Below are positions 1 to 55,174 of a stretch of DNA of 55,174 nt, one piece after another. Made by a program: the position numbers and the translations under genes. Numbering within the stretch: the stretch's first letter is position 1; each line of letters opens with the position of its first letter. The DNA is from Actinomycetales bacterium (GTDB taxonomy: Bacteria > Actinomycetota > Actinomycetes > Nanopelagicales > Nanopelagicaceae), in the NCBI GenBank assembly GCA_018969585.1, contig JAGWYB010000005.1, positions 1-55,174 on the forward strand, read 5' to 3'. Under the pieces are notes generated by a model. That model ran no database searches. It was not told the origin of the DNA and saw nothing but the letters and a program-made list of their open reading frames with translations.

Positions 1-594
1 AAAATCCTGCAAGCAATCAAGAGCGCTATGGAAGATAACGGCTATCCACCCTCGATGCGGGAGATTGGAGAAGCTGCTGGTCTCGCCTCACCGTCTAGCG
101 TGAAGTACCAACTTGAAGCTCTCGAGGCAAAAGGCTGGATCCGCAGAGACCCTTCACGAGGTCGCGCGCTTGAAGTGCTAACACCAGATGACAAATTTGA
201 AGATATCTCTCCAGAACGAACACATAATGTCCCCCTCGTGGGTCGCATTGCCGCCGGTGGCCCAATATTGGCGGAACAGAACGTTGAAGAACTTCTCCCC
301 TTGCCTGCCTCCATAGTCGGAGAAGGCGAACTTTTCATGCTCAAAGTTGTTGGAGATTCCATGGTCGATGCTGCAATCTGTGATGGAGATTTCGTTGTAA
401 TTCGTGCACAAAAAGATTGCAATAAAGGTGAGATTGTCGCCGCGATGATTGATGGCGAAGCTACAGTAAAAACTTTTTCACGCAAAGATGGCCACATTTG
501 GCTACTTCCAGCAAATGATTCCTATAAACCAATAAATGGCGATAATTGCGAAATTTTAGGAAAAGTAACTGCTGTTCTTCGATCAGTTCGCTAA
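1..594 (+). CDS. lexA: LexA SOS repressor (5' end truncated by window)
   Basis: LexA represses the SOS regulon and is inactivated by RecA-stimulated self-cleavage. The frame is open from base 1, so the first codons lie outside the window and the ATG at 28 is internal. The N-terminal winged helix carries the recognition segment [16 protein letters not shown]. The cleavage pair Ala-Gly lies in GRIAAGGP (about codon 76-77 counted from base 28). The catalytic Ser is in VGDSMVD (codon 111) and the catalytic Lys in EATVKTF (codon 148). The 3' end interlocks with the stop codon of convergent hflX. Its own promoter is off-window. A LexA-type box lies in front of recA at 7524, so the SOS pair is linked here. 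The identification is secure. Confidence 0.97.
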
Positions 595-2030
595 AGCGCT
601 ATCTGTTCTAAACTTTTTAATTTTGCCGCAAGAGCATCATCTACCCGAGCTCTAACTTTTGTGCCAGCTTCAGTATGTTCAATTGAAATGACCTCTCCCG
701 TTTCATGAACCCGATTCAAAAGATCTCCCCTGTTAAACGGTATTAGCGTGTAGATTTCAATTTTGGGTCTAGGCAAACTAGCTTCGATTAGCCTTGTTAA
801 ATCTTCTATTCCAAAGCCGGTATGTACGGAGATTTTCACCGCTATCGGCTCTTCTCTCAATACAGCGCGGATAGTTTCGGGTTGCGCGATTTCTACTTTG
901 TTTAGTGCGATTATCTCTGGAATACCTTCGCCACCGATATCTCGGATTACTTGACGGACGGCGGCGATCTGCCCGAGGGGATTTGCGCTAGATCCGTCTA
1001 CAACATGAATGATTAGATCTGCTGAGGAAACTTCCTCTAAAGTGGATTTGAATGCATCAATTAACTCATGCGGCAAGTGCCGGACAAACCCGACGGTATC
1101 TGTCAGGGTATAGATACGGCCATCAACCGTCTCAGCTTTTCTAACTGTGGGATCCAGAGTGGCGAAGAGAGCGTCCTGAACTAAAACGCCTGCGTTAGTT
1201 AGACGATTTAGCAGCGATGATTTCCCGGCATTTGTGTAACCAGCTATTGCGACAGACGGAATGGAGTTACGCAAGCGCTCTTGGCGCTTGGTGTCACGAG
1301 CGGTCTTCATCTCGCCAATCTCTCTTTTGAGTTTAGCCATTTTGTCGCGAATTCGCCGACGGTCAATCTCAATTTTTGTTTCACCTGGTCCACGACCGCC
1401 GATACCACCGGCTCGTGCGGCTTGTCTGGAAAGTGACTCACCCCAACCTCGAAGCCTCGGGAGCATATAGCTCATCTGGGCTAGTTCAACTTGTGCTTTA
1501 CCTTCTTTACTTTTTGCATGTTGCGCAAAGATGTCCAGAATAAGCGCAGTCCGATCTACAACTTTAACTTTTACTTTATCTTCGAGATTACGTAATTGGC
1601 TCGGACTTAATTCACCATCACAAATCACGGTATCAGCGCCATTAGCTTTAACAATCCCCTTCAATTCGTTCACCTTCCCGGAGCCGATATAGGTTGCTGG
1701 GTCAGGTTTCTCACGTCTCTGGATTACTGCATCCAATACTTCTGAGCCTGCGGTCTCAGCAAGCGCTGCTAATTCAGCCATCGAGTTCTGTGCATCTTGA
1801 TCGGTTCCGGACGTCCATACGCCGACTAGAACAACTCTCTCCAAGCGAAGCTTTCGATATTCAGCCTCGGAAATATCAGTTAATTCCGTAGATAATCCAA
1901 TTACGCGTCGCAAGGCGGCGCGGTCACTTAAATCTAATTGAGTTGAATCAAAAGAGTCTGGGGCGAAAGATTCAAACTCAGATACTGCATCCTGAGTTTC
2001 ATTAAGAAGCTCATCAAACCTATCTTTCAT
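591..2030 (-). CDS. hflX: GTPase HflX
   Basis: This is a ribosome-associated GTPase of the Obg/HflX superfamily, known to bind and split 50S/70S ribosomes under stress. At 479 aa it has the HflX N-terminal domain, a glycine-rich linker ([14 protein letters not shown]), the P-loop GYTNAGKSS near residue 265, the switch motif DTVGF and the specificity motif NKVE. The start ATG overlaps the dapF stop (TAATG), giving a coupled run miaB-miaA-dapF-hflX. Its stop shares bases with the lexA stop on the opposite strand (591-594), so there is no room for a terminator between the two genes. Confidence 0.96.
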
Positions 2031-2836
2031 TAAATCTGCTTTTCTAAGAATTTAGACAAATCCACATCCCTCACCAATAGAGCAGGTCCAGTCAGAATTG
2101 CATTCGAATGAGCATCAATCTCAACTTCCAATCGACCCCCGGGTGGGTGGATTACCCATCTGCTTGGCAACTTACCGCCGTGCCTAAATGTGGCGGCCAT
2201 AGCAACCGCACAGGTTCCGGTTCCGCACGATCTAGTCTCACCTACGCCACGTTCGTGAACTCTCATATTCAATTCACCATCACTTCGCTCTTCGACAAAT
2301 TCGACATTCATGCCCTCTGGGAAAACTGGTGTGAGCTTAGGAGCAACCTTCAAATCGCCGACTTTCTCGAGTGAATTAACGAAAAATACAGCGTGCGGAT
2401 TACCGACATTTACTCGAATGCCCGTGTTGTGCTCTTCTAAGTCGTCGCAAATTAAGGCTCCCGGTTCGATAGCAATTTGGCCCATATTCACAGTGATGTC
2501 CCCGGTTTCCGGAACGCTCAAGAACTTCTTTCCGCTTCGCGTATTGATTGGGAAAATTCCTGGCCGTTGATGCCCACGATCCACCAAATATCGAGCCATA
2601 ACTCTTATGCCATTTCCACACATCTCAGCGATTGATCCATCTCTATTTCTATAGTCCATAAACCAAGTTCCATCGCGCTTTAGAATTCTTATCAAGCCAT
2701 CCGCGCCGATGCCGGTTTTGCGGTCGCAGATACGGGCAATAGTTTCAGCAGAAAATTCCTGGACCCCATCTGGATCAAATACTAAAACGAAGTCATTTTC
2801 AGTGCCGTGTCCGTATGTTGCTAATGGGCTTATCAT
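2030..2836 (-). CDS. dapF: Diaminopimelate epimerase
   Basis: It converts LL-diaminopimelate to meso-diaminopimelate for lysine and peptidoglycan synthesis, in the cytoplasm and without a cofactor. The 268 aa match the family length. The two catalytic cysteines lie in MCGNGIR (first half) and RSCGTGTCA (second half), each in its half of the pseudo-symmetric fold. The start overlaps the miaA stop by 4 bases and the stop overlaps the hflX start by one base, so it is translated within that operon. dapA and dapB occur elsewhere in the window, at 17248 and 20219. Confidence 0.97.
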   Translation of the reverse strand: MISPLATYGHGTENDFVLVFDPDGVQEFSAETIARICDRKTGIGADGLIRILKRDGTWFMDYRNRDGSIAEMCGNGIRVMARYLVDRGHQRPGIFPINTRSGKKFLSVPETGDITVNMGQIAIEPGALICDDLEEHNTGIRVNVGNPHAVFFVNSLEKVGDLKVAPKLTPVFPEGMNVEFVEERSDGELNMRVHERGVGETRSCGTGTCAVAMAATFRHGGKLPSRWVIHPPGGRLEVEIDAHSNAILTGPALLVRDVDLSKFLEKQI

Positions 2837-3741
2837 CTATTGCTAATGGTAGTTGAAAGAATCTTTTCCAGCCTTTCTTCAGTGCTGCCTTTCAACCAAG
2901 TAATTCTGTTATCTCTCGAAAACCAAGTCTCTTGCCTTCTCGAATACTGGCGCGTGGCTCGCTTGGTATCTTCTTGAGCCTCAATTTCAGATAGTTCTCC
3001 ATCAAGGAACCGGATTATTTGCGAATAGCCAAGAGCTGCCCGGGCAGTCTTTCCTTCTCGTAATCCCTTTGCAAGAAGTTCTCTAACCTCAGCAACGAAG
3101 CCCTTTTCCCACATTCGCTCTACCCGATTAGAGATCACATCAGATAATTTCTCTCGATCCATTACTAAACCAAACTGTTTCGCGTCTGGATATCGAGAAC
3201 TTCCTTGCCGAGGCAGATTTGCGGTAAATGGTCTGCCAGTTAATTCAATCACCTCTAAGGCTCTTATGACTCTGCGCGAATTTTGAGCCGGAATTGCGGC
3301 TGCGGCTGCTGGATCAAGCTTTGCCAGCTTGGCATGAAGAGCCAAAGCACCAATTGATTCACACTCGCGCTGAAGTCGAGCCCGAACCTCCTCATTAGTA
3401 TCGGGAAAATTTAAATCATCGAGAATGGATTTAACGTAAAGGCCAGTACCTCCGACCACAATTGTTGGAATTCCCTTCAAAAGAAGTTCATCAATTTTTG
3501 CTCGAGCTAACGCTTGATACTGAGCGGCCGAGGAATCTTCCGTTACTTCCAAGATGTCAATTAGATAATGTTCAATTCCCTGGCGTTCATTTTTTGAAAG
3601 TTTTGCAGTTCCGACATCCATTCCTTTGTAGAGCTGCATGGAATCTGCGTTAACAACTTCCCCTTGCAGCTTTTGAGCAACTTTTATTGCTAAGTCACTT
3701 TTCCCCGTCGCCGTTGCTCCGACGATGAAAATTAAGGTCAT
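2833..3741 (-). CDS. miaA: tRNA dimethylallyltransferase MiaA
   Basis: MiaA transfers the dimethylallyl group of DMAPP to N6 of A37 in tRNAs reading UNN codons, making the substrate of MiaB. At 302 aa, the P-loop GATATGKS is at residues 8-15, followed by the [10 protein letters not shown] and GGTGLYVKS motifs typical of the family. miaA follows miaB with a 4-base ATGA overlap and precedes dapF in the same way, so the two successive A37 modification enzymes are co-transcribed. The dxr and ispG genes further on supply part of the DMAPP pathway. Confidence 0.97.
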
Positions 3742-5159
3742 TTAAGAAGGACGCTCTTCATCTGGGGCACGCCGAGAAATACGCCATTTTCTTCAGCCTC
3801 AGCCTTCCTACTTTCAAATGCCAGGCCGCCTCTAGTTTCACGAATATTCATAAGGCGGCCGAAAATAAAATGGGGCTTCGCATCTGTAATTTTTACATTT
3901 GCGATGTCGCCAGGGCGAGCGCTCTTGCTCAATTCAAAGTGAACTAACCTAAAATCTCGGCTCTTTCCTTGAGCTCTTCCATTTTCTATATCGGTTATTA
4001 AAACCTCTAATTCTTTGCCTAGGACTGCTTGATTAACTTCCAAAGAAGTCTGATTTAGAAGGGCGTGAAGTCGGTCATATCTCTCGCTAACAATCTCTTC
4101 AGGAACTTGATCTGGCATGGATGCAGCGGGTGTTCCTGGTCTCTTCGAGTATTTGAAGGAATAAGCAGCTAGAAACTTTAGCTCCGCACAGATATCAAGT
4201 GTTGCCTGAAAATCTTCTTCACTCTCACCTGGAAAGCCAACAATTAGATCGGTAGTTATTGTCGAGTCAGGGATTTTTGTTCGAACTCGATCGATGATCA
4301 ATCGATAGCGTTCACTTCGATATGAACGGCGCATCGCCTGAAGAATTTTGTCTGAGCCAGATTGCAGAGGCATGTGAAGATGCGGCATAACATTCTTAGT
4401 CTGCGCCATTGCATCAATTACTTCGTCGGTGAAATCCCTTGGATGCGGAGACATGAACCTCACTCGCTCAAGACCATCAATTTGGCCGCATGAACGCAAG
4501 AGCTTCGCAAATGCTTCTCGGTCAGCGAAATCCACACCATAAGCATTAACGTTTTGTCCTAAGAGAGTTACTTCAGTAACGCCTTGATCAACTAGTGCAT
4601 TTATTTCGTCAAGGATTTCTTGAGCAGGACGATCCTTTTCCCGACCGCGAAGAGCGGGAACTATGCAGAAAGTACAGGTGTTATTGCATCCCACGGAGAT
4701 GGATACCCAAGCAGAGAATGGAGAGTGTCTTCTCGCGGGAAGCACGGAAGGAAAGTGCTCTAGAGATTCCTTTATCTCAACTTGAGATTTCTCTTCAATT
4801 CGAGCGCGTTCAAGTAGCGAAGGTAGCGAGCCTAAGTTATGCGTGCCAAAGACCACATCGACGTAAGGTGCCCGCTCAATTATTGTTCCTCGGTCTTTCT
4901 GGGCGAGACAGCCACCAATTGCAATCTGCAATTCGGGTTTGGAGCGTTTCAGCGGAGCAAGAAAACTTAAATGACCATAAAGTTTGTTATCGGCGTTCTC
5001 GCGGACTGCGCAAGTATTAAACACAATCAAATCTGGATCCTCGCCTGAGCGCGCTGGGACATAACCGGCAGCATCAAGCGAACCTGCAATTCTCTCTGAA
5101 TCGTGTGAATTCATCTGGCAACCCAGAGTTTGAATTAAATATTTTCTAGGCGCCAACAT
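3738..5159 (-). CDS. miaB: tRNA-2-methylthio-N6-dimethylallyladenosine synthase MiaB
   Basis: This radical-SAM methylthiotransferase adds the ms2 group to i6A37 of tRNA. The 473 aa show an N-terminal domain with its first cluster cysteine in [13 protein letters not shown], the radical SAM triad in GCNNTCTFC, and a C-terminal TRAM domain (about residues 375-440). It begins two bases after the eda stop codon, with no clear Shine-Dalgarno. A second methylthiotransferase, RimO, is encoded at 10991. The two are distinguished by the MiaB-type N-terminal motif here and its adjacency to miaA. Confidence 0.96.
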
Positions 5160-5161
5160 TT

Positions 5162-5782
5162 CTAATACTCGCTATTAATTTTGGCGAGGCTCTCAGATAT
5201 AGAAGTTCGGATTGCGGCAAAATCACGTTTTGCCAACCATTCTTCTCGCAGCATCCAACTTCCGCCTACTTGATTTACATTTGGTTCTTTGAGAAATTCG
5301 ACGGCGCCTTCGAGATCTAAACCACCGGTCGGAATGAAATTAAGATTTGGGAAAGGAGCCGATGCGGCACGAAGGGTTGGAATACCACCGAGCGCTTTTG
5401 CGGGAAACCATTTCAAATTTTCTGCGCCCATTCGGCTTGCATTAAGCATCTCGGAAGGAGTCGCAACGCCGGGAATGTACTCAATGCTTAATTCTTTTGC
5501 CGTTGTGAATAGTTCTGGTGAGAAACCTGGAGAAACTGCAAATTTCACACCAAGATCGATTGCGCGTTTTAACTCATTTTCCTGGCTTACCGAACCAATT
5601 CCTACCGTTAAATTTTGGGATTTTGCTAGTTTCTCGACGGCGCTCCAACTCTCATCTGTCCTTAAAGTAACTTCGACAAGCGGAAGTCCGCTATCTATGA
5701 GGGTTGCTGCTAACTCAGAGGAAAGTGAGGCATCGCGAATCACAAGGACAGGCAGAATCCTGTGATTGAGCAGAGTCTTCAT
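5162..5782 (-). CDS. eda: KDPG aldolase family protein (2-dehydro-3-deoxy-phosphogluconate aldolase)
   Basis: This is a class I aldolase of the Entner-Doudoroff family, expected to cleave KDPG to pyruvate and glyceraldehyde-3-phosphate. At 206 aa it has the family landmarks in order: EVTLRT with the general-acid/base Glu, [30 protein letters not shown] with the Schiff-base Lys, PTGGLD and GGSWM. No 6-phosphogluconate dehydratase is seen in the window, so the substrate could also be KDPGal or 4-hydroxy-2-oxoglutarate. The start has no Shine-Dalgarno. A -10-like ACTTTA (TAAAGT on the coding strand, 5789-5794) lies 6 nt upstream, suggesting a leaderless transcript within the recX-miaB gap. Confidence 0.85.
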
Positions 5783-5805
5783 GTGGAAACTTTATCTCTG
5801 GCAGG

Positions 5806-6309
5806 TTAAGAACGCGAAATACCCAATTCACCAAGCACTCGCGAGACAACTGATCCAGAGAAGCCACGTCTAACTAAAGCTCCGTGAAGTCTGCGATAAG
5901 CCACCTCGGGCTCCAATCTTTGATAGGAGTTAGCTTTGCGTTCAGCAAACTTCATCGCATTCTCAAATTCAGTTTCATCTGAGATATCACTAGTAATCCA
6001 CTCAATGATTTCATCGCTTATTCCTTTTGAGCGGAGTTCGCTAATGATGATACGACGAGCCAATTTCTTGGTTCGCTGCCTGGATTCGCTCCAATATCTT
6101 GCAAATTCATAATCGTTTACAAAACCTTGTTCTTGGAGGCGGAAAAGGACGGCGTTTGCTACCTCTTCAGTTGCGCCACGTTTCTTGAGGAGAGTAAAGA
6201 GCTCTCCCCTACTTCTTGCTCTTCGACCAAGAGCTGATAACGCTATGGTCGTAGCTACTGAGTAGGGGTCGCTCTCTACCTCTTCAATTAGTTCGTTAGA
6301 ACTCGACAT
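5806..6309 (-). CDS. recX: RecA regulatory protein RecX
   Basis: RecX binds RecA filaments and limits their growth, balancing SOS-induced RecA. The protein is all-helical with three tandem three-helix repeats, visible as [28 protein letters not shown] and [16 protein letters not shown] chose the ATG at 6309 (167 aa, 14-base overlap with recA). An ATG at 6324 and a TTG at 6327 are equally in frame and none has a clear Shine-Dalgarno, so the start is uncertain. Overlap with recA implies translational coupling and shared SOS control. Confidence 0.93.
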
Positions 6310-7387
6310 CAGCAGCTGCTTCATCAATCGCAGCGACTAGCGCTGGATCAATATCAGCTGTTGCGTAATGAGAACGGATCTTTGATTCAATCTCATTTGC
6401 GAGATCTGGGTTATCTAAGAGGAACTGACGTGAGTTCTCTTTGCCCTGACCTAATTGGTCGCCTTCATATGTGAACCAAGCGCCTGACTTCTTGACGATG
6501 CCAAGGTCTACTCCGAGATCTAGCAAACTTCCCTCTCGCGAGATTCCAACACCGTAAAGAATGTCGAATTCAGCTTGTTTGAATGGGGGCGCCATCTTAT
6601 TTTTTACTACTTTGACGCGAGTTCTATTACCGACCGCTTCTTGTCCATCTTTTAGAGTTTCAATCCTTCGAATATCCATACGGACTGAGGCGTAGAACTT
6701 AAGCGCTTTACCGCCAGTAGTTGTCTCGGGAGATCCGAAAAAGACGCCAATTTTATCGCGTAGTTGGTTGATAAAAATTGCTGTTGTCTTTGATTGACTC
6801 AAGGCGCCAGTAATTTTTCTTAGAGCTTGTGACATCAATCTTGCTTGGAGGCCCATATGAGAATCTCCCATTTCGCCCTCTATCTCAGCGCGAGGAACAA
6901 GAGCGGCAACCGAGTCAACAACAATTAAATCGAGTGCGCCGGAACGAACCAACATATCTGCAATTTCAAGAGCTTGTTCACCAGTATCAGGTTGTGAAAC
7001 AAGTAGCGCGTCGATATCTACGCCAAGCTTCTTTGCGTACTCAGCATCGAAGGCATGTTCGGCGTCAATAAAGGCTGCGATTCCGCCAGCACGTTGCGCA
7101 TTAGCGATTGCGTGGAGAGTTAAAGTTGTTTTACCTGAGGACTCAGGTCCAAAGATTTCAATAACCCTTCCTCGTGGAATTCCGCCGATTCCAAGTGCCA
7201 TATCAAGTGCGATGGATCCAGTTGGAATTACTTCTATTGGCGTTGCAGTTTTCTCACTCATTTTTATTACGGAGCCCTTGCCAAATTGACGCTCAATTTG
7301 GGCAAGCGCGGTATCTAGGGCCTTCTGCTTTTCAGGGCTTGCTTGTTGTTTATTTTCTTCTGTTGGATCTTTGGCAGGTTTTGCCAC
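6296..7387 (-). CDS. recA: Recombinase RecA
   Basis: RecA is an ATP-dependent strand-exchange protein and the coprotease that triggers LexA cleavage. The Walker A motif GPESSGKTT, the Walker B-type segment [11 protein letters not shown] and the loop [15 protein letters not shown] are all present, and no intein interrupts it. The frame is open to 7510, but the upstream 41 codons do not resemble RecA. The GTG at 7387 is preceded by AGAAAGG and gives 363 aa, close to the family length. The region 7388-7510 is then a structured untranslated leader. Transcription probably starts near 7510 from a promoter containing a LexA box. Confidence 0.97.
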
Positions 7388-7510
7388 TGTCTTGCCTTTC
7401 TCTTGATTGTTATTTGGTCCAGAAGGTACGGAAGACCACCGACGGCCCGAGTCTTCTCGGGCGGAGCTGTGGAACCGCTCTGGTTGGGCGTGATGGCTCG
7501 CCGCCATCAC
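7388..7510 (-). ncRNA. Structured recA 5' leader (candidate cis-regulatory RNA)
   Basis: Read on the recA strand, the predicted transcript begins at about 7510 with a perfect 8-bp stem (GTGATGGC, loop GGCGA, GCCATCAC; 7510-7490). A second perfect 7-bp stem follows (GCCCGAG, loop AAGA, CTCGGGC; 7462-7445). Weaker pairings (GAGC/GCTC, GGTC/GACC) lie between and after. The stretch is visibly richer in G and C than the coding DNA around it. I cannot assign it to a named RNA family. Functions such as mRNA protection or translational control are inference. Confidence 0.55.
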
Positions 7511-7516
7511 TAGTAA

Positions 7517-7545
7517 AGGTTACCGAACATTTGTTCTAATGACAC
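7517..7545 (-). promoter_or_regulatory. Predicted recA promoter
   Basis: On the minus strand the hexamer GTGTCA (7545-7540), a 17-bp spacer and TAACCT (7522-7517) form a sigma-70-type promoter with four matches to TTGACA and a TANNNT -10. The start point falls at about 7510, the first base of the leader hairpin. The LexA box fills the spacer, where bound repressor would block RNA polymerase. Confidence 0.6.
7524..7536. promoter_or_regulatory. LexA (SOS) box
   Basis: The sequence CGAACATTTGTTC matches the actinobacterial/Gram-positive SOS box CGAAC-N4-GTTC. The 12-bp core GAAC-ATTT-GTTC (7525-7536) is an inverted repeat. It lies between recA and the divergent P450 gene and inside the predicted recA promoter spacer. 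Its position relative to recA is textbook; any effect on the P450 gene is inference. Confidence 0.85.
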
Positions 7546-7573
7546 TTAGACACGCCCCGTCCTAGCGTGACCC

Positions 7574-8983
7574 ATGGCCTTAACCCCTTTCCGCTCTCCG
7601 AGGCCCATCTCATACCTGCCGATTCCGGAGCCGCTGCGGCGCAGGGAAGCTAAGACTTTGGAGCTGCCTCCGGGGCCGCGCTCATTGACGCTCACTCTAA
7701 GTTTTCAGAGAGATACGCCAGGATTTTTACGAGACGTAAGAGATCGATACGGCCAAATAGCTTCATTCTTTTTGGGCCGCGAACTTTTCATCGCTGCCTT
7801 CGATCCTTCTATGGTCCACGAAGTAAGCGTGAGCAAGCAGCGTTCATTTATCAAAGGTGTTGGTTTTGAGCGGATGCGAAAAGTTCTTGGAACTGGATTG
7901 CTTACAAATGAAGAACCGATACACCTCCGCCATCGACGTTTGATGCAGGCTCCATTTCACATAAATCGAATCTCTGGGTATTCGAGAACAATGTTGGAGT
8001 TAACTAGAAAACACCTCGCCAATTGGCAACCTGGTTCCACTGTTGAAGTTGGCCCAGAGATGATGGCGCTCACATTCGATATTGTCGCTGATATCTTATT
8101 TGGAACAGATATCAAGGGCGACACCAAGGCAGTTCAAGAGTCTATGCATATCGCTATTGACCGAATCGAAAGAACCATGTTGCCGGGATTAGAGAAGACT
8201 GATGGCCTTCCGCTTCCCTACTTTAAACGTTTTGAACGAGCGGCCGATCGTCTCCACCATATTGCAACACGCATAGTTAATGAGCGAATTAAAGCAGGAA
8301 TAAAGAGAGATGATCTACTGGGCCTTCTCCTCGATGCAGAGACTAGCGACGGTGAGAAATTATCAGAGTCTGAAATCTCAGACGAAACTTTAACTTTGAT
8401 TCTAAGTGGCCACGAGACGACTGCCAATGTGCTTACCTGGACGTTTGCTTACTTGAATGGGCGGCCAGATTTATGGAACGGTTTAGCTCAAGAAGCCCAA
8501 ACAATTCTCTCTCAATCGGATAGTGAAGATTTTGCAAAAATTCTTTTCAATGCGCCAATAGTTGGATCAGTTTTCAATGAAGTACTTCGACTTGCGCCCC
8601 CAGTCTGGGTCGCGCCTAGGAGAGCCGTTGACGATGTAGTAATCGGTAACACCAAAATACCTAAAGGCGCCCATGTGTTGATCAGCCAGTATGTAACTCA
8701 TCGCGATCCCCGGTATTTCACTTCCCCTGATTCTTTTCTTCCGGAGCGCTGGGTAAACGACTTTGAAAAAACCCTTCCCGATGGGGCTTATTTCCCATTT
8801 GGAGCAGGAACCCGCAAATGCTTGGGCGATCAGTTCGCGCTTCTTGAGGGTCGCATAATAATTCTTGAAGTTGCAAGCCGCTTTAAATTAAATCTAATTG
8901 GTGGTTTTCCGTTAGCGCAACCGCGAGCAACTTATCGCCCTAAGGGCCCAGTCGCGATGAGAGTTAGCGAAGCTCAGCTCTAA
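7574..8983 (+). CDS. Cytochrome P450
   Basis: This is a haem-thiolate monooxygenase of unknown substrate. The 469 aa include an N-terminal proline-rich PPGPRS segment, the oxygen-activating I-helix motif SGHETTAN (about residue 277), the K-helix NEVLR (about 335) and the haem-binding loop FPFGAGTRKCLG with the axial Cys near residue 416. No ferredoxin or reductase gene is beside it, so it must use partners encoded elsewhere. It is divergent from recA across a 186-bp gap holding a LexA box, and overlaps DUF3046 by 20 bp at its 3' end. No Shine-Dalgarno is visible. TAGCGT 5 nt before the ATG (7563-7568) may be a -10 for a leaderless mRNA. A TetR gene nearby is a candidate regulator. Confidence 0.93.
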   Translation: MALTPFRSPRPISYLPIPEPLRRREAKTLELPPGPRSLTLTLSFQRDTPGFLRDVRDRYGQIASFFLGRELFIAAFDPSMVHEVSVSKQRSFIKGVGFERMRKVLGTGLLTNEEPIHLRHRRLMQAPFHINRISGYSRTMLELTRKHLANWQPGSTVEVGPEMMALTFDIVADILFGTDIKGDTKAVQESMHIAIDRIERTMLPGLEKTDGLPLPYFKRFERAADRLHHIATRIVNERIKAGIKRDDLLGLLLDAETSDGEKLSESEISDETLTLILSGHETTANVLTWTFAYLNGRPDLWNGLAQEAQTILSQSDSEDFAKILFNAPIVGSVFNEVLRLAPPVWVAPRRAVDDVVIGNTKIPKGAHVLISQYVTHRDPRYFTSPDSFLPERWVNDFEKTLPDGAYFPFGAGTRKCLGDQFALLEGRIIILEVASRFKLNLIGGFPLAQPRATYRPKGPVAMRVSEAQL

Positions 8984-9161
8984 TATCGGGATTTTGGCGA
9001 AGTACTGCTCGCCAAATTTCGCTGGGCTCCATTCCCATGGCAAGTGCTTGATCGATTGTTTGGCCGCCTAGTTCTGCGAAAACAAAATCTTTTGAATACG
9101 AAGGAGCCCAATTTTCGCCAAAATGTTCATTGAGGCGGCGACGAAGTTCAGTGATTCGCAT
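8964..9161 (-). CDS. DUF3046 family protein
   Basis: This small protein of 65 aa has no established function. The sequence pattern (MRITELRRRLNEHFG at the start, GGQTIDQALAMG in the middle, IWRAVLRQN near the end) matches the DUF3046 family, which in many actinobacteria lies next to recA. Here the P450 gene separates it from recA, and the last 20 bp overlap the P450 3' end in convergent orientation. It starts 11 bases after the tetR stop codon and is probably co-transcribed with it. Confidence 0.85.
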   Translation of the reverse strand: MRITELRRRLNEHFGENWAPSYSKDFVFAELGGQTIDQALAMGMEPSEIWRAVLRQNPDIRAELR

Positions 9162-9172
9162 CTTGCGACGCG

Positions 9173-9706
9173 TCAGAGAATTTCAGCTATGCGATTTGCT
9201 TGTTCGCGGGAGTGTTCCTTAGAGAGCGGCGCCGTTATTTGACCAAGTAGCCAGCGAAGTACTAACCCAACTCCAACGACATCAGTTGCAAATATCTTTG
9301 CTAGGTGTTTGTAAATTTCTTCCCAGATTTGGTGATCTCTAGAAATCAAAGCGGCAGCCACGAGATTGCCATCGCGCTCTAGCGCTTTTCGCAAGCCATC
9401 GTGCTCTGAAATCTCACGTGAAATTTGGTATAGCGCTTCGGCTCTTGAGGGAGAAACAAGTGCGATAGTTGCAATTCTTTCAATCTCGGTTTCAACTAAT
9501 GCGAGGAAAACTTCCTGCTTATCTCGGAAGTGGTTATAAAGTGAAGCTCGAGAAACTTGTGCACGATCTGCAATTTCGATCATATTAGTCGCGCTGATTC
9601 CGCTCTGGCGAAGTAATTCCCTAGCTGAATCCATAATTGCACTTCGAGTACGACGGTGAATCGTTGATTGATGTTGATAAGTGGAGCGAGCGCTGGAGGT
9701 ACTCAA
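9173..9706 (-). CDS. TetR-family transcriptional regulator
   Basis: The 177-aa protein has an N-terminal TetR helix-turn-helix, with IMDSARELLRQSGISATNM leading to AQVSRASLYNHFRDKQEVF (about residues 25-75). The variable C-terminal ligand domain gives no clue to its ligand. The start is a TTG preceded by AAGGA. It lies between clgR and DUF3046, same strand, with a 10-base gap to clgR. Gene order in related actinobacteria usually lacks it, so together with the nearby P450 gene it looks like an accessory insertion. Control of the P450 gene is a guess from proximity. Confidence 0.9.
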   Translation of the reverse strand: MSTSSARSTYQHQSTIHRRTRSAIMDSARELLRQSGISATNMIEIADRAQVSRASLYNHFRDKQEVFLALVETEIERIATIALVSPSRAEALYQISREISEHDGLRKALERDGNLVAAALISRDHQIWEEIYKHLAKIFATDVVGVGLVLRWLLGQITAPLSKEHSREQANRIAEIL

Positions 9707-9716
9707 CGCAACATCC

Positions 9717-9989
9717 TTATGCGGCGTTCGTGTCTACGACAGTCAGTTGCGGCGCCTCTTCCAAATAAATCTGGTGAGCAACTGAAGAGATCACGTTCGA
9801 AAGTGAGAGATTTAAGGCAAGACAAATAGAATTCAGAAGTTCAGATGAAGCTTCTTTCTGTCCTCTCTCCACTTCGGAGAGATAACCAAGTGATACCCGG
9901 GCCGCTTTTGCGACCTCACGTAGAGTTCGTTTCTGCGATATTCGGGCGCCACGAAGTACTTGGCCGATATGAGTTCTCATCAAGACCAT
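9717..9989 (-). CDS. clgR: ClgR-type Xre-family regulator
   Basis: This 90-aa helix-turn-helix protein has the ClgR signature [32 protein letters not shown] written as [20 protein letters not shown] followed by [11 protein letters not shown]. ClgR activates clp protease and other stress genes in actinobacteria and is itself degraded by Clp. The C-terminal end is Ala-Ala, a feature compatible with Clp recognition. A TTG nine codons upstream is in frame, but the ATG at 9989 has an excellent GGAGGA ribosome site at 9993-9998 and is preferred. It follows pncC as in many actinobacteria. Confidence 0.92.
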
Positions 9990-10005
9990 AGTTCCTCCGT
10001 TTTCG

Positions 10006-10473
10006 CTACTGCTCAAGAATACGCTCTAGGGCCGCAACTGCGCTTGTTACCGCGCCGATGCGGATCTCAGTACGACTGCCCTGAAGGGAGAGCTGGATAT
10101 TTTGCGCGCCTTTAGGTCCAATAATCGCTAACCAGATTGATCCGGCAGGAATCCCCGTAGCTGGACCAGGCCCAGCCACTCCTGTCGTAGCAATTGACCA
10201 AACTGAATCAAATTTATTTCGAACTTTGCTAGCCATTTCAAAAGCTACCTCTTCGGAGTAAACCCCGAACTCATCAATCAAATTTTTGGAAATGCCTAAT
10301 TCTTGAACTTTGCTTTTGATGGAATAGGCAACGATTCCACCGAGGAACACTTCGGACGAGCCCGGCACGCTAGTTAACTCTGCCGCTAACAATCCACCGG
10401 TAACAGACTCCGCGACGGAGATTGTCTCTCCTCGCTGCTGGAGATTTCTAATCAATCTTTCGTTTGGATTCAT
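10006..10473 (-). CDS. pncC: Nicotinamide-nucleotide amidohydrolase (CinA C-terminal type)
   Basis: It hydrolyses NMN to nicotinate mononucleotide and ammonia, recycling the product of NAD-dependent DNA ligase. The 155 aa match the stand-alone CinA/PncC domain: [20 protein letters not shown] near the N-terminus and TTGVAGPGP in the second half are its signatures. The CinA N-terminal domain is absent. The ATG overlaps the pgsA stop by 4 bases. The order pgsA-pncC-clgR is standard for actinobacteria. Confidence 0.94.
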
Positions 10474-10994
10474 TTTCGAATGACACTTCTAAAGTATTGA
10501 AAACCTGTTGATAAGGTTAAAAATATCGCTACCCCTAGCAGAATATCTCTGGGAAGATAGAGGGAAGTTGGAAGCGGCAGAACATACAGCCCCACTGAAA
10601 AGTTCTGAAGCAGAGTTTTTACTTTACCGCCTTGCGATGCTGAAATAACTTCTCGTTTTAACACTGCAAATCTTAAGAAGGTTACGCTTACTTCTCTAAA
10701 CAAAATCAATATTGTTACCCACCAAGGAATTTTCTCCAAATAAGATAGTCCAATCAGAGCTGTCGCAATAAAAGCTTTATCCGCAATGGGATCTAAAATG
10801 ATTCCGAGTTGAGAAACTTGATTTCTGCGGCGCGCAATTCGGCCATCTAAAATATCGGTGACACCAACAACAAAGAATGAAGTCCAAGCTATCCACTGCC
10901 AAGTCGGATCATTGCCATTTTCTTTCAGTAAGGCCCAGGCACAGAAAGGCAGTGCGATGATTCGAAATATCGTAAGTCCATTGGGCAAATTCAT
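10470..10994 (-). CDS. pgsA: CDP-diacylglycerol-glycerol-3-phosphate 3-phosphatidyltransferase
   Basis: This membrane enzyme of the CDP-alcohol phosphatidyltransferase family makes phosphatidylglycerol phosphate from CDP-diacylglycerol and glycerol-3-phosphate. The 174-aa protein has several hydrophobic segments. The catalytic signature DG-x2-AR-x8-G-x3-D-x3-D appears as DGRIARRRNQVSQLG followed by ILDPIADK (about residues 49-72). It starts with a 4-base overlap on rimO and ends with a 4-base overlap on pncC. CdsA, the source of its CDP-diacylglycerol, is at 48053. Confidence 0.95.
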   Translation of the reverse strand: MNLPNGLTIFRIIALPFCAWALLKENGNDPTWQWIAWTSFFVVGVTDILDGRIARRRNQVSQLGIILDPIADKAFIATALIGLSYLEKIPWWVTILILFREVSVTFLRFAVLKREVISASQGGKVKTLLQNFSVGLYVLPLPTSLYLPRDILLGVAIFLTLSTGFQYFRSVIRK

Positions 10995-12367
10995 AGCGGT
11001 TGCGCAATCAAATCTGTTGCGGATAAATCGCTGACGACGGCATCTACATACTCTCCAACCCGATATTGAATCCTGCCGCTGATCAATGTTGTTGAATCTA
11101 CTTCAGGACCCTGATGATCTGCTCTACCTTCGCCCAATTCAGAGTCTTCAATCAAGACTCTTACTCTTTCGCCGATTCTCTCTTGAGCTCGTTCGATCAT
11201 TAAATCCTCAGCTAATGAACGAAGTCGCTCAGTTCGCTCCGAAATCAATTCGGCATCCAGTTTATTTGGTAGATCCATTGCCTCAGTTTTATCTTCATCT
11301 GAATAAGGGAAAATTCCAATTGCATCAAGTCGTGCACGACTTATGAATTCCTCAAGATCTTGAAATTCTGATTCAGTTTCACCTGGAAAACCAACAATAA
11401 AATTGGAACGAATCCCTGACTTAGGTTCGAGAGCCCGAATCTGGTCTAAGAGATGAAGAAAAGATTCTTTATCGCCAAACCTTTTCATTCTTCGTAAAAG
11501 CGAACCCGAAGCGTGCTGAAATGAAATATCAAAATATGGGAGCACTTTCTCGGTGGATACCATCGCTTGAAGGAGTGAGGGTCGAATCTCCGCTGGCTGG
11601 AGGTAGGAAAGTCTTATTCTTTCAAGACCTTCAATTTTGGAAATCTCAGGTAGCAAGTTTTCTAATAGTCTTATGTCGCCCAGATCTTTACCGTAAGAAG
11701 TTGTATTTTCGCTAACCAAAAATACTTCACTTACTCCATTTTCAACCAGCCAACTTGCCTCATCGAGGATTTCATTTGGTCGACGTGATAGAAAAGAACC
11801 GCGAAACTGAGGTATCGCACAGAAAGTACATCTGCGATCACAACCGGAGGCAATTTTTAACGGAGCTACCGGCTCATTTCCCATCCGTACCCTGGGAATC
11901 GCACCGCCCTGTCCTAGATTCGCTTTAAATTCTTGTCGGCTAGCCGGAGCAATCGGAAGCAAGTTTCTTCGATCTTTCGGAACATGGCTAGCAAATTTCT
12001 CGCCACCCAAAATTCTCTGAAGTCGTTGTGAGATATCTTGATAATCATCAAAACCCAATATTCCATCGGCTTCCGGAAGCGCCTCTGCAAGTTCTTTTCC
12101 GTAGCGCTCCGCCATACATCCAACAGCGACAACCGCCCGAAGAGTTCCATCATTTTTTTGCGAATGAGCCTCTAGCAATGCATCTATTGAGTCTTTCTTT
12201 GCTGATTCAATAAATCCACAGGTGTTTACGACTGCGATATCGGCCGCACTCGGATCTTTCTCAAGTCGCCAACCATCGGCGGCTAATTTTCCAGCAAGCT
12301 CTTCGGAATCCACTTCGTTTCTCGAACACCCAAGCGTGATGATGGAAACGCTACGAGGCTGGGACAC
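10991..12367 (-). CDS. rimO: Ribosomal protein S12 methylthiotransferase RimO
   Basis: This radical-SAM enzyme methylthiolates an aspartate of ribosomal protein S12. The 458 aa include the N-terminal cluster motif TLGCSRNEVDSEE, the radical SAM triad in GCDRRCTFCAIPQFRGS, the family segment FIVGFPGETE and a C-terminal TRAM domain. The GTG start has no Shine-Dalgarno. TAGAAT on the coding strand (12374-12379) lies 6 nt upstream, compatible with a leaderless transcript. The gene is the first of a 4-base-overlapping run rimO-pgsA-pncC. Confidence 0.96.
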   Translation of the reverse strand: MSQPRSVSIITLGCSRNEVDSEELAGKLAADGWRLEKDPSAADIAVVNTCGFIESAKKDSIDALLEAHSQKNDGTLRAVVAVGCMAERYGKELAEALPEADGILGFDDYQDISQRLQRILGGEKFASHVPKDRRNLLPIAPASRQEFKANLGQGGAIPRVRMGNEPVAPLKIASGCDRRCTFCAIPQFRGSFLSRRPNEILDEASWLVENGVSEVFLVSENTTSYGKDLGDIRLLENLLPEISKIEGLERIRLSYLQPAEIRPSLLQAMVSTEKVLPYFDISFQHASGSLLRRMKRFGDKESFLHLLDQIRALEPKSGIRSNFIVGFPGETESEFQDLEEFISRARLDAIGIFPYSDEDKTEAMDLPNKLDAELISERTERLRSLAEDLMIERAQERIGERVRVLIEDSELGEGRADHQGPEVDSTTLISGRIQYRVGEYVDAVVSDLSATDLIAQPL

Positions 12368-12404
12368 TCGAAAATTCTATCTTCGAAATTTGAAAAAACT
12401 GATT

Positions 12405-13115
12405 TTAACCGTTTTGTGAGAGCGCCTGAGGTCCAAATTCCAATCGGACTACTTCACCCACCGCTCCTGCCGTTCCCAAATTCTCACCATTTACTATTAA
12501 CTCAAGTGCTCCCGCATTTCCCAAGACCAGATAGATAAGTTGATCATCTTGGAAAGTTTGCTCCTCACCTTGGCGAATTCTGCCGCTAAATAAAGTCGTA
12601 CCCGAACTGTCACTTGCAGCTACCCAAGACAGTCCGTTTACAGCCTTTACAGTTACGTTTACACCGTCAGTGCGAGTTGCAACAGGTCCCGAATCGCTTT
12701 GACCCGAATTAGTAATCGGATTACTTACATTATTTGAAGATGTAACAATCAAACCCCCAATAATTGCGAAAGCAAAAATTCCCGCTGCGATTCCAGTTAG
12801 AGATTTCCAAGATACGCTTTTCTTAGCGGGTCGAGACAGGGTTACGTTATTTTCATTTAGTAATTCTCGAATTGATTTATTAAGCGGGATTGTTTGGGAT
12901 TCAAATTTAATTAAAACTTCATCGGCGCTAACGCCGCAAATGCTTGCAATATTTCTAATGTGTCCGCGAGCGTAAGCCGTACCGCCGCTTGACGAAAAAT
13001 CATCATGCTCTAAATCTTCAATAACGCTCTCTGGAATTCGAGTGCGCGCAGATAGTTCAGATACGGAAAATCCGCTTGCCTTGCGAATCTCGCGAAGAGA
13101 ATTTCCTACTGACAT
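12405..13115 (-). CDS. RodZ-like helix-turn-helix membrane protein (DUF4115)
   Basis: The 236-aa protein has a cytoplasmic HTH_25 domain (residues about 4-70, motifs LREIRKASGFSVSEL and AYARGHIRNIA), a single membrane segment at about 105-127 (ending IIGGLIVTS) and an extracytoplasmic C-terminal DUF4115-like domain. This arrangement resembles RodZ, which couples cell shape to the cytoskeleton, but no MreB is seen nearby and its role here is open. GGAG six bases before the ATG at 13115 fixes that start over the GTG one codon upstream. It lies between ftsK and rimO. Confidence 0.85.
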   Translation of the reverse strand: MSVGNSLREIRKASGFSVSELSARTRIPESVIEDLEHDDFSSSGGTAYARGHIRNIASICGVSADEVLIKFESQTIPLNKSIRELLNENNVTLSRPAKKSVSWKSLTGIAAGIFAFAIIGGLIVTSSNNVSNPITNSGQSDSGPVATRTDGVNVTVKAVNGLSWVAASDSSGTTLFSGRIRQGEEQTFQDDQLIYLVLGNAGALELIVNGENLGTAGAVGEVVRLEFGPQALSQNG

Positions 13116-13159
13116 CACAGCTCCAAAATCTTTTGATGAAAGAGGGGAAAAGTTTACGA

Positions 13160-13175
13160 CCAGTTAGTCAACTGG
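13160..13175 (-). terminator. Hairpin between ftsK and the RodZ-like gene
   Basis: A perfect 6-bp stem CCAGTT/AACTGG with a 4-nt loop sits in the 82-bp gap after ftsK. On the minus strand it is followed by a short mixed tract containing CTTTTCC rather than a run of T. It may be a weak terminator or attenuator. Evidence is limited to the hairpin. Confidence 0.3.
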
Positions 13176-13197
13176 AACAACCCCTAACCCCAGAACT

Positions 13198-15516
13198 TCA
13201 CCCCTTAATAGTGGACAGTACGTTCGATAAATCTTCAGGTTTGACCATAACCGACCGAGCTTTAGAGCCTTCGGAAGGTCCAACTATTCCTCGGGACTCC
13301 ATCAAATCCATCAAGCGACCCGCTTTCGCAAATCCAATCCTAAGTTTTCGCTGCAACATTGATGTGGAACCAAATTGCGTTGTAACTACTAACTCTATTG
13401 CTTGGAGAAGTAGATCAAGATCATCTCCAATATCGTTTTCAATAATTTTCGAATTAGTTGCGGGGCGCAAAATATCTTCGCGATATACCGGCTTCAATTG
13501 TGATTTAACATGATTTACAACCGATTCAATCTCTCGCTCAGAAACATAGGCTCCTTGGATACGTATCGGTTTGCTAGCTCCCATCGGCAAGAACAAACCA
13601 TCACCTTGGCCAACCAATTTCTCTGCACCAGGTGAATCCAAGATTACTCGGGAGTCTGCCAGCGAGGAGGTGGCAAAAGATAATCGCGAAGGCACATTTG
13701 CTTTTATCAATCCCGTAACAATATCTACGCTGGGTCGTTGCGTTGCAATCACTAAATGTATTCCGGCTGCTCGGGCTAATTGAGTAATACGAACGATGCT
13801 ATCTTCGACTTCGCGCGCTGCAACCATCATCAAGTCAGCAAGTTCGTCTACCACAATAAGAAGGTATGGGTATGGCTCTAACGGTCCTTCCGCTTCAGGA
13901 TTCAGTTCTAACTTCCCGGACCTAACAGCTTTGTTGAAATCATCTACATGCCTGAATCCATAGGTGGAGAGATCGTCGTAGCGCATCTCCATTTCACGAA
14001 CCACCCAAGCGAGTGCATCTGCGGCTTTTTTTGGATTGGTGATAATCGGTGAAATTAGATGTGGAATCCCATCATAGGCATTTAGTTCAACCCGTTTCGG
14101 ATCGATAAGAATAAGTCGAACATCATTTGGAGTAGCCCGCATCAATACCGAAGTTACTAGCGAATTTATCATCGAGGACTTACCGGCACCGGTTGCGCCT
14201 GCGACCAAAAGATGCGGCATTTTCGCAAGATTTGCACAGATAAAACTTCCCTCAACATCTTTGCCGAGAGCAATCAGCATAGGATGATGATCATTGCCAG
14301 CAACGCTCGAACGTAAGACGTCACCTAAAGAAACAATTTCGCGATCGCTATTCGGAATTTCAATACCGACTGCCGATTTTCCCGGTATTGGCGAGAGAAT
14401 TCTTACATCACTGCTGGCAACTGCATATGCGATGTTTTTGCTTAAGGCTGTGATTGCCTCAACCTTTACACCACTTCCAAGCTCAACTTCATATCGCGTA
14501 ACCGTGGGGCCTCGCATAAATCCAGTTACTTCACAGTCGATATCAAATTCTCGGAATAATTCCGTTAGAGCGGCAACAACTGAATCGTTCGCTTTGCTCT
14601 TACCTTTACTTGGCGGGCCAGAACGTAAAAGCTCCATATCCGGCAATACATAAGAGTCCGTGGCTGAGAGAACTAGCTGAACCGGACGTTGGGCTTTGAC
14701 GGGTCTAGTTGCATCTGTTTTCGGAATTTCGACTGTGAATTCTTGATCGAATTCAACTTCATCAATTTCATCCTCGGGGTGGTTTGCGAATTCTTGTACT
14801 AGCGGAGATTCAAAAGGCGGGGTTTCGGAAATCTCAAAATCTGCAATTTTTCGCTCTCTCCGCTCCTCCATAACGCCGCTAACTTTCCGACCCGCGCCCG
14901 AAATGAACCCGCGAAATAGGCCGAAAACTTTAGAGAACGGAGTGGCTGTGATAACCAATAAGGAAAAAAGTAAGACTAAGACCAATATTGGAATCGCTAG
15001 CAAGTCAGTGACTAGAGAGATAAGCGGAGTCGATATTGCGTAACCAATCCAACCGCCACCTTCTCTCATTGCGGTAGCGCCGGTATCAACAGAACTTGGA
15101 TTAAGTATATGAATTAATCCAGTTGCGCTAGTTATAAGTAGGAATGAGCCAATTATTATGCGACCGTTTGCTGCTTTATCTTGCGGAGATCTAAATAATC
15201 TAAATGCAAAGTACATAAATAGAAGTGGGGTAGCTAGTGCTAATCGCCCCACTGCCCCAAAAAAGAAAGCATATGCTGCATGCCCAAACCAATTGTCTAG
15301 TTTCCACCAAGTGGTAGCCGCAGCTACTAATGCAACTATTAAGAGCAGTAATCCGATGCCATCACGTTGATGCTCTGCATCAAGATCTCTTGCGCCGCGA
15401 GTCAAAATTCGAATTGTGGCGCCAAAACCTTTTGCGATTGCGCGCCAAAGGGAGCCTAGGAACTTAGATATCGTTCCCAATAGGCCACTTGATTTCTTTT
15501 TTCCACTCTTTGCCAC
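13198..15516 (-). CDS. ftsK: DNA translocase FtsK/SpoIIIE
   Basis: FtsK is a septal DNA pump that clears chromosomes from the division site and activates Xer recombination at dif (xerC is at 52074). Four membrane segments fall in about residues 50-200, followed by an acidic linker, the alpha/beta motor with Walker A GATGAGKSS near residue 440 and Walker B VVDELADL near 558, and a C-terminal gamma winged helix (FGSTSMLQRKLRIGFAKAGR). The frame is open to 15582, overlapping rnj, but the GTG at 15516 beginning VAKSGKKKSS is preferred (772 aa). TACGAT (15525-15530) lies 8 nt before it, as for a leaderless mRNA. The N-terminal part is short compared with the E. coli protein. Confidence 0.95.
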   Translation of the reverse strand: MAKSGKKKSSGLLGTISKFLGSLWRAIAKGFGATIRILTRGARDLDAEHQRDGIGLLLLIVALVAAATTWWKLDNWFGHAAYAFFFGAVGRLALATPLLFMYFAFRLFRSPQDKAANGRIIIGSFLLITSATGLIHILNPSSVDTGATAMREGGGWIGYAISTPLISLVTDLLAIPILVLVLLFSLLVITATPFSKVFGLFRGFISGAGRKVSGVMEERRERKIADFEISETPPFESPLVQEFANHPEDEIDEVEFDQEFTVEIPKTDATRPVKAQRPVQLVLSATDSYVLPDMELLRSGPPSKGKSKANDSVVAALTELFREFDIDCEVTGFMRGPTVTRYEVELGSGVKVEAITALSKNIAYAVASSDVRILSPIPGKSAVGIEIPNSDREIVSLGDVLRSSVAGNDHHPMLIALGKDVEGSFICANLAKMPHLLVAGATGAGKSSMINSLVTSVLMRATPNDVRLILIDPKRVELNAYDGIPHLISPIITNPKKAADALAWVVREMEMRYDDLSTYGFRHVDDFNKAVRSGKLELNPEAEGPLEPYPYLLIVVDELADLMMVAAREVEDSIVRITQLARAAGIHLVIATQRPSVDIVTGLIKANVPSRLSFATSSLADSRVILDSPGAEKLVGQGDGLFLPMGASKPIRIQGAYVSEREIESVVNHVKSQLKPVYREDILRPATNSKIIENDIGDDLDLLLQAIELVVTTQFGSTSMLQRKLRIGFAKAGRLMDLMESRGIVGPSEGSKARSVMVKPEDLSNVLSTIKG

Positions 15517-15565
15517 AACCAAAAATCGTATGGCAATAGAAAAAAACGGAGGGTAAGGCGCGCCG

Positions 15566-17248
15566 TCACACTTCGATGACAACTGGAATGATCATTGGTT
15601 TTCGCCGGTGTTCCCCACCAACCCAACTACCAACAGTCTTACGAACTACTTGAGAGAGTTGGTGAGTTCCATTTATGCCACCAGCCACCGCTCCAGCTAA
15701 AGCCTGTTCTATTCTGCCTTTAACTTCATTGAATAAAGCCTTATCTTCAGCAAATCCTCTCGCATGAATATCTGGTCCTGCCACAATCTTTCCGGTTTGA
15801 GAGTCAATAACCACAATCACTGAAATAAATCCCTCTTCTCCGAGAATCCTGCGATCTTTTAATGAATCTTCGGTGATATCTCCGATGCTCTGTCCATCTA
15901 CGTAGACCATGCCACATGGGACTGCGCCGACAATTTTTGCTTTACCGGCCGCAAGATCCACCACAACTCCATTTTCCGCAATTACTACATTCTCTCGTTT
16001 CACTCCTGTGGCGACAGCCAATTCAGCATTTGCTCTCATGTGACGCCATTCGCCATGTACTGGCATGACGTTCTTAGGACGCACTATGTTGTAACAATAA
16101 AGAAGTTCGCCTGCTGCTGCATGCCCCGAGACATGGACTAAAGCATTTCCCTTATGAACTACTTTTGCCCCATATCTCGTTAATTCGTTAATTATTCGAT
16201 AAACCGAGTTCTCATTTCCAGGAATTAGTGATGAAGCAAATATGACAGTATCCCCTGAGCCAACGCGGATTCGGTGATCTCCGTTCGCCATTCGCGATAA
16301 GGCAGCTAAAGGTTCACCTTGTGAGCCAGTAGATATAAGAACTAAATCATCCCCATAATCATCAATTTCATCCTCCTCAATTAATGTGTTGGGAGGTACT
16401 TTTAAATACCCAAGCTCCGCTGCCAAAGTCATATTTCGAATCATGCTTCTTCCGACGAATGCCGCTTTTTTCCCGTTCGAATGCGCTATTTGAAGAACTT
16501 GTTGCACTCTATGAACATGCGATGCAAACGAAGCCACAATGACTCTCTTCTTAGCTGACGCAATGACGCGATCCAAAACGGGCATGATCTCTCGTTCTGA
16601 AGTTGTATACCCAGGGATATCTGCGTTAGTGGAATCCACCATAAATAAATCCACGCCTTCGCTTCCCAATTCAGCAAATCTTGGTAGATCCGTGGTTCGA
16701 CCATCTAAAGGCAATTGATCCATTTTGAAATCACCGGTGTGTAGCACCACACCGGCTTTGGTTTTTATTGCGACTGCTAACGCATCTGGAATCGAGTGAT
16801 TGACAGCTATAAACTCCAATTCAAAATTACCAACTTTGCGACTTTGTCCTTCACGAACTTCTATAGTAATCGGCGAGATTCGATGATCTCTCAGTTTTCC
16901 TTTTGCGAATGCCAACGTCAATTGCGAGCCAATCACCGGAATATCGCTTCTTTCTCGTAGTAAATATCCCAGAGCGCTTATATGATCTTCGTGGCCATGG
17001 GTTAGGAAAATAGCCTTTACATCAGACAATCGTTCTCTAATATAAGAAAAATCAGGGAGAATTAAATCTACGCCCGGTTGGTTTTCCTCTGGAAATAGAA
17101 CGCCGCAATCGACAATTAATAGTTCACCTTCGTACTCAAAGACTGTCATATTTCTTCCGACCTCGGCCAGACCGCCCAAAGCGACTATGCGAAGAGTCTG
17201 TTCAGGGAGTTTCGGTGGCAACCCAAGGTCTGGGTGCGGATGATTCAT
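15566..17248 (-). CDS. rnj: Ribonuclease J
   Basis: This metallo-beta-lactamase/beta-CASP nuclease has 5'-to-3' exo- and endonuclease activity and acts in mRNA decay and rRNA maturation. At 560 aa it has the zinc-binding HGHEDH motif near residue 86, further metal ligands in LHTGDFKMD, beta-CASP motifs (SFASHVHRVQQ, STGSQGEP, HVSGHA) and an RNase J C-terminal domain. Its ATG overlaps the dapA stop by one base (TAATG). The dapA-rnj order is common in actinobacteria. With PNPase at 22249 it forms part of the RNA turnover machinery. Confidence 0.96.
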   Translation of the reverse strand: MNHPHPDLGLPPKLPEQTLRIVALGGLAEVGRNMTVFEYEGELLIVDCGVLFPEENQPGVDLILPDFSYIRERLSDVKAIFLTHGHEDHISALGYLLRERSDIPVIGSQLTLAFAKGKLRDHRISPITIEVREGQSRKVGNFELEFIAVNHSIPDALAVAIKTKAGVVLHTGDFKMDQLPLDGRTTDLPRFAELGSEGVDLFMVDSTNADIPGYTTSEREIMPVLDRVIASAKKRVIVASFASHVHRVQQVLQIAHSNGKKAAFVGRSMIRNMTLAAELGYLKVPPNTLIEEDEIDDYGDDLVLISTGSQGEPLAALSRMANGDHRIRVGSGDTVIFASSLIPGNENSVYRIINELTRYGAKVVHKGNALVHVSGHAAAGELLYCYNIVRPKNVMPVHGEWRHMRANAELAVATGVKRENVVIAENGVVVDLAAGKAKIVGAVPCGMVYVDGQSIGDITEDSLKDRRILGEEGFISVIVVIDSQTGKIVAGPDIHARGFAEDKALFNEVKGRIEQALAGAVAGGINGTHQLSQVVRKTVGSWVGGEHRRKPMIIPVVIEV

Positions 17249-18132
17249 TAGTTGAGTTTTATCCCGCCGTTTGAGAGATCATCTTTCAGTTGCGAAATTT
17301 GCGAAGCTGTCGCGTCCACAAGTGGCAATCTCACTTTTCCGCCAGGAAGCCCCATCAAATTTAGCGCAGCCTTGGTGAGAATTGCGCCTTGAGTTCTAAA
17401 GGTTCCAGTAAAGACTGGAAGTAATTCTTGATGAATCTGGAGCGCTTGCTCCGGTTTTCCTGCAAACCAGTAGTCCAACATTTCGCGCAGACGCGCACCA
17501 ACCGTATGACCACAAACTGAAACAAAACCTACGGCCCCAACTGAAAGTAGTGGCAAATTCAAAATATCATCGCCCGAATAGACCGGAATACCTGATCGCT
17601 TAATTACCCAGGATGTTGATGCGACATCACCTTTTGCATCTTTTAATGCGACGATGTTCTTATGTTCGGCTAACCTACAAATTGTGTCTGCTTCAATCGC
17701 GATCCCGGTTCTTCCAGGAATGTCATAGAGCATAACTGGAACATTTGTGGCATCTGCCATTGCACGAAAGTGCGCTTCTATTCCTGCTTGCGGCGGCTTG
17801 TTGTAATACGGAGTAACGACAAGCAACCCATCGGCACCTGCATCTGCCGCTAATTTTGCCTGCTCCACAGAGTGAGAAGTCTCGTTATTTCCAGCGCCGG
17901 CAATTATCTTCAGCTTGCCGCCAGTCGCTTTTCGTACAACTTTAATTATCTCTACTTTTTCTTCATCACTTGTTGTCGGAGCTTCACCGGTAGTGCCGTT
18001 TACAACAATTCCATCATGCCCAGTTCCTTGTAAATGAGCTGCTAATTTCTCAACGCCCGCCCAATCAATCGTCAGATCATTCTTGAACGGAGTGATCATC
18101 GCAGTTAATAGTCGACCGAATGGCGCCTGCAT
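17248..18132 (-). CDS. dapA: 4-hydroxy-tetrahydrodipicolinate synthase
   Basis: It condenses pyruvate with aspartate semialdehyde, the first committed step to diaminopimelate and lysine. The 294-aa TIM barrel shows GTTGEAPTTSDEE (substrate loop), VTPYYNKPPQAG with the catalytic Tyr, YDIPGRTG and the Schiff-base Lys in ALKDAKGD. The ATG lies just after thyX with no Shine-Dalgarno. TAGCCT (18139-18144) stands 6 nt before it, which suggests leaderless initiation. dapB, the next enzyme, is at 20219. Confidence 0.97.
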   Translation of the reverse strand: MQAPFGRLLTAMITPFKNDLTIDWAGVEKLAAHLQGTGHDGIVVNGTTGEAPTTSDEEKVEIIKVVRKATGGKLKIIAGAGNNETSHSVEQAKLAADAGADGLLVVTPYYNKPPQAGIEAHFRAMADATNVPVMLYDIPGRTGIAIEADTICRLAEHKNIVALKDAKGDVASTSWVIKRSGIPVYSGDDILNLPLLSVGAVGFVSVCGHTVGARLREMLDYWFAGKPEQALQIHQELLPVFTGTFRTQGAILTKAALNLMGLPGGKVRLPLVDATASQISQLKDDLSNGGIKLN

Positions 18133-18144
18133 GCGCCAAGGCTA

Positions 18145-18876
18145 CTACGGAGCTACTCGCCCTGACTTCTCAAAAGCCGAGTAGGTAAGGGGCATCAATC
18201 GAGCGAAGTGCTCTTCCATCTTCACTGCCACCATCTCAATCTCTCGTTGGGGGTAACTAGGGAAATGAGACCCTTCTCTACTCGTTCTCAAAGATAAGAA
18301 GTTCATTAAAGCTCTAGCGTTCATCGTTACATACATCGAAGAGTAAAGCGCTACGGGAAGCACTGCTCTAGCGACTTCGCGAGCAACCCCAGCGTCCAGC
18401 ATCGCTTTGTAGTTTTTATAGGCTACTTCGTAAGTCTCTTTCATAGATTTGATTGTTGTTTCATATTGTTCTTTAGTTCCATCGACAAAAACATAGTGAC
18501 CGGTTTTGCCAGTCTGAACTAATTTTCTTTGGGGGCTAGGAATGTAAAAAACTGGCTTTAATTCTCGATATCTTCCGCTCTCTTCATTGTAAGAGGCTAT
18601 TCGATGTCTCATAAATTCTCTAAATACAAATATTGGAGCGCTAATAAAAAAAGTCATTGACGTATGTTCAAACGGAGAACCATGTCTTTCACGAGCCAAA
18701 TAATTTATTAGGCCGGCTGATCGACTTGGGTCGCTATCTATCTCTTCGCGAGACTGTTCACCAGCTGTGGATACTCTTGCTGCCCAAATAACATCAGCAT
18801 CATTGGCATTCGCTTTTACTAATTCAACAGTTACATCATCGCGAAAGACGATTTCTGGATGCTCTGGATTACTCAC
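18145..18876 (-). CDS. thyX: Flavin-dependent thymidylate synthase ThyX
   Basis: ThyX makes dTMP from dUMP with methylene-tetrahydrofolate, FAD and NADPH. The signature RHR-x2-S-x-N-x2-S-x-R appears as RHRIASYNEESGR at about residues 88-100. I placed the start at the GTG at 18876 (244 aa); the frame is open to an ATG at 18927. A promoter TTGGTC-17 bp-TAGGGT ends 7 nt before that GTG, so the ATG would lie upstream of the transcript. thyX is divergent from azlC and followed by dapA. No thyA is seen. Confidence 0.93.
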   Translation of the reverse strand: MSNPEHPEIVFRDDVTVELVKANANDADVIWAARVSTAGEQSREEIDSDPSRSAGLINYLARERHGSPFEHTSMTFFISAPIFVFREFMRHRIASYNEESGRYRELKPVFYIPSPQRKLVQTGKTGHYVFVDGTKEQYETTIKSMKETYEVAYKNYKAMLDAGVAREVARAVLPVALYSSMYVTMNARALMNFLSLRTSREGSHFPSYPQREIEMVAVKMEEHFARLMPLTYSAFEKSGRVAP

Positions 18877-18883
18877 GAGCGTG

Positions 18884-18912
18884 ACCCTATCTTCGAGGTG
18901 GTTTTCGACCAA
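18884..18912 (-). promoter_or_regulatory. Predicted leaderless thyX promoter
   Basis: On the minus strand TTGGTC (18912-18907), a 17-bp spacer and TAGGGT (18889-18884) are followed by 7 nt and then the GTG at 18876. The spacing puts the transcript start on the start codon itself. The same TTGG -35 core occurs before gabT. Confidence 0.55.
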
Positions 18913-18936
18913 GAATTCATGGGGCAAAATAGCCGC

Positions 18937-19602
18937 GTGTCATTCGATCGCCGCGCCGTGTTACGAGATTCACTGAGCGTCTCCTTGCCTGTAGGCACTT
19001 ATGGAGCGGCTTTCGGTGCAGCTTCGGTGGCGGCTGGATTCTCCGTAATTCAAACATGCGCACTTTCGCTATTGCTGTTTTCGGGTGCTTCCCAATTTGC
19101 GGTCGTCGGAGTCATGGCCGCTGGCGGAAGCGCCTTGAGTGCTATCGCGACAGGCGGTCTCTTAGGAATTAGAAATGGACTTTACGCACTTCGTATGGCT
19201 CCAATTCTTAGATTTACGGGAATTAAGAAATTTTCTGCTGCGCAAATAACTATTGACGAGTCTATTGGCGTCGCTCTGTCTCAAGAAACGCGGGGCGAAT
19301 CTGCGATGCGCTTTGGTTTTCTATCAACCGGAATCGGCGTCTTTATTTTTTGGAATTTTTTCACACTTGTTGGTGCAGTTAGCGCGAGCTCTATCGGTAA
19401 CCCATCTATGTGGGGACTCGACGCCGCAGTCCCGGCGGCATTTCTCGGTTTACTATGGCCACGCCTTGATTCAATGAAAAAGAAATATGCCGCACTAGCA
19501 AGTGCGATACTCGCGCTTGGCTTAACCCCTTTCCTTCCGGCCGGTTTGCCGATAATTGCAACAGTAGTTATTGCACTATTTTTTGGATGGCGCTCTCGAT
19601 GA
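18937..19602 (+). CDS. azlC: AzlC-family branched-chain amino acid exporter, large subunit
   Basis: This hydrophobic membrane protein of about 221 aa has the AzlC pattern: VGTYGAAFGAASVAAGFS near the N-terminus, LLLFSGASQFAVVGV, a loop with LRMAPILR, and further membrane helices to the C-terminus. With AzlD it exports branched-chain or related amino acids. Candidate starts are the ATG at 18919 and the GTGs at 18937 and 18958. No ribosome site decides between them, and 18937 is a compromise. It overlaps azlD by 4 bases. Confidence 0.85.
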   Translation: MSFDRRAVLRDSLSVSLPVGTYGAAFGAASVAAGFSVIQTCALSLLLFSGASQFAVVGVMAAGGSALSAIATGGLLGIRNGLYALRMAPILRFTGIKKFSAAQITIDESIGVALSQETRGESAMRFGFLSTGIGVFIFWNFFTLVGAVSASSIGNPSMWGLDAAVPAAFLGLLWPRLDSMKKKYAALASAILALGLTPFLPAGLPIIATVVIALFFGWRSR

Positions 19603-19910
19603 ATACACTTTGGATTGCAACAATCGGTGCAAGCGTGCTCTGTTATCTTCTAAAATTGTCAGGATTTCTCATTCCGAACTCACTACTTTCAAATCCCGTA
19701 TTGGTGCGCATTAATGAGTTGATCCCTGTAGTGCTACTTAGCTCACTAGTTTCTATTCAATCTCTGGCCTCTAAAACAGAAATAGTTGTTGATCATAGAT
19801 TGGGCGGCGTACTAGCCGCATTTATTGCCTTGAGATTAAGGGCTTCATTTCCAATTATGATGATTGCAGCTGCGATAACTTCTGCGTTTATTTATCGAAG
19901 CGGAATTTAG
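19599..19910 (+). CDS. azlD: AzlD-family exporter small subunit
   Basis: The 103-aa protein has three or four membrane segments and is the usual partner of AzlC. The ATG at 19599 overlaps the azlC stop (ATGA), so translation is coupled. Family features are the NELIPVVLLSSLVS helix and the DHRLGGVLAAFIALRLRASFP segment. It converges on the glutaredoxin-like gene with a 46-bp gap that holds no clear terminator. Confidence 0.87.
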   Translation: MNTLWIATIGASVLCYLLKLSGFLIPNSLLSNPVLVRINELIPVVLLSSLVSIQSLASKTEIVVDHRLGGVLAAFIALRLRASFPIMMIAAAITSAFIYRSGI

Positions 19911-19956
19911 AGATGAATATGGAAGGTCTCTCTGAGCGAGAAGCGGCCCGATCAAA

Positions 19957-20211
19957 TTAGAGAATTTTTAGAAACTCTAACTTCGCCTTCAAATCATTAT
20001 CTGAGGGTTCAGTTAGATGGGTTCCGTCTGGGAACAAAATGACTGGAATGGATCTCTGGCCGCCATTAATTTCAATTACTTTATCTGAGGCGGATGGATC
20101 AGCTTCTACGTCAACATAATCGTAAGAGACGTTATTGGAATCGAGAAAACGCTTTGAGCGTCGGCAATCTCCGCACCACTCTGCACCGTACATTTTGATT
20201 TGCGCTGACAT
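19957..20211 (-). CDS. Mycoredoxin/glutaredoxin-like protein
   Basis: This thioredoxin-fold protein of 84 aa has a CGDC active site at residues 13-16 (YGAEWCGDCRRSK) and the cis-proline loop RSIPVILFPDG. The size and the EWCGDC context resemble actinobacterial mycoredoxin (usual active site CGYC), which reduces mycothiol-protein mixed disulfides. Mycothiol dependence is inferred. AGGAG lies before the ATG. It follows dapB by 7 bases on the same strand and is the last gene of that run. Confidence 0.88.
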   Translation of the reverse strand: MSAQIKMYGAEWCGDCRRSKRFLDSNNVSYDYVDVEADPSASDKVIEINGGQRSIPVILFPDGTHLTEPSDNDLKAKLEFLKIL

Positions 20212-20218
20212 ATTTCTC

Positions 20219-22242
<2,024 letters not shown>

Positions 22243-22248
22243 CTTCAA

Positions 22249-24441
22249 CTACTCGCTCGCTGCGTCTTCAAGTACAGGAATTAAGGAAAGTTTGCCCTTT
22301 GGGTCAATTTCACCTATCTCTACCTGTACTTTATCGCCGACTTTCATTACATCTTCGAGATTTTCAATGCGCTTTCCACCGTGCATTTTTCTAATTTGCG
22401 ATATGTGGAGAAGGCCGTCTTTGCCTGGAAGTAAATTAATGAAAGCTCCAAAAGCGGCTAACTTAACGACAGAGCCGTTATAGCGCTCGCCAACTTCAGG
22501 AAGCTTTGGATCCGCAATGCCCAAAACCTGGGCTTTTGCGGCATCTGCCGCTGTTCCGTTAGTGGCACCGATATAGATTGTGCCATCATCTTCAATCGTG
22601 ATTTCTGCGCCAGTCTCTTCCTGAATCTGATTGATTACCTTGCCCTTGGGGCCAATTACTGCACCAATCTGGTCTACTGGAATCTTGATGCTAATGATTC
22701 TTGGAGCCAATGGATTCATTTCATCTGGTCTATCAATTGCTTGGGTCATAACGTCAAGAATTGCTAACCGCGCCTCTTTCGCCTGAAGTAAGGCAGCCGA
22801 TAGGACTTTTGCTGGAATGCCATCCAACTTTGTATCAAGTTGAAGTGCGGTAACAAATTCTTCAGTTCCGGCAACTTTGAAATCCATATCGCCGAATGCG
22901 TCTTCGGCCCCAAGGATGTCAGTGAGCGCTACATATTCAGTTTTTCCATCAACCTCATCTGAAATTAGACCCATAGCAATTCCGGCCACGGGTGCTTTCA
23001 GTGGTACGCCTGCATTGAGAAGTGAGAGAGTTGAAGCGCAGACAGATCCCATTGAAGTAGATCCATTTGAGCCAAGAGCCTCTGAAACTTGTCTTATTGC
23101 GTAAGGAAATTCCTCACGTGTTGGAAGAACTGGCAGTAACGCACGCTCTGCTAACGCGCCATGACCGATCTCTCGACGCTTTGGTGAACCAACTCGACCT
23201 GTCTCACCGGTTGAATAAGGTGGAAAGTTATAGTTGTGCATATAACGTTTATGGTCCTCTGGATTCAACGTGTCTAGTTGTTGCTCCATTTTCAACATAT
23301 TGAGCGTAGTTACACCGAGAATCTGTGTTTCACCACGTTCAAAGAGCGCCGAACCATGGACTCGAGGTATGACTTCAACTTCAGCCGTTAGCGGACGAAT
23401 ATCTCTCAACCCGCGACCGTCAATTCGTACTTTCTCTCGAAGAACTCTCTGTCGAACCAACTTTTTGGTTAACGAACGTAGCGCTGCTGGAATCTCTTTT
23501 TCGCGCCCTTCAAATGAAGGTGAAAGAGATTCTTGAACTGAGGAATTGATGGATTCAATTTCAGTCTCTCGATCTTGTTTGCCAGCGATAGTCAAAGCTT
23601 TACCTAGTTTGTCTTTAGCAGCCTTTTCAACAGCTTCAAATACATCTGGTTGGTAATCAAGGAAGACCGGAAATTCAGCGGTTGGCTTTGCTGCAACTTT
23701 TGTCAATTCAAGCTGAGCTTCACAGAGCGTCTTGATAAACGGTTTTGCTGCTTCAAGTCCGGCTCCGACAACTTCTTCAGTTGGGGCGCCAGCGCCATCA
23801 GCGATAAGCGAAATCGTTTTAGTGGTAGCTTCAGCCTCAACCATCATGATTGCAACATCATCACCTGCGATTCTTCCAGCGACAACCATGTCAAAGGTGG
23901 CTCGCTCAAGTTCACTGTGATTTGGGAAAGCTACCCACTGTCCATCTATTAACGCCACTCGCACGCCACCGATTGGACCGCTAAATGGAAGCCCTGCTAA
24001 TTGAGTCGACATCGAGGCAGCATTAATGGCTATCACGTCGTACATGTGATCTGGGTCGAGCGCCATAACGGTGACAACGATTTGGACTTCATTGCGAAGG
24101 CCTTTGATAAATGATGGTCGAAGTGGGCGATCAATTAAACGACAGGTAAGAATCGCATCTTCTGAGGGGCGTCCTTCTCTTCTAAAAAATGATCCAGGTA
24201 TCCGGCCTACTGAATACATACGTTCTTCGACATCTACAGTGAGCGGGAAGAAATCAAATTGTTCTTTTGGATTTTTCGACGCCGTAGTTGCAGAAAGCAA
24301 CATCGTCTCATCATCTAAGTAAACAACCGCAGTTCCAGCTGCTTGTCGAGCTAGTCGACCAGTTTCAAAACGAATCTCTCGTTTTCCAAATTTGCCGTTA
24401 TCAATTTTTGCAACGGCATACTTAACGTCTTGACCCTCCAT
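22249..24441 (-). CDS. pnp: Polyribonucleotide nucleotidyltransferase (PNPase)
   Basis: PNPase is a 3'-to-5' phosphorolytic exoribonuclease. At 730 aa it has two RNase PH domains ([16 protein letters not shown] early; [16 protein letters not shown] and GPKGK-preceding core later), a KH domain ([18 protein letters not shown]) and a C-terminal S1 domain ([20 protein letters not shown]). The ATG has a good AGGAGAG site. The gene follows rpsO and is preceded by a 137-bp structured leader likely to regulate it. Confidence 0.97.
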
Positions 24442-24452
24442 GGGTCTCTCCT

Positions 24453-24554
24453 ATTCTCTGAATCTTCGCGGCATCTAGAGAATGGATCTTCGATCGAAGC
24501 CCACGGAACCATTCCGTAAGCCACCACCGAGGACCAATCAACTAGTCCGCGAAG
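24453..24554 (-). ncRNA. Structured pnp leader, candidate actino-pnp motif
   Basis: In the rpsO-pnp gap, complementary segments CTTCGCGG (24464-24471) and CCGCGAAG (24547-24554) close a domain. Inside are a 6-bp stem GGACTA/TGGTCC (24531-24548) and a perfect 6-bp stem ACGGAA/TTCCGT (24503-24517). An alternative stem ATTCTCT/AGAGAAT (24453-24483) would disrupt the closing helix close to the ribosome site, as in a switch. An actinobacterial RNA motif upstream of pnp (actino-pnp) is known. The assignment rests on position and foldability, not on a model match. Confidence 0.55.
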
Positions 24555-24578
24555 TTTCCTATTTACTTGTTATACAAA

Positions 24579-24848
24579 CTAACGGCGGATGCCGAGTTTG
24601 TCGATAATCGCGCGATAACGAGCGATATCTTTCTTTGCAAGGTATTGCAAAATTCTGCGACGACGACCTACTAATAGCAAGAGTCCTCGCCGATTGTGGT
24701 GATCGTTCTGGTTGGTTTGAAGGTGATCAGTCAACTGATCAATTCGCTTTGAAAGTAGCGCTACCTGAGCTTCCGGGCTGCCAGTGTCAGATGCAGAGGC
24801 GCCAAACTTATTGATAATTTCTTTTTTCTCGGCCGGTTTAAGTGCCAT
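24579..24848 (-). CDS. rpsO: 30S ribosomal protein S15
   Basis: S15 binds 16S rRNA early in 30S assembly. The 89 aa match the family exactly, with GDTGSPE-like [26 protein letters not shown] and [20 protein letters not shown] precedes the ATG. The rpsO-pnp order is widely conserved. The promoter is probably in the 121-bp gap from ribF. Confidence 0.98.
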
Positions 24849-24884
24849 TTATCTTCCTTTACATCTTTCACGAGGGCTCTCGGT

Positions 24885-24890
24885 CTTATA
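24885..24890 (-). promoter_or_regulatory. Possible rpsO -10 element
   Basis: TATAAG preceded by TG (extended -10) lies 36 bases before the rpsO start in the 121-bp ribF-rpsO gap. No good -35 hexamer is seen. A small CGAG/CTCG hairpin (24871-24882) would follow the start point. Confidence 0.35.
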
Positions 24891-24969
24891 CACGAGCGCA
24901 CACTTTCTCGCTTGAGAAGCAAAATCTACCAGCGGATTAAGTAACCGGGAAATCCAGCCGATTTCACGC

Positions 24970-25878
24970 TCAATTTCGCGTTAACTCTCTTGCCTTTTCG
25001 CAATCCACCTTCATTTGTGCAAGTAGTGGATCCAATCCATCAAACTTAATAGTGTCACGTAACCGCCAACCAAATTCTACTCTGGCAACTTTTTCGTAGA
25101 GATCAAGATTAGTTTGATCTAAGGCATAAGCCTCAACCTGACGATTTCGGTCTCCTGCAAATGTGGGATTTGTGCCAATCGAGATTGCCGCCGGCCACTT
25201 ATTTCCTTCAACAGTTAACCAACCTGCATAAACACCATCTGAGGGAATCGTACTTCGCTTACTCAGAGATATGTTGGCTGTCGGATATCCAATAGCCCTA
25301 CCCCTTTTTTCGCCATGAATTACATTTCCAATTAACAGATGAGGACGAGTAAGTAGTTCTCGTGCGATTTCTATATTCCCATTTGTAATGGCTTCTCGAA
25401 TACGCGTTGAGGATATCGAGGTTCCTAATTCAACTGCCAAATCTAAACCAGTTACCGCGATACCGCTAAACTCTTTTAAATACGAAACATCTCCTCTAGC
25501 TTTGTGGCCGAATCTAAAGTTACTCCCAACAGTAATTGATTTTGCATCCAGAGTTTTCTTTATAATTTCATCGATAAAATCTTGGGGAGACATTTCGGAG
25601 AATTCTTTTGTAAAAGATAGAACTGCAACGCTAGAGACACCGCTGGCAATTAGCTGATTTATCCGCTCGTTAAGTGGAAGTAATTCGGTTGGTGCGGCTG
25701 ATGGATTTAGGATTTCTGCGGGATGAGGGTAGAAAGTTAATGCGACAACCTCGCCACTTTCTCTCGCTTTTCTGATAATCAACTGATGACCCTTATGAAC
25801 ACCATCGAAAATCCCGATTACGACTGAGCCTCCCGTCGTTGGGGCACCATGCCACTGGATTTCAAAAGGTTTGTTCAT
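24970..25878 (-). CDS. ribF: Bifunctional riboflavin kinase/FAD synthetase
   Basis: RibF phosphorylates riboflavin to FMN and adenylates FMN to FAD. The 302-aa protein has the nucleotidyltransferase domain first (VVIGIFDGVHKGHQLI, TFYPHP, GSNFRFGHKARGD, STRIREAI) and the riboflavin kinase domain second (GEKRGRAIGYPTANI, GVYAGWL, NPTFAGDRNRQVEAY). It lies 13 bases after truB, as in many bacteria. ThyX in this window depends on the FAD it makes. Confidence 0.96.
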   Translation of the reverse strand: MNKPFEIQWHGAPTTGGSVVIGIFDGVHKGHQLIIRKARESGEVVALTFYPHPAEILNPSAAPTELLPLNERINQLIASGVSSVAVLSFTKEFSEMSPQDFIDEIIKKTLDAKSITVGSNFRFGHKARGDVSYLKEFSGIAVTGLDLAVELGTSISSTRIREAITNGNIEIARELLTRPHLLIGNVIHGEKRGRAIGYPTANISLSKRSTIPSDGVYAGWLTVEGNKWPAAISIGTNPTFAGDRNRQVEAYALDQTNLDLYEKVARVEFGWRLRDTIKFDGLDPLLAQMKVDCEKARELTRN

Positions 25879-25891
25879 AATGATAATTCTT

Positions 25892-26749
25892 TCATGGATT
25901 TAATACAGTAATTGGTTGAGCCCCCGTGGCAACGTTGTTAATTATGGCAATTGCATCGCCGAGATCATTGACTGCTACTCCAGGGCCAGTAAATTCCGAA
26001 TTAGAAATCTGCTGCCCATGTCTGATCTTCGAGATCTCTTCACCATTCAATTTGCGAATCGGAAGAATTCTGCTGACCGTGTCAGTAAGCGGTAGAAGGT
26101 TTGCCTGTTCTGGAGAGCCCGCCGAGGTAATTTCGAATGGATAGGCGGCAACTCGACGTAATGAGATGAGGTGTCCACCCACGCCTAATTCTCTCCCTAA
26201 ATCTCTCGCGATTGCTCGAATATATGTACCTGCGGAGCAAGTGATATCAATATTTACTTCAATTCCTACATTGCGATGTACTCCCTCAACTTTGAGGGAT
26301 TTAATATTTACCTCGCGAGCCGGTATTTCAACAGTCTCACCACTTCTTACCAGTTGGTACGCTCGTTTACCGCCGATTTTCACGGCTGAAACCGAACTCG
26401 GCACCTGTTGAATTACGCCAATGAATTTCTGTAACGCTGTTTCAATCTGCGAATCCGAAACCTGACTAACATCGCAACTCTCGATTACTTCGCCTTCTTT
26501 ATCATCTGTGGTCGTTGCAGCTCCAAGTTTAATCGTCGCGATGTAACGTTTCTCGCCTTCCATTATGTACTGGAGAAACTTGGTCGCGTTATTGATGCCA
26601 ATTACAAGTACTCCGGTCGCCATTGGATCTAAAGTCCCAGCATGACCGACACGTTTTGTTGCAAATCTCCGTCTTATTTGGGCAACAACATCGTGACTTG
26701 TTACACCACCTGGTTTATCAATAACGAGAAACCCATGCTGCAGGCTCAT
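25892..26749 (-). CDS. truB: tRNA pseudouridine(55) synthase TruB
   Basis: TruB forms pseudouridine 55 in the T arm of tRNAs. The 285 aa show the substrate motif [11 protein letters not shown], the catalytic motif [14 protein letters not shown] with its Asp, [10 protein letters not shown] and the cysteine-containing [15 protein letters not shown]. The start overlaps the rbfA stop by 4 bases. rbfA-truB-ribF after infB is a classic translation-factor operon order. Confidence 0.97.
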
Positions 26750-27180
26750 TCAGTAGCTAAATCGCGAGCCGTTCGATAGGGGGTTTCGCCTCCAATTGGC
26801 CTAGCTGACTCTCGAAGGTGAGCAATCTCTTCGTCATGTTTTTTTACTTGATCAAGTAATTCTTCAAAATTTCGCGCTGACTCGGATAACGCGTCAACGA
26901 TAAAAGTTAAAGTGGGCACTATTCGAGTTCCTAGCTCTCGCCCAACTTCTGTGCGCAAGACACCTTTGGCGCTTTCCAGCGCTTTCGCTGTGTTTGCTCT
27001 TGCTTCATCATCGCCAAGAACTGTGTAAAAGATTGAGGCTTGCTGTAGATCTCCGGTCACTCGGACATCAGTTATCGTGATGAAACCAAGGCGCGGATCC
27101 TTGATTCGATTCTCAAGGGCCTGAGCGACTACAACTTTTATTCGGTCTGCGACTTTAGCCGCCCGATGCGACTTTCCCAT
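26746..27180 (-). CDS. rbfA: 30S ribosome-binding factor RbfA
   Basis: RbfA is a late 30S assembly factor with a type II KH-like fold. The frame is open to 27267 inside infB, but the protein clearly starts at the ATG at 27180 ([15 protein letters not shown]), giving 144 aa. That ATG overlaps the infB stop by one base. Family motifs are [20 protein letters not shown] and the C-terminal helix ending in IAHLRES. Confidence 0.95.
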
Positions 27181-29801
27181 TAGGCACGCTTCTTCTCGCG
27201 CATCTCGAATACCTCTACAGAATCTCCTACTTGGATATCTTTGAAGGAACCAAGACCGATACCGCACTCATAGCCTTCGCGAACTTCAGTTGCATCATCC
27301 TTAAATCTTCGCAGCGATTCGATTGCTAAATTGTCGCCGACAACAACGCTATCGCGAAGTACTCGCGCTTTCGCGTTTCGGCGGATAATTCCTGAGGTAA
27401 CTAAGGAACCAGCAATAGTGCCAAATTTGCTTGATTTGAAAACTTCGCGAACTTCGGCCGAACCAATCGTCGCCTCTTCATATTCTGGTTTCAATAGACC
27501 CTTAAGGGCAGCTTCGATCTCTTCGATAGCCTTATAGATAACGGAATAGAAGCGAACTTCAACTCCTTCTTCATCGGCAAAAGTTGCAGTTTGTGGCTCC
27601 GGTTTAACGTTGAAGCCAACCACTACCGCGCCAGATGCTGAGGCTAGAGTGATATCGCTCTTGGTAATCGCGCCAACACCTCTATGGATAACTCGAAGAT
27701 CAACTTCGCTTCCTACATCTAATTGAACAAGCGCATCTTCCAAAGCTTCAACGGAGCCACTCACGTCGCCCTTCAATATGAGATTAAGAGTCGTGACCTT
27801 AGATTTCTCAAGGAAGTCTTCCAGCGAAACTTTTTTGCGTGCTTTTGCTAGGGCTGCATGTCGCTCGCCAGCTTGGCGCTTCTCCGCAATTTGACGCGCG
27901 GTTCTGTCATCTGGGGCCACAATGAAGTTATCACCAGCGCTTGGAACAGAAGTGAAACCAAGAACTTGGACTGGTCTAGACGGACCAGCAACTTCAACAT
28001 TATCGCCAAATTCATCCATCATGGCACGAACTCGACCGAAAGCCGATCCAGCGACGATGGCATCTCCCGTGCGCAGAGTTCCGCGTTGAACAAGAACAGT
28101 AGCGACCGGTCCACGTCCTCGATCTAGATGGGCCTCGATTGCAACTCCACGAGCATCATCTTCATGTATCGCACGCAGATCAATAGCGGCATCTGCTGTT
28201 AACAAAATTGCATCGATTAATTCTGAAATACCTTTTCCGGAAATCGCAGAAACATCAACGAATAATGTATCTCCACCATATTCCTCAGCAATTAAGTTGT
28301 ATTCAGTAAGTTGTTGTCTTACTTTGCCAGGATTTGCGCCTTCTTTATCAACTTTGTTTACAGCAACAACAATTGGGACGCTTGCGGCTTGGGCGTGATT
28401 AAGCGCTTCAATTGTCTGGGGCATTACGCCATCGTCAGCCGCAACAACAAGAACAGCGATATCTGTAACTTTTGCTCCACGTGCTCGCATTGCGGTAAAC
28501 GCCTCATGGCCTGGGGTGTCGATAAAGGTTATAGCTCTATTAATTCCATTGTGGTCGTGATGGATTTGGTACGCACCAATATGTTGAGTGATGCCTCCTG
28601 CTTCGCCCTTCACGACCTCGGTCTGGCGAATCGCATCCAAAAGTCTGGTCTTTCCATGATCGACATGGCCCATAACAGTCACAACCGGCGGCCGAATCTC
28701 TAGATCTTCTGGAGAAATATCAGCCAATTCTTTATCAAGATCGATATCGAATTGCTCCAAGATTTCTCTATCTTCATCTTCTGGTGAAACGATAGTGATC
28801 TTGTAGCCGTACTCATTGCCCAGCATTTCCAGCGTACTTTCATCAACTGTCTGAGTTGCGGTAACCATTTCACCTAGATGAAATAGGACTGAAACTAAAG
28901 CAGCGGGATCCGCGCCAATTTTCTCAGCAAAATCTGCAAGCGAAGCTCCGCGTCTTAATCTCACTTGAGTTGATCCGTCACCGCGCGGAACGATCGCGCC
29001 GCCAATTGTTGGCGCCTCCATATTGTCAATCTCTTCGCGAAGCGCTTTCTTACTCTTGTAATTCTTCTTTTTTCCGCCGCCTTTACCAAATGCTCCACCG
29101 GCTCCTGGACGTTGTCCCGGACGACCTGGGCCGCCTGGACCACCCGGACGTGGTGCGCCACCTTGATTTCGGTACGGAGATGATGTTGGTGCGCCACGAC
29201 CTGGAGCTGTTTTTGGTCCGCGCTGATCTGTGCGATTTTGATCTGGTCGTTGTGGTCGCGCTGCAAATCCAGGACGAACTGATCCTGGACGAGGTCCTGC
29301 TAATGGACCTCTATCTCCACGTGGCGCCGGTCGTGGTGGTCTAGCAGCGCTTGTTCCAAATGGATTATTTCCAGGACGTGCAGCTGGTGGTCGTGGTGGC
29401 CGTGGGCCAGTTGTGCCAAATGGATTATTTCCAGGACGTGCAGCTGGTGGTCGTGGTGGTTGTGGAACATTTGTAATTCTTGAAGGGGTAGATGGAGGAA
29501 TAGATGAAGGAGTAGATGGAGAGATAGTTTGTGGCGCTTCAGGGATATTTTTTTCTACGGCAGGAATTTCAACTTCGCTCTTCTTAGCTACAGTTTTCTT
29601 AGGAGCCGCTTTCTTAACTGGCTTTTCGTCCGCAGGTTTATTTACCGGTGGGTATTTGTCTAGAAATTTTCTAACAACTGGCGGTTCGACTGTTGAGGAT
29701 GCAGAGCGAACAAATTCGCCCATCTCCTGGAGTTTGGCAAGGACATCCTTGCTCTCCATGCCAACATCTTTTGCTAATTCGTAAACGCGGACCTTTGCCA
29801 C
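27180..29801 (-). CDS. infB: Translation initiation factor IF-2
   Basis: IF-2 places initiator fMet-tRNA on the 30S subunit and drives subunit joining. At 873 aa it has an N-terminal IF2 domain ([18 protein letters not shown]), a low-complexity Pro/Arg/Gly linker of about residues 90-240, then the GTPase with G1 [16 protein letters not shown] and NKVDK, and the C-terminal domains. The linker contains a 20-residue duplication. The GTG start has GGAGAG before it. The usual actinobacterial ylxR gene between nusA and infB is absent. Confidence 0.97.
29356..29459 (-). repeat. Tandem 60-bp repeat inside infB
   Basis: A 44-bp segment at 29356-29399 is repeated without mismatch at 29416-29459, a 60-bp period. 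It encodes two copies of a unit containing [18 protein letters not shown] in the proline-rich linker of IF-2. Identity at third codon positions indicates a recent duplication. Copy number may vary between strains. Confidence 0.9.
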
Positions 29802-29960
29802 TTCTCTCCTTCTGTGGCTCCGCGAATTTGGATTGCGCGAAGCCTAAATTGACCTACTCATGATCTAGTGGTGCTCATTTGAGTGCCATTGCCTTCGCTC
29901 CTAATAAGTGGATCCGTAAGCGGATCTGGTGAGAACCATACCGGGAGTTTGGCATTTCGG
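29802..29960 (-). other. nusA-infB intergenic region without ylxR
   Basis: This 159-bp gap holds a 6-bp hairpin GATCCG-CTTA-CGGATC (29911-29926) and a GGAG-preceded mini-frame of four codons (Met-Ala-Leu-Lys) near 29885. I see no YlxR coding sequence and no T-run that would make the hairpin a standard terminator. It may be an infB leader. Confidence 0.5.
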
Positions 29961-30938
29961 CTAAACCCCTTCCTTTTCCGCGTCAGAGTGGATGTCAATC
30001 CGCCATCCAGTTAGCCTCGCGGCAAGGCGAGCATTCTGGCCATCTTTTCCAATCGCAAGTGAGAGTTGATAATCAGGTACCACCACCTTGGCTGAACGAA
30101 GTTCCTGATTCACGACATCAACGCTTGCGACGCGAGCGGGTGCCAAAGCGTTTCCAACGTATTGGCTGGGATCTTCGGACCAATCGACAATATCAATCTT
30201 TTCTCCATGGAGTTCATCCATAACAGCTCTAGCTCTTGCGCCCATAGGACCAATTAGCGCTCCTTTAGCGCTAACTGCAGGACGTAACGAACGAACTGCG
30301 ATTTTTGTGCGATGGCCAGCCTCTCTGGCGATACCCATTATTTCAACAACATGTTCACGAATTTCCGGAACTTCCAGAGCAAATAATTGTTTGACTAAGG
30401 CGGGATGGCTCCGAGAAAGGAGAACTTCCGGTCCCTTCATGCCTTGTTTGACCTCAACTACGAAACATTTAACTCTTTCACCATGTTTGTAAATCTCACC
30501 TGGAACTTGTTCATGCGGAGGAATTTTGCCCTCAACGCGGCCTAGATCTACGTAAACCATTCGATGATCTCTTCCTTGTTGAATAACTCCGGAAACTATG
30601 TCTCCCACAGTTGCGCTAAATTCGCCGACAATTTCTGCATCTCTTGAGGCGCGCATTCTTTCTTTGATTATTTTTCGTGCCGTTGAAGAAGCAATTCGAC
30701 TAAAACCCGGAAGTTCATCGACGTGTTCCCCAATCTTTTCTCCGTCGGGACCAAATTCTGGGACCAACATTTTTATCTCCCCAGTAGACCGATCAAGGCG
30801 GGCGTATGCATAAGGTTTGGCGCCATCTATTTCGATATATGCGCTCCTAACCGCGACCTCTATGGCATCAATTAATTTTTCTAGTGGAATATCACGTTCT
30901 AGTGTGAGCGACTCCAAGACCTTCATGTCTACATTCAT
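29961..30938 (-). CDS. nusA: Transcription termination/antitermination factor NusA
   Basis: NusA modulates RNA polymerase pausing, termination and antitermination. The 325 aa contain the N-terminal polymerase-binding domain, an S1 domain at about 110-180 ([20 protein letters not shown]) and two KH domains ([13 protein letters not shown] and [16 protein letters not shown]). It lacks the C-terminal acidic repeats of proteobacterial NusA, as usual for actinobacteria. It overlaps rimP by 4 bases. Confidence 0.96.
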
Positions 30939-31387
30939 CGCGAATCCTTACGATTAAATTCGACTTGAATTTTCGCTAATTTAATATCGCTGAAAGGAAC
31001 CAATAGTTCATCAATTTTCACGCTGTCGTTTTCTACCGAAACGATTCTTCCGACTATTTTCTTATCCTCATTTAATTTGATTTCGACGAGACGTCCAATG
31101 TTTTTTACCCAGTGTCGTTCTGCGGTTAAGGGGCGATCAATCCCAGGTGTTGTAACTTCCAGAGTAAAAGGCTGGTTGCCCAAAACAGATACTCGGTCTA
31201 ATTCATCTGAGATGGCGCGAGAAATAGAGGCAACTTGATCCAGATTTGGATTTCCATGTAGACCATCAATAATTACCGAAAGGTGCTTTCGTTTCCCACT
31301 CGGGCTTACCTTTATCTCTTCCAATATGAAGCCGGCAGCGCTCACGACAGGATTTATTAGCAAGGTTAAGTCATCAGCATTAGACAC
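30935..31387 (-). CDS. rimP: Ribosome maturation factor RimP
   Basis: RimP assists 30S maturation. The 150-aa protein shows the family pattern LEVTTPGIDRPLT for the core and a C-terminal SH3-like barrel. The GTG start is preceded by AGGTGG. It heads the rimP-nusA-infB-rbfA-truB-ribF run. The promoter must lie in the AT-rich 63 bp between it and the TauE-like permease gene, or further upstream. Confidence 0.94.
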   Translation of the reverse strand: MSNADDLTLLINPVVSAAGFILEEIKVSPSGKRKHLSVIIDGLHGNPNLDQVASISRAISDELDRVSVLGNQPFTLEVTTPGIDRPLTAERHWVKNIGRLVEIKLNEDKKIVGRIVSVENDSVKIDELLVPFSDIKLAKIQVEFNRKDSR

Positions 31388-31450
31388 TCTTCACCACCTG
31401 CTATTTATTTGTTTTTAAATTGTGTCTGCGAATCGTATCGTGTATCGCTT

Positions 31451-32221
31451 CTAAAGAAAAGTGTCCGCAGCAAGTCGAATTATTAAGAGCGATGTAGCAA
31501 CCAGGAAAACTTTTCGGATTAACCCAGAACCGCCTCGGATTGCTAGTCGCGCCCCAAGCAAACCGCCAGCTATATTGCCTATTGCCATACAGAGCCCTAG
31601 CGTCCAGAGAATTTTTCCAGAAACACCAAACACCAGGAGTGCCCCGATATTTGTCGAGAGATTCACTATTTTGGTCGTAACGGTGGCCTCAAGAAATGCG
31701 TAACCCAAGACAGCAACTAATACAAGCATTAAGAAAGATCCAGTTCCTGGTCCGAAAATTCCATCGTAAAAACCAATTGCCGATCCAAAAATTACGGCTT
31801 TAAATCCTTGATTTCCTTTTTTATCTAATTTTGTTTCAGTCAGACCTAATTCTTTGCGGAAAAAAGTGTAAGTGAATACTAAAATGAGAGCGATCAGAAT
31901 TATTGGTTGAAATGCTTCTCTAGGAATCAGAGTTGCCACTCTTGCCCCAAGCGCTGATCCAATAAATGCCGGAATTGCCATAAAGGTTGCGATTCTTAAG
32001 TTAGGACGTAATCTCCTTAGATAAGTAATAGTTGCGGTAGCTGTGCCAAGCGAGGCTGGCAATTTATTTGTTCCTAGTATGACCGCGGGTTGTGTTCCTG
32101 GTAGAGCCACCAATAGAGAAGGTAATTGAATTAATCCACCGCCGCCAGCAATCGAATCGACTAGGCCCGCAAATGCTGAGGCAAGAATCAACAAAAAAAG
32201 AACTTCAGAAGAAACTTCCAC
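31451..32221 (-). CDS. TauE/SafE-family permease
   Basis: This integral membrane protein of 256 aa has about eight hydrophobic segments. The family signatures are AGLVDSIAGGGGLIQLPSLL near the N-terminus and GFYDGIFGPGTGSFLML in the middle. Members export sulfite, sulfoacetate or related organic anions; the substrate cannot be deduced. The GTG start shares a base with the proS stop. proS is upstream on the same strand, so the two are probably co-transcribed. Confidence 0.9.
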   Translation of the reverse strand: MEVSSEVLFLLILASAFAGLVDSIAGGGGLIQLPSLLVALPGTQPAVILGTNKLPASLGTATATITYLRRLRPNLRIATFMAIPAFIGSALGARVATLIPREAFQPIILIALILVFTYTFFRKELGLTETKLDKKGNQGFKAVIFGSAIGFYDGIFGPGTGSFLMLVLVAVLGYAFLEATVTTKIVNLSTNIGALLVFGVSGKILWTLGLCMAIGNIAGGLLGARLAIRGGSGLIRKVFLVATSLLIIRLAADTFL

Positions 32222-33945
32222 TATTTTAAAAGATTTATCAATTGACTAACGACACTACCGACAGGAACTTCTTCTTTGGAGCCAGATTTTCTATCGCGTA
32301 CTTCCACATTTCCATCAGCGAGTGATTTCCCAACAATTACCAACATGGGATTTCCGATAAGTTCAGCATCCTTAAATTTAACTCCTGGGCTAGCCTCTTT
32401 GCGATCATCAAAAAGCACCGTAATGCCCTTGTTCTCTAACTCAATCGCAATACTTTCTGCCACTTCAAATGGGCGCTCATCTTTCCCAGTTGCCACAATA
32501 TGTACGAGCGCAGGAGCAATCTCCTTGGGCCAAACCAGTCCAATTTCATCGTGATTCTGTTCAGCAATTGCAGCTACCGCTCGAGTTACTCCAATTCCGT
32601 ACGATCCCATAGTTACAGTCCGAGATTTTCCAGCCGCGTCTAAGACCGTAAGTTTCAATGCCTCCGCGTATTTTCTTCCAAGTTGGAAAATGTGTCCGAT
32701 CTCAATAGCTCGATCAATTACGACTGGAGTTTCGCAATTCGGGCAAGCATCACCTTCGCGAACTTCCGCTGCTTCGACAAATCCATCAACTTGAAAATCT
32801 CGTCCGTGCGTAACGTAGCGCGCGTGACGATCTTTGATATTTGCTCCAGTTATCCAGTGAGAGCCCACCGTAATCCGGGGATCGGCATATAACTTGATTC
32901 CGAATTTCTTTGCATCCTGAGGACCAACATAACCTTTAACAAACTCTTTTCGTTTCGCAAAATCTTCATCTTCAAAGAGTCTAATTTCTTTAACTCCGGG
33001 AAGATTGGCTTCCACTCTCTTTAAATCCACCTCTCGATCACCTGGAACGAGGATGCAGATTGGTTCTCCGTCGGCCAACAAAAGCACATTCTTTAGCGTG
33101 TCTGCGGCGCCAATATTAGCGTTGTACTTTTTATTCATAACTTCGACAAGTGTCTCGATTGTAGGAGTATTGGGAGTATCAAGAACCTCTATTGCCGGAG
33201 GAGTTTCTAAATCTTTATTCTTCACAACTGTCGTCATTGCTTCCACATTAGCTGCGTACCCGCATTTTTTGCAGAGCACATAAGTGTCTTCTCCTGTGGG
33301 ACAAGGAGCGAGAAATTCTTCAGATTTGGAACCGCCCATCGCTCCTGCCATTGCAGAAACAATGTTGTATTTCAAACCTAGTCGATCAAAGGTTGAAATA
33401 TATGCAAGACGATGCTTCTGATAAGAGACTTCTAATCCAGCATCATCTAAATCAAAAGAGTAAGAATCTTTCATCACAAACTCTCTACCGCGAATGATGC
33501 CGCTTCGAGGTCTCGCTTCATCGCGATATTTGGTTTGAATTTGATAGATATGTAACGGGAGATCGCGATAAGAGGAGTACTCCCCTTTAACCATTAAAGT
33601 AAACATTTCCTCATGGGTTGGTCCAAGAAGATAATCAGCACCTTTTCGGTCTTTTAAACGAAAAAGTGTTGGTCCGTATTCATCCCATCTGCCTGATTCT
33701 TCATAAGGGTCCTTCGGCAGTAGAGCGGGAAAGTGAACTTGTTGGAATCCGGCGCGATCCATTTCTTCTCGAACTATTCGCTCAACATTTCTCAACACGA
33801 TAACGCCGAGAGGGAGCCAAGAGAAAATGCCAGCTGCAATAGGTCTTACGTATCCGGCTCTTACTAATAATCGATGACTGGCAACTGAAGCATCAGAAGG
33901 ATCATCGCGAAGAGTGCGCAGGAAAAGAGTAGACATCCGCAGCAT
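32221..33945 (-). CDS. proS: Prolyl-tRNA synthetase
   Basis: This class II synthetase charges tRNA-Pro. The 574 aa match the bacterial type: motif 2 region [21 protein letters not shown], an inserted editing domain between motifs 2 and 3 (about residues 225-400), motif 3 [10 protein letters not shown] and a C-terminal anticodon domain. A CKKCGY element and a CPNCETP element flank the insertion. The ATG at 33945 lacks a ribosome site. TAGGCT (33952-33957) lies 6 nt upstream, so it may be leaderless. Another ATG is three codons in. Confidence 0.96.
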
Positions 33946-33961
33946 GCCGATAGCCTACCTA

Positions 33962-35113
33962 CTACTTAACTGTTACTTGCGGTTCTCCAGAAGCGATTCC
34001 AGCAGCTTCCATCTCATCTGCAATTTTCATTGCCTCTTCAATAAGCGTCTCAACGATTTGTGCCTCAGGTACTGTCTTTATTACTTGACCCTTTACGAAG
34101 ATCTGGCCTTTTCCATTTCCGGATGCCACACCTAGATCTGCTTCCCTCGCTTCACCTGGTCCATTAACAACACATCCCATTACAGCAACCCTGAGCGGAA
34201 CAGTCATTCCTTCAAGACCGGCCTGAACTTTTTCTGCGAGGCTATAAACATCAACCTGTGCTCTTCCGCATGATGGACAAGAAACTATCTCCAATTTTCG
34301 CTGGCGAAGATTTAAAGATTCCAGTATTGAAATTCCAACTTTAACTTCTTCAACGGGCGGAGCTGAAAGTGAAACGCGAATCGTGTCTCCAATGCCTTCG
34401 GACAAGAGAATGCCAAATGCCGTTGCAGATTTGATTGTTCCCTGAAACAACGGTCCGGCCTCTGTCACTCCAAGATGTAGTGGATAGTCACACTTTGATG
34501 CAAGGAGGCGATATGCCTTTACCATGGTTACTGGATCGTGATGTTTTACTGAAATCTTTATGTCGGTGAAACCATGTTCTTCGAATAAACCAATTTCCCA
34601 CATTGCTGATTCAACTAAAGCTTCTGGAGTTGCTTTCCCATATTTAGCTAGAAGTCTTGGATCTAAGGAGCCAGCATTTACTCCAATACGAATCGGAATG
34701 CCAGCATCGCCGGCGGCTTTCGCAACTTCTTTAACCTTGTCATCAAATTGTTTAATGTTGCCCGGATTTACTCTAACTCCGGCGCAGCCCGCATCAATCG
34801 CTGCAAAAATGTACTTTGGTTGAAAATGAATATCTGCGATAACTGGAATCTGTGATTTCTTCGCAATCTGGCTTAACGCATCTGCATCATCCTGACTCGG
34901 TACAGCCACCCTAACTATTTGGCAACCAGATGCGGTCAGTTCTGCGATTTGTTGCAAAGTTGAATTTACATCGGCGGTTAACGTGGTGCACATTGATTGG
35001 ACGCTTACAGGAGCATCTCCGCCCACTAGAACATTGCCGAGTTTGAGTTGCTTAGTTTTACGGCGAGGCGCCAGAGTAGGCAAAGGCGCTTGAGGCATTC
35101 CGAGCTCAACCAT
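33962..35113 (-). CDS. ispG: 4-hydroxy-3-methylbut-2-enyl diphosphate synthase IspG
   Basis: IspG is an iron-sulfur enzyme of the MEP pathway that reduces MEcPP to HMBPP. The 383 aa contain a TIM-barrel N-half ([31 protein letters not shown]) and the cluster cysteines in SCPSCGR and [10 protein letters not shown]. The ATG at 35113 has a TAAGGA ribosome site, preferred over the in-frame TTG at 35131. It follows dxr and rip1 in the common actinobacterial order dxr-rip1-ispG-proS. A bidirectional promoter probably lies in the 90 bp upstream. Confidence 0.97.
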
Positions 35114-35135
35114 GTCCTTATTCTGCCTCAATCGT

Positions 35136-35141
35136 TATAGT
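35136..35141 (+). promoter_or_regulatory. -10 element of microprotein ORF, overlapping an ispG -10
   Basis: TATAGT lies 7 nt before the ATG at 35149, the spacing of a leaderless transcript. The opposite strand reads TATAAC at 35139-35134, a plausible ispG -10. The two form a shared, near-symmetrical bidirectional promoter core. No clear -35 on either side. Confidence 0.4.
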
Positions 35142-35148
35142 TGCTCAA

Positions 35149-35220
35149 ATGAAGCCATGGATAATCGTGAGTTATTTGGTTATTTCTTTACTTCTAATCA
35201 CTTACGTGTACGGATTCTAA
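35149..35220 (+). CDS. Predicted 23-aa single-pass membrane microprotein
   Basis: The short frame encodes MKPWIIVSYLVISLLL followed by ITYVYGF and a TAA. It is almost entirely a hydrophobic helix with one N-terminal Lys, as in known bacterial membrane microproteins. It has a TATAGT box 7 nt upstream, in the leaderless spacing used by other genes here. It ends 3 bases before the stop of convergent rip1, a membrane protease gene. I know of no matching family. It could be a chance frame, so confidence is limited. Confidence 0.4.
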   Translation: MKPWIIVSYLVISLLLITYVYGF

Positions 35221-35223
35221 GTA

Positions 35224-36408
35224 TTAGAGGTTGAAATTAATTGGGTTGAAAATATCTGCTATTAAAAGCAGCGCGGTGAGGAAAATTAAGGCAACAAGAA
35301 CAATTACTGTGATGGGCGTTAATTTTTCGATATCAACTTTTCCGGGCTCAGTCCGACCTCTAATACGGTAAATCTGGCGGCGCGCGCCCTCAAACAGAGC
35401 AACAGCGATATGTCCTCCATCAAGAGGAAGAATCGGAATCAGATTAAATATTCCTACAAAGATATTTAGCGAAGCAATTATCAATAGGAATGTCGCTATC
35501 TTCTCGCCCATCGTCAGATTGGAGCTAGAAGCAGTTTCCCCAGTAGCTCGAGCTACGCCAACGATTCCTACTAAGCCATCGGTGCCGCGCTCTTCACCAA
35601 GAAAAGTTTGTCTTATAAGCGTAGGAATTTGCTGCGGCAAGCCAATCAGCGCCTTTATCGAGCCAACAAAAAGTTGTGCGGTGGCTTCGGCAGATGAACC
35701 AATTGCACTTATTGGATTTTCTTTAACCAGACCGTATTTATTGACAATTCCGATAAAGCCACGATCTTCACCATCTACGGTTCTCGTTGCTGCTACTAAA
35801 TCAATGTTTATCTCAGAGCCATCTCGAAGAATTACTAGGGAGATTTGCTTCCCGGCAGATTCTCTTAGAACAGGAGAAATCTCGCTCCATTCAAGATTGC
35901 GCACGCCGTTTATCCCGACTACTTCATCGCCGGGCAGTAATCCAGCTTGTTTAGCTGGAGAGATTGGGTCACTAGATGTGCACTCAGTCTTTGCGGGAAC
36001 GCAAGGAAGTACCTCTTGAATGATCGGGAGAGATTTAACTACACCCACTCCGGTAAATAATATAAAGAGAAAAAGGAATCCCAGAATGAAATGAAGAACT
36101 GATCCAGAACCAAGGACCACTAACTTTTCGCGGGTTCGAGCTTTGTAGAAAGCGCGATGAGCGATATCGGCAGGCATTTCATCTCGCACAGACATTCCCG
36201 AAATTTTGCAATAACCACCGGCGGGTATGGCTTTGATACCAAACTCCGTCTCGCCGCGCTGAATTGACCATATCCGCTTTCCGAATCCGAGAAAGAATTC
36301 AGTAACCCGCATTCCATAACGCTTTGCGGTTATGTAGTGTCCATATTCATGAACCATAATCGAGAAAAGTAGAGCGAAAACAAAGGCAAGTACTCCGATT
36401 AAGCCCAA
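35224..36408 (-). CDS. rip1: Site-2 intramembrane zinc protease (RseP/Rip1 family)
   Basis: This M50 metalloprotease cleaves membrane-bound anti-sigma factors and other single-pass proteins. The 394 aa have the zinc motif HEYGH near residue 20 in the first membrane helix, a periplasmic PDZ domain (about 130-220, AGLLPGDEVVGINGV), and NLIPILPLDGGHI carrying the third metal ligand near residue 325. The start is TTG with AGGGG upstream. It sits between dxr and ispG as in mycobacteria. The substrate is unknown. Confidence 0.94.
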   Translation of the reverse strand: MGLIGVLAFVFALLFSIMVHEYGHYITAKRYGMRVTEFFLGFGKRIWSIQRGETEFGIKAIPAGGYCKISGMSVRDEMPADIAHRAFYKARTREKLVVLGSGSVLHFILGFLFLFILFTGVGVVKSLPIIQEVLPCVPAKTECTSSDPISPAKQAGLLPGDEVVGINGVRNLEWSEISPVLRESAGKQISLVILRDGSEINIDLVAATRTVDGEDRGFIGIVNKYGLVKENPISAIGSSAEATAQLFVGSIKALIGLPQQIPTLIRQTFLGEERGTDGLVGIVGVARATGETASSSNLTMGEKIATFLLIIASLNIFVGIFNLIPILPLDGGHIAVALFEGARRQIYRIRGRTEPGKVDIEKLTPITVIVLVALIFLTALLLIADIFNPINFNL

Positions 36409-36416
36409 GTAAACCC

Positions 36417-37553
36417 CTAACTTTTCGGAAGCGCTTCTTGCGCTACACGTCGCGCATCATTCTCGATTGCGGTGACATCGTTAATGTCTCGAACTCGATC
36501 TGGCGCTGAGGATGCCAGTCTACTGATGACGGTTTCGACGGTCTTTACTATTGCTGTGAATGGAATGAGTTTCTTCAGAAAAGCTTCCACTGCAACCTCG
36601 TTTGCAGCATTAAACATTGCGGTAACTGAACCGCCTAATGCGCCACACCTGCGGGCTAGTTCAATACTTGGAAACCTGATTTCATCTATTGGTTCGAAAT
36701 TCCAACTCTGCCTAGATCGCCAATCAATGATTGGCATTACTTCATTCAATCGATTCGGATAATTGAGGGCGTATGCAATTGGACCCTTCATATCAGGCGG
36801 AGATGCCTGTGCAATTACAGAACCATCTTGAAATTCAACCATTGAGTGAACAATTGCTTGTGGATGAATTACCGCCTCTAGCCGATGATACGGAATTCCA
36901 AATAAGTAATGTGCTTCGATAATTTCTAAACCCTTATTCACCATGGTCGCCGAGTTAATTGTCACCATGGGACCCATGCTCCATGTGGGGTGATTAAGAG
37001 CCTCTTCGACCGTAACGTTCTCTAAATCCATCCGATCGCGAAATGGTCCACCGCTAGCCGTCAAAATCATCCGGCTTACTTCCTCAATTTTTCCGGAATG
37101 TAGAGCTTGAAATAGCGCAGAGTGTTCAGAGTCAACGGGAATTATTCGCTCTCTTCCGTGAGCGATAACTAAATCTCCACCCGCGACTAACGATTCTTTA
37201 TTTGCCAGAGCGACCTGGTTTCCCGCTTCCAATGCAGCCAGAGTTGGACCTAAGCCAATCGAGCCGGTGATTCCATTCAAAACTACGTCACATGAGATCG
37301 CTGCGATAGTACTTGCGGAGTTTTGGCCATCAATGACTTCGACTCCTGAAAGAGAATTTTTCAACTCATCGCCGGCTCCAGTTGTAGCGATTATTGGTAC
37401 ATCAAATTTCTTTGCTTGGTCGGCTAACTTCGAAATATTTCGCGATCCGGCCGCTAGTCCTACAACGCGAAAATCTTGTGGATGCGAGGCGACAACCTCT
37501 AAAGCTTGAACCCCGATAGAACCCGTGGAGCCCAAAATCACAATATCTCGCAC
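36417..37553 (-). CDS. dxr: 1-deoxy-D-xylulose 5-phosphate reductoisomerase
   Basis: DXR makes 2-C-methyl-D-erythritol 4-phosphate, the first committed MEP-pathway step, with NADPH. The 378 aa show the dinucleotide motif LGSTGSIGVQALEV, NKESLVAGG, the metal/substrate loops PVDSEHSALFQAL and TASGGPFR, and NHPTWSMG. The GTG start has GAGAGG upstream. The gene is divergent from gabT across a 65-bp gap. Confidence 0.97.
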   Translation of the reverse strand: MRDIVILGSTGSIGVQALEVVASHPQDFRVVGLAAGSRNISKLADQAKKFDVPIIATTGAGDELKNSLSGVEVIDGQNSASTIAAISCDVVLNGITGSIGLGPTLAALEAGNQVALANKESLVAGGDLVIAHGRERIIPVDSEHSALFQALHSGKIEEVSRMILTASGGPFRDRMDLENVTVEEALNHPTWSMGPMVTINSATMVNKGLEIIEAHYLFGIPYHRLEAVIHPQAIVHSMVEFQDGSVIAQASPPDMKGPIAYALNYPNRLNEVMPIIDWRSRQSWNFEPIDEIRFPSIELARRCGALGGSVTAMFNAANEVAVEAFLKKLIPFTAIVKTVETVISRLASSAPDRVRDINDVTAIENDARRVAQEALPKS

Positions 37554-37584
37554 GCCATAATCCTCTCAGAAAGTTACCTAGCAA

Positions 37585-37612
37585 TTGGTTTGATTTAAGT
37601 TCGAGATAGTAT
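37585..37612 (+). promoter_or_regulatory. Predicted leaderless gabT promoter
   Basis: TTGGTT (37585-37590), a 16-bp spacer and TAGTAT (37607-37612) are followed by 6 nt and the gabT ATG at 37619. There is no Shine-Dalgarno, so transcription and translation probably begin at the same base. Confidence 0.6.
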
Positions 37613-37618
37613 TTACAC

Positions 37619-38959
37619 ATGGAATCCGGCCCAAAACTCGCTCAAGTTCGCAAAGTTGTAACTCAAATTCCTGGTCCAAAATCTGAAGCTTTGGTTAAGC
37701 GAAGAGGCGAGGCAGTTTCTGCCGGTCTAGGTATGGCTGTTCCGGTAGTGGTTGAGCGCGCGGGCGGCGGAGTTATTATCGATGTGGATGGAAATTCCAT
37801 AATTGATATGGGTGCAGGTATCGCTGTTGTAAGTGTCGGTAATTCCGCTACGCGAGTTGTTAAGCGTGTCATCGAGCAAGTAGAAGCATTTACTCATACC
37901 TGTTTTATGGTCGCGCCCTACGAGGGATACATCGAAGTAAGTGAAGCCCTAAATCGACTAACTCCTGGTTCACATAAGAAGAAGTCCGCTTTATTCACCT
38001 CCGGTGCGGAGGCGCTGGAGAACGCAGTAAAAATTGCTCGCAAATTTACTAATCGACAGGCAGTTGTTGTTTTCGAACATGGTTATCACGGCCGAACCAA
38101 TCTAACGATGGGAATGACCGCAAAAAACATTCCATATAAAGATGGCTTTGGGCCGTTCGCCCCAGAGATTTATCGAATGCCAATGGCTTATCCATTTCGT
38201 TGGCCGGGCGGTGCTGATGCATGTGCCAAAGATGCATTAGACACAGTTATTCATAAAATTGAAAAAGAAATTGGCGCGAAGAACGTCGCATGCATAGTAA
38301 TTGAACCAATTCAAGGCGAAGGTGGCTTTATCGTCCCACCAAAAGGCTTTCTTCCTGGGCTTGTTAAGTTTTCTAAAGATAATGGGATCGTCTTTATCGC
38401 AGATGAAGTTCAAACTGGTTTTGCACGCACCGGCGATATGTTCGGATGCGATGATGAAGGAATCGTCCCAGACTTAATCACTACCGCTAAAGGAATCGCA
38501 GGCGGATTACCGCTAGCTGGCGTAACTGGAAGAGCAGAAATTATGGATTCTGTTCATGCTGGTGGTCTTGGTGGAACTTATGGTGGATCTCCGATTGCCT
38601 GCGCTGCGGCCCTCGGCGCAATTGAAACTATCGAAGAAGAAAATCTTGTTGATAGAGCTCGTGAGCAAGGCAAGATAATTTCGTCTGCACTTCAGGAGAT
38701 GAAAAAGAAATATCCAATTATTGGCGATGTTCGTGGCCGAGGCGCGATGCAGGCGCTGGAATTTGTAAAACCCGGCACGATGGAACCAAACACTGAAGCC
38801 CAATCTTCAATTATTAAGTATTGTCTACAAAAAGGCGTTCTGCTTCTATCGGCAGGAACTTACGGAAATGTAATTCGATTACTTCCGCCGCTCGTAATGC
38901 CGGATGATCTGTTGAAAGAAGCTCTATCTATTCTCGATGAAGCAATCGCAAAGGCTTAG
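37619..38959 (+). CDS. gabT: 4-aminobutyrate aminotransferase
   Basis: This class III PLP aminotransferase is expected to convert GABA and 2-oxoglutarate to succinate semialdehyde and glutamate. The 446 aa contain TSGAEALENAVKIAR, EHGYHGRTNLTMGMT, IADEVQTGFARTG and the PLP lysine in TTAKGIAGGLPLAG near residue 291. It lies convergent to agmatinase, sharing a TTAG stop overlap at 38956-38959, and next to a putrescine transporter and aldehyde dehydrogenase. It may also accept putrescine, since no separate putrescine aminotransferase is seen. Confidence 0.92.
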   Translation: MESGPKLAQVRKVVTQIPGPKSEALVKRRGEAVSAGLGMAVPVVVERAGGGVIIDVDGNSIIDMGAGIAVVSVGNSATRVVKRVIEQVEAFTHTCFMVAPYEGYIEVSEALNRLTPGSHKKKSALFTSGAEALENAVKIARKFTNRQAVVVFEHGYHGRTNLTMGMTAKNIPYKDGFGPFAPEIYRMPMAYPFRWPGGADACAKDALDTVIHKIEKEIGAKNVACIVIEPIQGEGGFIVPPKGFLPGLVKFSKDNGIVFIADEVQTGFARTGDMFGCDDEGIVPDLITTAKGIAGGLPLAGVTGRAEIMDSVHAGGLGGTYGGSPIACAAALGAIETIEEENLVDRAREQGKIISSALQEMKKKYPIIGDVRGRGAMQALEFVKPGTMEPNTEAQSSIIKYCLQKGVLLLSAGTYGNVIRLLPPLVMPDDLLKEALSILDEAIAKA

Positions 38960-39954
38960 CGATCCAATAAATTCTGCGTCGGTGAGTAGGTTTCACTGCT
39001 TCTTCGCTTGGCTATCGCGCTCAGCGCCTCTAAAACAACTCGATTAGCCAAGATCGCAGTTATATCTGCGCTATCAAATGGCGGACAAACTTCAACTACA
39101 TCTATCCCGACTATCGGTAATTCCAAACAAATTCTCCGGACTGCTTCTAGTAATTCTCGGGATGTCATTCCGCCAGGTTCTGGAGTGCCAGTTCCAGGAG
39201 CCATACCTGGATCTACAACATCTATATCAACAGATAGAAATACTCCATCACAGCCATCAGTAAGGCGAACAAAAGACTCATCTAAAACACTCTTCAGTCC
39301 CCGGTGGTGAATTTCAGTCATTTCATATGAACGCATACCTTTGTCACGCATCCAGTCCAAAGTCTTGGAATCTGGCCAATAACCGCGTAGACCAAGTTGT
39401 AGGAATCTATCGCCACGAACGTCACCAGAATCAATTAATCGACGCATCGGAGTTCCGTGGCCAACAAGTGCGCCAAACTGAACTTCCCCGGTATCTGCAT
39501 GAGCATCAAAATGAATCATTGAAATTTTCCCCTTGCCACGATGCGCTGCAATTCCAGCGACATCAGCGGAAGCTATGGAGTGATCTCCGCCAAGAACCAC
39601 CGCAATCGCACCGGAGCGCGAAATTTTCTCCGTTGCAGCTTTCAAGACTTCTAGCGAGGAAACTAAGTCACCTGGTGGCATCATTAGATCGCCAGCGTCA
39701 ACTACCTTCAAACTTTTTAGTCCGTCAATCCGTAAAGCTAAATGTGGCCGCTCTCCATCGTGCGGTAGATAGTCACCCATCCGTATTGCTTGTGGGCCAA
39801 ACTTTGCACCCGAACGATGTGAAGTTCCACTATCAATGGGGGCGCCAACAATTACGACGTCAGCGCCCTTAAATGTTTCAGGTTTATCCAAATCGCATGC
39901 CGGCACGCCAAGAAACGTGAAGTTCGGGCCATACATGTTGCCGATATTGGTCAC
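38956..39954 (-). CDS. speB: Agmatinase/ureohydrolase family protein
   Basis: This is a binuclear-manganese ureohydrolase. The 332 aa carry the metal-binding motifs GGDHSIA, IHFDAHADTG and SVDIDVVDPGMAPGTG. Agmatinase (agmatine to putrescine and urea) is the likeliest activity. Guanidinobutyrase, which would yield GABA directly for GabT, fits the neighbours equally well. The start is a GTG just after trpB2; an ATG six codons in is possible. It is last in the pot cluster. Confidence 0.85.
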   Translation of the reverse strand: MTNIGNMYGPNFTFLGVPACDLDKPETFKGADVVIVGAPIDSGTSHRSGAKFGPQAIRMGDYLPHDGERPHLALRIDGLKSLKVVDAGDLMMPPGDLVSSLEVLKAATEKISRSGAIAVVLGGDHSIASADVAGIAAHRGKGKISMIHFDAHADTGEVQFGALVGHGTPMRRLIDSGDVRGDRFLQLGLRGYWPDSKTLDWMRDKGMRSYEMTEIHHRGLKSVLDESFVRLTDGCDGVFLSVDIDVVDPGMAPGTGTPEPGGMTSRELLEAVRRICLELPIVGIDVVEVCPPFDSADITAILANRVVLEALSAIAKRRSSETYSPTQNLLDR

Positions 39955-39959
39955 AGAGT

Positions 39960-41336
39960 TTAGACGCGCGGTAGCGCAGCTAAAGCAGATTCAAAGTCAG
40001 AATCCTTCAAGACCGAATCTTTCATATCGCCGCGTAGGAATTGATCGTACGCAGCAAGATCAAAGTGGCCATGTCCGCAGAGGGCGGTAAGGATTACTTT
40101 CTCTTCACCTGTCTTCTTTGCTTCCAACGCTTCTCGAATTGCAATCGCAATTGCGTGAGTTGGCTCTGGGGCAGGAACGATTCCTTCCGTTCTCGCAAAT
40201 TTAATGGCAGCTTCAAAGCATTCCGTCTGTTGCACTGCTGATGCTGTCATTAATCCAAGTTCGTAAATATGGCTAATCAATGGCGACATACCGTGATAAC
40301 GAAGTCCACCCGCGTGAATTGGATCAGGAATGAAATCGTGACCGAGAGTATGCATCTTCATTAGCGGAGTCATGCCTGCGGTATCGCCGAAATCGTAGGC
40401 GTACTTGCCTCGAGTCAGGGATGGACATGATGCTGGCTCGACAGCTCTAATTTCAGGATTCATCTTCCCCTTCAATTTTTCACGAATGAATGGGAATGAG
40501 AGACCGGCAAAGTTTGAACCGCCACCAGTACATCCGACGAGCAAAGTCGGCGTCTCTTCGATTTTGGCAAATTGTCGAAGCGCTTCCTCACCGATAATGG
40601 TCTGGTGAAGGAGAACGTGATTTAACACTGAACCCAACGCATAGGCAGCATCTGGATCTTGCGCGGCAATCTCAACAGCTTCCGAAATTGCAATTCCTAG
40701 TGATCCCGAGAAATTCTTTGGATCAGCACCGAGTCTGCGTCCGGCCTCAGTTACATTTGATGGCGACCGGTGAACTTTTGCACCGAAGACTTCCATCATC
40801 AATCGGCGATACGGTTTGGAATCAAATGATCCACCTACCTGCCAAATCTCACATTCCAGACCGAATAGCGAACAGGCATAAGAAAGCGCAGTTCCCCACT
40901 GTCCGGCACCTGTTTCGGTGGTTATCTTTTTCTTGCCAGCTTTTTTATTGTAATAAGCCTGTGGAACTGAAGTGTTTGCTTTATGCGAACCGGCCGGAGA
41001 TACACCTTCGTATTTGTAATAAATTCGCGCTGGAGTTCCGAGAGCTTTTTCTAATCCGCGTGCGCGATAAAGCGGAGACGGTCTCCATTGTCTGTAGATA
41101 TCCAAGACTTCGCCTGGGATATCGATATAACTTTCACTTGAAACTTCTTGCAGAATTAAATCCATCGGAAAAAGTGGAGCAAGATCATCAGGGCCAACTG
41201 GTTGCAAAGTTCCTGGGTGAAGAGGTGGTGGAGGTGGTGAAGGAAGATCCGGAATTATGTTGTACCACTGTGTAGGCATTTCACCTTCATCAAGCGTTAT
41301 CTTCGTGAATGACTTTGGATTCTTGTCGAGTGCCAT
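39960..41336 (-). CDS. TrpB2-type tryptophan synthase beta-like enzyme
   Basis: This PLP enzyme belongs to the long TrpB2 branch, which makes tryptophan from serine and indole without tight TrpA contact. The 458 aa include RPSPLYRARGLEK, the PLP lysine in AGSHKANTS, the catalytic ETGAGQWG and the phosphate-binding loop GCTGGGSNF. The frame is open to 41441, but AAAGGA before the ATG at 41336 and the start MALDKNPKSF favour the shorter form. No trpA or trpC is adjacent. It is embedded between potC and agmatinase, an unusual place. Confidence 0.9.
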   Translation of the reverse strand: MALDKNPKSFTKITLDEGEMPTQWYNIIPDLPSPPPPPLHPGTLQPVGPDDLAPLFPMDLILQEVSSESYIDIPGEVLDIYRQWRPSPLYRARGLEKALGTPARIYYKYEGVSPAGSHKANTSVPQAYYNKKAGKKKITTETGAGQWGTALSYACSLFGLECEIWQVGGSFDSKPYRRLMMEVFGAKVHRSPSNVTEAGRRLGADPKNFSGSLGIAISEAVEIAAQDPDAAYALGSVLNHVLLHQTIIGEEALRQFAKIEETPTLLVGCTGGGSNFAGLSFPFIREKLKGKMNPEIRAVEPASCPSLTRGKYAYDFGDTAGMTPLMKMHTLGHDFIPDPIHAGGLRYHGMSPLISHIYELGLMTASAVQQTECFEAAIKFARTEGIVPAPEPTHAIAIAIREALEAKKTGEEKVILTALCGHGHFDLAAYDQFLRGDMKDSVLKDSDFESALAALPRV

Positions 41337-41403
41337 AACGTTCCTTTCAGTGGTGAGTACGGGTTCTGAATAGTAGTAGCGCGAGGTCTTGCTTGGAAGG
41401 GGA

Positions 41404-42231
41404 TTATTTTCGACTACGTCGCCGGCTTGCAGCCTGGCCAACTATGACGATTATGAGCGCAATGAAGAACATGGCGCTTCCGATGACGTTGGCTTGGGCT
41501 GGGATGCCTCGAGCGGCTGAAACGTAAACGAATTTCGGGAAGGTGCTCTCGATTCCTGAGTTGAAATTCGTGATTATGAAGTCGTCAAACGAGAGCGAGA
41601 ATGCGAGTAAGGCGGCTCCCGCTATTCCCGGCATTACCAATGGCAAAGTTACATATCTGAAGGTTTCACGTTCATTCGCGTATAGATCCATAGCAGCTTG
41701 CTCCAGTTTCGGGTCGAGGCTAGCGATACGAGCTTTGACCGTTACCACGACAAACGAAATACAGAACATCACATGCGCTATGACTATGGTCCAGAAGCCT
41801 GGGTTGATTCGAAGATTTAGAAACATCGCAAGTAGCGAAGCTCCAAGTACAACTTCAGGTGTCGCCATAGGTAAGAAAATCAAGAGGTTAGTTGTGGATC
41901 GACCTTTGAATTTATGTCTGCCGATTGCAAAAGCAATCATTGTGCCCAAAATCGTGGCTAGAACCGTAGAAATCAATCCAATTTGTAGCGAGTTAACTAC
42001 AGCGGTACAGACTTGGGGAGCGCCGCAAGGATTTCTCCAATTATCTAGAGTAAAACCCTGCCAGACCAGATTACTTTTTCCGGAATTATTGAACGAGAAA
42101 ACGAATGTGTAAGCAACTGGAATGAAAAGGTAGATAAATGCAAGTCCGGCATAGATACGGATTAAGTTTCGTGAAATCCATCGACTTGTGCGATGTGAAA
42201 ATGATGGGCGTGGCAAATCGAGTGTTGTCAT
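41404..42231 (-). CDS. potC: Putrescine/spermidine ABC transporter permease PotC
   Basis: This is one of two membrane subunits of a polyamine importer. The 275 aa have six membrane segments and the cytoplasmic EAA loop, here EQAAMDLYANERETFRYVTLPLVMPG. It overlaps potB by 4 bases. Assignment to polyamines follows from the set potABCD and the catabolic neighbours. Confidence 0.92.
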   Translation of the reverse strand: MTTLDLPRPSFSHRTSRWISRNLIRIYAGLAFIYLFIPVAYTFVFSFNNSGKSNLVWQGFTLDNWRNPCGAPQVCTAVVNSLQIGLISTVLATILGTMIAFAIGRHKFKGRSTTNLLIFLPMATPEVVLGASLLAMFLNLRINPGFWTIVIAHVMFCISFVVVTVKARIASLDPKLEQAAMDLYANERETFRYVTLPLVMPGIAGAALLAFSLSFDDFIITNFNSGIESTFPKFVYVSAARGIPAQANVIGSAMFFIALIIVIVGQAASRRRSRK

Positions 42232-43133
42232 ACCAACTCATCTGTTCCAGAGCGTCTAATGTAGAGCGTAACTAGAATGAGAATTGTTGCCATTAAAGTA
42301 AATGAGAGGGCGGCAGCGGTCGGATAGTCAACGACGGCAAAAAACCTAGATTCAATTACATTTCCAATCATCTTGGTGCTGGGACTTCCAAGTATTGCGG
42401 CATTTACATAATCGCCAGCAGCAGGGATGAAAGTAAGTAAGGTTCCAGCGACAACGCCGGGCATCGATAGCGGCACAGTTACTTTACGGAATGTTGTTAA
42501 TCCATTCGCGTACAAATCACCCGCGGCTTCTAATGTTCTCGGATCAATTCGCTCCAAGCTTGCATAGAGTGGAAGAGTCATGAATGGCAAGAAGTTGTAA
42601 GTTAAACCCGAAACAACCGCAAATGGAGTCGATGTCAATCTCATCGAATCTCCGACAAATGGCAATAATTTCAAAGTTTGAACTATCGGACCTTCATCGC
42701 CAAGAATTTGGGTCCATGCAACTGTTCTCAATAGGAACGAGGTAAAAAATGGTGCGACAACTAGTACCAATAAAATATTTCTATACTTACCAGACTTAAA
42801 CGCAATCATGTACGCAAGCGGGTATGCGATTGCAAGAGCTAATATCGTCGCTATGCCTGCATAGACGAAAGAGCGTATATATTGTTCTTGATTAGCTTGG
42901 AAGGCATCTATGTAATTCGCTAAACGAAATTCTTGAACATATGTGCCTATCTGAGCGCCATCGGGCCTAACCATTGTTGAAGTGCTTGCTAATGAGAGTA
43001 TGGGAAATATAAAAAACGTAACTAGCCAAATTAATCCTGGAGCGAGTAATAAATAGGGCGTCCAGGACCGAGACTTCAAACCACTTCTTGGGCCAGTTGT
43101 GGAACTAGCAGCTGTATGAAGAAATGCCATCAC
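42228..43133 (-). CDS. potB: Putrescine/spermidine ABC transporter permease PotB
   Basis: This is the second membrane subunit, 301 aa with six membrane helices. The EAA loop appears as LEAAGDLYANGLTTFRKVTVPLSMPG. A proline-rich cytoplasmic stretch precedes the first helix. It overlaps potA and potC by 4 bases each, so the permeases are made in equal amounts. Confidence 0.92.
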   Translation of the reverse strand: MMAFLHTAASSTTGPRSGLKSRSWTPYLLLAPGLIWLVTFFIFPILSLASTSTMVRPDGAQIGTYVQEFRLANYIDAFQANQEQYIRSFVYAGIATILALAIAYPLAYMIAFKSGKYRNILLVLVVAPFFTSFLLRTVAWTQILGDEGPIVQTLKLLPFVGDSMRLTSTPFAVVSGLTYNFLPFMTLPLYASLERIDPRTLEAAGDLYANGLTTFRKVTVPLSMPGVVAGTLLTFIPAAGDYVNAAILGSPSTKMIGNVIESRFFAVVDYPTAAALSFTLMATILILVTLYIRRSGTDELV

Positions 43134-44257
43134 TCATCATCATCTAAATCAGCACCGGCATTTACATCTTGAGATCCATCAAGGCCAAACGTATGTTCCG
43201 GATCCCATTCCAGAGAAACTTTGTCGCCAACTCTTAAATCATGTAAACCTTCATCGTTCTGTTCGAAAACGACAAGTTCTAGATCCCACGGAGTTCTAAC
43301 CAAGTATTGGGTTGAAGTTCCTACGAAAGAGCGATCAGTAACAACGCATTCTTTTATTGAGTTAGTCCCACTATCATCAAGTCTGAGTTTCTCCGGTCTA
43401 ATGCCCATGAGAATTGAGTCAGAATCAGTCGAAACTCTCGCTAGTGGAATTTCAAAGTTAAGTCCTTTTGCGCTCACCACAGCTTTACCGCCAGATCGGC
43501 TCTGGACCTTGGCTTTGATTAAGTTGCATTGTCCAAGAAAGTTTGCGACGAATGCTGTTTTTGGAGATTCATACAATTCAGTGGCTGAACCAAGTTGTTC
43601 AATCTTTCCTTGATTCATTACAGCTATGGTGTCAGCCATAGTCATGGCTTCTTCTTGATCGTGAGTTACGTGTATAAAGGTGATTCCTACCTCGGTCTGA
43701 ATTCGCTTTAGCTCTATTTGCATTTGGCGACGAAGCTTTAAATCAAGTGCTCCAAGTGGTTCATCCAAGAGTAGAACTTCGGGTTTGTTTACGATCGCGC
43801 GGGCTACAGCAATTCTCTGCTGTTGTCCCCCTGATAACTGTGAGGGTTTTCGCTCAGCAAGATGGCCTAGTTCTACTAAAGCTAAGGCACTCTCCACTTC
43901 AACTTTGACATCTTTAATTCCCCGCCGCCGCAACCCGAATGCGACATTTTCGAAGATTGTTAAATGAGGGAAGAGAGCGTAATTTTGAAAAACCGTATTC
44001 ACATTTCGCCGGTAGGGCTTCTGGGTGGTTATATCGGTATCTCCGATATTTATAGTCCCCGAAGTTGGCTCCTCCAGCCCAGCAATCATTCTCAACGTAG
44101 TGGTTTTGCCGCAACCAGATGGACCTAGAAGTGCGAAGAAAGAACCATCTGGAATGGTTAAAGATAAATCATCAACAGCTCGAAAGTCTCCGTACAACTT
44201 GGAGACCCGATTTAAGACTAGATCACCGGTATCTTGAGCGACCTTTTGTCCCGCCAT
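43130..44257 (-). CDS. potA: Polyamine ABC transporter ATPase PotA
   Basis: This is the ATP-binding subunit, with Walker A GPSGCGKTT, the signature LSGGQQQR, Walker B VLLLDEPLGALD and the switch histidine in FIHVTHDQEEA. The C-terminal TOBE domain (about 285-355) is that of the polyamine/maltose group. At 375 aa, it ends in an acidic tail. It follows potD with a 6-base gap. Confidence 0.94.
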   Translation of the reverse strand: MAGQKVAQDTGDLVLNRVSKLYGDFRAVDDLSLTIPDGSFFALLGPSGCGKTTTLRMIAGLEEPTSGTINIGDTDITTQKPYRRNVNTVFQNYALFPHLTIFENVAFGLRRRGIKDVKVEVESALALVELGHLAERKPSQLSGGQQQRIAVARAIVNKPEVLLLDEPLGALDLKLRRQMQIELKRIQTEVGITFIHVTHDQEEAMTMADTIAVMNQGKIEQLGSATELYESPKTAFVANFLGQCNLIKAKVQSRSGGKAVVSAKGLNFEIPLARVSTDSDSILMGIRPEKLRLDDSGTNSIKECVVTDRSFVGTSTQYLVRTPWDLELVVFEQNDEGLHDLRVGDKVSLEWDPEHTFGLDGSQDVNAGADLDDDE

Positions 44258-44263
44258 CTGGGA

Positions 44264-45457
44264 TTAATTTCCGATAGCTTCGTCAAAGGCGGTCTGGAAA
44301 TTAGTTTGCTCGTCTGCGGTAAGCGGACGGAAAACTTTTACCTTTTCCAAAGTTGCTGCATCTGGGAAAATAAATGGGCTAGCAGCAAGTTCCGGGTCAA
44401 TCTTTTCGAGTTCTGGCTGTGCAGCTTCGACGGGGCAAATGTAATTTACGTAAGCCGCTACTTGGGCAGCTACTGCGGGTTCATAGTAGTAATTCATGAG
44501 CAACTCGGCGTTTTTCTTATGAGTTGAGGTTGAAGGAATTAACATATTGTCTGACCATAATGTTCCACCCGATTCAGGGATTGCGAAATCGAACTTGTTG
44601 TCATTTTCAGACTTCAAGATAAAGAGATCGCCAGACCAGCCAATTACTGCGACCGCATCACCATTTACTAAATCTTCTGAATATGAATTACCTCGAACTT
44701 TACGGATAAAGCCATCCGCAATCTTTCCTTTAAGAAAATCAATAGCATTCATATATTGATCTTCGGTGAATGATTTTGATGGGTCAACACCTTGATACTG
44801 CAGGATAATGCCCATAGTGTCGCGAAGTTCGGATAGAACGACAATTCTTCCTTTATTTGCTGGCTTGAAAAGGTCTTCAATTGTTCGAACGCCCGCGGGA
44901 ATCTTCTCAACGTTCCAACCAAATCCGGCGAAACCAGATTGCCAAGTTAGAGAGTAGTTTCTTCCTGAGTCAAAAGGAACATCTTGCAATACTTTACGAA
45001 TATTTGATTTGTTTGGGATGTTTTCGGCGTTTAATTTCTGAGCGTAGCCCTGTTCAATCCAGCGGCTAGCCATCCAATCAGTTGGAGTAACAACGTCGTA
45101 ACCAATGTCTGAACCAATTGAGAGTTGTCCTTGAACTTTGCCGTAGAACGTATTGTTATCGTCGATATCTTCTGTATATGTCGCGGTTATGCCAGTTGCC
45201 GCTTCAAAAGCTTTGAGTGTTGGGTATTCCTTCGAATTCTCATTGAAATCTAAATAAAGCGGCCAGTTTGCCCATCTAACAATTTTCTCGGTATCGCTAA
45301 CATCAACAACGCCCTCTGCTGAAGTTGAGCCACCGGTTCCGCAGGCGGCCAAAGTTCCAGCTCCAACAACCGCTCCGGCGCCAACGAGAAGTGAGCGACG
45401 GGTCATCTGGGCGCGAATTAGGGCCTTTGTCTCAGGTGCTAGCTCTTCTCTCTTCAT
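44264..45457 (-). CDS. potD: Polyamine-binding lipoprotein PotD
   Basis: This is the extracellular solute-binding protein of the importer. The N-terminus holds a twin-arginine TRRSLLVGAG motif followed by the lipobox LAAC (Cys near residue 39), so it is probably a Tat-exported lipoprotein. The rest fits the PotD/PotF fold (VRWANWPLYLD, YDVVTPTDWMASRWI, VAVIGWSGD). AGAGGAAG precedes the ATG. It is the first transporter gene after the aldehyde dehydrogenase gene. Confidence 0.93.
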   Translation of the reverse strand: MKREELAPETKALIRAQMTRRSLLVGAGAVVGAGTLAACGTGGSTSAEGVVDVSDTEKIVRWANWPLYLDFNENSKEYPTLKAFEAATGITATYTEDIDDNNTFYGKVQGQLSIGSDIGYDVVTPTDWMASRWIEQGYAQKLNAENIPNKSNIRKVLQDVPFDSGRNYSLTWQSGFAGFGWNVEKIPAGVRTIEDLFKPANKGRIVVLSELRDTMGIILQYQGVDPSKSFTEDQYMNAIDFLKGKIADGFIRKVRGNSYSEDLVNGDAVAVIGWSGDLFILKSENDNKFDFAIPESGGTLWSDNMLIPSTSTHKKNAELLMNYYYEPAVAAQVAAYVNYICPVEAAQPELEKIDPELAASPFIFPDAATLEKVKVFRPLTADEQTNFQTAFDEAIGN

Positions 45458-45497
45458 TTTCTTCCTCTCGTTCGGACAGATTTATGTTGGAAATCTA

Positions 45498-46925
45498 CTA
45501 TGCGTTTAGGTTAGTCATAACATGTTTGATGCGCGTGTACTCCTCGAATCCGTAACCTGAGAGGTCTTTGCCGTATCCGGAGTGTTTGAAACCGCCATGA
45601 GGCATCTCCGCGACCATTGGAATATGGGTATTAATCCAAACGCAACCGAAATCAAATGCCTTCGCCATTCGCATCGCGCGCCCATGGTCTTTAGTCCATA
45701 CACTTGAAGCCAGACCATACTTAACGCCATTCGCGTTACGCACGGCTTCAGCTTCATCGCTAAATTTCTGGATAGTAATCACGGGTGCGAAAATTTCATT
45801 TTGAATCATCTCATCATCTTGGCGCAGATCCGCAACAACTGTTGGAGACCAGAAATAACCTGGGCGATCTACTTTCTTTCCGCCAGCCGTCACGCGAGCA
45901 TGAGATGGGGTTCGCTCTAGGAAACCTTGGACTCTAGCTAGTTGGTTTGCATTATTCACTGGACCGACCAATACATCCTCATCAGGCATGCCAACTTTAA
46001 TGTTGTTCTTTGCCTGCTCGGTGAGAAGTGAGACCACATCTTCGTATGCGCTTGCCTCAACAATTACTCGGGTTGCAGCAGTGCAGTCTTGACCTGCGTT
46101 GAAGTAACCGGCAACCGCAATCCATTCACATGCAGCTTCAAGATTAGCGTCGTCAAATATAACTACCGGCGCCTTGCCTCCCAATTCGAGATGTACTTTC
46201 TTCAAATCTTTTGATGCTTCCTTCGCGACTTCCATACCCGCGCGAACTGAGCCAGTAATCGAAACAAATTGGGGAATTTCATGATCAACAAGAAGTCGAC
46301 CACTCTCTCTATCACCGGTCACAACATTGATAACGCCTTCGGGTAAAAACTCTTGCATTAACTCAGCCATCCAGAGCGTTGAGACTGGTGTGGTGTCGCT
46401 TGGCTTGAGCACAACTGTGTTGCCGGCAGCAATAGCTGGCGCCCACTTCCAAACAGCCATCATCATTGGATAGTTCCAAGGCGTTACTTGAGCACAAACG
46501 CCAATTGGCTCCCGGCGAATAAATGAAGTATGACCTTTGAAGTATTCAGCAGCAGATCGCCCTTCCAAATGTCGAGCAGCTCCGGCAAAAAATCTAATCT
46601 GGTCAAGCATTGGGCCAATTTCTTCTTGTCGCGTGACGGCAATTGGCTTACCGGTGTTCTCTGATTCAATCTTTATTAACTCTTCAGATCTTGCTTCTAT
46701 TGCATCTGCAATTTTATTAATAGCTTTCTGTCTCTCGCCGGGAGTCGATTCACGCCAAGTCTCAAACGCTTTTGCGGCAGCGTTCATGGCATTATCAATA
46801 TCCTTCGCGTTGGAAACTGGAGCTTTCGCAAAAACTTGACCGGTAGCGGGATTAATTAAGTCTTGGGTTTTATCCGATGTCGAAGGGACGCTTTTCCCAT
46901 TAATAAAATTTTGAAGTGTCTTCAC
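45498..46925 (-). CDS. patD: Gamma-aminobutyraldehyde dehydrogenase-like enzyme
   Basis: This NAD(P)-dependent aldehyde dehydrogenase probably oxidises 4-aminobutyraldehyde to GABA. The 475 aa include the catalytic Cys in NAGQDCTAATR, the context typical of YdcW/PatD enzymes, the Glu in HLELGGKAPV and TPWNYPMMMA. The GTG at 46925 has GGAG six bases upstream and is preferred over the TTG at 46949. It begins the polyamine run. Betaine aldehyde or other amino-aldehyde substrates remain possible. Confidence 0.85.
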   Translation of the reverse strand: MKTLQNFINGKSVPSTSDKTQDLINPATGQVFAKAPVSNAKDIDNAMNAAAKAFETWRESTPGERQKAINKIADAIEARSEELIKIESENTGKPIAVTRQEEIGPMLDQIRFFAGAARHLEGRSAAEYFKGHTSFIRREPIGVCAQVTPWNYPMMMAVWKWAPAIAAGNTVVLKPSDTTPVSTLWMAELMQEFLPEGVINVVTGDRESGRLLVDHEIPQFVSITGSVRAGMEVAKEASKDLKKVHLELGGKAPVVIFDDANLEAACEWIAVAGYFNAGQDCTAATRVIVEASAYEDVVSLLTEQAKNNIKVGMPDEDVLVGPVNNANQLARVQGFLERTPSHARVTAGGKKVDRPGYFWSPTVVADLRQDDEMIQNEIFAPVITIQKFSDEAEAVRNANGVKYGLASSVWTKDHGRAMRMAKAFDFGCVWINTHIPMVAEMPHGGFKHSGYGKDLSGYGFEEYTRIKHVMTNLNA

Positions 46926-46961
46926 ACCATTCTCCAATTCTTCGGCCAAGTTGAGCGGAGT

Positions 46962-48056
46962 TTAGTTATCGGTACGGGTTGGTATCAAGGTCTCAGCAGC
47001 GGCAAGTTGCCCACAGGCGCCATCAATCTCTCTTCCTCGAGTATCACGAACCGTTACCGGAACTCCATAATTCTCTAAGGTTCGCACGAAGGTGCGCTCA
47101 TCCTCCTTCCGAGAAGCGGTCCATTTTGAACCTGGCGTCGGATTTAGTGGAATCAAATTCACGTGAGCATTGCGATTTTTCAAAAGCCTACCGAGTAAGT
47201 CGGCGCGCCATGCTTGATCGTTAATGTCGCGAATCAGAGCGTACTCAATGGAATAACGGCGCCCAGTTTTTTCTGCGTATTTATCAGCGGCTGCAAGAAC
47301 TTCGCTAACTTTCCACCTCTCATTTATAGGCACCAAAGTGTCTCTGAGTTCGTCATCTGGCGTATGAAGTGAAACTGCCAAAGTAACCGGTATAGATTCT
47401 TCAATCAATTTCTCAATTCCACTAACAATGCCCACAGTAGATAACGTGACTGAGCGCGCTCCAATGCCAAGCCCGTCGGGAACGGCAGTGGTTATGTTTC
47501 TTATGCTTTGGAGAACTGCGTTGTAATTTGCAAGCGGCTCTCCCATACCCATAAAAACCACATTAGATAATCTGATTGGACCACCAGCAATCTCGCCCGA
47601 TTCGCAGGCACGAGCTGCAGCAACAACTTGAGCGGTTATCTCGCCTGCAGTGAGATTTCTCGTTAGTCCCGCTTGCCCCGTTGCGCAGAATGGACAATTC
47701 ATTCCGCAACCCGCTTGAGAAGAAATACAAACAGTCGCTCGATCGGAATATCGCATAAGAACTGACTCAACTAAAACGCCATCATGTAATCTCCAGAGAT
47801 CTTTGCGCGTCTTTCCACCATCGCAGGTGATAGACCTAACCGGAGTCAATAATCTCGGCAGAACTTTTTCCTTAACAAGTTCGCGCGCATTTGCTGGAAA
47901 ATCACTCCAGGTATCCGGATCGTCATTATGGTGTTGAAAATAGTGTGTGGAGATTTGATTGGCTCTGAAGGCTGGCAAACCGAGCTCTTGAATCCAACCT
48001 CTTCTAGCATCTCTTGAAAGATCCGCAAAGTGTTGCGGCGGTTTAGTTCGGCTCAT
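46962..48056 (-). CDS. rlmN: 23S rRNA/tRNA adenine-C2 methyltransferase RlmN
   Basis: This dual-specificity radical-SAM methyltransferase acts on A2503 of 23S rRNA and A37 of some tRNAs. The 364 aa contain the radical SAM triad in [17 protein letters not shown] and [17 protein letters not shown], and a second catalytic cysteine near the C-terminus (DGACGQL). It overlaps cdsA by 4 bases. cdsA-rlmN is the usual order after frr in actinobacteria. Confidence 0.96.
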
Positions 48057-48898
48057 CCGAAGCGCTTCAAGAGTTCAATAATGCACCACATGACTGGCGC
48101 TACAAAAAGTACTGAATCCAATCTATCCAGCATTCCACCATGACCTGGCAAAATCTTTCCCATATCTTTTAGCGCGAGATCTCGTTTGATAGCGCTCTCA
48201 ACTAAATCTCCGATAGTGGCCGCGAGTACTCCGCAAATTGCGGCCAACACGCCAATAATTGGATCTTGATCCAAGAGATAATAAAACGCCAGAGCGGATC
48301 CAATTGAGGCAAAAACTAATCCACCAAAGAAACCTTCCCAACTCTTCTTCGGAGAAATATTTGGCGCGAGTGGGTGTTTACCGATAAGTACTCCGACCAA
48401 ATAGGCAAATGTGTCATTACATCCAACCAAAATTACTAAAGCTGCTATGTATTCGAAGCCATCGCCCGATCTTGCTAAGAGAAAAATAAAACCTGCTAAG
48501 AATCCTGGATAGATAAGTGAAAAAATGCCGCCGGTCGCGTTAGAAATAAAACCCGAAGTTCCCTTGAGAAGTGCGAGAAACAGAACTGCTATTACGGATA
48601 AAACTATTGAGACAGCTAGTCCAGTCAATCCAGCAAACCAAGAACTACCAATTACTCCGGTCGTAAGGAGTGCATGCTGTGGAAAGTTGATATTTATGGA
48701 GCGAGAGTTAAAAGCAAGAGAAATTTCACGTAATGCCAGTAGAACCGCTGCTAGTACAAATACTGCGAATAGGAATGGAACGTACGCTATAGTCGAGAAA
48801 ATAATGGCAAGTAATACTAAACCTACGAGAATTGATGAGATTAAACTTCTCCCCGCACGCTTATTTATCGCCTCATTTATTGAGTGCAAGTCGCTCAT
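48053..48898 (-). CDS. cdsA: Phosphatidate cytidylyltransferase
   Basis: CdsA makes CDP-diacylglycerol, the precursor for PgsA and other phospholipid enzymes. The 281-aa protein has about seven membrane segments and the C-terminal signature S-x-x-KR-x4-KD-x5-PGHGG-x3-DR-x-DS, read as [25 protein letters not shown]. It lies 14 bases after frr, as in many bacteria. Confidence 0.96.
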
Positions 48899-48912
48899 AT
48901 TGGCGCTCTCGA

Positions 48913-49473
48913 TCAGACTTCGAGAAGTTCGCTCTCTTTATGCTTAAGAATCTCATCAATTTTATTGACATGATCAGAAGTGACTTTTTCGAGTTCTTTT
49001 TCGCCTCGGGTTAATTCGTCTTTGCTTACTTGACCATCTTTTTCGAGTTTCTCCATCGCTTCCTTGGTATTTCGGCGAATGGCCCTGATAGAAACCTTCG
49101 ATTCTTCGGCTTTTGACTTGGCTACTTTGATGAATTCTTTTCGGCGCTCCTCAGTTAATTGTGGAAAGTTAACTCGAATAACATTCCCGTCTCCACCCGG
49201 ATTAACACCGAGATCAGATTCTCGTATGGCCTTTTCGATTGATGCGGTTGCTCCCTTGTCATACGGAGTTATCAGAGCCAATCGAGCCTCTGGTACTTGC
49301 ACTGTAGCTAATTGAGCCAGCGGAGTTGCGGTCCCGTAGTAGTCGACCATGATTTTCGCGAACATTGAAGGATGTGCTCTTCCGGTTCGGATTGCTGCAA
49401 AATCCTCTTTTGCAACATCGACAGCCTTATTCATCTTGCTATTTGCGTCAGCTAGAACGCTTTGGATTGTCAT
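48913..49473 (-). CDS. frr: Ribosome recycling factor
   Basis: RRF dissociates post-termination ribosomes with EF-G. The 186 aa match the family length. The signatures are IRTGRAHPSMF, YYGTATPLAQLATVQVPE, DLGVNPGGDGNVIRVNFPQLTEERR and the C-terminal coiled helices. AAGGAG precedes the ATG. It follows pyrH by 14 bases. Confidence 0.97.
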   Translation of the reverse strand: MTIQSVLADANSKMNKAVDVAKEDFAAIRTGRAHPSMFAKIMVDYYGTATPLAQLATVQVPEARLALITPYDKGATASIEKAIRESDLGVNPGGDGNVIRVNFPQLTEERRKEFIKVAKSKAEESKVSIRAIRRNTKEAMEKLEKDGQVSKDELTRGEKELEKVTSDHVNKIDEILKHKESELLEV

Positions 49474-49487
49474 ATTTCTCCTTTGTC

Positions 49488-50210
49488 CTAGTTGACCAGG
49501 GTTCCAATCTTCTCACCACGTACTGCTCGCGCAATATTTCCTTTTTCTAAGAGATTAAAGACGATTATTGGAAGCTTATTCTCCCGACAGAGGCTAAAAG
49601 CTGCAGCATCGGCCACCGCAAGCGACTTTGATAGTACTTCGTCATATGAGATTTCATCATATTTCTTCGCATCCTTATCCCGACGAGGATCGGAGGAATA
49701 AACGCCGTCAACGCCACTCTTTGCCAGCAATAGCGCATCAACTCCGATTTCCAGAGCGCGCTGTGCCGCAACAGTGTCAGTAGTAAAGAATGGCATTCCT
49801 GCGCCAGCGCCAAAAATTACGACTCTACCTTTTTCAAGGTGGCGGATTGAACGCCGCGGAATGTAAGGCTCGGCAACTTGTCCCATCGTTATTGCAGTTT
49901 GTACGCGCGTATCAATTCCCTCTTTTTCGAGAAAATCCTGGAGCGCAAGACAATTCATTACCGTACCCAACATACCCATGTAATCTGCCCGAGCTCTATC
50001 CATGCCGCGCTGTTGCAGTTCTGCGCCTCGGAAATAGTTTCCGCCGCCGACCACAATTGCTACTTCGACACCGGAGCGAACAACATCAGCAATTTGCTTA
50101 GCCACATCATTAACTACGTCAGGATCTACACCAAGACCTTTATCGCCACCGAAAACTTCACCAGAGAGCTTTAGTAGAACTCGCTTGAAGCTCTTCCGCT
50201 CTTTAGTCAT
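49488..50210 (-). CDS. pyrH: Uridylate kinase
   Basis: This UMP-specific kinase of the amino-acid kinase family starts pyrimidine nucleotide supply for RNA and DNA. The 240 aa show [34 protein letters not shown] and [12 protein letters not shown]. It lies 5 bases after tsf in the classical rpsB-tsf-pyrH-frr run. Confidence 0.97.
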
Positions 50211-50215
50211 GAGAC

Positions 50216-51040
50216 TTACTGGCCTACTCGGAAACGATAGAACTTAGTTACGGAATTTCCCGAGTCTTTAAGGATTTGATCGACAGTCTTCTTTTGATCC
50301 TTCGCAAAAGCTTGTTCGAGCAGCGAGACTTCTTTTACAAATCCCGTAACGCGTCCCTCTACAACTTTTGCAATCGCAGCATCTGGCTTACCTTCATTAC
50401 GAGCAGTCTCTTCCGCAAGGCGTCTCTCATTTGCAATTACCTCAGCCGGAATCTCATCTCGATTTAAGTACTGAGGGGCGAAAGCAGCAATGTGCTGAGC
50501 AATGTCTTTACCAGTTACTTCATCACTTTTGCCGAGTGCAACTAGAACTCCGACTTGTGGAGGAAGATCTGGGCTCGTTTTATGAAGATAAAGTGCGTTT
50601 GAACCTGAGATAACAGCAATTCTTCGCAGTTCAACTTTCTCACCTAAGGTGGCATTTGCTTCATCGATGGCGGCCTGGACACTCTTGCCGGAGGGTAAAT
50701 TTGAAGAGGAGAAGGCAGCTAAATCTGAGATCTTTGATTGGAAGAGATGAGAAATCAATTCTTCAGCGACTGCTTGGAATCGATCTCCTTTCGCAACAAA
50801 GTCAGTCTCGCAATTTAGTTCAAGCATGACTGCAACATCACCGCTCGACTTCGCTGAAATCAAGCCATTTGAAGTTGCCCGACCTTCTCGCTTCGTGACT
50901 CCCTTAAGCCCTTTTACTCGAATAACTTCGATAGCTTTATCGAAGTCGCCGCCAGTCTCATCGAGAGCCTTCTTGCAATCAAGCATTCCGGCAGCGGTAA
51001 CCTCGCGGAGTCGCTTTACGTCATCTGCTGTATAGGCCAC
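50216..51040 (-). CDS. tsf: Elongation factor Ts
   Basis: EF-Ts exchanges GDP for GTP on EF-Tu. The 274 aa show the N-terminal UBA-like segment [20 protein letters not shown] and the core motif [15 protein letters not shown]. The GTG start follows the rpsB stop immediately (TAA then GTG). Confidence 0.97.
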
Positions 51041-51859
51041 TTACGAACCTGCGCTTTCGCCGGATGTTTCCTTGGCGCCGAGTAATTCTTTCTCCCAATC
51101 GGCAAGCGGTTCGCCGGCGGCAACTTCTTCTACTCCAGCTTTCGCGGCGTTCGCGGCTTCTTTAGCAACATTTGCCGATCGTGCCTGAAGGCCTGCGGCA
51201 ACTGCATCAGCAATTACTCGCGTTAAAAGGGTTACGGAACGGATTGCATCATCATTTCCAGGGATCTTGTAATCGACTTCATCAGGATCGCAATTTGTAT
51301 CCAAGATCGCGATTACAGGTATGCCCAGCTTTTTCGCCTCGGCTACTGCGAGGTGCTCTAATTTTGTATCGACCACCCATACCGCTGATGGCAATTTAGT
51401 CATATTTCTAATTCCATCTAAATTCTTATGCAACTTCTCTCGCTCGCGTCGGAGCAACAGTAATTCTTTCTTAGTCAGAACTTGGTCATTTGAAGCTTCA
51501 AGAGCTTCTAACTCTTTCAAACGTTGAATTCGTTTGTAAACAGTAGGGAAATTAGTAAGCATTCCGCCAAGCCAGCGCTCCGTAACATACGACATACCAA
51601 CTCTTTTGGCCTGGGATTGAATTGGTTCTTGTGCCTGCTTCTTTGTTCCAACAAAAAGAACATGGCCACCTTTAGAGACGACATCCTTTACGAAGTCATA
51701 TGCCATATCAATCAACGAGAGTGATTGTTGGATATCGATGATGTAGATACCGTTGCGCTCGGTGAAGATAAAGCGCTTCATTTTTGGATTCCAGCGACGG
51801 GTTTGATGTCCAAAATGGACTCCACTATCGAGGAGTTCTCGCATTGTTACTACCGCCAT
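51041..51859 (-). CDS. rpsB: 30S ribosomal protein S2
   Basis: S2 joins late in 30S assembly and is needed for S1 binding. The protein starts [19 protein letters not shown] at the ATG at 51859 (272 aa), with AAAGGAG about 9 bases before. The open frame to 51895 is part of the leader. [11 protein letters not shown] and [17 protein letters not shown] are family motifs. The C-terminal extension of about 50 residues is rich in Ala and Glu. Confidence 0.97.
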
Positions 51860-52032
51860 GGCGGCACGCTCCTTTGTGCGAACTTTGGTTCGCATCGGTT
51901 ATGGATCAACGATTTGTTGATCCGCTAGCGTCTAGAGACCGACCAGTTTTCACTGGACCGAAATGGTTTCCCGTTTCATTCGCGAGCAGCGATTGAGCGG
52001 TAGACGCGTGAAGTCACAGAGTTCATCTGTGC
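51860..52032 (-). ncRNA. Structured rpsB 5' leader
   Basis: About 170 nt of the rpsB leader hold four simple stems, in transcript order: CACAGA/TCTGTG (52031-52015), CCAGT-GAAA-ACTGG with a GNRA loop (51956-51943), perfect 8-bp GGATCAAC/GTTGATCC (51923-51903) and perfect 7-bp TGCGAAC/GTTCGCA (51894-51877). Ribosomal protein S2 autoregulates its operon through such a leader in other bacteria. Here that role is inferred. Confidence 0.5.
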
Positions 52033-52039
52033 GAGCGGA

Positions 52040-52045
52040 ATACTA
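52040..52045 (-). promoter_or_regulatory. Predicted rpsB -10 element
   Basis: TAGTAT on the minus strand would start transcription near 52032, exactly at the first hairpin of the rpsB leader. The -35 (TTTTTC, 17 bp upstream) is weak. Confidence 0.4.
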
Positions 52046-52073
52046 CCTGAGTTCTGGCAGCTGAAAAATCCAT

Positions 52074-52985
52074 TCAGGCCCTCGGATGCGCCTGTTCGTA
52101 TGCCTTCTTAATTCGCTCCTCGGTAACGTGGGTATAAATCTGAGTCGTAGAAAGGGATGAATGTCCAAGAATCTCTTGGACTGTTCGAAGGTCTGCCCCG
52201 CCTTCCAATAAATGAGTCGCAGCCGAATGACGTAAGGCATGTGGGCCTAGTTTTGTTTTTGCCCCAATTAGCGAAGTCGCTTCATAGACAACATCTCTGA
52301 CTATCCGTTGATCAATCCGTTTACCTCTTTCACCAAGAAAAAGTGCAGCTCCAGAATTTTCAGTAACAAATTCTGCACGCCCATTTGCCAGGTAATTTTC
52401 TATTGCGCGCAAAGCGGGGGCTCCAATAGGAACAATTCGCTCTTTATCGCCTTTGCCAATAACGCTTATAGTGAAACGTTCACGATCAATATCATCTATA
52501 TCTAAGCCGACTAATTCAGATACTCGAATCGCGCATCCATACAAGACTTCAACTATGGCCAAATTCCTTATGGCGAGCGGGGTCGACTCTTCGTTTGCAC
52601 GAGTTGTCATAGCTTTAATCGCTAATTCAGCGCTCGCTACATCAAGTATTTCTGGAAGTATTCGATCTGGCTTTGGCGCGACTAGATCACGTCCGATATC
52701 GCGAGCCAGCCAACCATTTTTTGCACCCCAATATGTAAATGCTCTTATCGAAACAACTCTTCGGGTTATTGAGGATCGAGCACCGCCTCTGCTCTGCAGA
52801 TTTGCTAGCCACGAACGAATTTGATTTAAATCTAATTCTGAGAAACTCGTAATGTTCATGAGATTTAAATGAGCAACTAATGACTCAAGATCAGCCAGAT
52901 AGGCACGAATTGAGTTCTCTGAAAGATTCCTATCGTTGCGTAAGTGGTCCGCATAGGAGTCCGCAAGTCCTCGATCTAGCGCCAT
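52074..52985 (-). CDS. xerC: Tyrosine recombinase XerC
   Basis: This site-specific recombinase resolves chromosome dimers at dif, activated by FtsK. The 303 aa have a SAM-like N-terminal domain and a catalytic domain with Arg in GCAIRVSEL, HALRHSAATHLLEGG (His/Arg pair), a second His in ILGHSS and the nucleophilic Tyr in TTQIYTHV. The ATG lacks a ribosome site. TAGCCT (52992-52997) lies 6 nt upstream, so it may be leaderless. Its chromosomal setting before rpsB identifies it as the housekeeping enzyme, not a phage integrase. Confidence 0.93.
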   Translation of the reverse strand: MALDRGLADSYADHLRNDRNLSENSIRAYLADLESLVAHLNLMNITSFSELDLNQIRSWLANLQSRGGARSSITRRVVSIRAFTYWGAKNGWLARDIGRDLVAPKPDRILPEILDVASAELAIKAMTTRANEESTPLAIRNLAIVEVLYGCAIRVSELVGLDIDDIDRERFTISVIGKGDKERIVPIGAPALRAIENYLANGRAEFVTENSGAALFLGERGKRIDQRIVRDVVYEATSLIGAKTKLGPHALRHSAATHLLEGGADLRTVQEILGHSSLSTTQIYTHVTEERIKKAYEQAHPRA

Positions 52986-53120
52986 AGCGAAAGGCTACTC
53001 AGCCTCTGGCTAAAAAAGCGTCTTCATGAAATAGACACAGCGTTGCTAATACGCAACACTTCGTTAGCGGCAAAACGCCTTGCTTGTGGAGTATCAAGAG
53101 TCTTTGTCACACCGAGATGG

Positions 53121-53137
53121 CGTAATGACGCGTTACG
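53121..53137. promoter_or_regulatory. Inverted repeat before the 77-codon gene
   Basis: CGTAA and TTACG arms (53121-53125 and 53133-53137) separated by 7 bp lie just upstream of the GGGAG ribosome site of the gene at 53152. It could be an operator for the small Xre-type regulator nearby, or chance. The rest of the 166-bp xerC-53152 gap has one more hairpin (GTTGC/GCAAC, near 53043-53058). Confidence 0.3.
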
Positions 53138-53151
53138 AAGGGAGCTAGGCG

Positions 53152-53385
53152 TTGATAGAGCTAATCGTTGACGAAAACTGCTTAGTTCCTGAAATTCGTA
53201 GAGGCCAAAGCCAGATTAGCGTTGTAATCGGAGTGATCCACGATTTCGACAATATTCTAGATCTCTGTAGCGGAGTGTTAACGAACGAAGAATTAGCGCT
53301 GGTACACAAACTCTGGGCAGACGACAATTTTCCGAGGACTTTTACACGCGAAGGCGCGGCTCTAATAATTCGTGCTCGCGACTAA
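53152..53385 (+). CDS. Small protein of unknown function, 77 aa
   Basis: I do not recognise this family. The protein is mixed alpha/beta and acidic, with a hydrophobic core SVVIGVIHDFDNILDL and a C-terminal helix ending GAALIIRARD. There is no signal peptide or membrane segment. The start is TTG with GGGAG 7 bases upstream, a good ribosome site. It is divergent from xerC and convergent with the Xre-type gene, sharing stop bases at 53382-53385, which supports it as a real gene in this compact genome. Confidence 0.65.
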   Translation: MIELIVDENCLVPEIRRGQSQISVVIGVIHDFDNILDLCSGVLTNEELALVHKLWADDNFPRTFTREGAALIIRARD

Positions 53386-53642
53386 CGCGATTTTCGCTCA
53401 ATTGCGCCTAGCGCAATCAAGAGAGTTTCGGGCGACACCTCAAGCGCTTTACATAAAGGCGCGATTACATCGATTCCCGGATTTCGTTCTTGTCGAAAAT
53501 ATCTAGAGATCGATCCTTTATCAATTCCGCTTTTGCGCTGTAACTCATCCAGTCCAGAAATGCCCAGTTGCTCCATTTTGAAGCGAAGCCATTCTGCGCC
53601 TTCATCCGGGCTTAGCCTTACGCCACGTTTTGTTGCAGTCAT
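53382..53642 (-). CDS. Small Xre-type helix-turn-helix regulator
   Basis: The 86-aa protein is essentially one HTH_3 domain: LDELQRKSGIDKGSISRYFR then NPGIDVIAPLCKALEVSPETLL. The ATG at 53642 has a GGAGA ribosome site and is preferred over the in-frame upstream extension, which lies within cimA. It follows cimA by 11 bases on the same strand and is probably co-transcribed. Its targets are unknown; the convergent unknown gene and its inverted repeat are candidates. Confidence 0.88.
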   Translation of the reverse strand: MTATKRGVRLSPDEGAEWLRFKMEQLGISGLDELQRKSGIDKGSISRYFRQERNPGIDVIAPLCKALEVSPETLLIALGAIERKSR

Positions 53643-53653
53643 TACTACTTCTC

Positions 53654-55174
53654 CTACTCCGTACTGACACCCTTCCGGAGTAGCCCATAGGTTAGAGCAT
53701 CTGCCAACGCCATTGCAGAGGCAGCGATAACATTTTCGTGGACGCCGACTGTGTTCCACTCTCCATGTCCGTCGCTAGTTTCGACCAAGACTCGCGTCAC
53801 CGCGCCGGTTCCTAGACGACCCTCCAAAATACGAACTTTGTAATCGGTGAGTTCTAGATCCAGGAGCTCAGGAAATATATTTCCGAGCCCTTTTCTAAGG
53901 GCATTATCGATCGCGTTGACTGGTCCATTTCCACTTCCCGTAGATTCAATTCGGTTCCCTCGAGCGATTGCTACAACGGTCGCTCTTGAAGTTACTGAGC
54001 CATCTGGATTCCGATCGACCGTAGTCTCCCATTTTTCAATCTCAAAATATTTGGGGCGTCTTCCCTCTACTTCTTCTCGCAAAAGTAATTCAAATGAAGC
54101 ATCCGCAGCTTCAAAGGTAAATCCTTTCGCTTCAAGATCTTTTACACGCTCCACAATTCTTGATGAAATTTCTTTATCTTTTCCGAGGTCGATACCTAAT
54201 TCCTGGGATTTGAGCTCAATGGAGGCGCGACCTGCCATATCTGAGACCAGCATTCGCATGTCATTTCCAACCCGCTCAGGATCTTCGTGTTGATAAAGTG
54301 CCGGATCTACTTTTATTGCTGATGCATGAAGTCCAGCTTTATGTGCAAAAGCAGAGACGCCCACATAAGGCTGGCGCGCACTTGGCGAAACGTTTGTAAC
54401 TTCAGCTACTGCGTGAGAAATTCTGAATGCTTCTTCCAATTTTCCAGGCGGAAGAACCTGTTGATTTCGCTTCAATTGAAGATTTGCGATGATTGATACG
54501 AGATCAGCATTTCCAGTTCTTTCACCGTAACCATTTATTGTTCCTTGCACATGCGTTGCGCCAGCAGATACCGCGGCTAGTGAGTTAGCGATTGCGCAAC
54601 CAGTGTCATTATGGCAATGAATGCCTAATCGAGCCGAACTTTTAGTTAGTACTTCGTGCACGACTTGCGACAATTCATCAGGCAACATGCCGCCATTTGT
54701 GTCACAAAGCGCAACCACGTCAGCGCCAGCTTCTGCAGCAACTCGGACTACTTCAAGCGCATACTTTGGATTCGAGCGATAACCATCGAAAAAGTGTTCT
54801 GCATCAAGAAAGACTCTCTGTCCGCCGTCACGTAGAAACTTTATCGAGTCTCGAATCATGGCTAGGTTTTCATCAAGAGAAGTTTTTAACGCTAACTCGA
54901 CATGGCGGTCGTGAGATTTAGCAACAAGCGTCACCGCGGGAGCGCCAGAATCTTGAAGCGCTCTAAGTAAAGCATCATCTGCGGCCGCGACATTGGGACG
55001 TCGCGTAGCTCCAAAAGCGACAAATGTTGCATTCTTAAACTTTAACTCGCTCTTTGCCAACTTGAAGAATTCAGTGTCTTTTGGATTAGCGCCAGGCCAT
55101 CCACCTTCGATAAATCCAACTCCGAGATCGTCTAGATGCTGCGCTATGGTCAATTTATCGTGGACAGAAAGATT
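53654..55174 (-). CDS. cimA: Citramalate synthase (5' end truncated by window)
   Basis: This LeuA-like enzyme condenses acetyl-CoA with pyruvate to citramalate, a threonine-independent route to 2-oxobutyrate for isoleucine. The frame runs off the window edge (507 codons visible); the TTG at 55153 is internal, not the start. Visible motifs are DDLGVGFIEGGWPGANPKD, the metal-binding GIHCHNDTGCAIANS, NGYGERTGN and the C-terminal regulatory domain from about residue 370. The GGWPGANPKD segment is typical of CimA rather than isopropylmalate synthase. Confidence 0.9.
   Translation of the reverse strand, partial: NLSVHDKLTIAQHLDDLGVGFIEGGWPGANPKDTEFFKLAKSELKFKNATFVAFGATRRPNVAAADDALLRALQDSGAPAVTLVAKSHDRHVELALKTSLDENLAMIRDSIKFLRDGGQRVFLDAEHFFDGYRSNPKYALEVVRVAAEAGADVVALCDTNGGMLPDELSQVVHEVLTKSSARLGIHCHNDTGCAIANSLAAVSAGATHVQGTINGYGERTGNADLVSIIANLQLKRNQQVLPPGKLEEAFRISHAVAEVTNVSPSARQPYVGVSAFAHKAGLHASAIKVDPALYQHEDPERVGNDMRMLVSDMAGRASIELKSQELGIDLGKDKEISSRIVERVKDLEAKGFTFEAADASFELLLREEVEGRRPKYFEIEKWETTVDRNPDGSVTSRATVVAIARGNRIESTGSGNGPVNAIDNALRKGLGNIFPELLDLELTDYKVRILEGRLGTGAVTRVLVETSDGHGEWNTVGVHENVIAASAMALADALTYGLLRKGVSTE

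Follow-up and report, generated by a model that had tools for sequence, protein, structure and literature searches.

The plus strand of the window, i.e., the whole stretch of 55,174 nucleotides analysed here, almost certainly carries a genuine protein-coding gene at 35149..35220, which would encode a microprotein of 23 amino acids (MKPWIIVSYLVISLLLITYVYGF) and ends in TAA. The complete account favoured here, in which this coding gene was gained once, is expressed without a leader and specifies a single-span accessory peptide, was assigned a probability of roughly 0.5. A membrane microprotein candidate with a leaderless-type promoter had been proposed at this position in an initial annotation, and strong comparative evidence now supports that proposal.

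Direct reading of the window placed the ATG at 35149 and the stop codon at 35218–35220, in agreement with the initial description of a 23-residue frame on the strand opposite to its neighbours; dxr, rip1, ispG and proS, in that order, all lie on the minus strand. The convergent neighbour, rip1 (35224..36408, minus strand), encodes a site-2 (RIP) metalloprotease, matched by TIGR00054 at 152 bits against a cut-off of 147.55, while the divergent neighbour, ispG (33962..35113, minus strand), matched TIGR00612 at 422 bits (cut-off 280). The microgene stop and the convergent rip1 stop, which reads TTA on the plus strand at 35224–35226, are separated by the 3 bp first noted (35221..35223, assigned to neither strand); the stop codons of G014 and G018 instead overlap, as CTAG. 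The start of ispG was re-set to ATG 35113, chosen from the conserved block that follows this ATG at junctions across the family, and a probable -10 box (CAGAAT on the minus strand, 35120..35125) stands 6 nt before it. By eye, a GGCAGAAT-like box can be recognised ahead of the ispG start at most junctions in the family, and ispG looks leaderless with a promoter of its own, even where rip1 abuts. The mechanically chosen ispG start, TTG 35131, is probably wrong, ATG 35113 with CAGAAT recurring family-wide. The source assembly comprises 1.10 Mb in 67 contigs and is 81% complete.

The coding status of the microgene was examined as the initial annotation had recommended, by a search of syntenic loci combined with dN/dS, and this showed the frame to be intact in eight genomes and under purifying selection. 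Values of dN/dS lay between 0.00 and 0.20 in 16 of 28 carrier pairs, the remaining 12 being saturated at synonymous sites; G006 and G014 differed at 9 bases, of which 9 were synonymous and none caused a replacement. Variable columns at the first, second and third codon positions numbered 13, 6 and 20 respectively (22 columns each). Over four independent pairs, which share no branch, there were 14 residue differences, against a mean of 32.2 in neutral simulations that placed the same number of base changes at random; none of 20,000 runs was as low. The G000/G013 pair by itself was not significant (1,835 of 20,000 simulated runs as low). In the same four pairs, the other two plus-strand frames showed 34 and 33 amino-acid differences. 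Chance occurrence of the frame was excluded by the low dN/dS and by the small number of residue changes, relative both to simulation and to the other frames. An overlapping frame of 40 amino acids (35112–35234) is open in all eight genomes across the microgene region, yet was rejected with 33 differences versus 14.

From codon 2 through the stop there were no indels among the eight carriers, and the bases after the stop could be aligned only with gaps; TAA, TGA and TAG each occur as stop codons. Eight positions (K2, P3, W4, Y9, L16, T18, V20 and Y21) were invariant across six distinct peptide sequences, which indicates that specific side chains matter, beyond hydrophobicity. The G008 peptide is extended by two residues at its N terminus (MKLKPW...) and terminates in SH instead of GF. 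The next large gene on the plus strand begins at 37619, beyond rip1 and dxr; since there is no large same-strand gene before that point, the microgene was rejected as a leader peptide.

Within the genus, rip1 was found in 21 of 24 genomes and its junction with ispG could be read in 20 (G001, consisting of three overlapping loci, was counted once). Eight of these junctions carried the microgene (G000, G006, G008, G011, G012, G013, G014 and G018), which was convergent with rip1 in every carrier; the other 12 were gapless, the rip1 stop abutting the ispG promoter block approximately 14 bp before the ispG ATG. The genomes in which the junction was not readable (G004, G007, G021 and G023) gave no microgene match at E < 1, and one chance match in G007 (E = 9.71). 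Beyond the genus, 36 junctions representing a further 15 genera of the same family, drawn from 100 other-genus genomes having rip1, were read by eye and contained no similar frame; here the interval up to the start of the ispG query ranged from -9 to 70 bp.

Phylogenetic analysis of rip1 and ispG (29 rows) placed all eight carriers on one side of one branch with support of 59/70, so that a single change accounts for their distribution; without G008, which is a fragment, the other seven held together at 100/97. The simplest history would be a single gain at the rip1-ispG junction inside one genus of Nanopelagicaceae, with subsequent retention through purifying selection; that the change was a gain is argued from the gapless junctions of the outgroups. 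De novo birth is possible. On a more speculative reading, thought less likely than not, the microgene was born de novo at a gapless junction, recruited a promoter of the leaderless type and became subject to strong purifying selection, all within one genus; by the same tentative reading, the gapless ancestral junction remains readable in sister species of a streamlined, DNA-losing lineage. The T content of the microgene was 32–40% in the eight carriers, versus 28% on the plus strand of the window, and T-rich DNA has been described as giving rise to membrane peptides in yeast (PMC7005711). The test for de novo origin found no orthologous non-coding ancestral sequence, the non-carrier junctions being without intervening DNA, and a DNA search for the source of the insert among the 24 genomes of the genus returned, outside the carrier junctions, short matches with E values of at least 0.025.

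It was thought rather unlikely that the microgene belongs instead to an older family of microproteins, fast-evolving or horizontally acquired, with relatives so short that they escape detection. No homologue was found beyond the carrier clade, a result bounded by the length of the peptide, since 23 residues hold little signal, and by the sampling of the class, which extended to 394 genomes. Against an older family, a peptide HMM applied to 296 family genomes matched the eight carriers alone at E ≤ 0.02 (all E ≤ 2.4e-14), and no relative was found in the others. In the class sample there was one strong match, in the window's own genome, and two weak matches, both inside longer frames. An exact degenerate pattern, scanned against 84,980 species genomes (possibly without the window's own genome), returned seven loci, all of them at the rip1-ispG junction; by their rip1 and ispG identities, these correspond to G006, G008, G011–G014 and G018. 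The exact pattern had no match in viral contigs, which disfavours an origin from phage. Among the weaker HMM matches outside the carriers (E = 0.03–10), 30 loci (L036–L065) were inspected at the point where each fitted the consensus best, and these showed unrelated or longer frames. The most peptide-like among them was L055 (G031, LTPLRWMSYMLIALGLINWTYQS).

Expression of the microgene probably depends on a -10 box, TATAGT (TAnnnT), at 35136..35141 on the plus strand, 7 nt upstream of the ATG, i.e., a promoter of the leaderless type. The spacing of this box had been remarked upon initially, and the comparison bore it out: TAnnnT was retained upstream of the ATG in eight of eight carriers, the interval being 6 nt in G008 and 7 nt in the other seven. 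The carrier boxes read TATAGT, TAGAGT or TAAAAT, varying at the three middle bases, and no paired -35/-10 site was detected in 34950–35600. In Mycobacterium smegmatis, TANNNT is reported to occur 7–12 bp upstream of start sites with no conserved -35 element, leaderless mRNAs are frequent and 40.5% of 5' UTRs are shorter than 10 nt (PMC5741613). Given the conserved TAnnnT at 6–7 nt, the microgene would have its own -10-only promoter, producing a leaderless mRNA. The promoter boxes of ispG and the microgene are arranged back-to-back, approximately 10 bp apart; in G008 (L021/L067) about 28 extra bases lie between them. Across the window, TAnnnT occurred 5–8 nt ahead of 8 of 41 starts (the microgene counted), versus 3.6% of random positions, where the list of starts rests mostly on mechanical start choice; this enrichment suggests that leaderless expression may be widespread in the genome. 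A -10 box beside an ATG, without a ribosome site, may flag other tiny genes in actinobacteria.

The initial annotation had described the product as a hydrophobic helix with an N-terminal Lys. Lys2 is indeed present, and the best 17-residue mean hydropathy (2.35) was the highest among 273 ATG frames of 18–45 amino acids in the window. The runners-up were close (2.26 and 2.24), and hydrophobicity by itself is therefore not proof of a gene. Two other very hydrophobic, short ATG frames were seen at 39222 (minus strand) and 7212 (plus strand), both of which overlap longer frames. Judged by hydropathy alone, the peptide has a single hydrophobic span; its layout, with Lys2 and Trp4 followed by a hydrophobic run and an aromatic end, suggests N-in/C-out insertion of a predicted membrane peptide, in which Lys2 would stay inside while the aromatic YVYGF end would face outwards.

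The most likely role, held with moderate confidence, is that of a putative accessory single-span subunit of some membrane protein. In such an accessory or regulatory capacity, the small peptide would pack through its helix on a larger membrane protein and tune the stability or activity of that protein. A specific contact is argued from the invariant polar and aromatic side chains. However, the conserved residues were not clustered on one helical face (shuffles scored as high in 59.5% of cases), and this counts against a simple packing model, which might predict such clustering. CydX, KdpF, AcrZ and MgtR are single-span accessory peptides of approximately 20–50 residues with one hydrophobic span. 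The microprotein resembles them in size range and in its one span; unlike them, it has no detectable sequence kinship with these peptides and its gene is not beside the gene of a target complex. Searches of NCBIfam and Pfam found no relative, giving one chance-level match each (E = 0.25 and 0.31); three PHROGs matches (E = 0.19–0.31) were likewise at chance level, and the peptide matched nothing in PADLOC or among PDB sequences.

The initial annotation had also raised a functional link with the adjacent site-2 protease. A generic role as S2P substrate is conceivable for the predicted membrane peptide, while the specific partnership was not supported. That the microprotein is a dedicated regulator or substrate of Rip1 is very unlikely, despite the adjoining genes and a predicted N-in/C-out topology that leaves almost nothing outside and would suit S2P proteases. 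Substrates of these enzymes are generally N-in/C-out, and Escherichia coli RseP is described as cleaving small single-span membrane proteins (PMC10470546); the microprotein is like these in its single span, predicted type II topology and tiny outside part, and its sequence, with Lys2 and then hydrophobic residues through to the end, is compatible with the topology predicted for an S2P substrate. A difference from the RseP substrates is that the microgene and the protease gene do not co-occur: of the 121 family genomes sampled, 114 had rip1, versus 8 of 296 with the microgene. Being convergent, rip1 and the microgene do not form one operon and would not be co-transcribed. There was also no shift in rate; the ratios of rip1 to ispG distance were 3.0–9.2 among carriers and 3.4–11.1 among non-carriers, overlapping ranges that were obtained from within-group pairs with an ispG distance > 0.02 in seven of eight carriers and seven of 12 non-carriers (G008, G001, G002, G003, G010 and G022 were excluded). 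Rip1 as the preferred partner was not supported, there being no reason for it, and its adjacency would reflect the insert having happened to land there.

Type I toxins such as Ibs, TisB and Hok are very short and hydrophobic, and in size and hydrophobicity the microprotein is like them. A toxin-like peptide that depolarises the membrane, restrained by antisense transcription, might be envisaged here, since read-through from rip1 would generate RNA complementary to the mRNA of the microgene. This reading was considered improbable. A search for cis TAnnnT promoters found none on the antisense strand at an offset shared by at least six of the eight carriers, and a leaderless mRNA would lack the 5' region on which an antitoxin RNA could act. 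Unlike the genes of these toxins, the microgene showed neither a conserved antisense TAnnnT promoter nor a conserved structured RNA; the microprotein further differs in its conserved Pro, Trp, Tyr and Thr positions and in being confined to a single, vertically inherited locus bound to one clade, with no match among viral contigs or in PADLOC. The search for RNA structure returned a covariation term of 0, with 3 of 16 predicted pairs changed on both sides, and conserved RNA structure was rejected in the absence of any covariation signal. The same result weighs against the notion that the conserved element is RNA or DNA (an antisense RNA to rip1, a terminator or an insulated ispG promoter) and the frame incidental. 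The insert does separate ispG from rip1, and ispG retains its -10-like box; however, changes are concentrated at third codon positions and preserve the amino acids, while the one terminator-like site in 34950–35600 compares with 0.8 in shuffles. Such an element was judged exceedingly improbable, and the reading of the microgene as a coding gene for an accessory membrane peptide is preferred.

A search of the open-licence literature turned up no description of this microprotein family, and nothing on Nanopelagicaceae together with small proteins or leaderless transcripts. The kind of object is known and the phylogenetic setting is unusually clear. In Enterobacteriaceae alone, a preprint describes 67,297 clusters of intergenic frames under selection, mostly hydrophobic (PMC11188072); like these ismORFs, the microgene is short, intergenic, lineage-restricted and under purifying selection, and its product hydrophobic and probably transmembrane. 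Unlike the ismORFs, it belongs to another phylum and to a small, streamlined genome, has a leaderless-type promoter and is convergent with rip1. Annotation routinely misses tiny genes, and here a case of 23 codons concerns a genome-reduced freshwater lineage. Carriers and gapless non-carriers within one genus provide a clean case for the birth of bacterial membrane genes, and such a locus also lets one ask what new membrane genes first do. Two loci with repeats were seen in the course of the survey. In G082 (L098), which belongs to another genus, the gap between rip1 and ispG is filled by a short tandem repeat of TAGGAACCTT units, an example of how the junction may possibly expand. In G035 (L103), ATGGTTGAA-like units recur at the 5' end of ispG, with several ATG codons among them.
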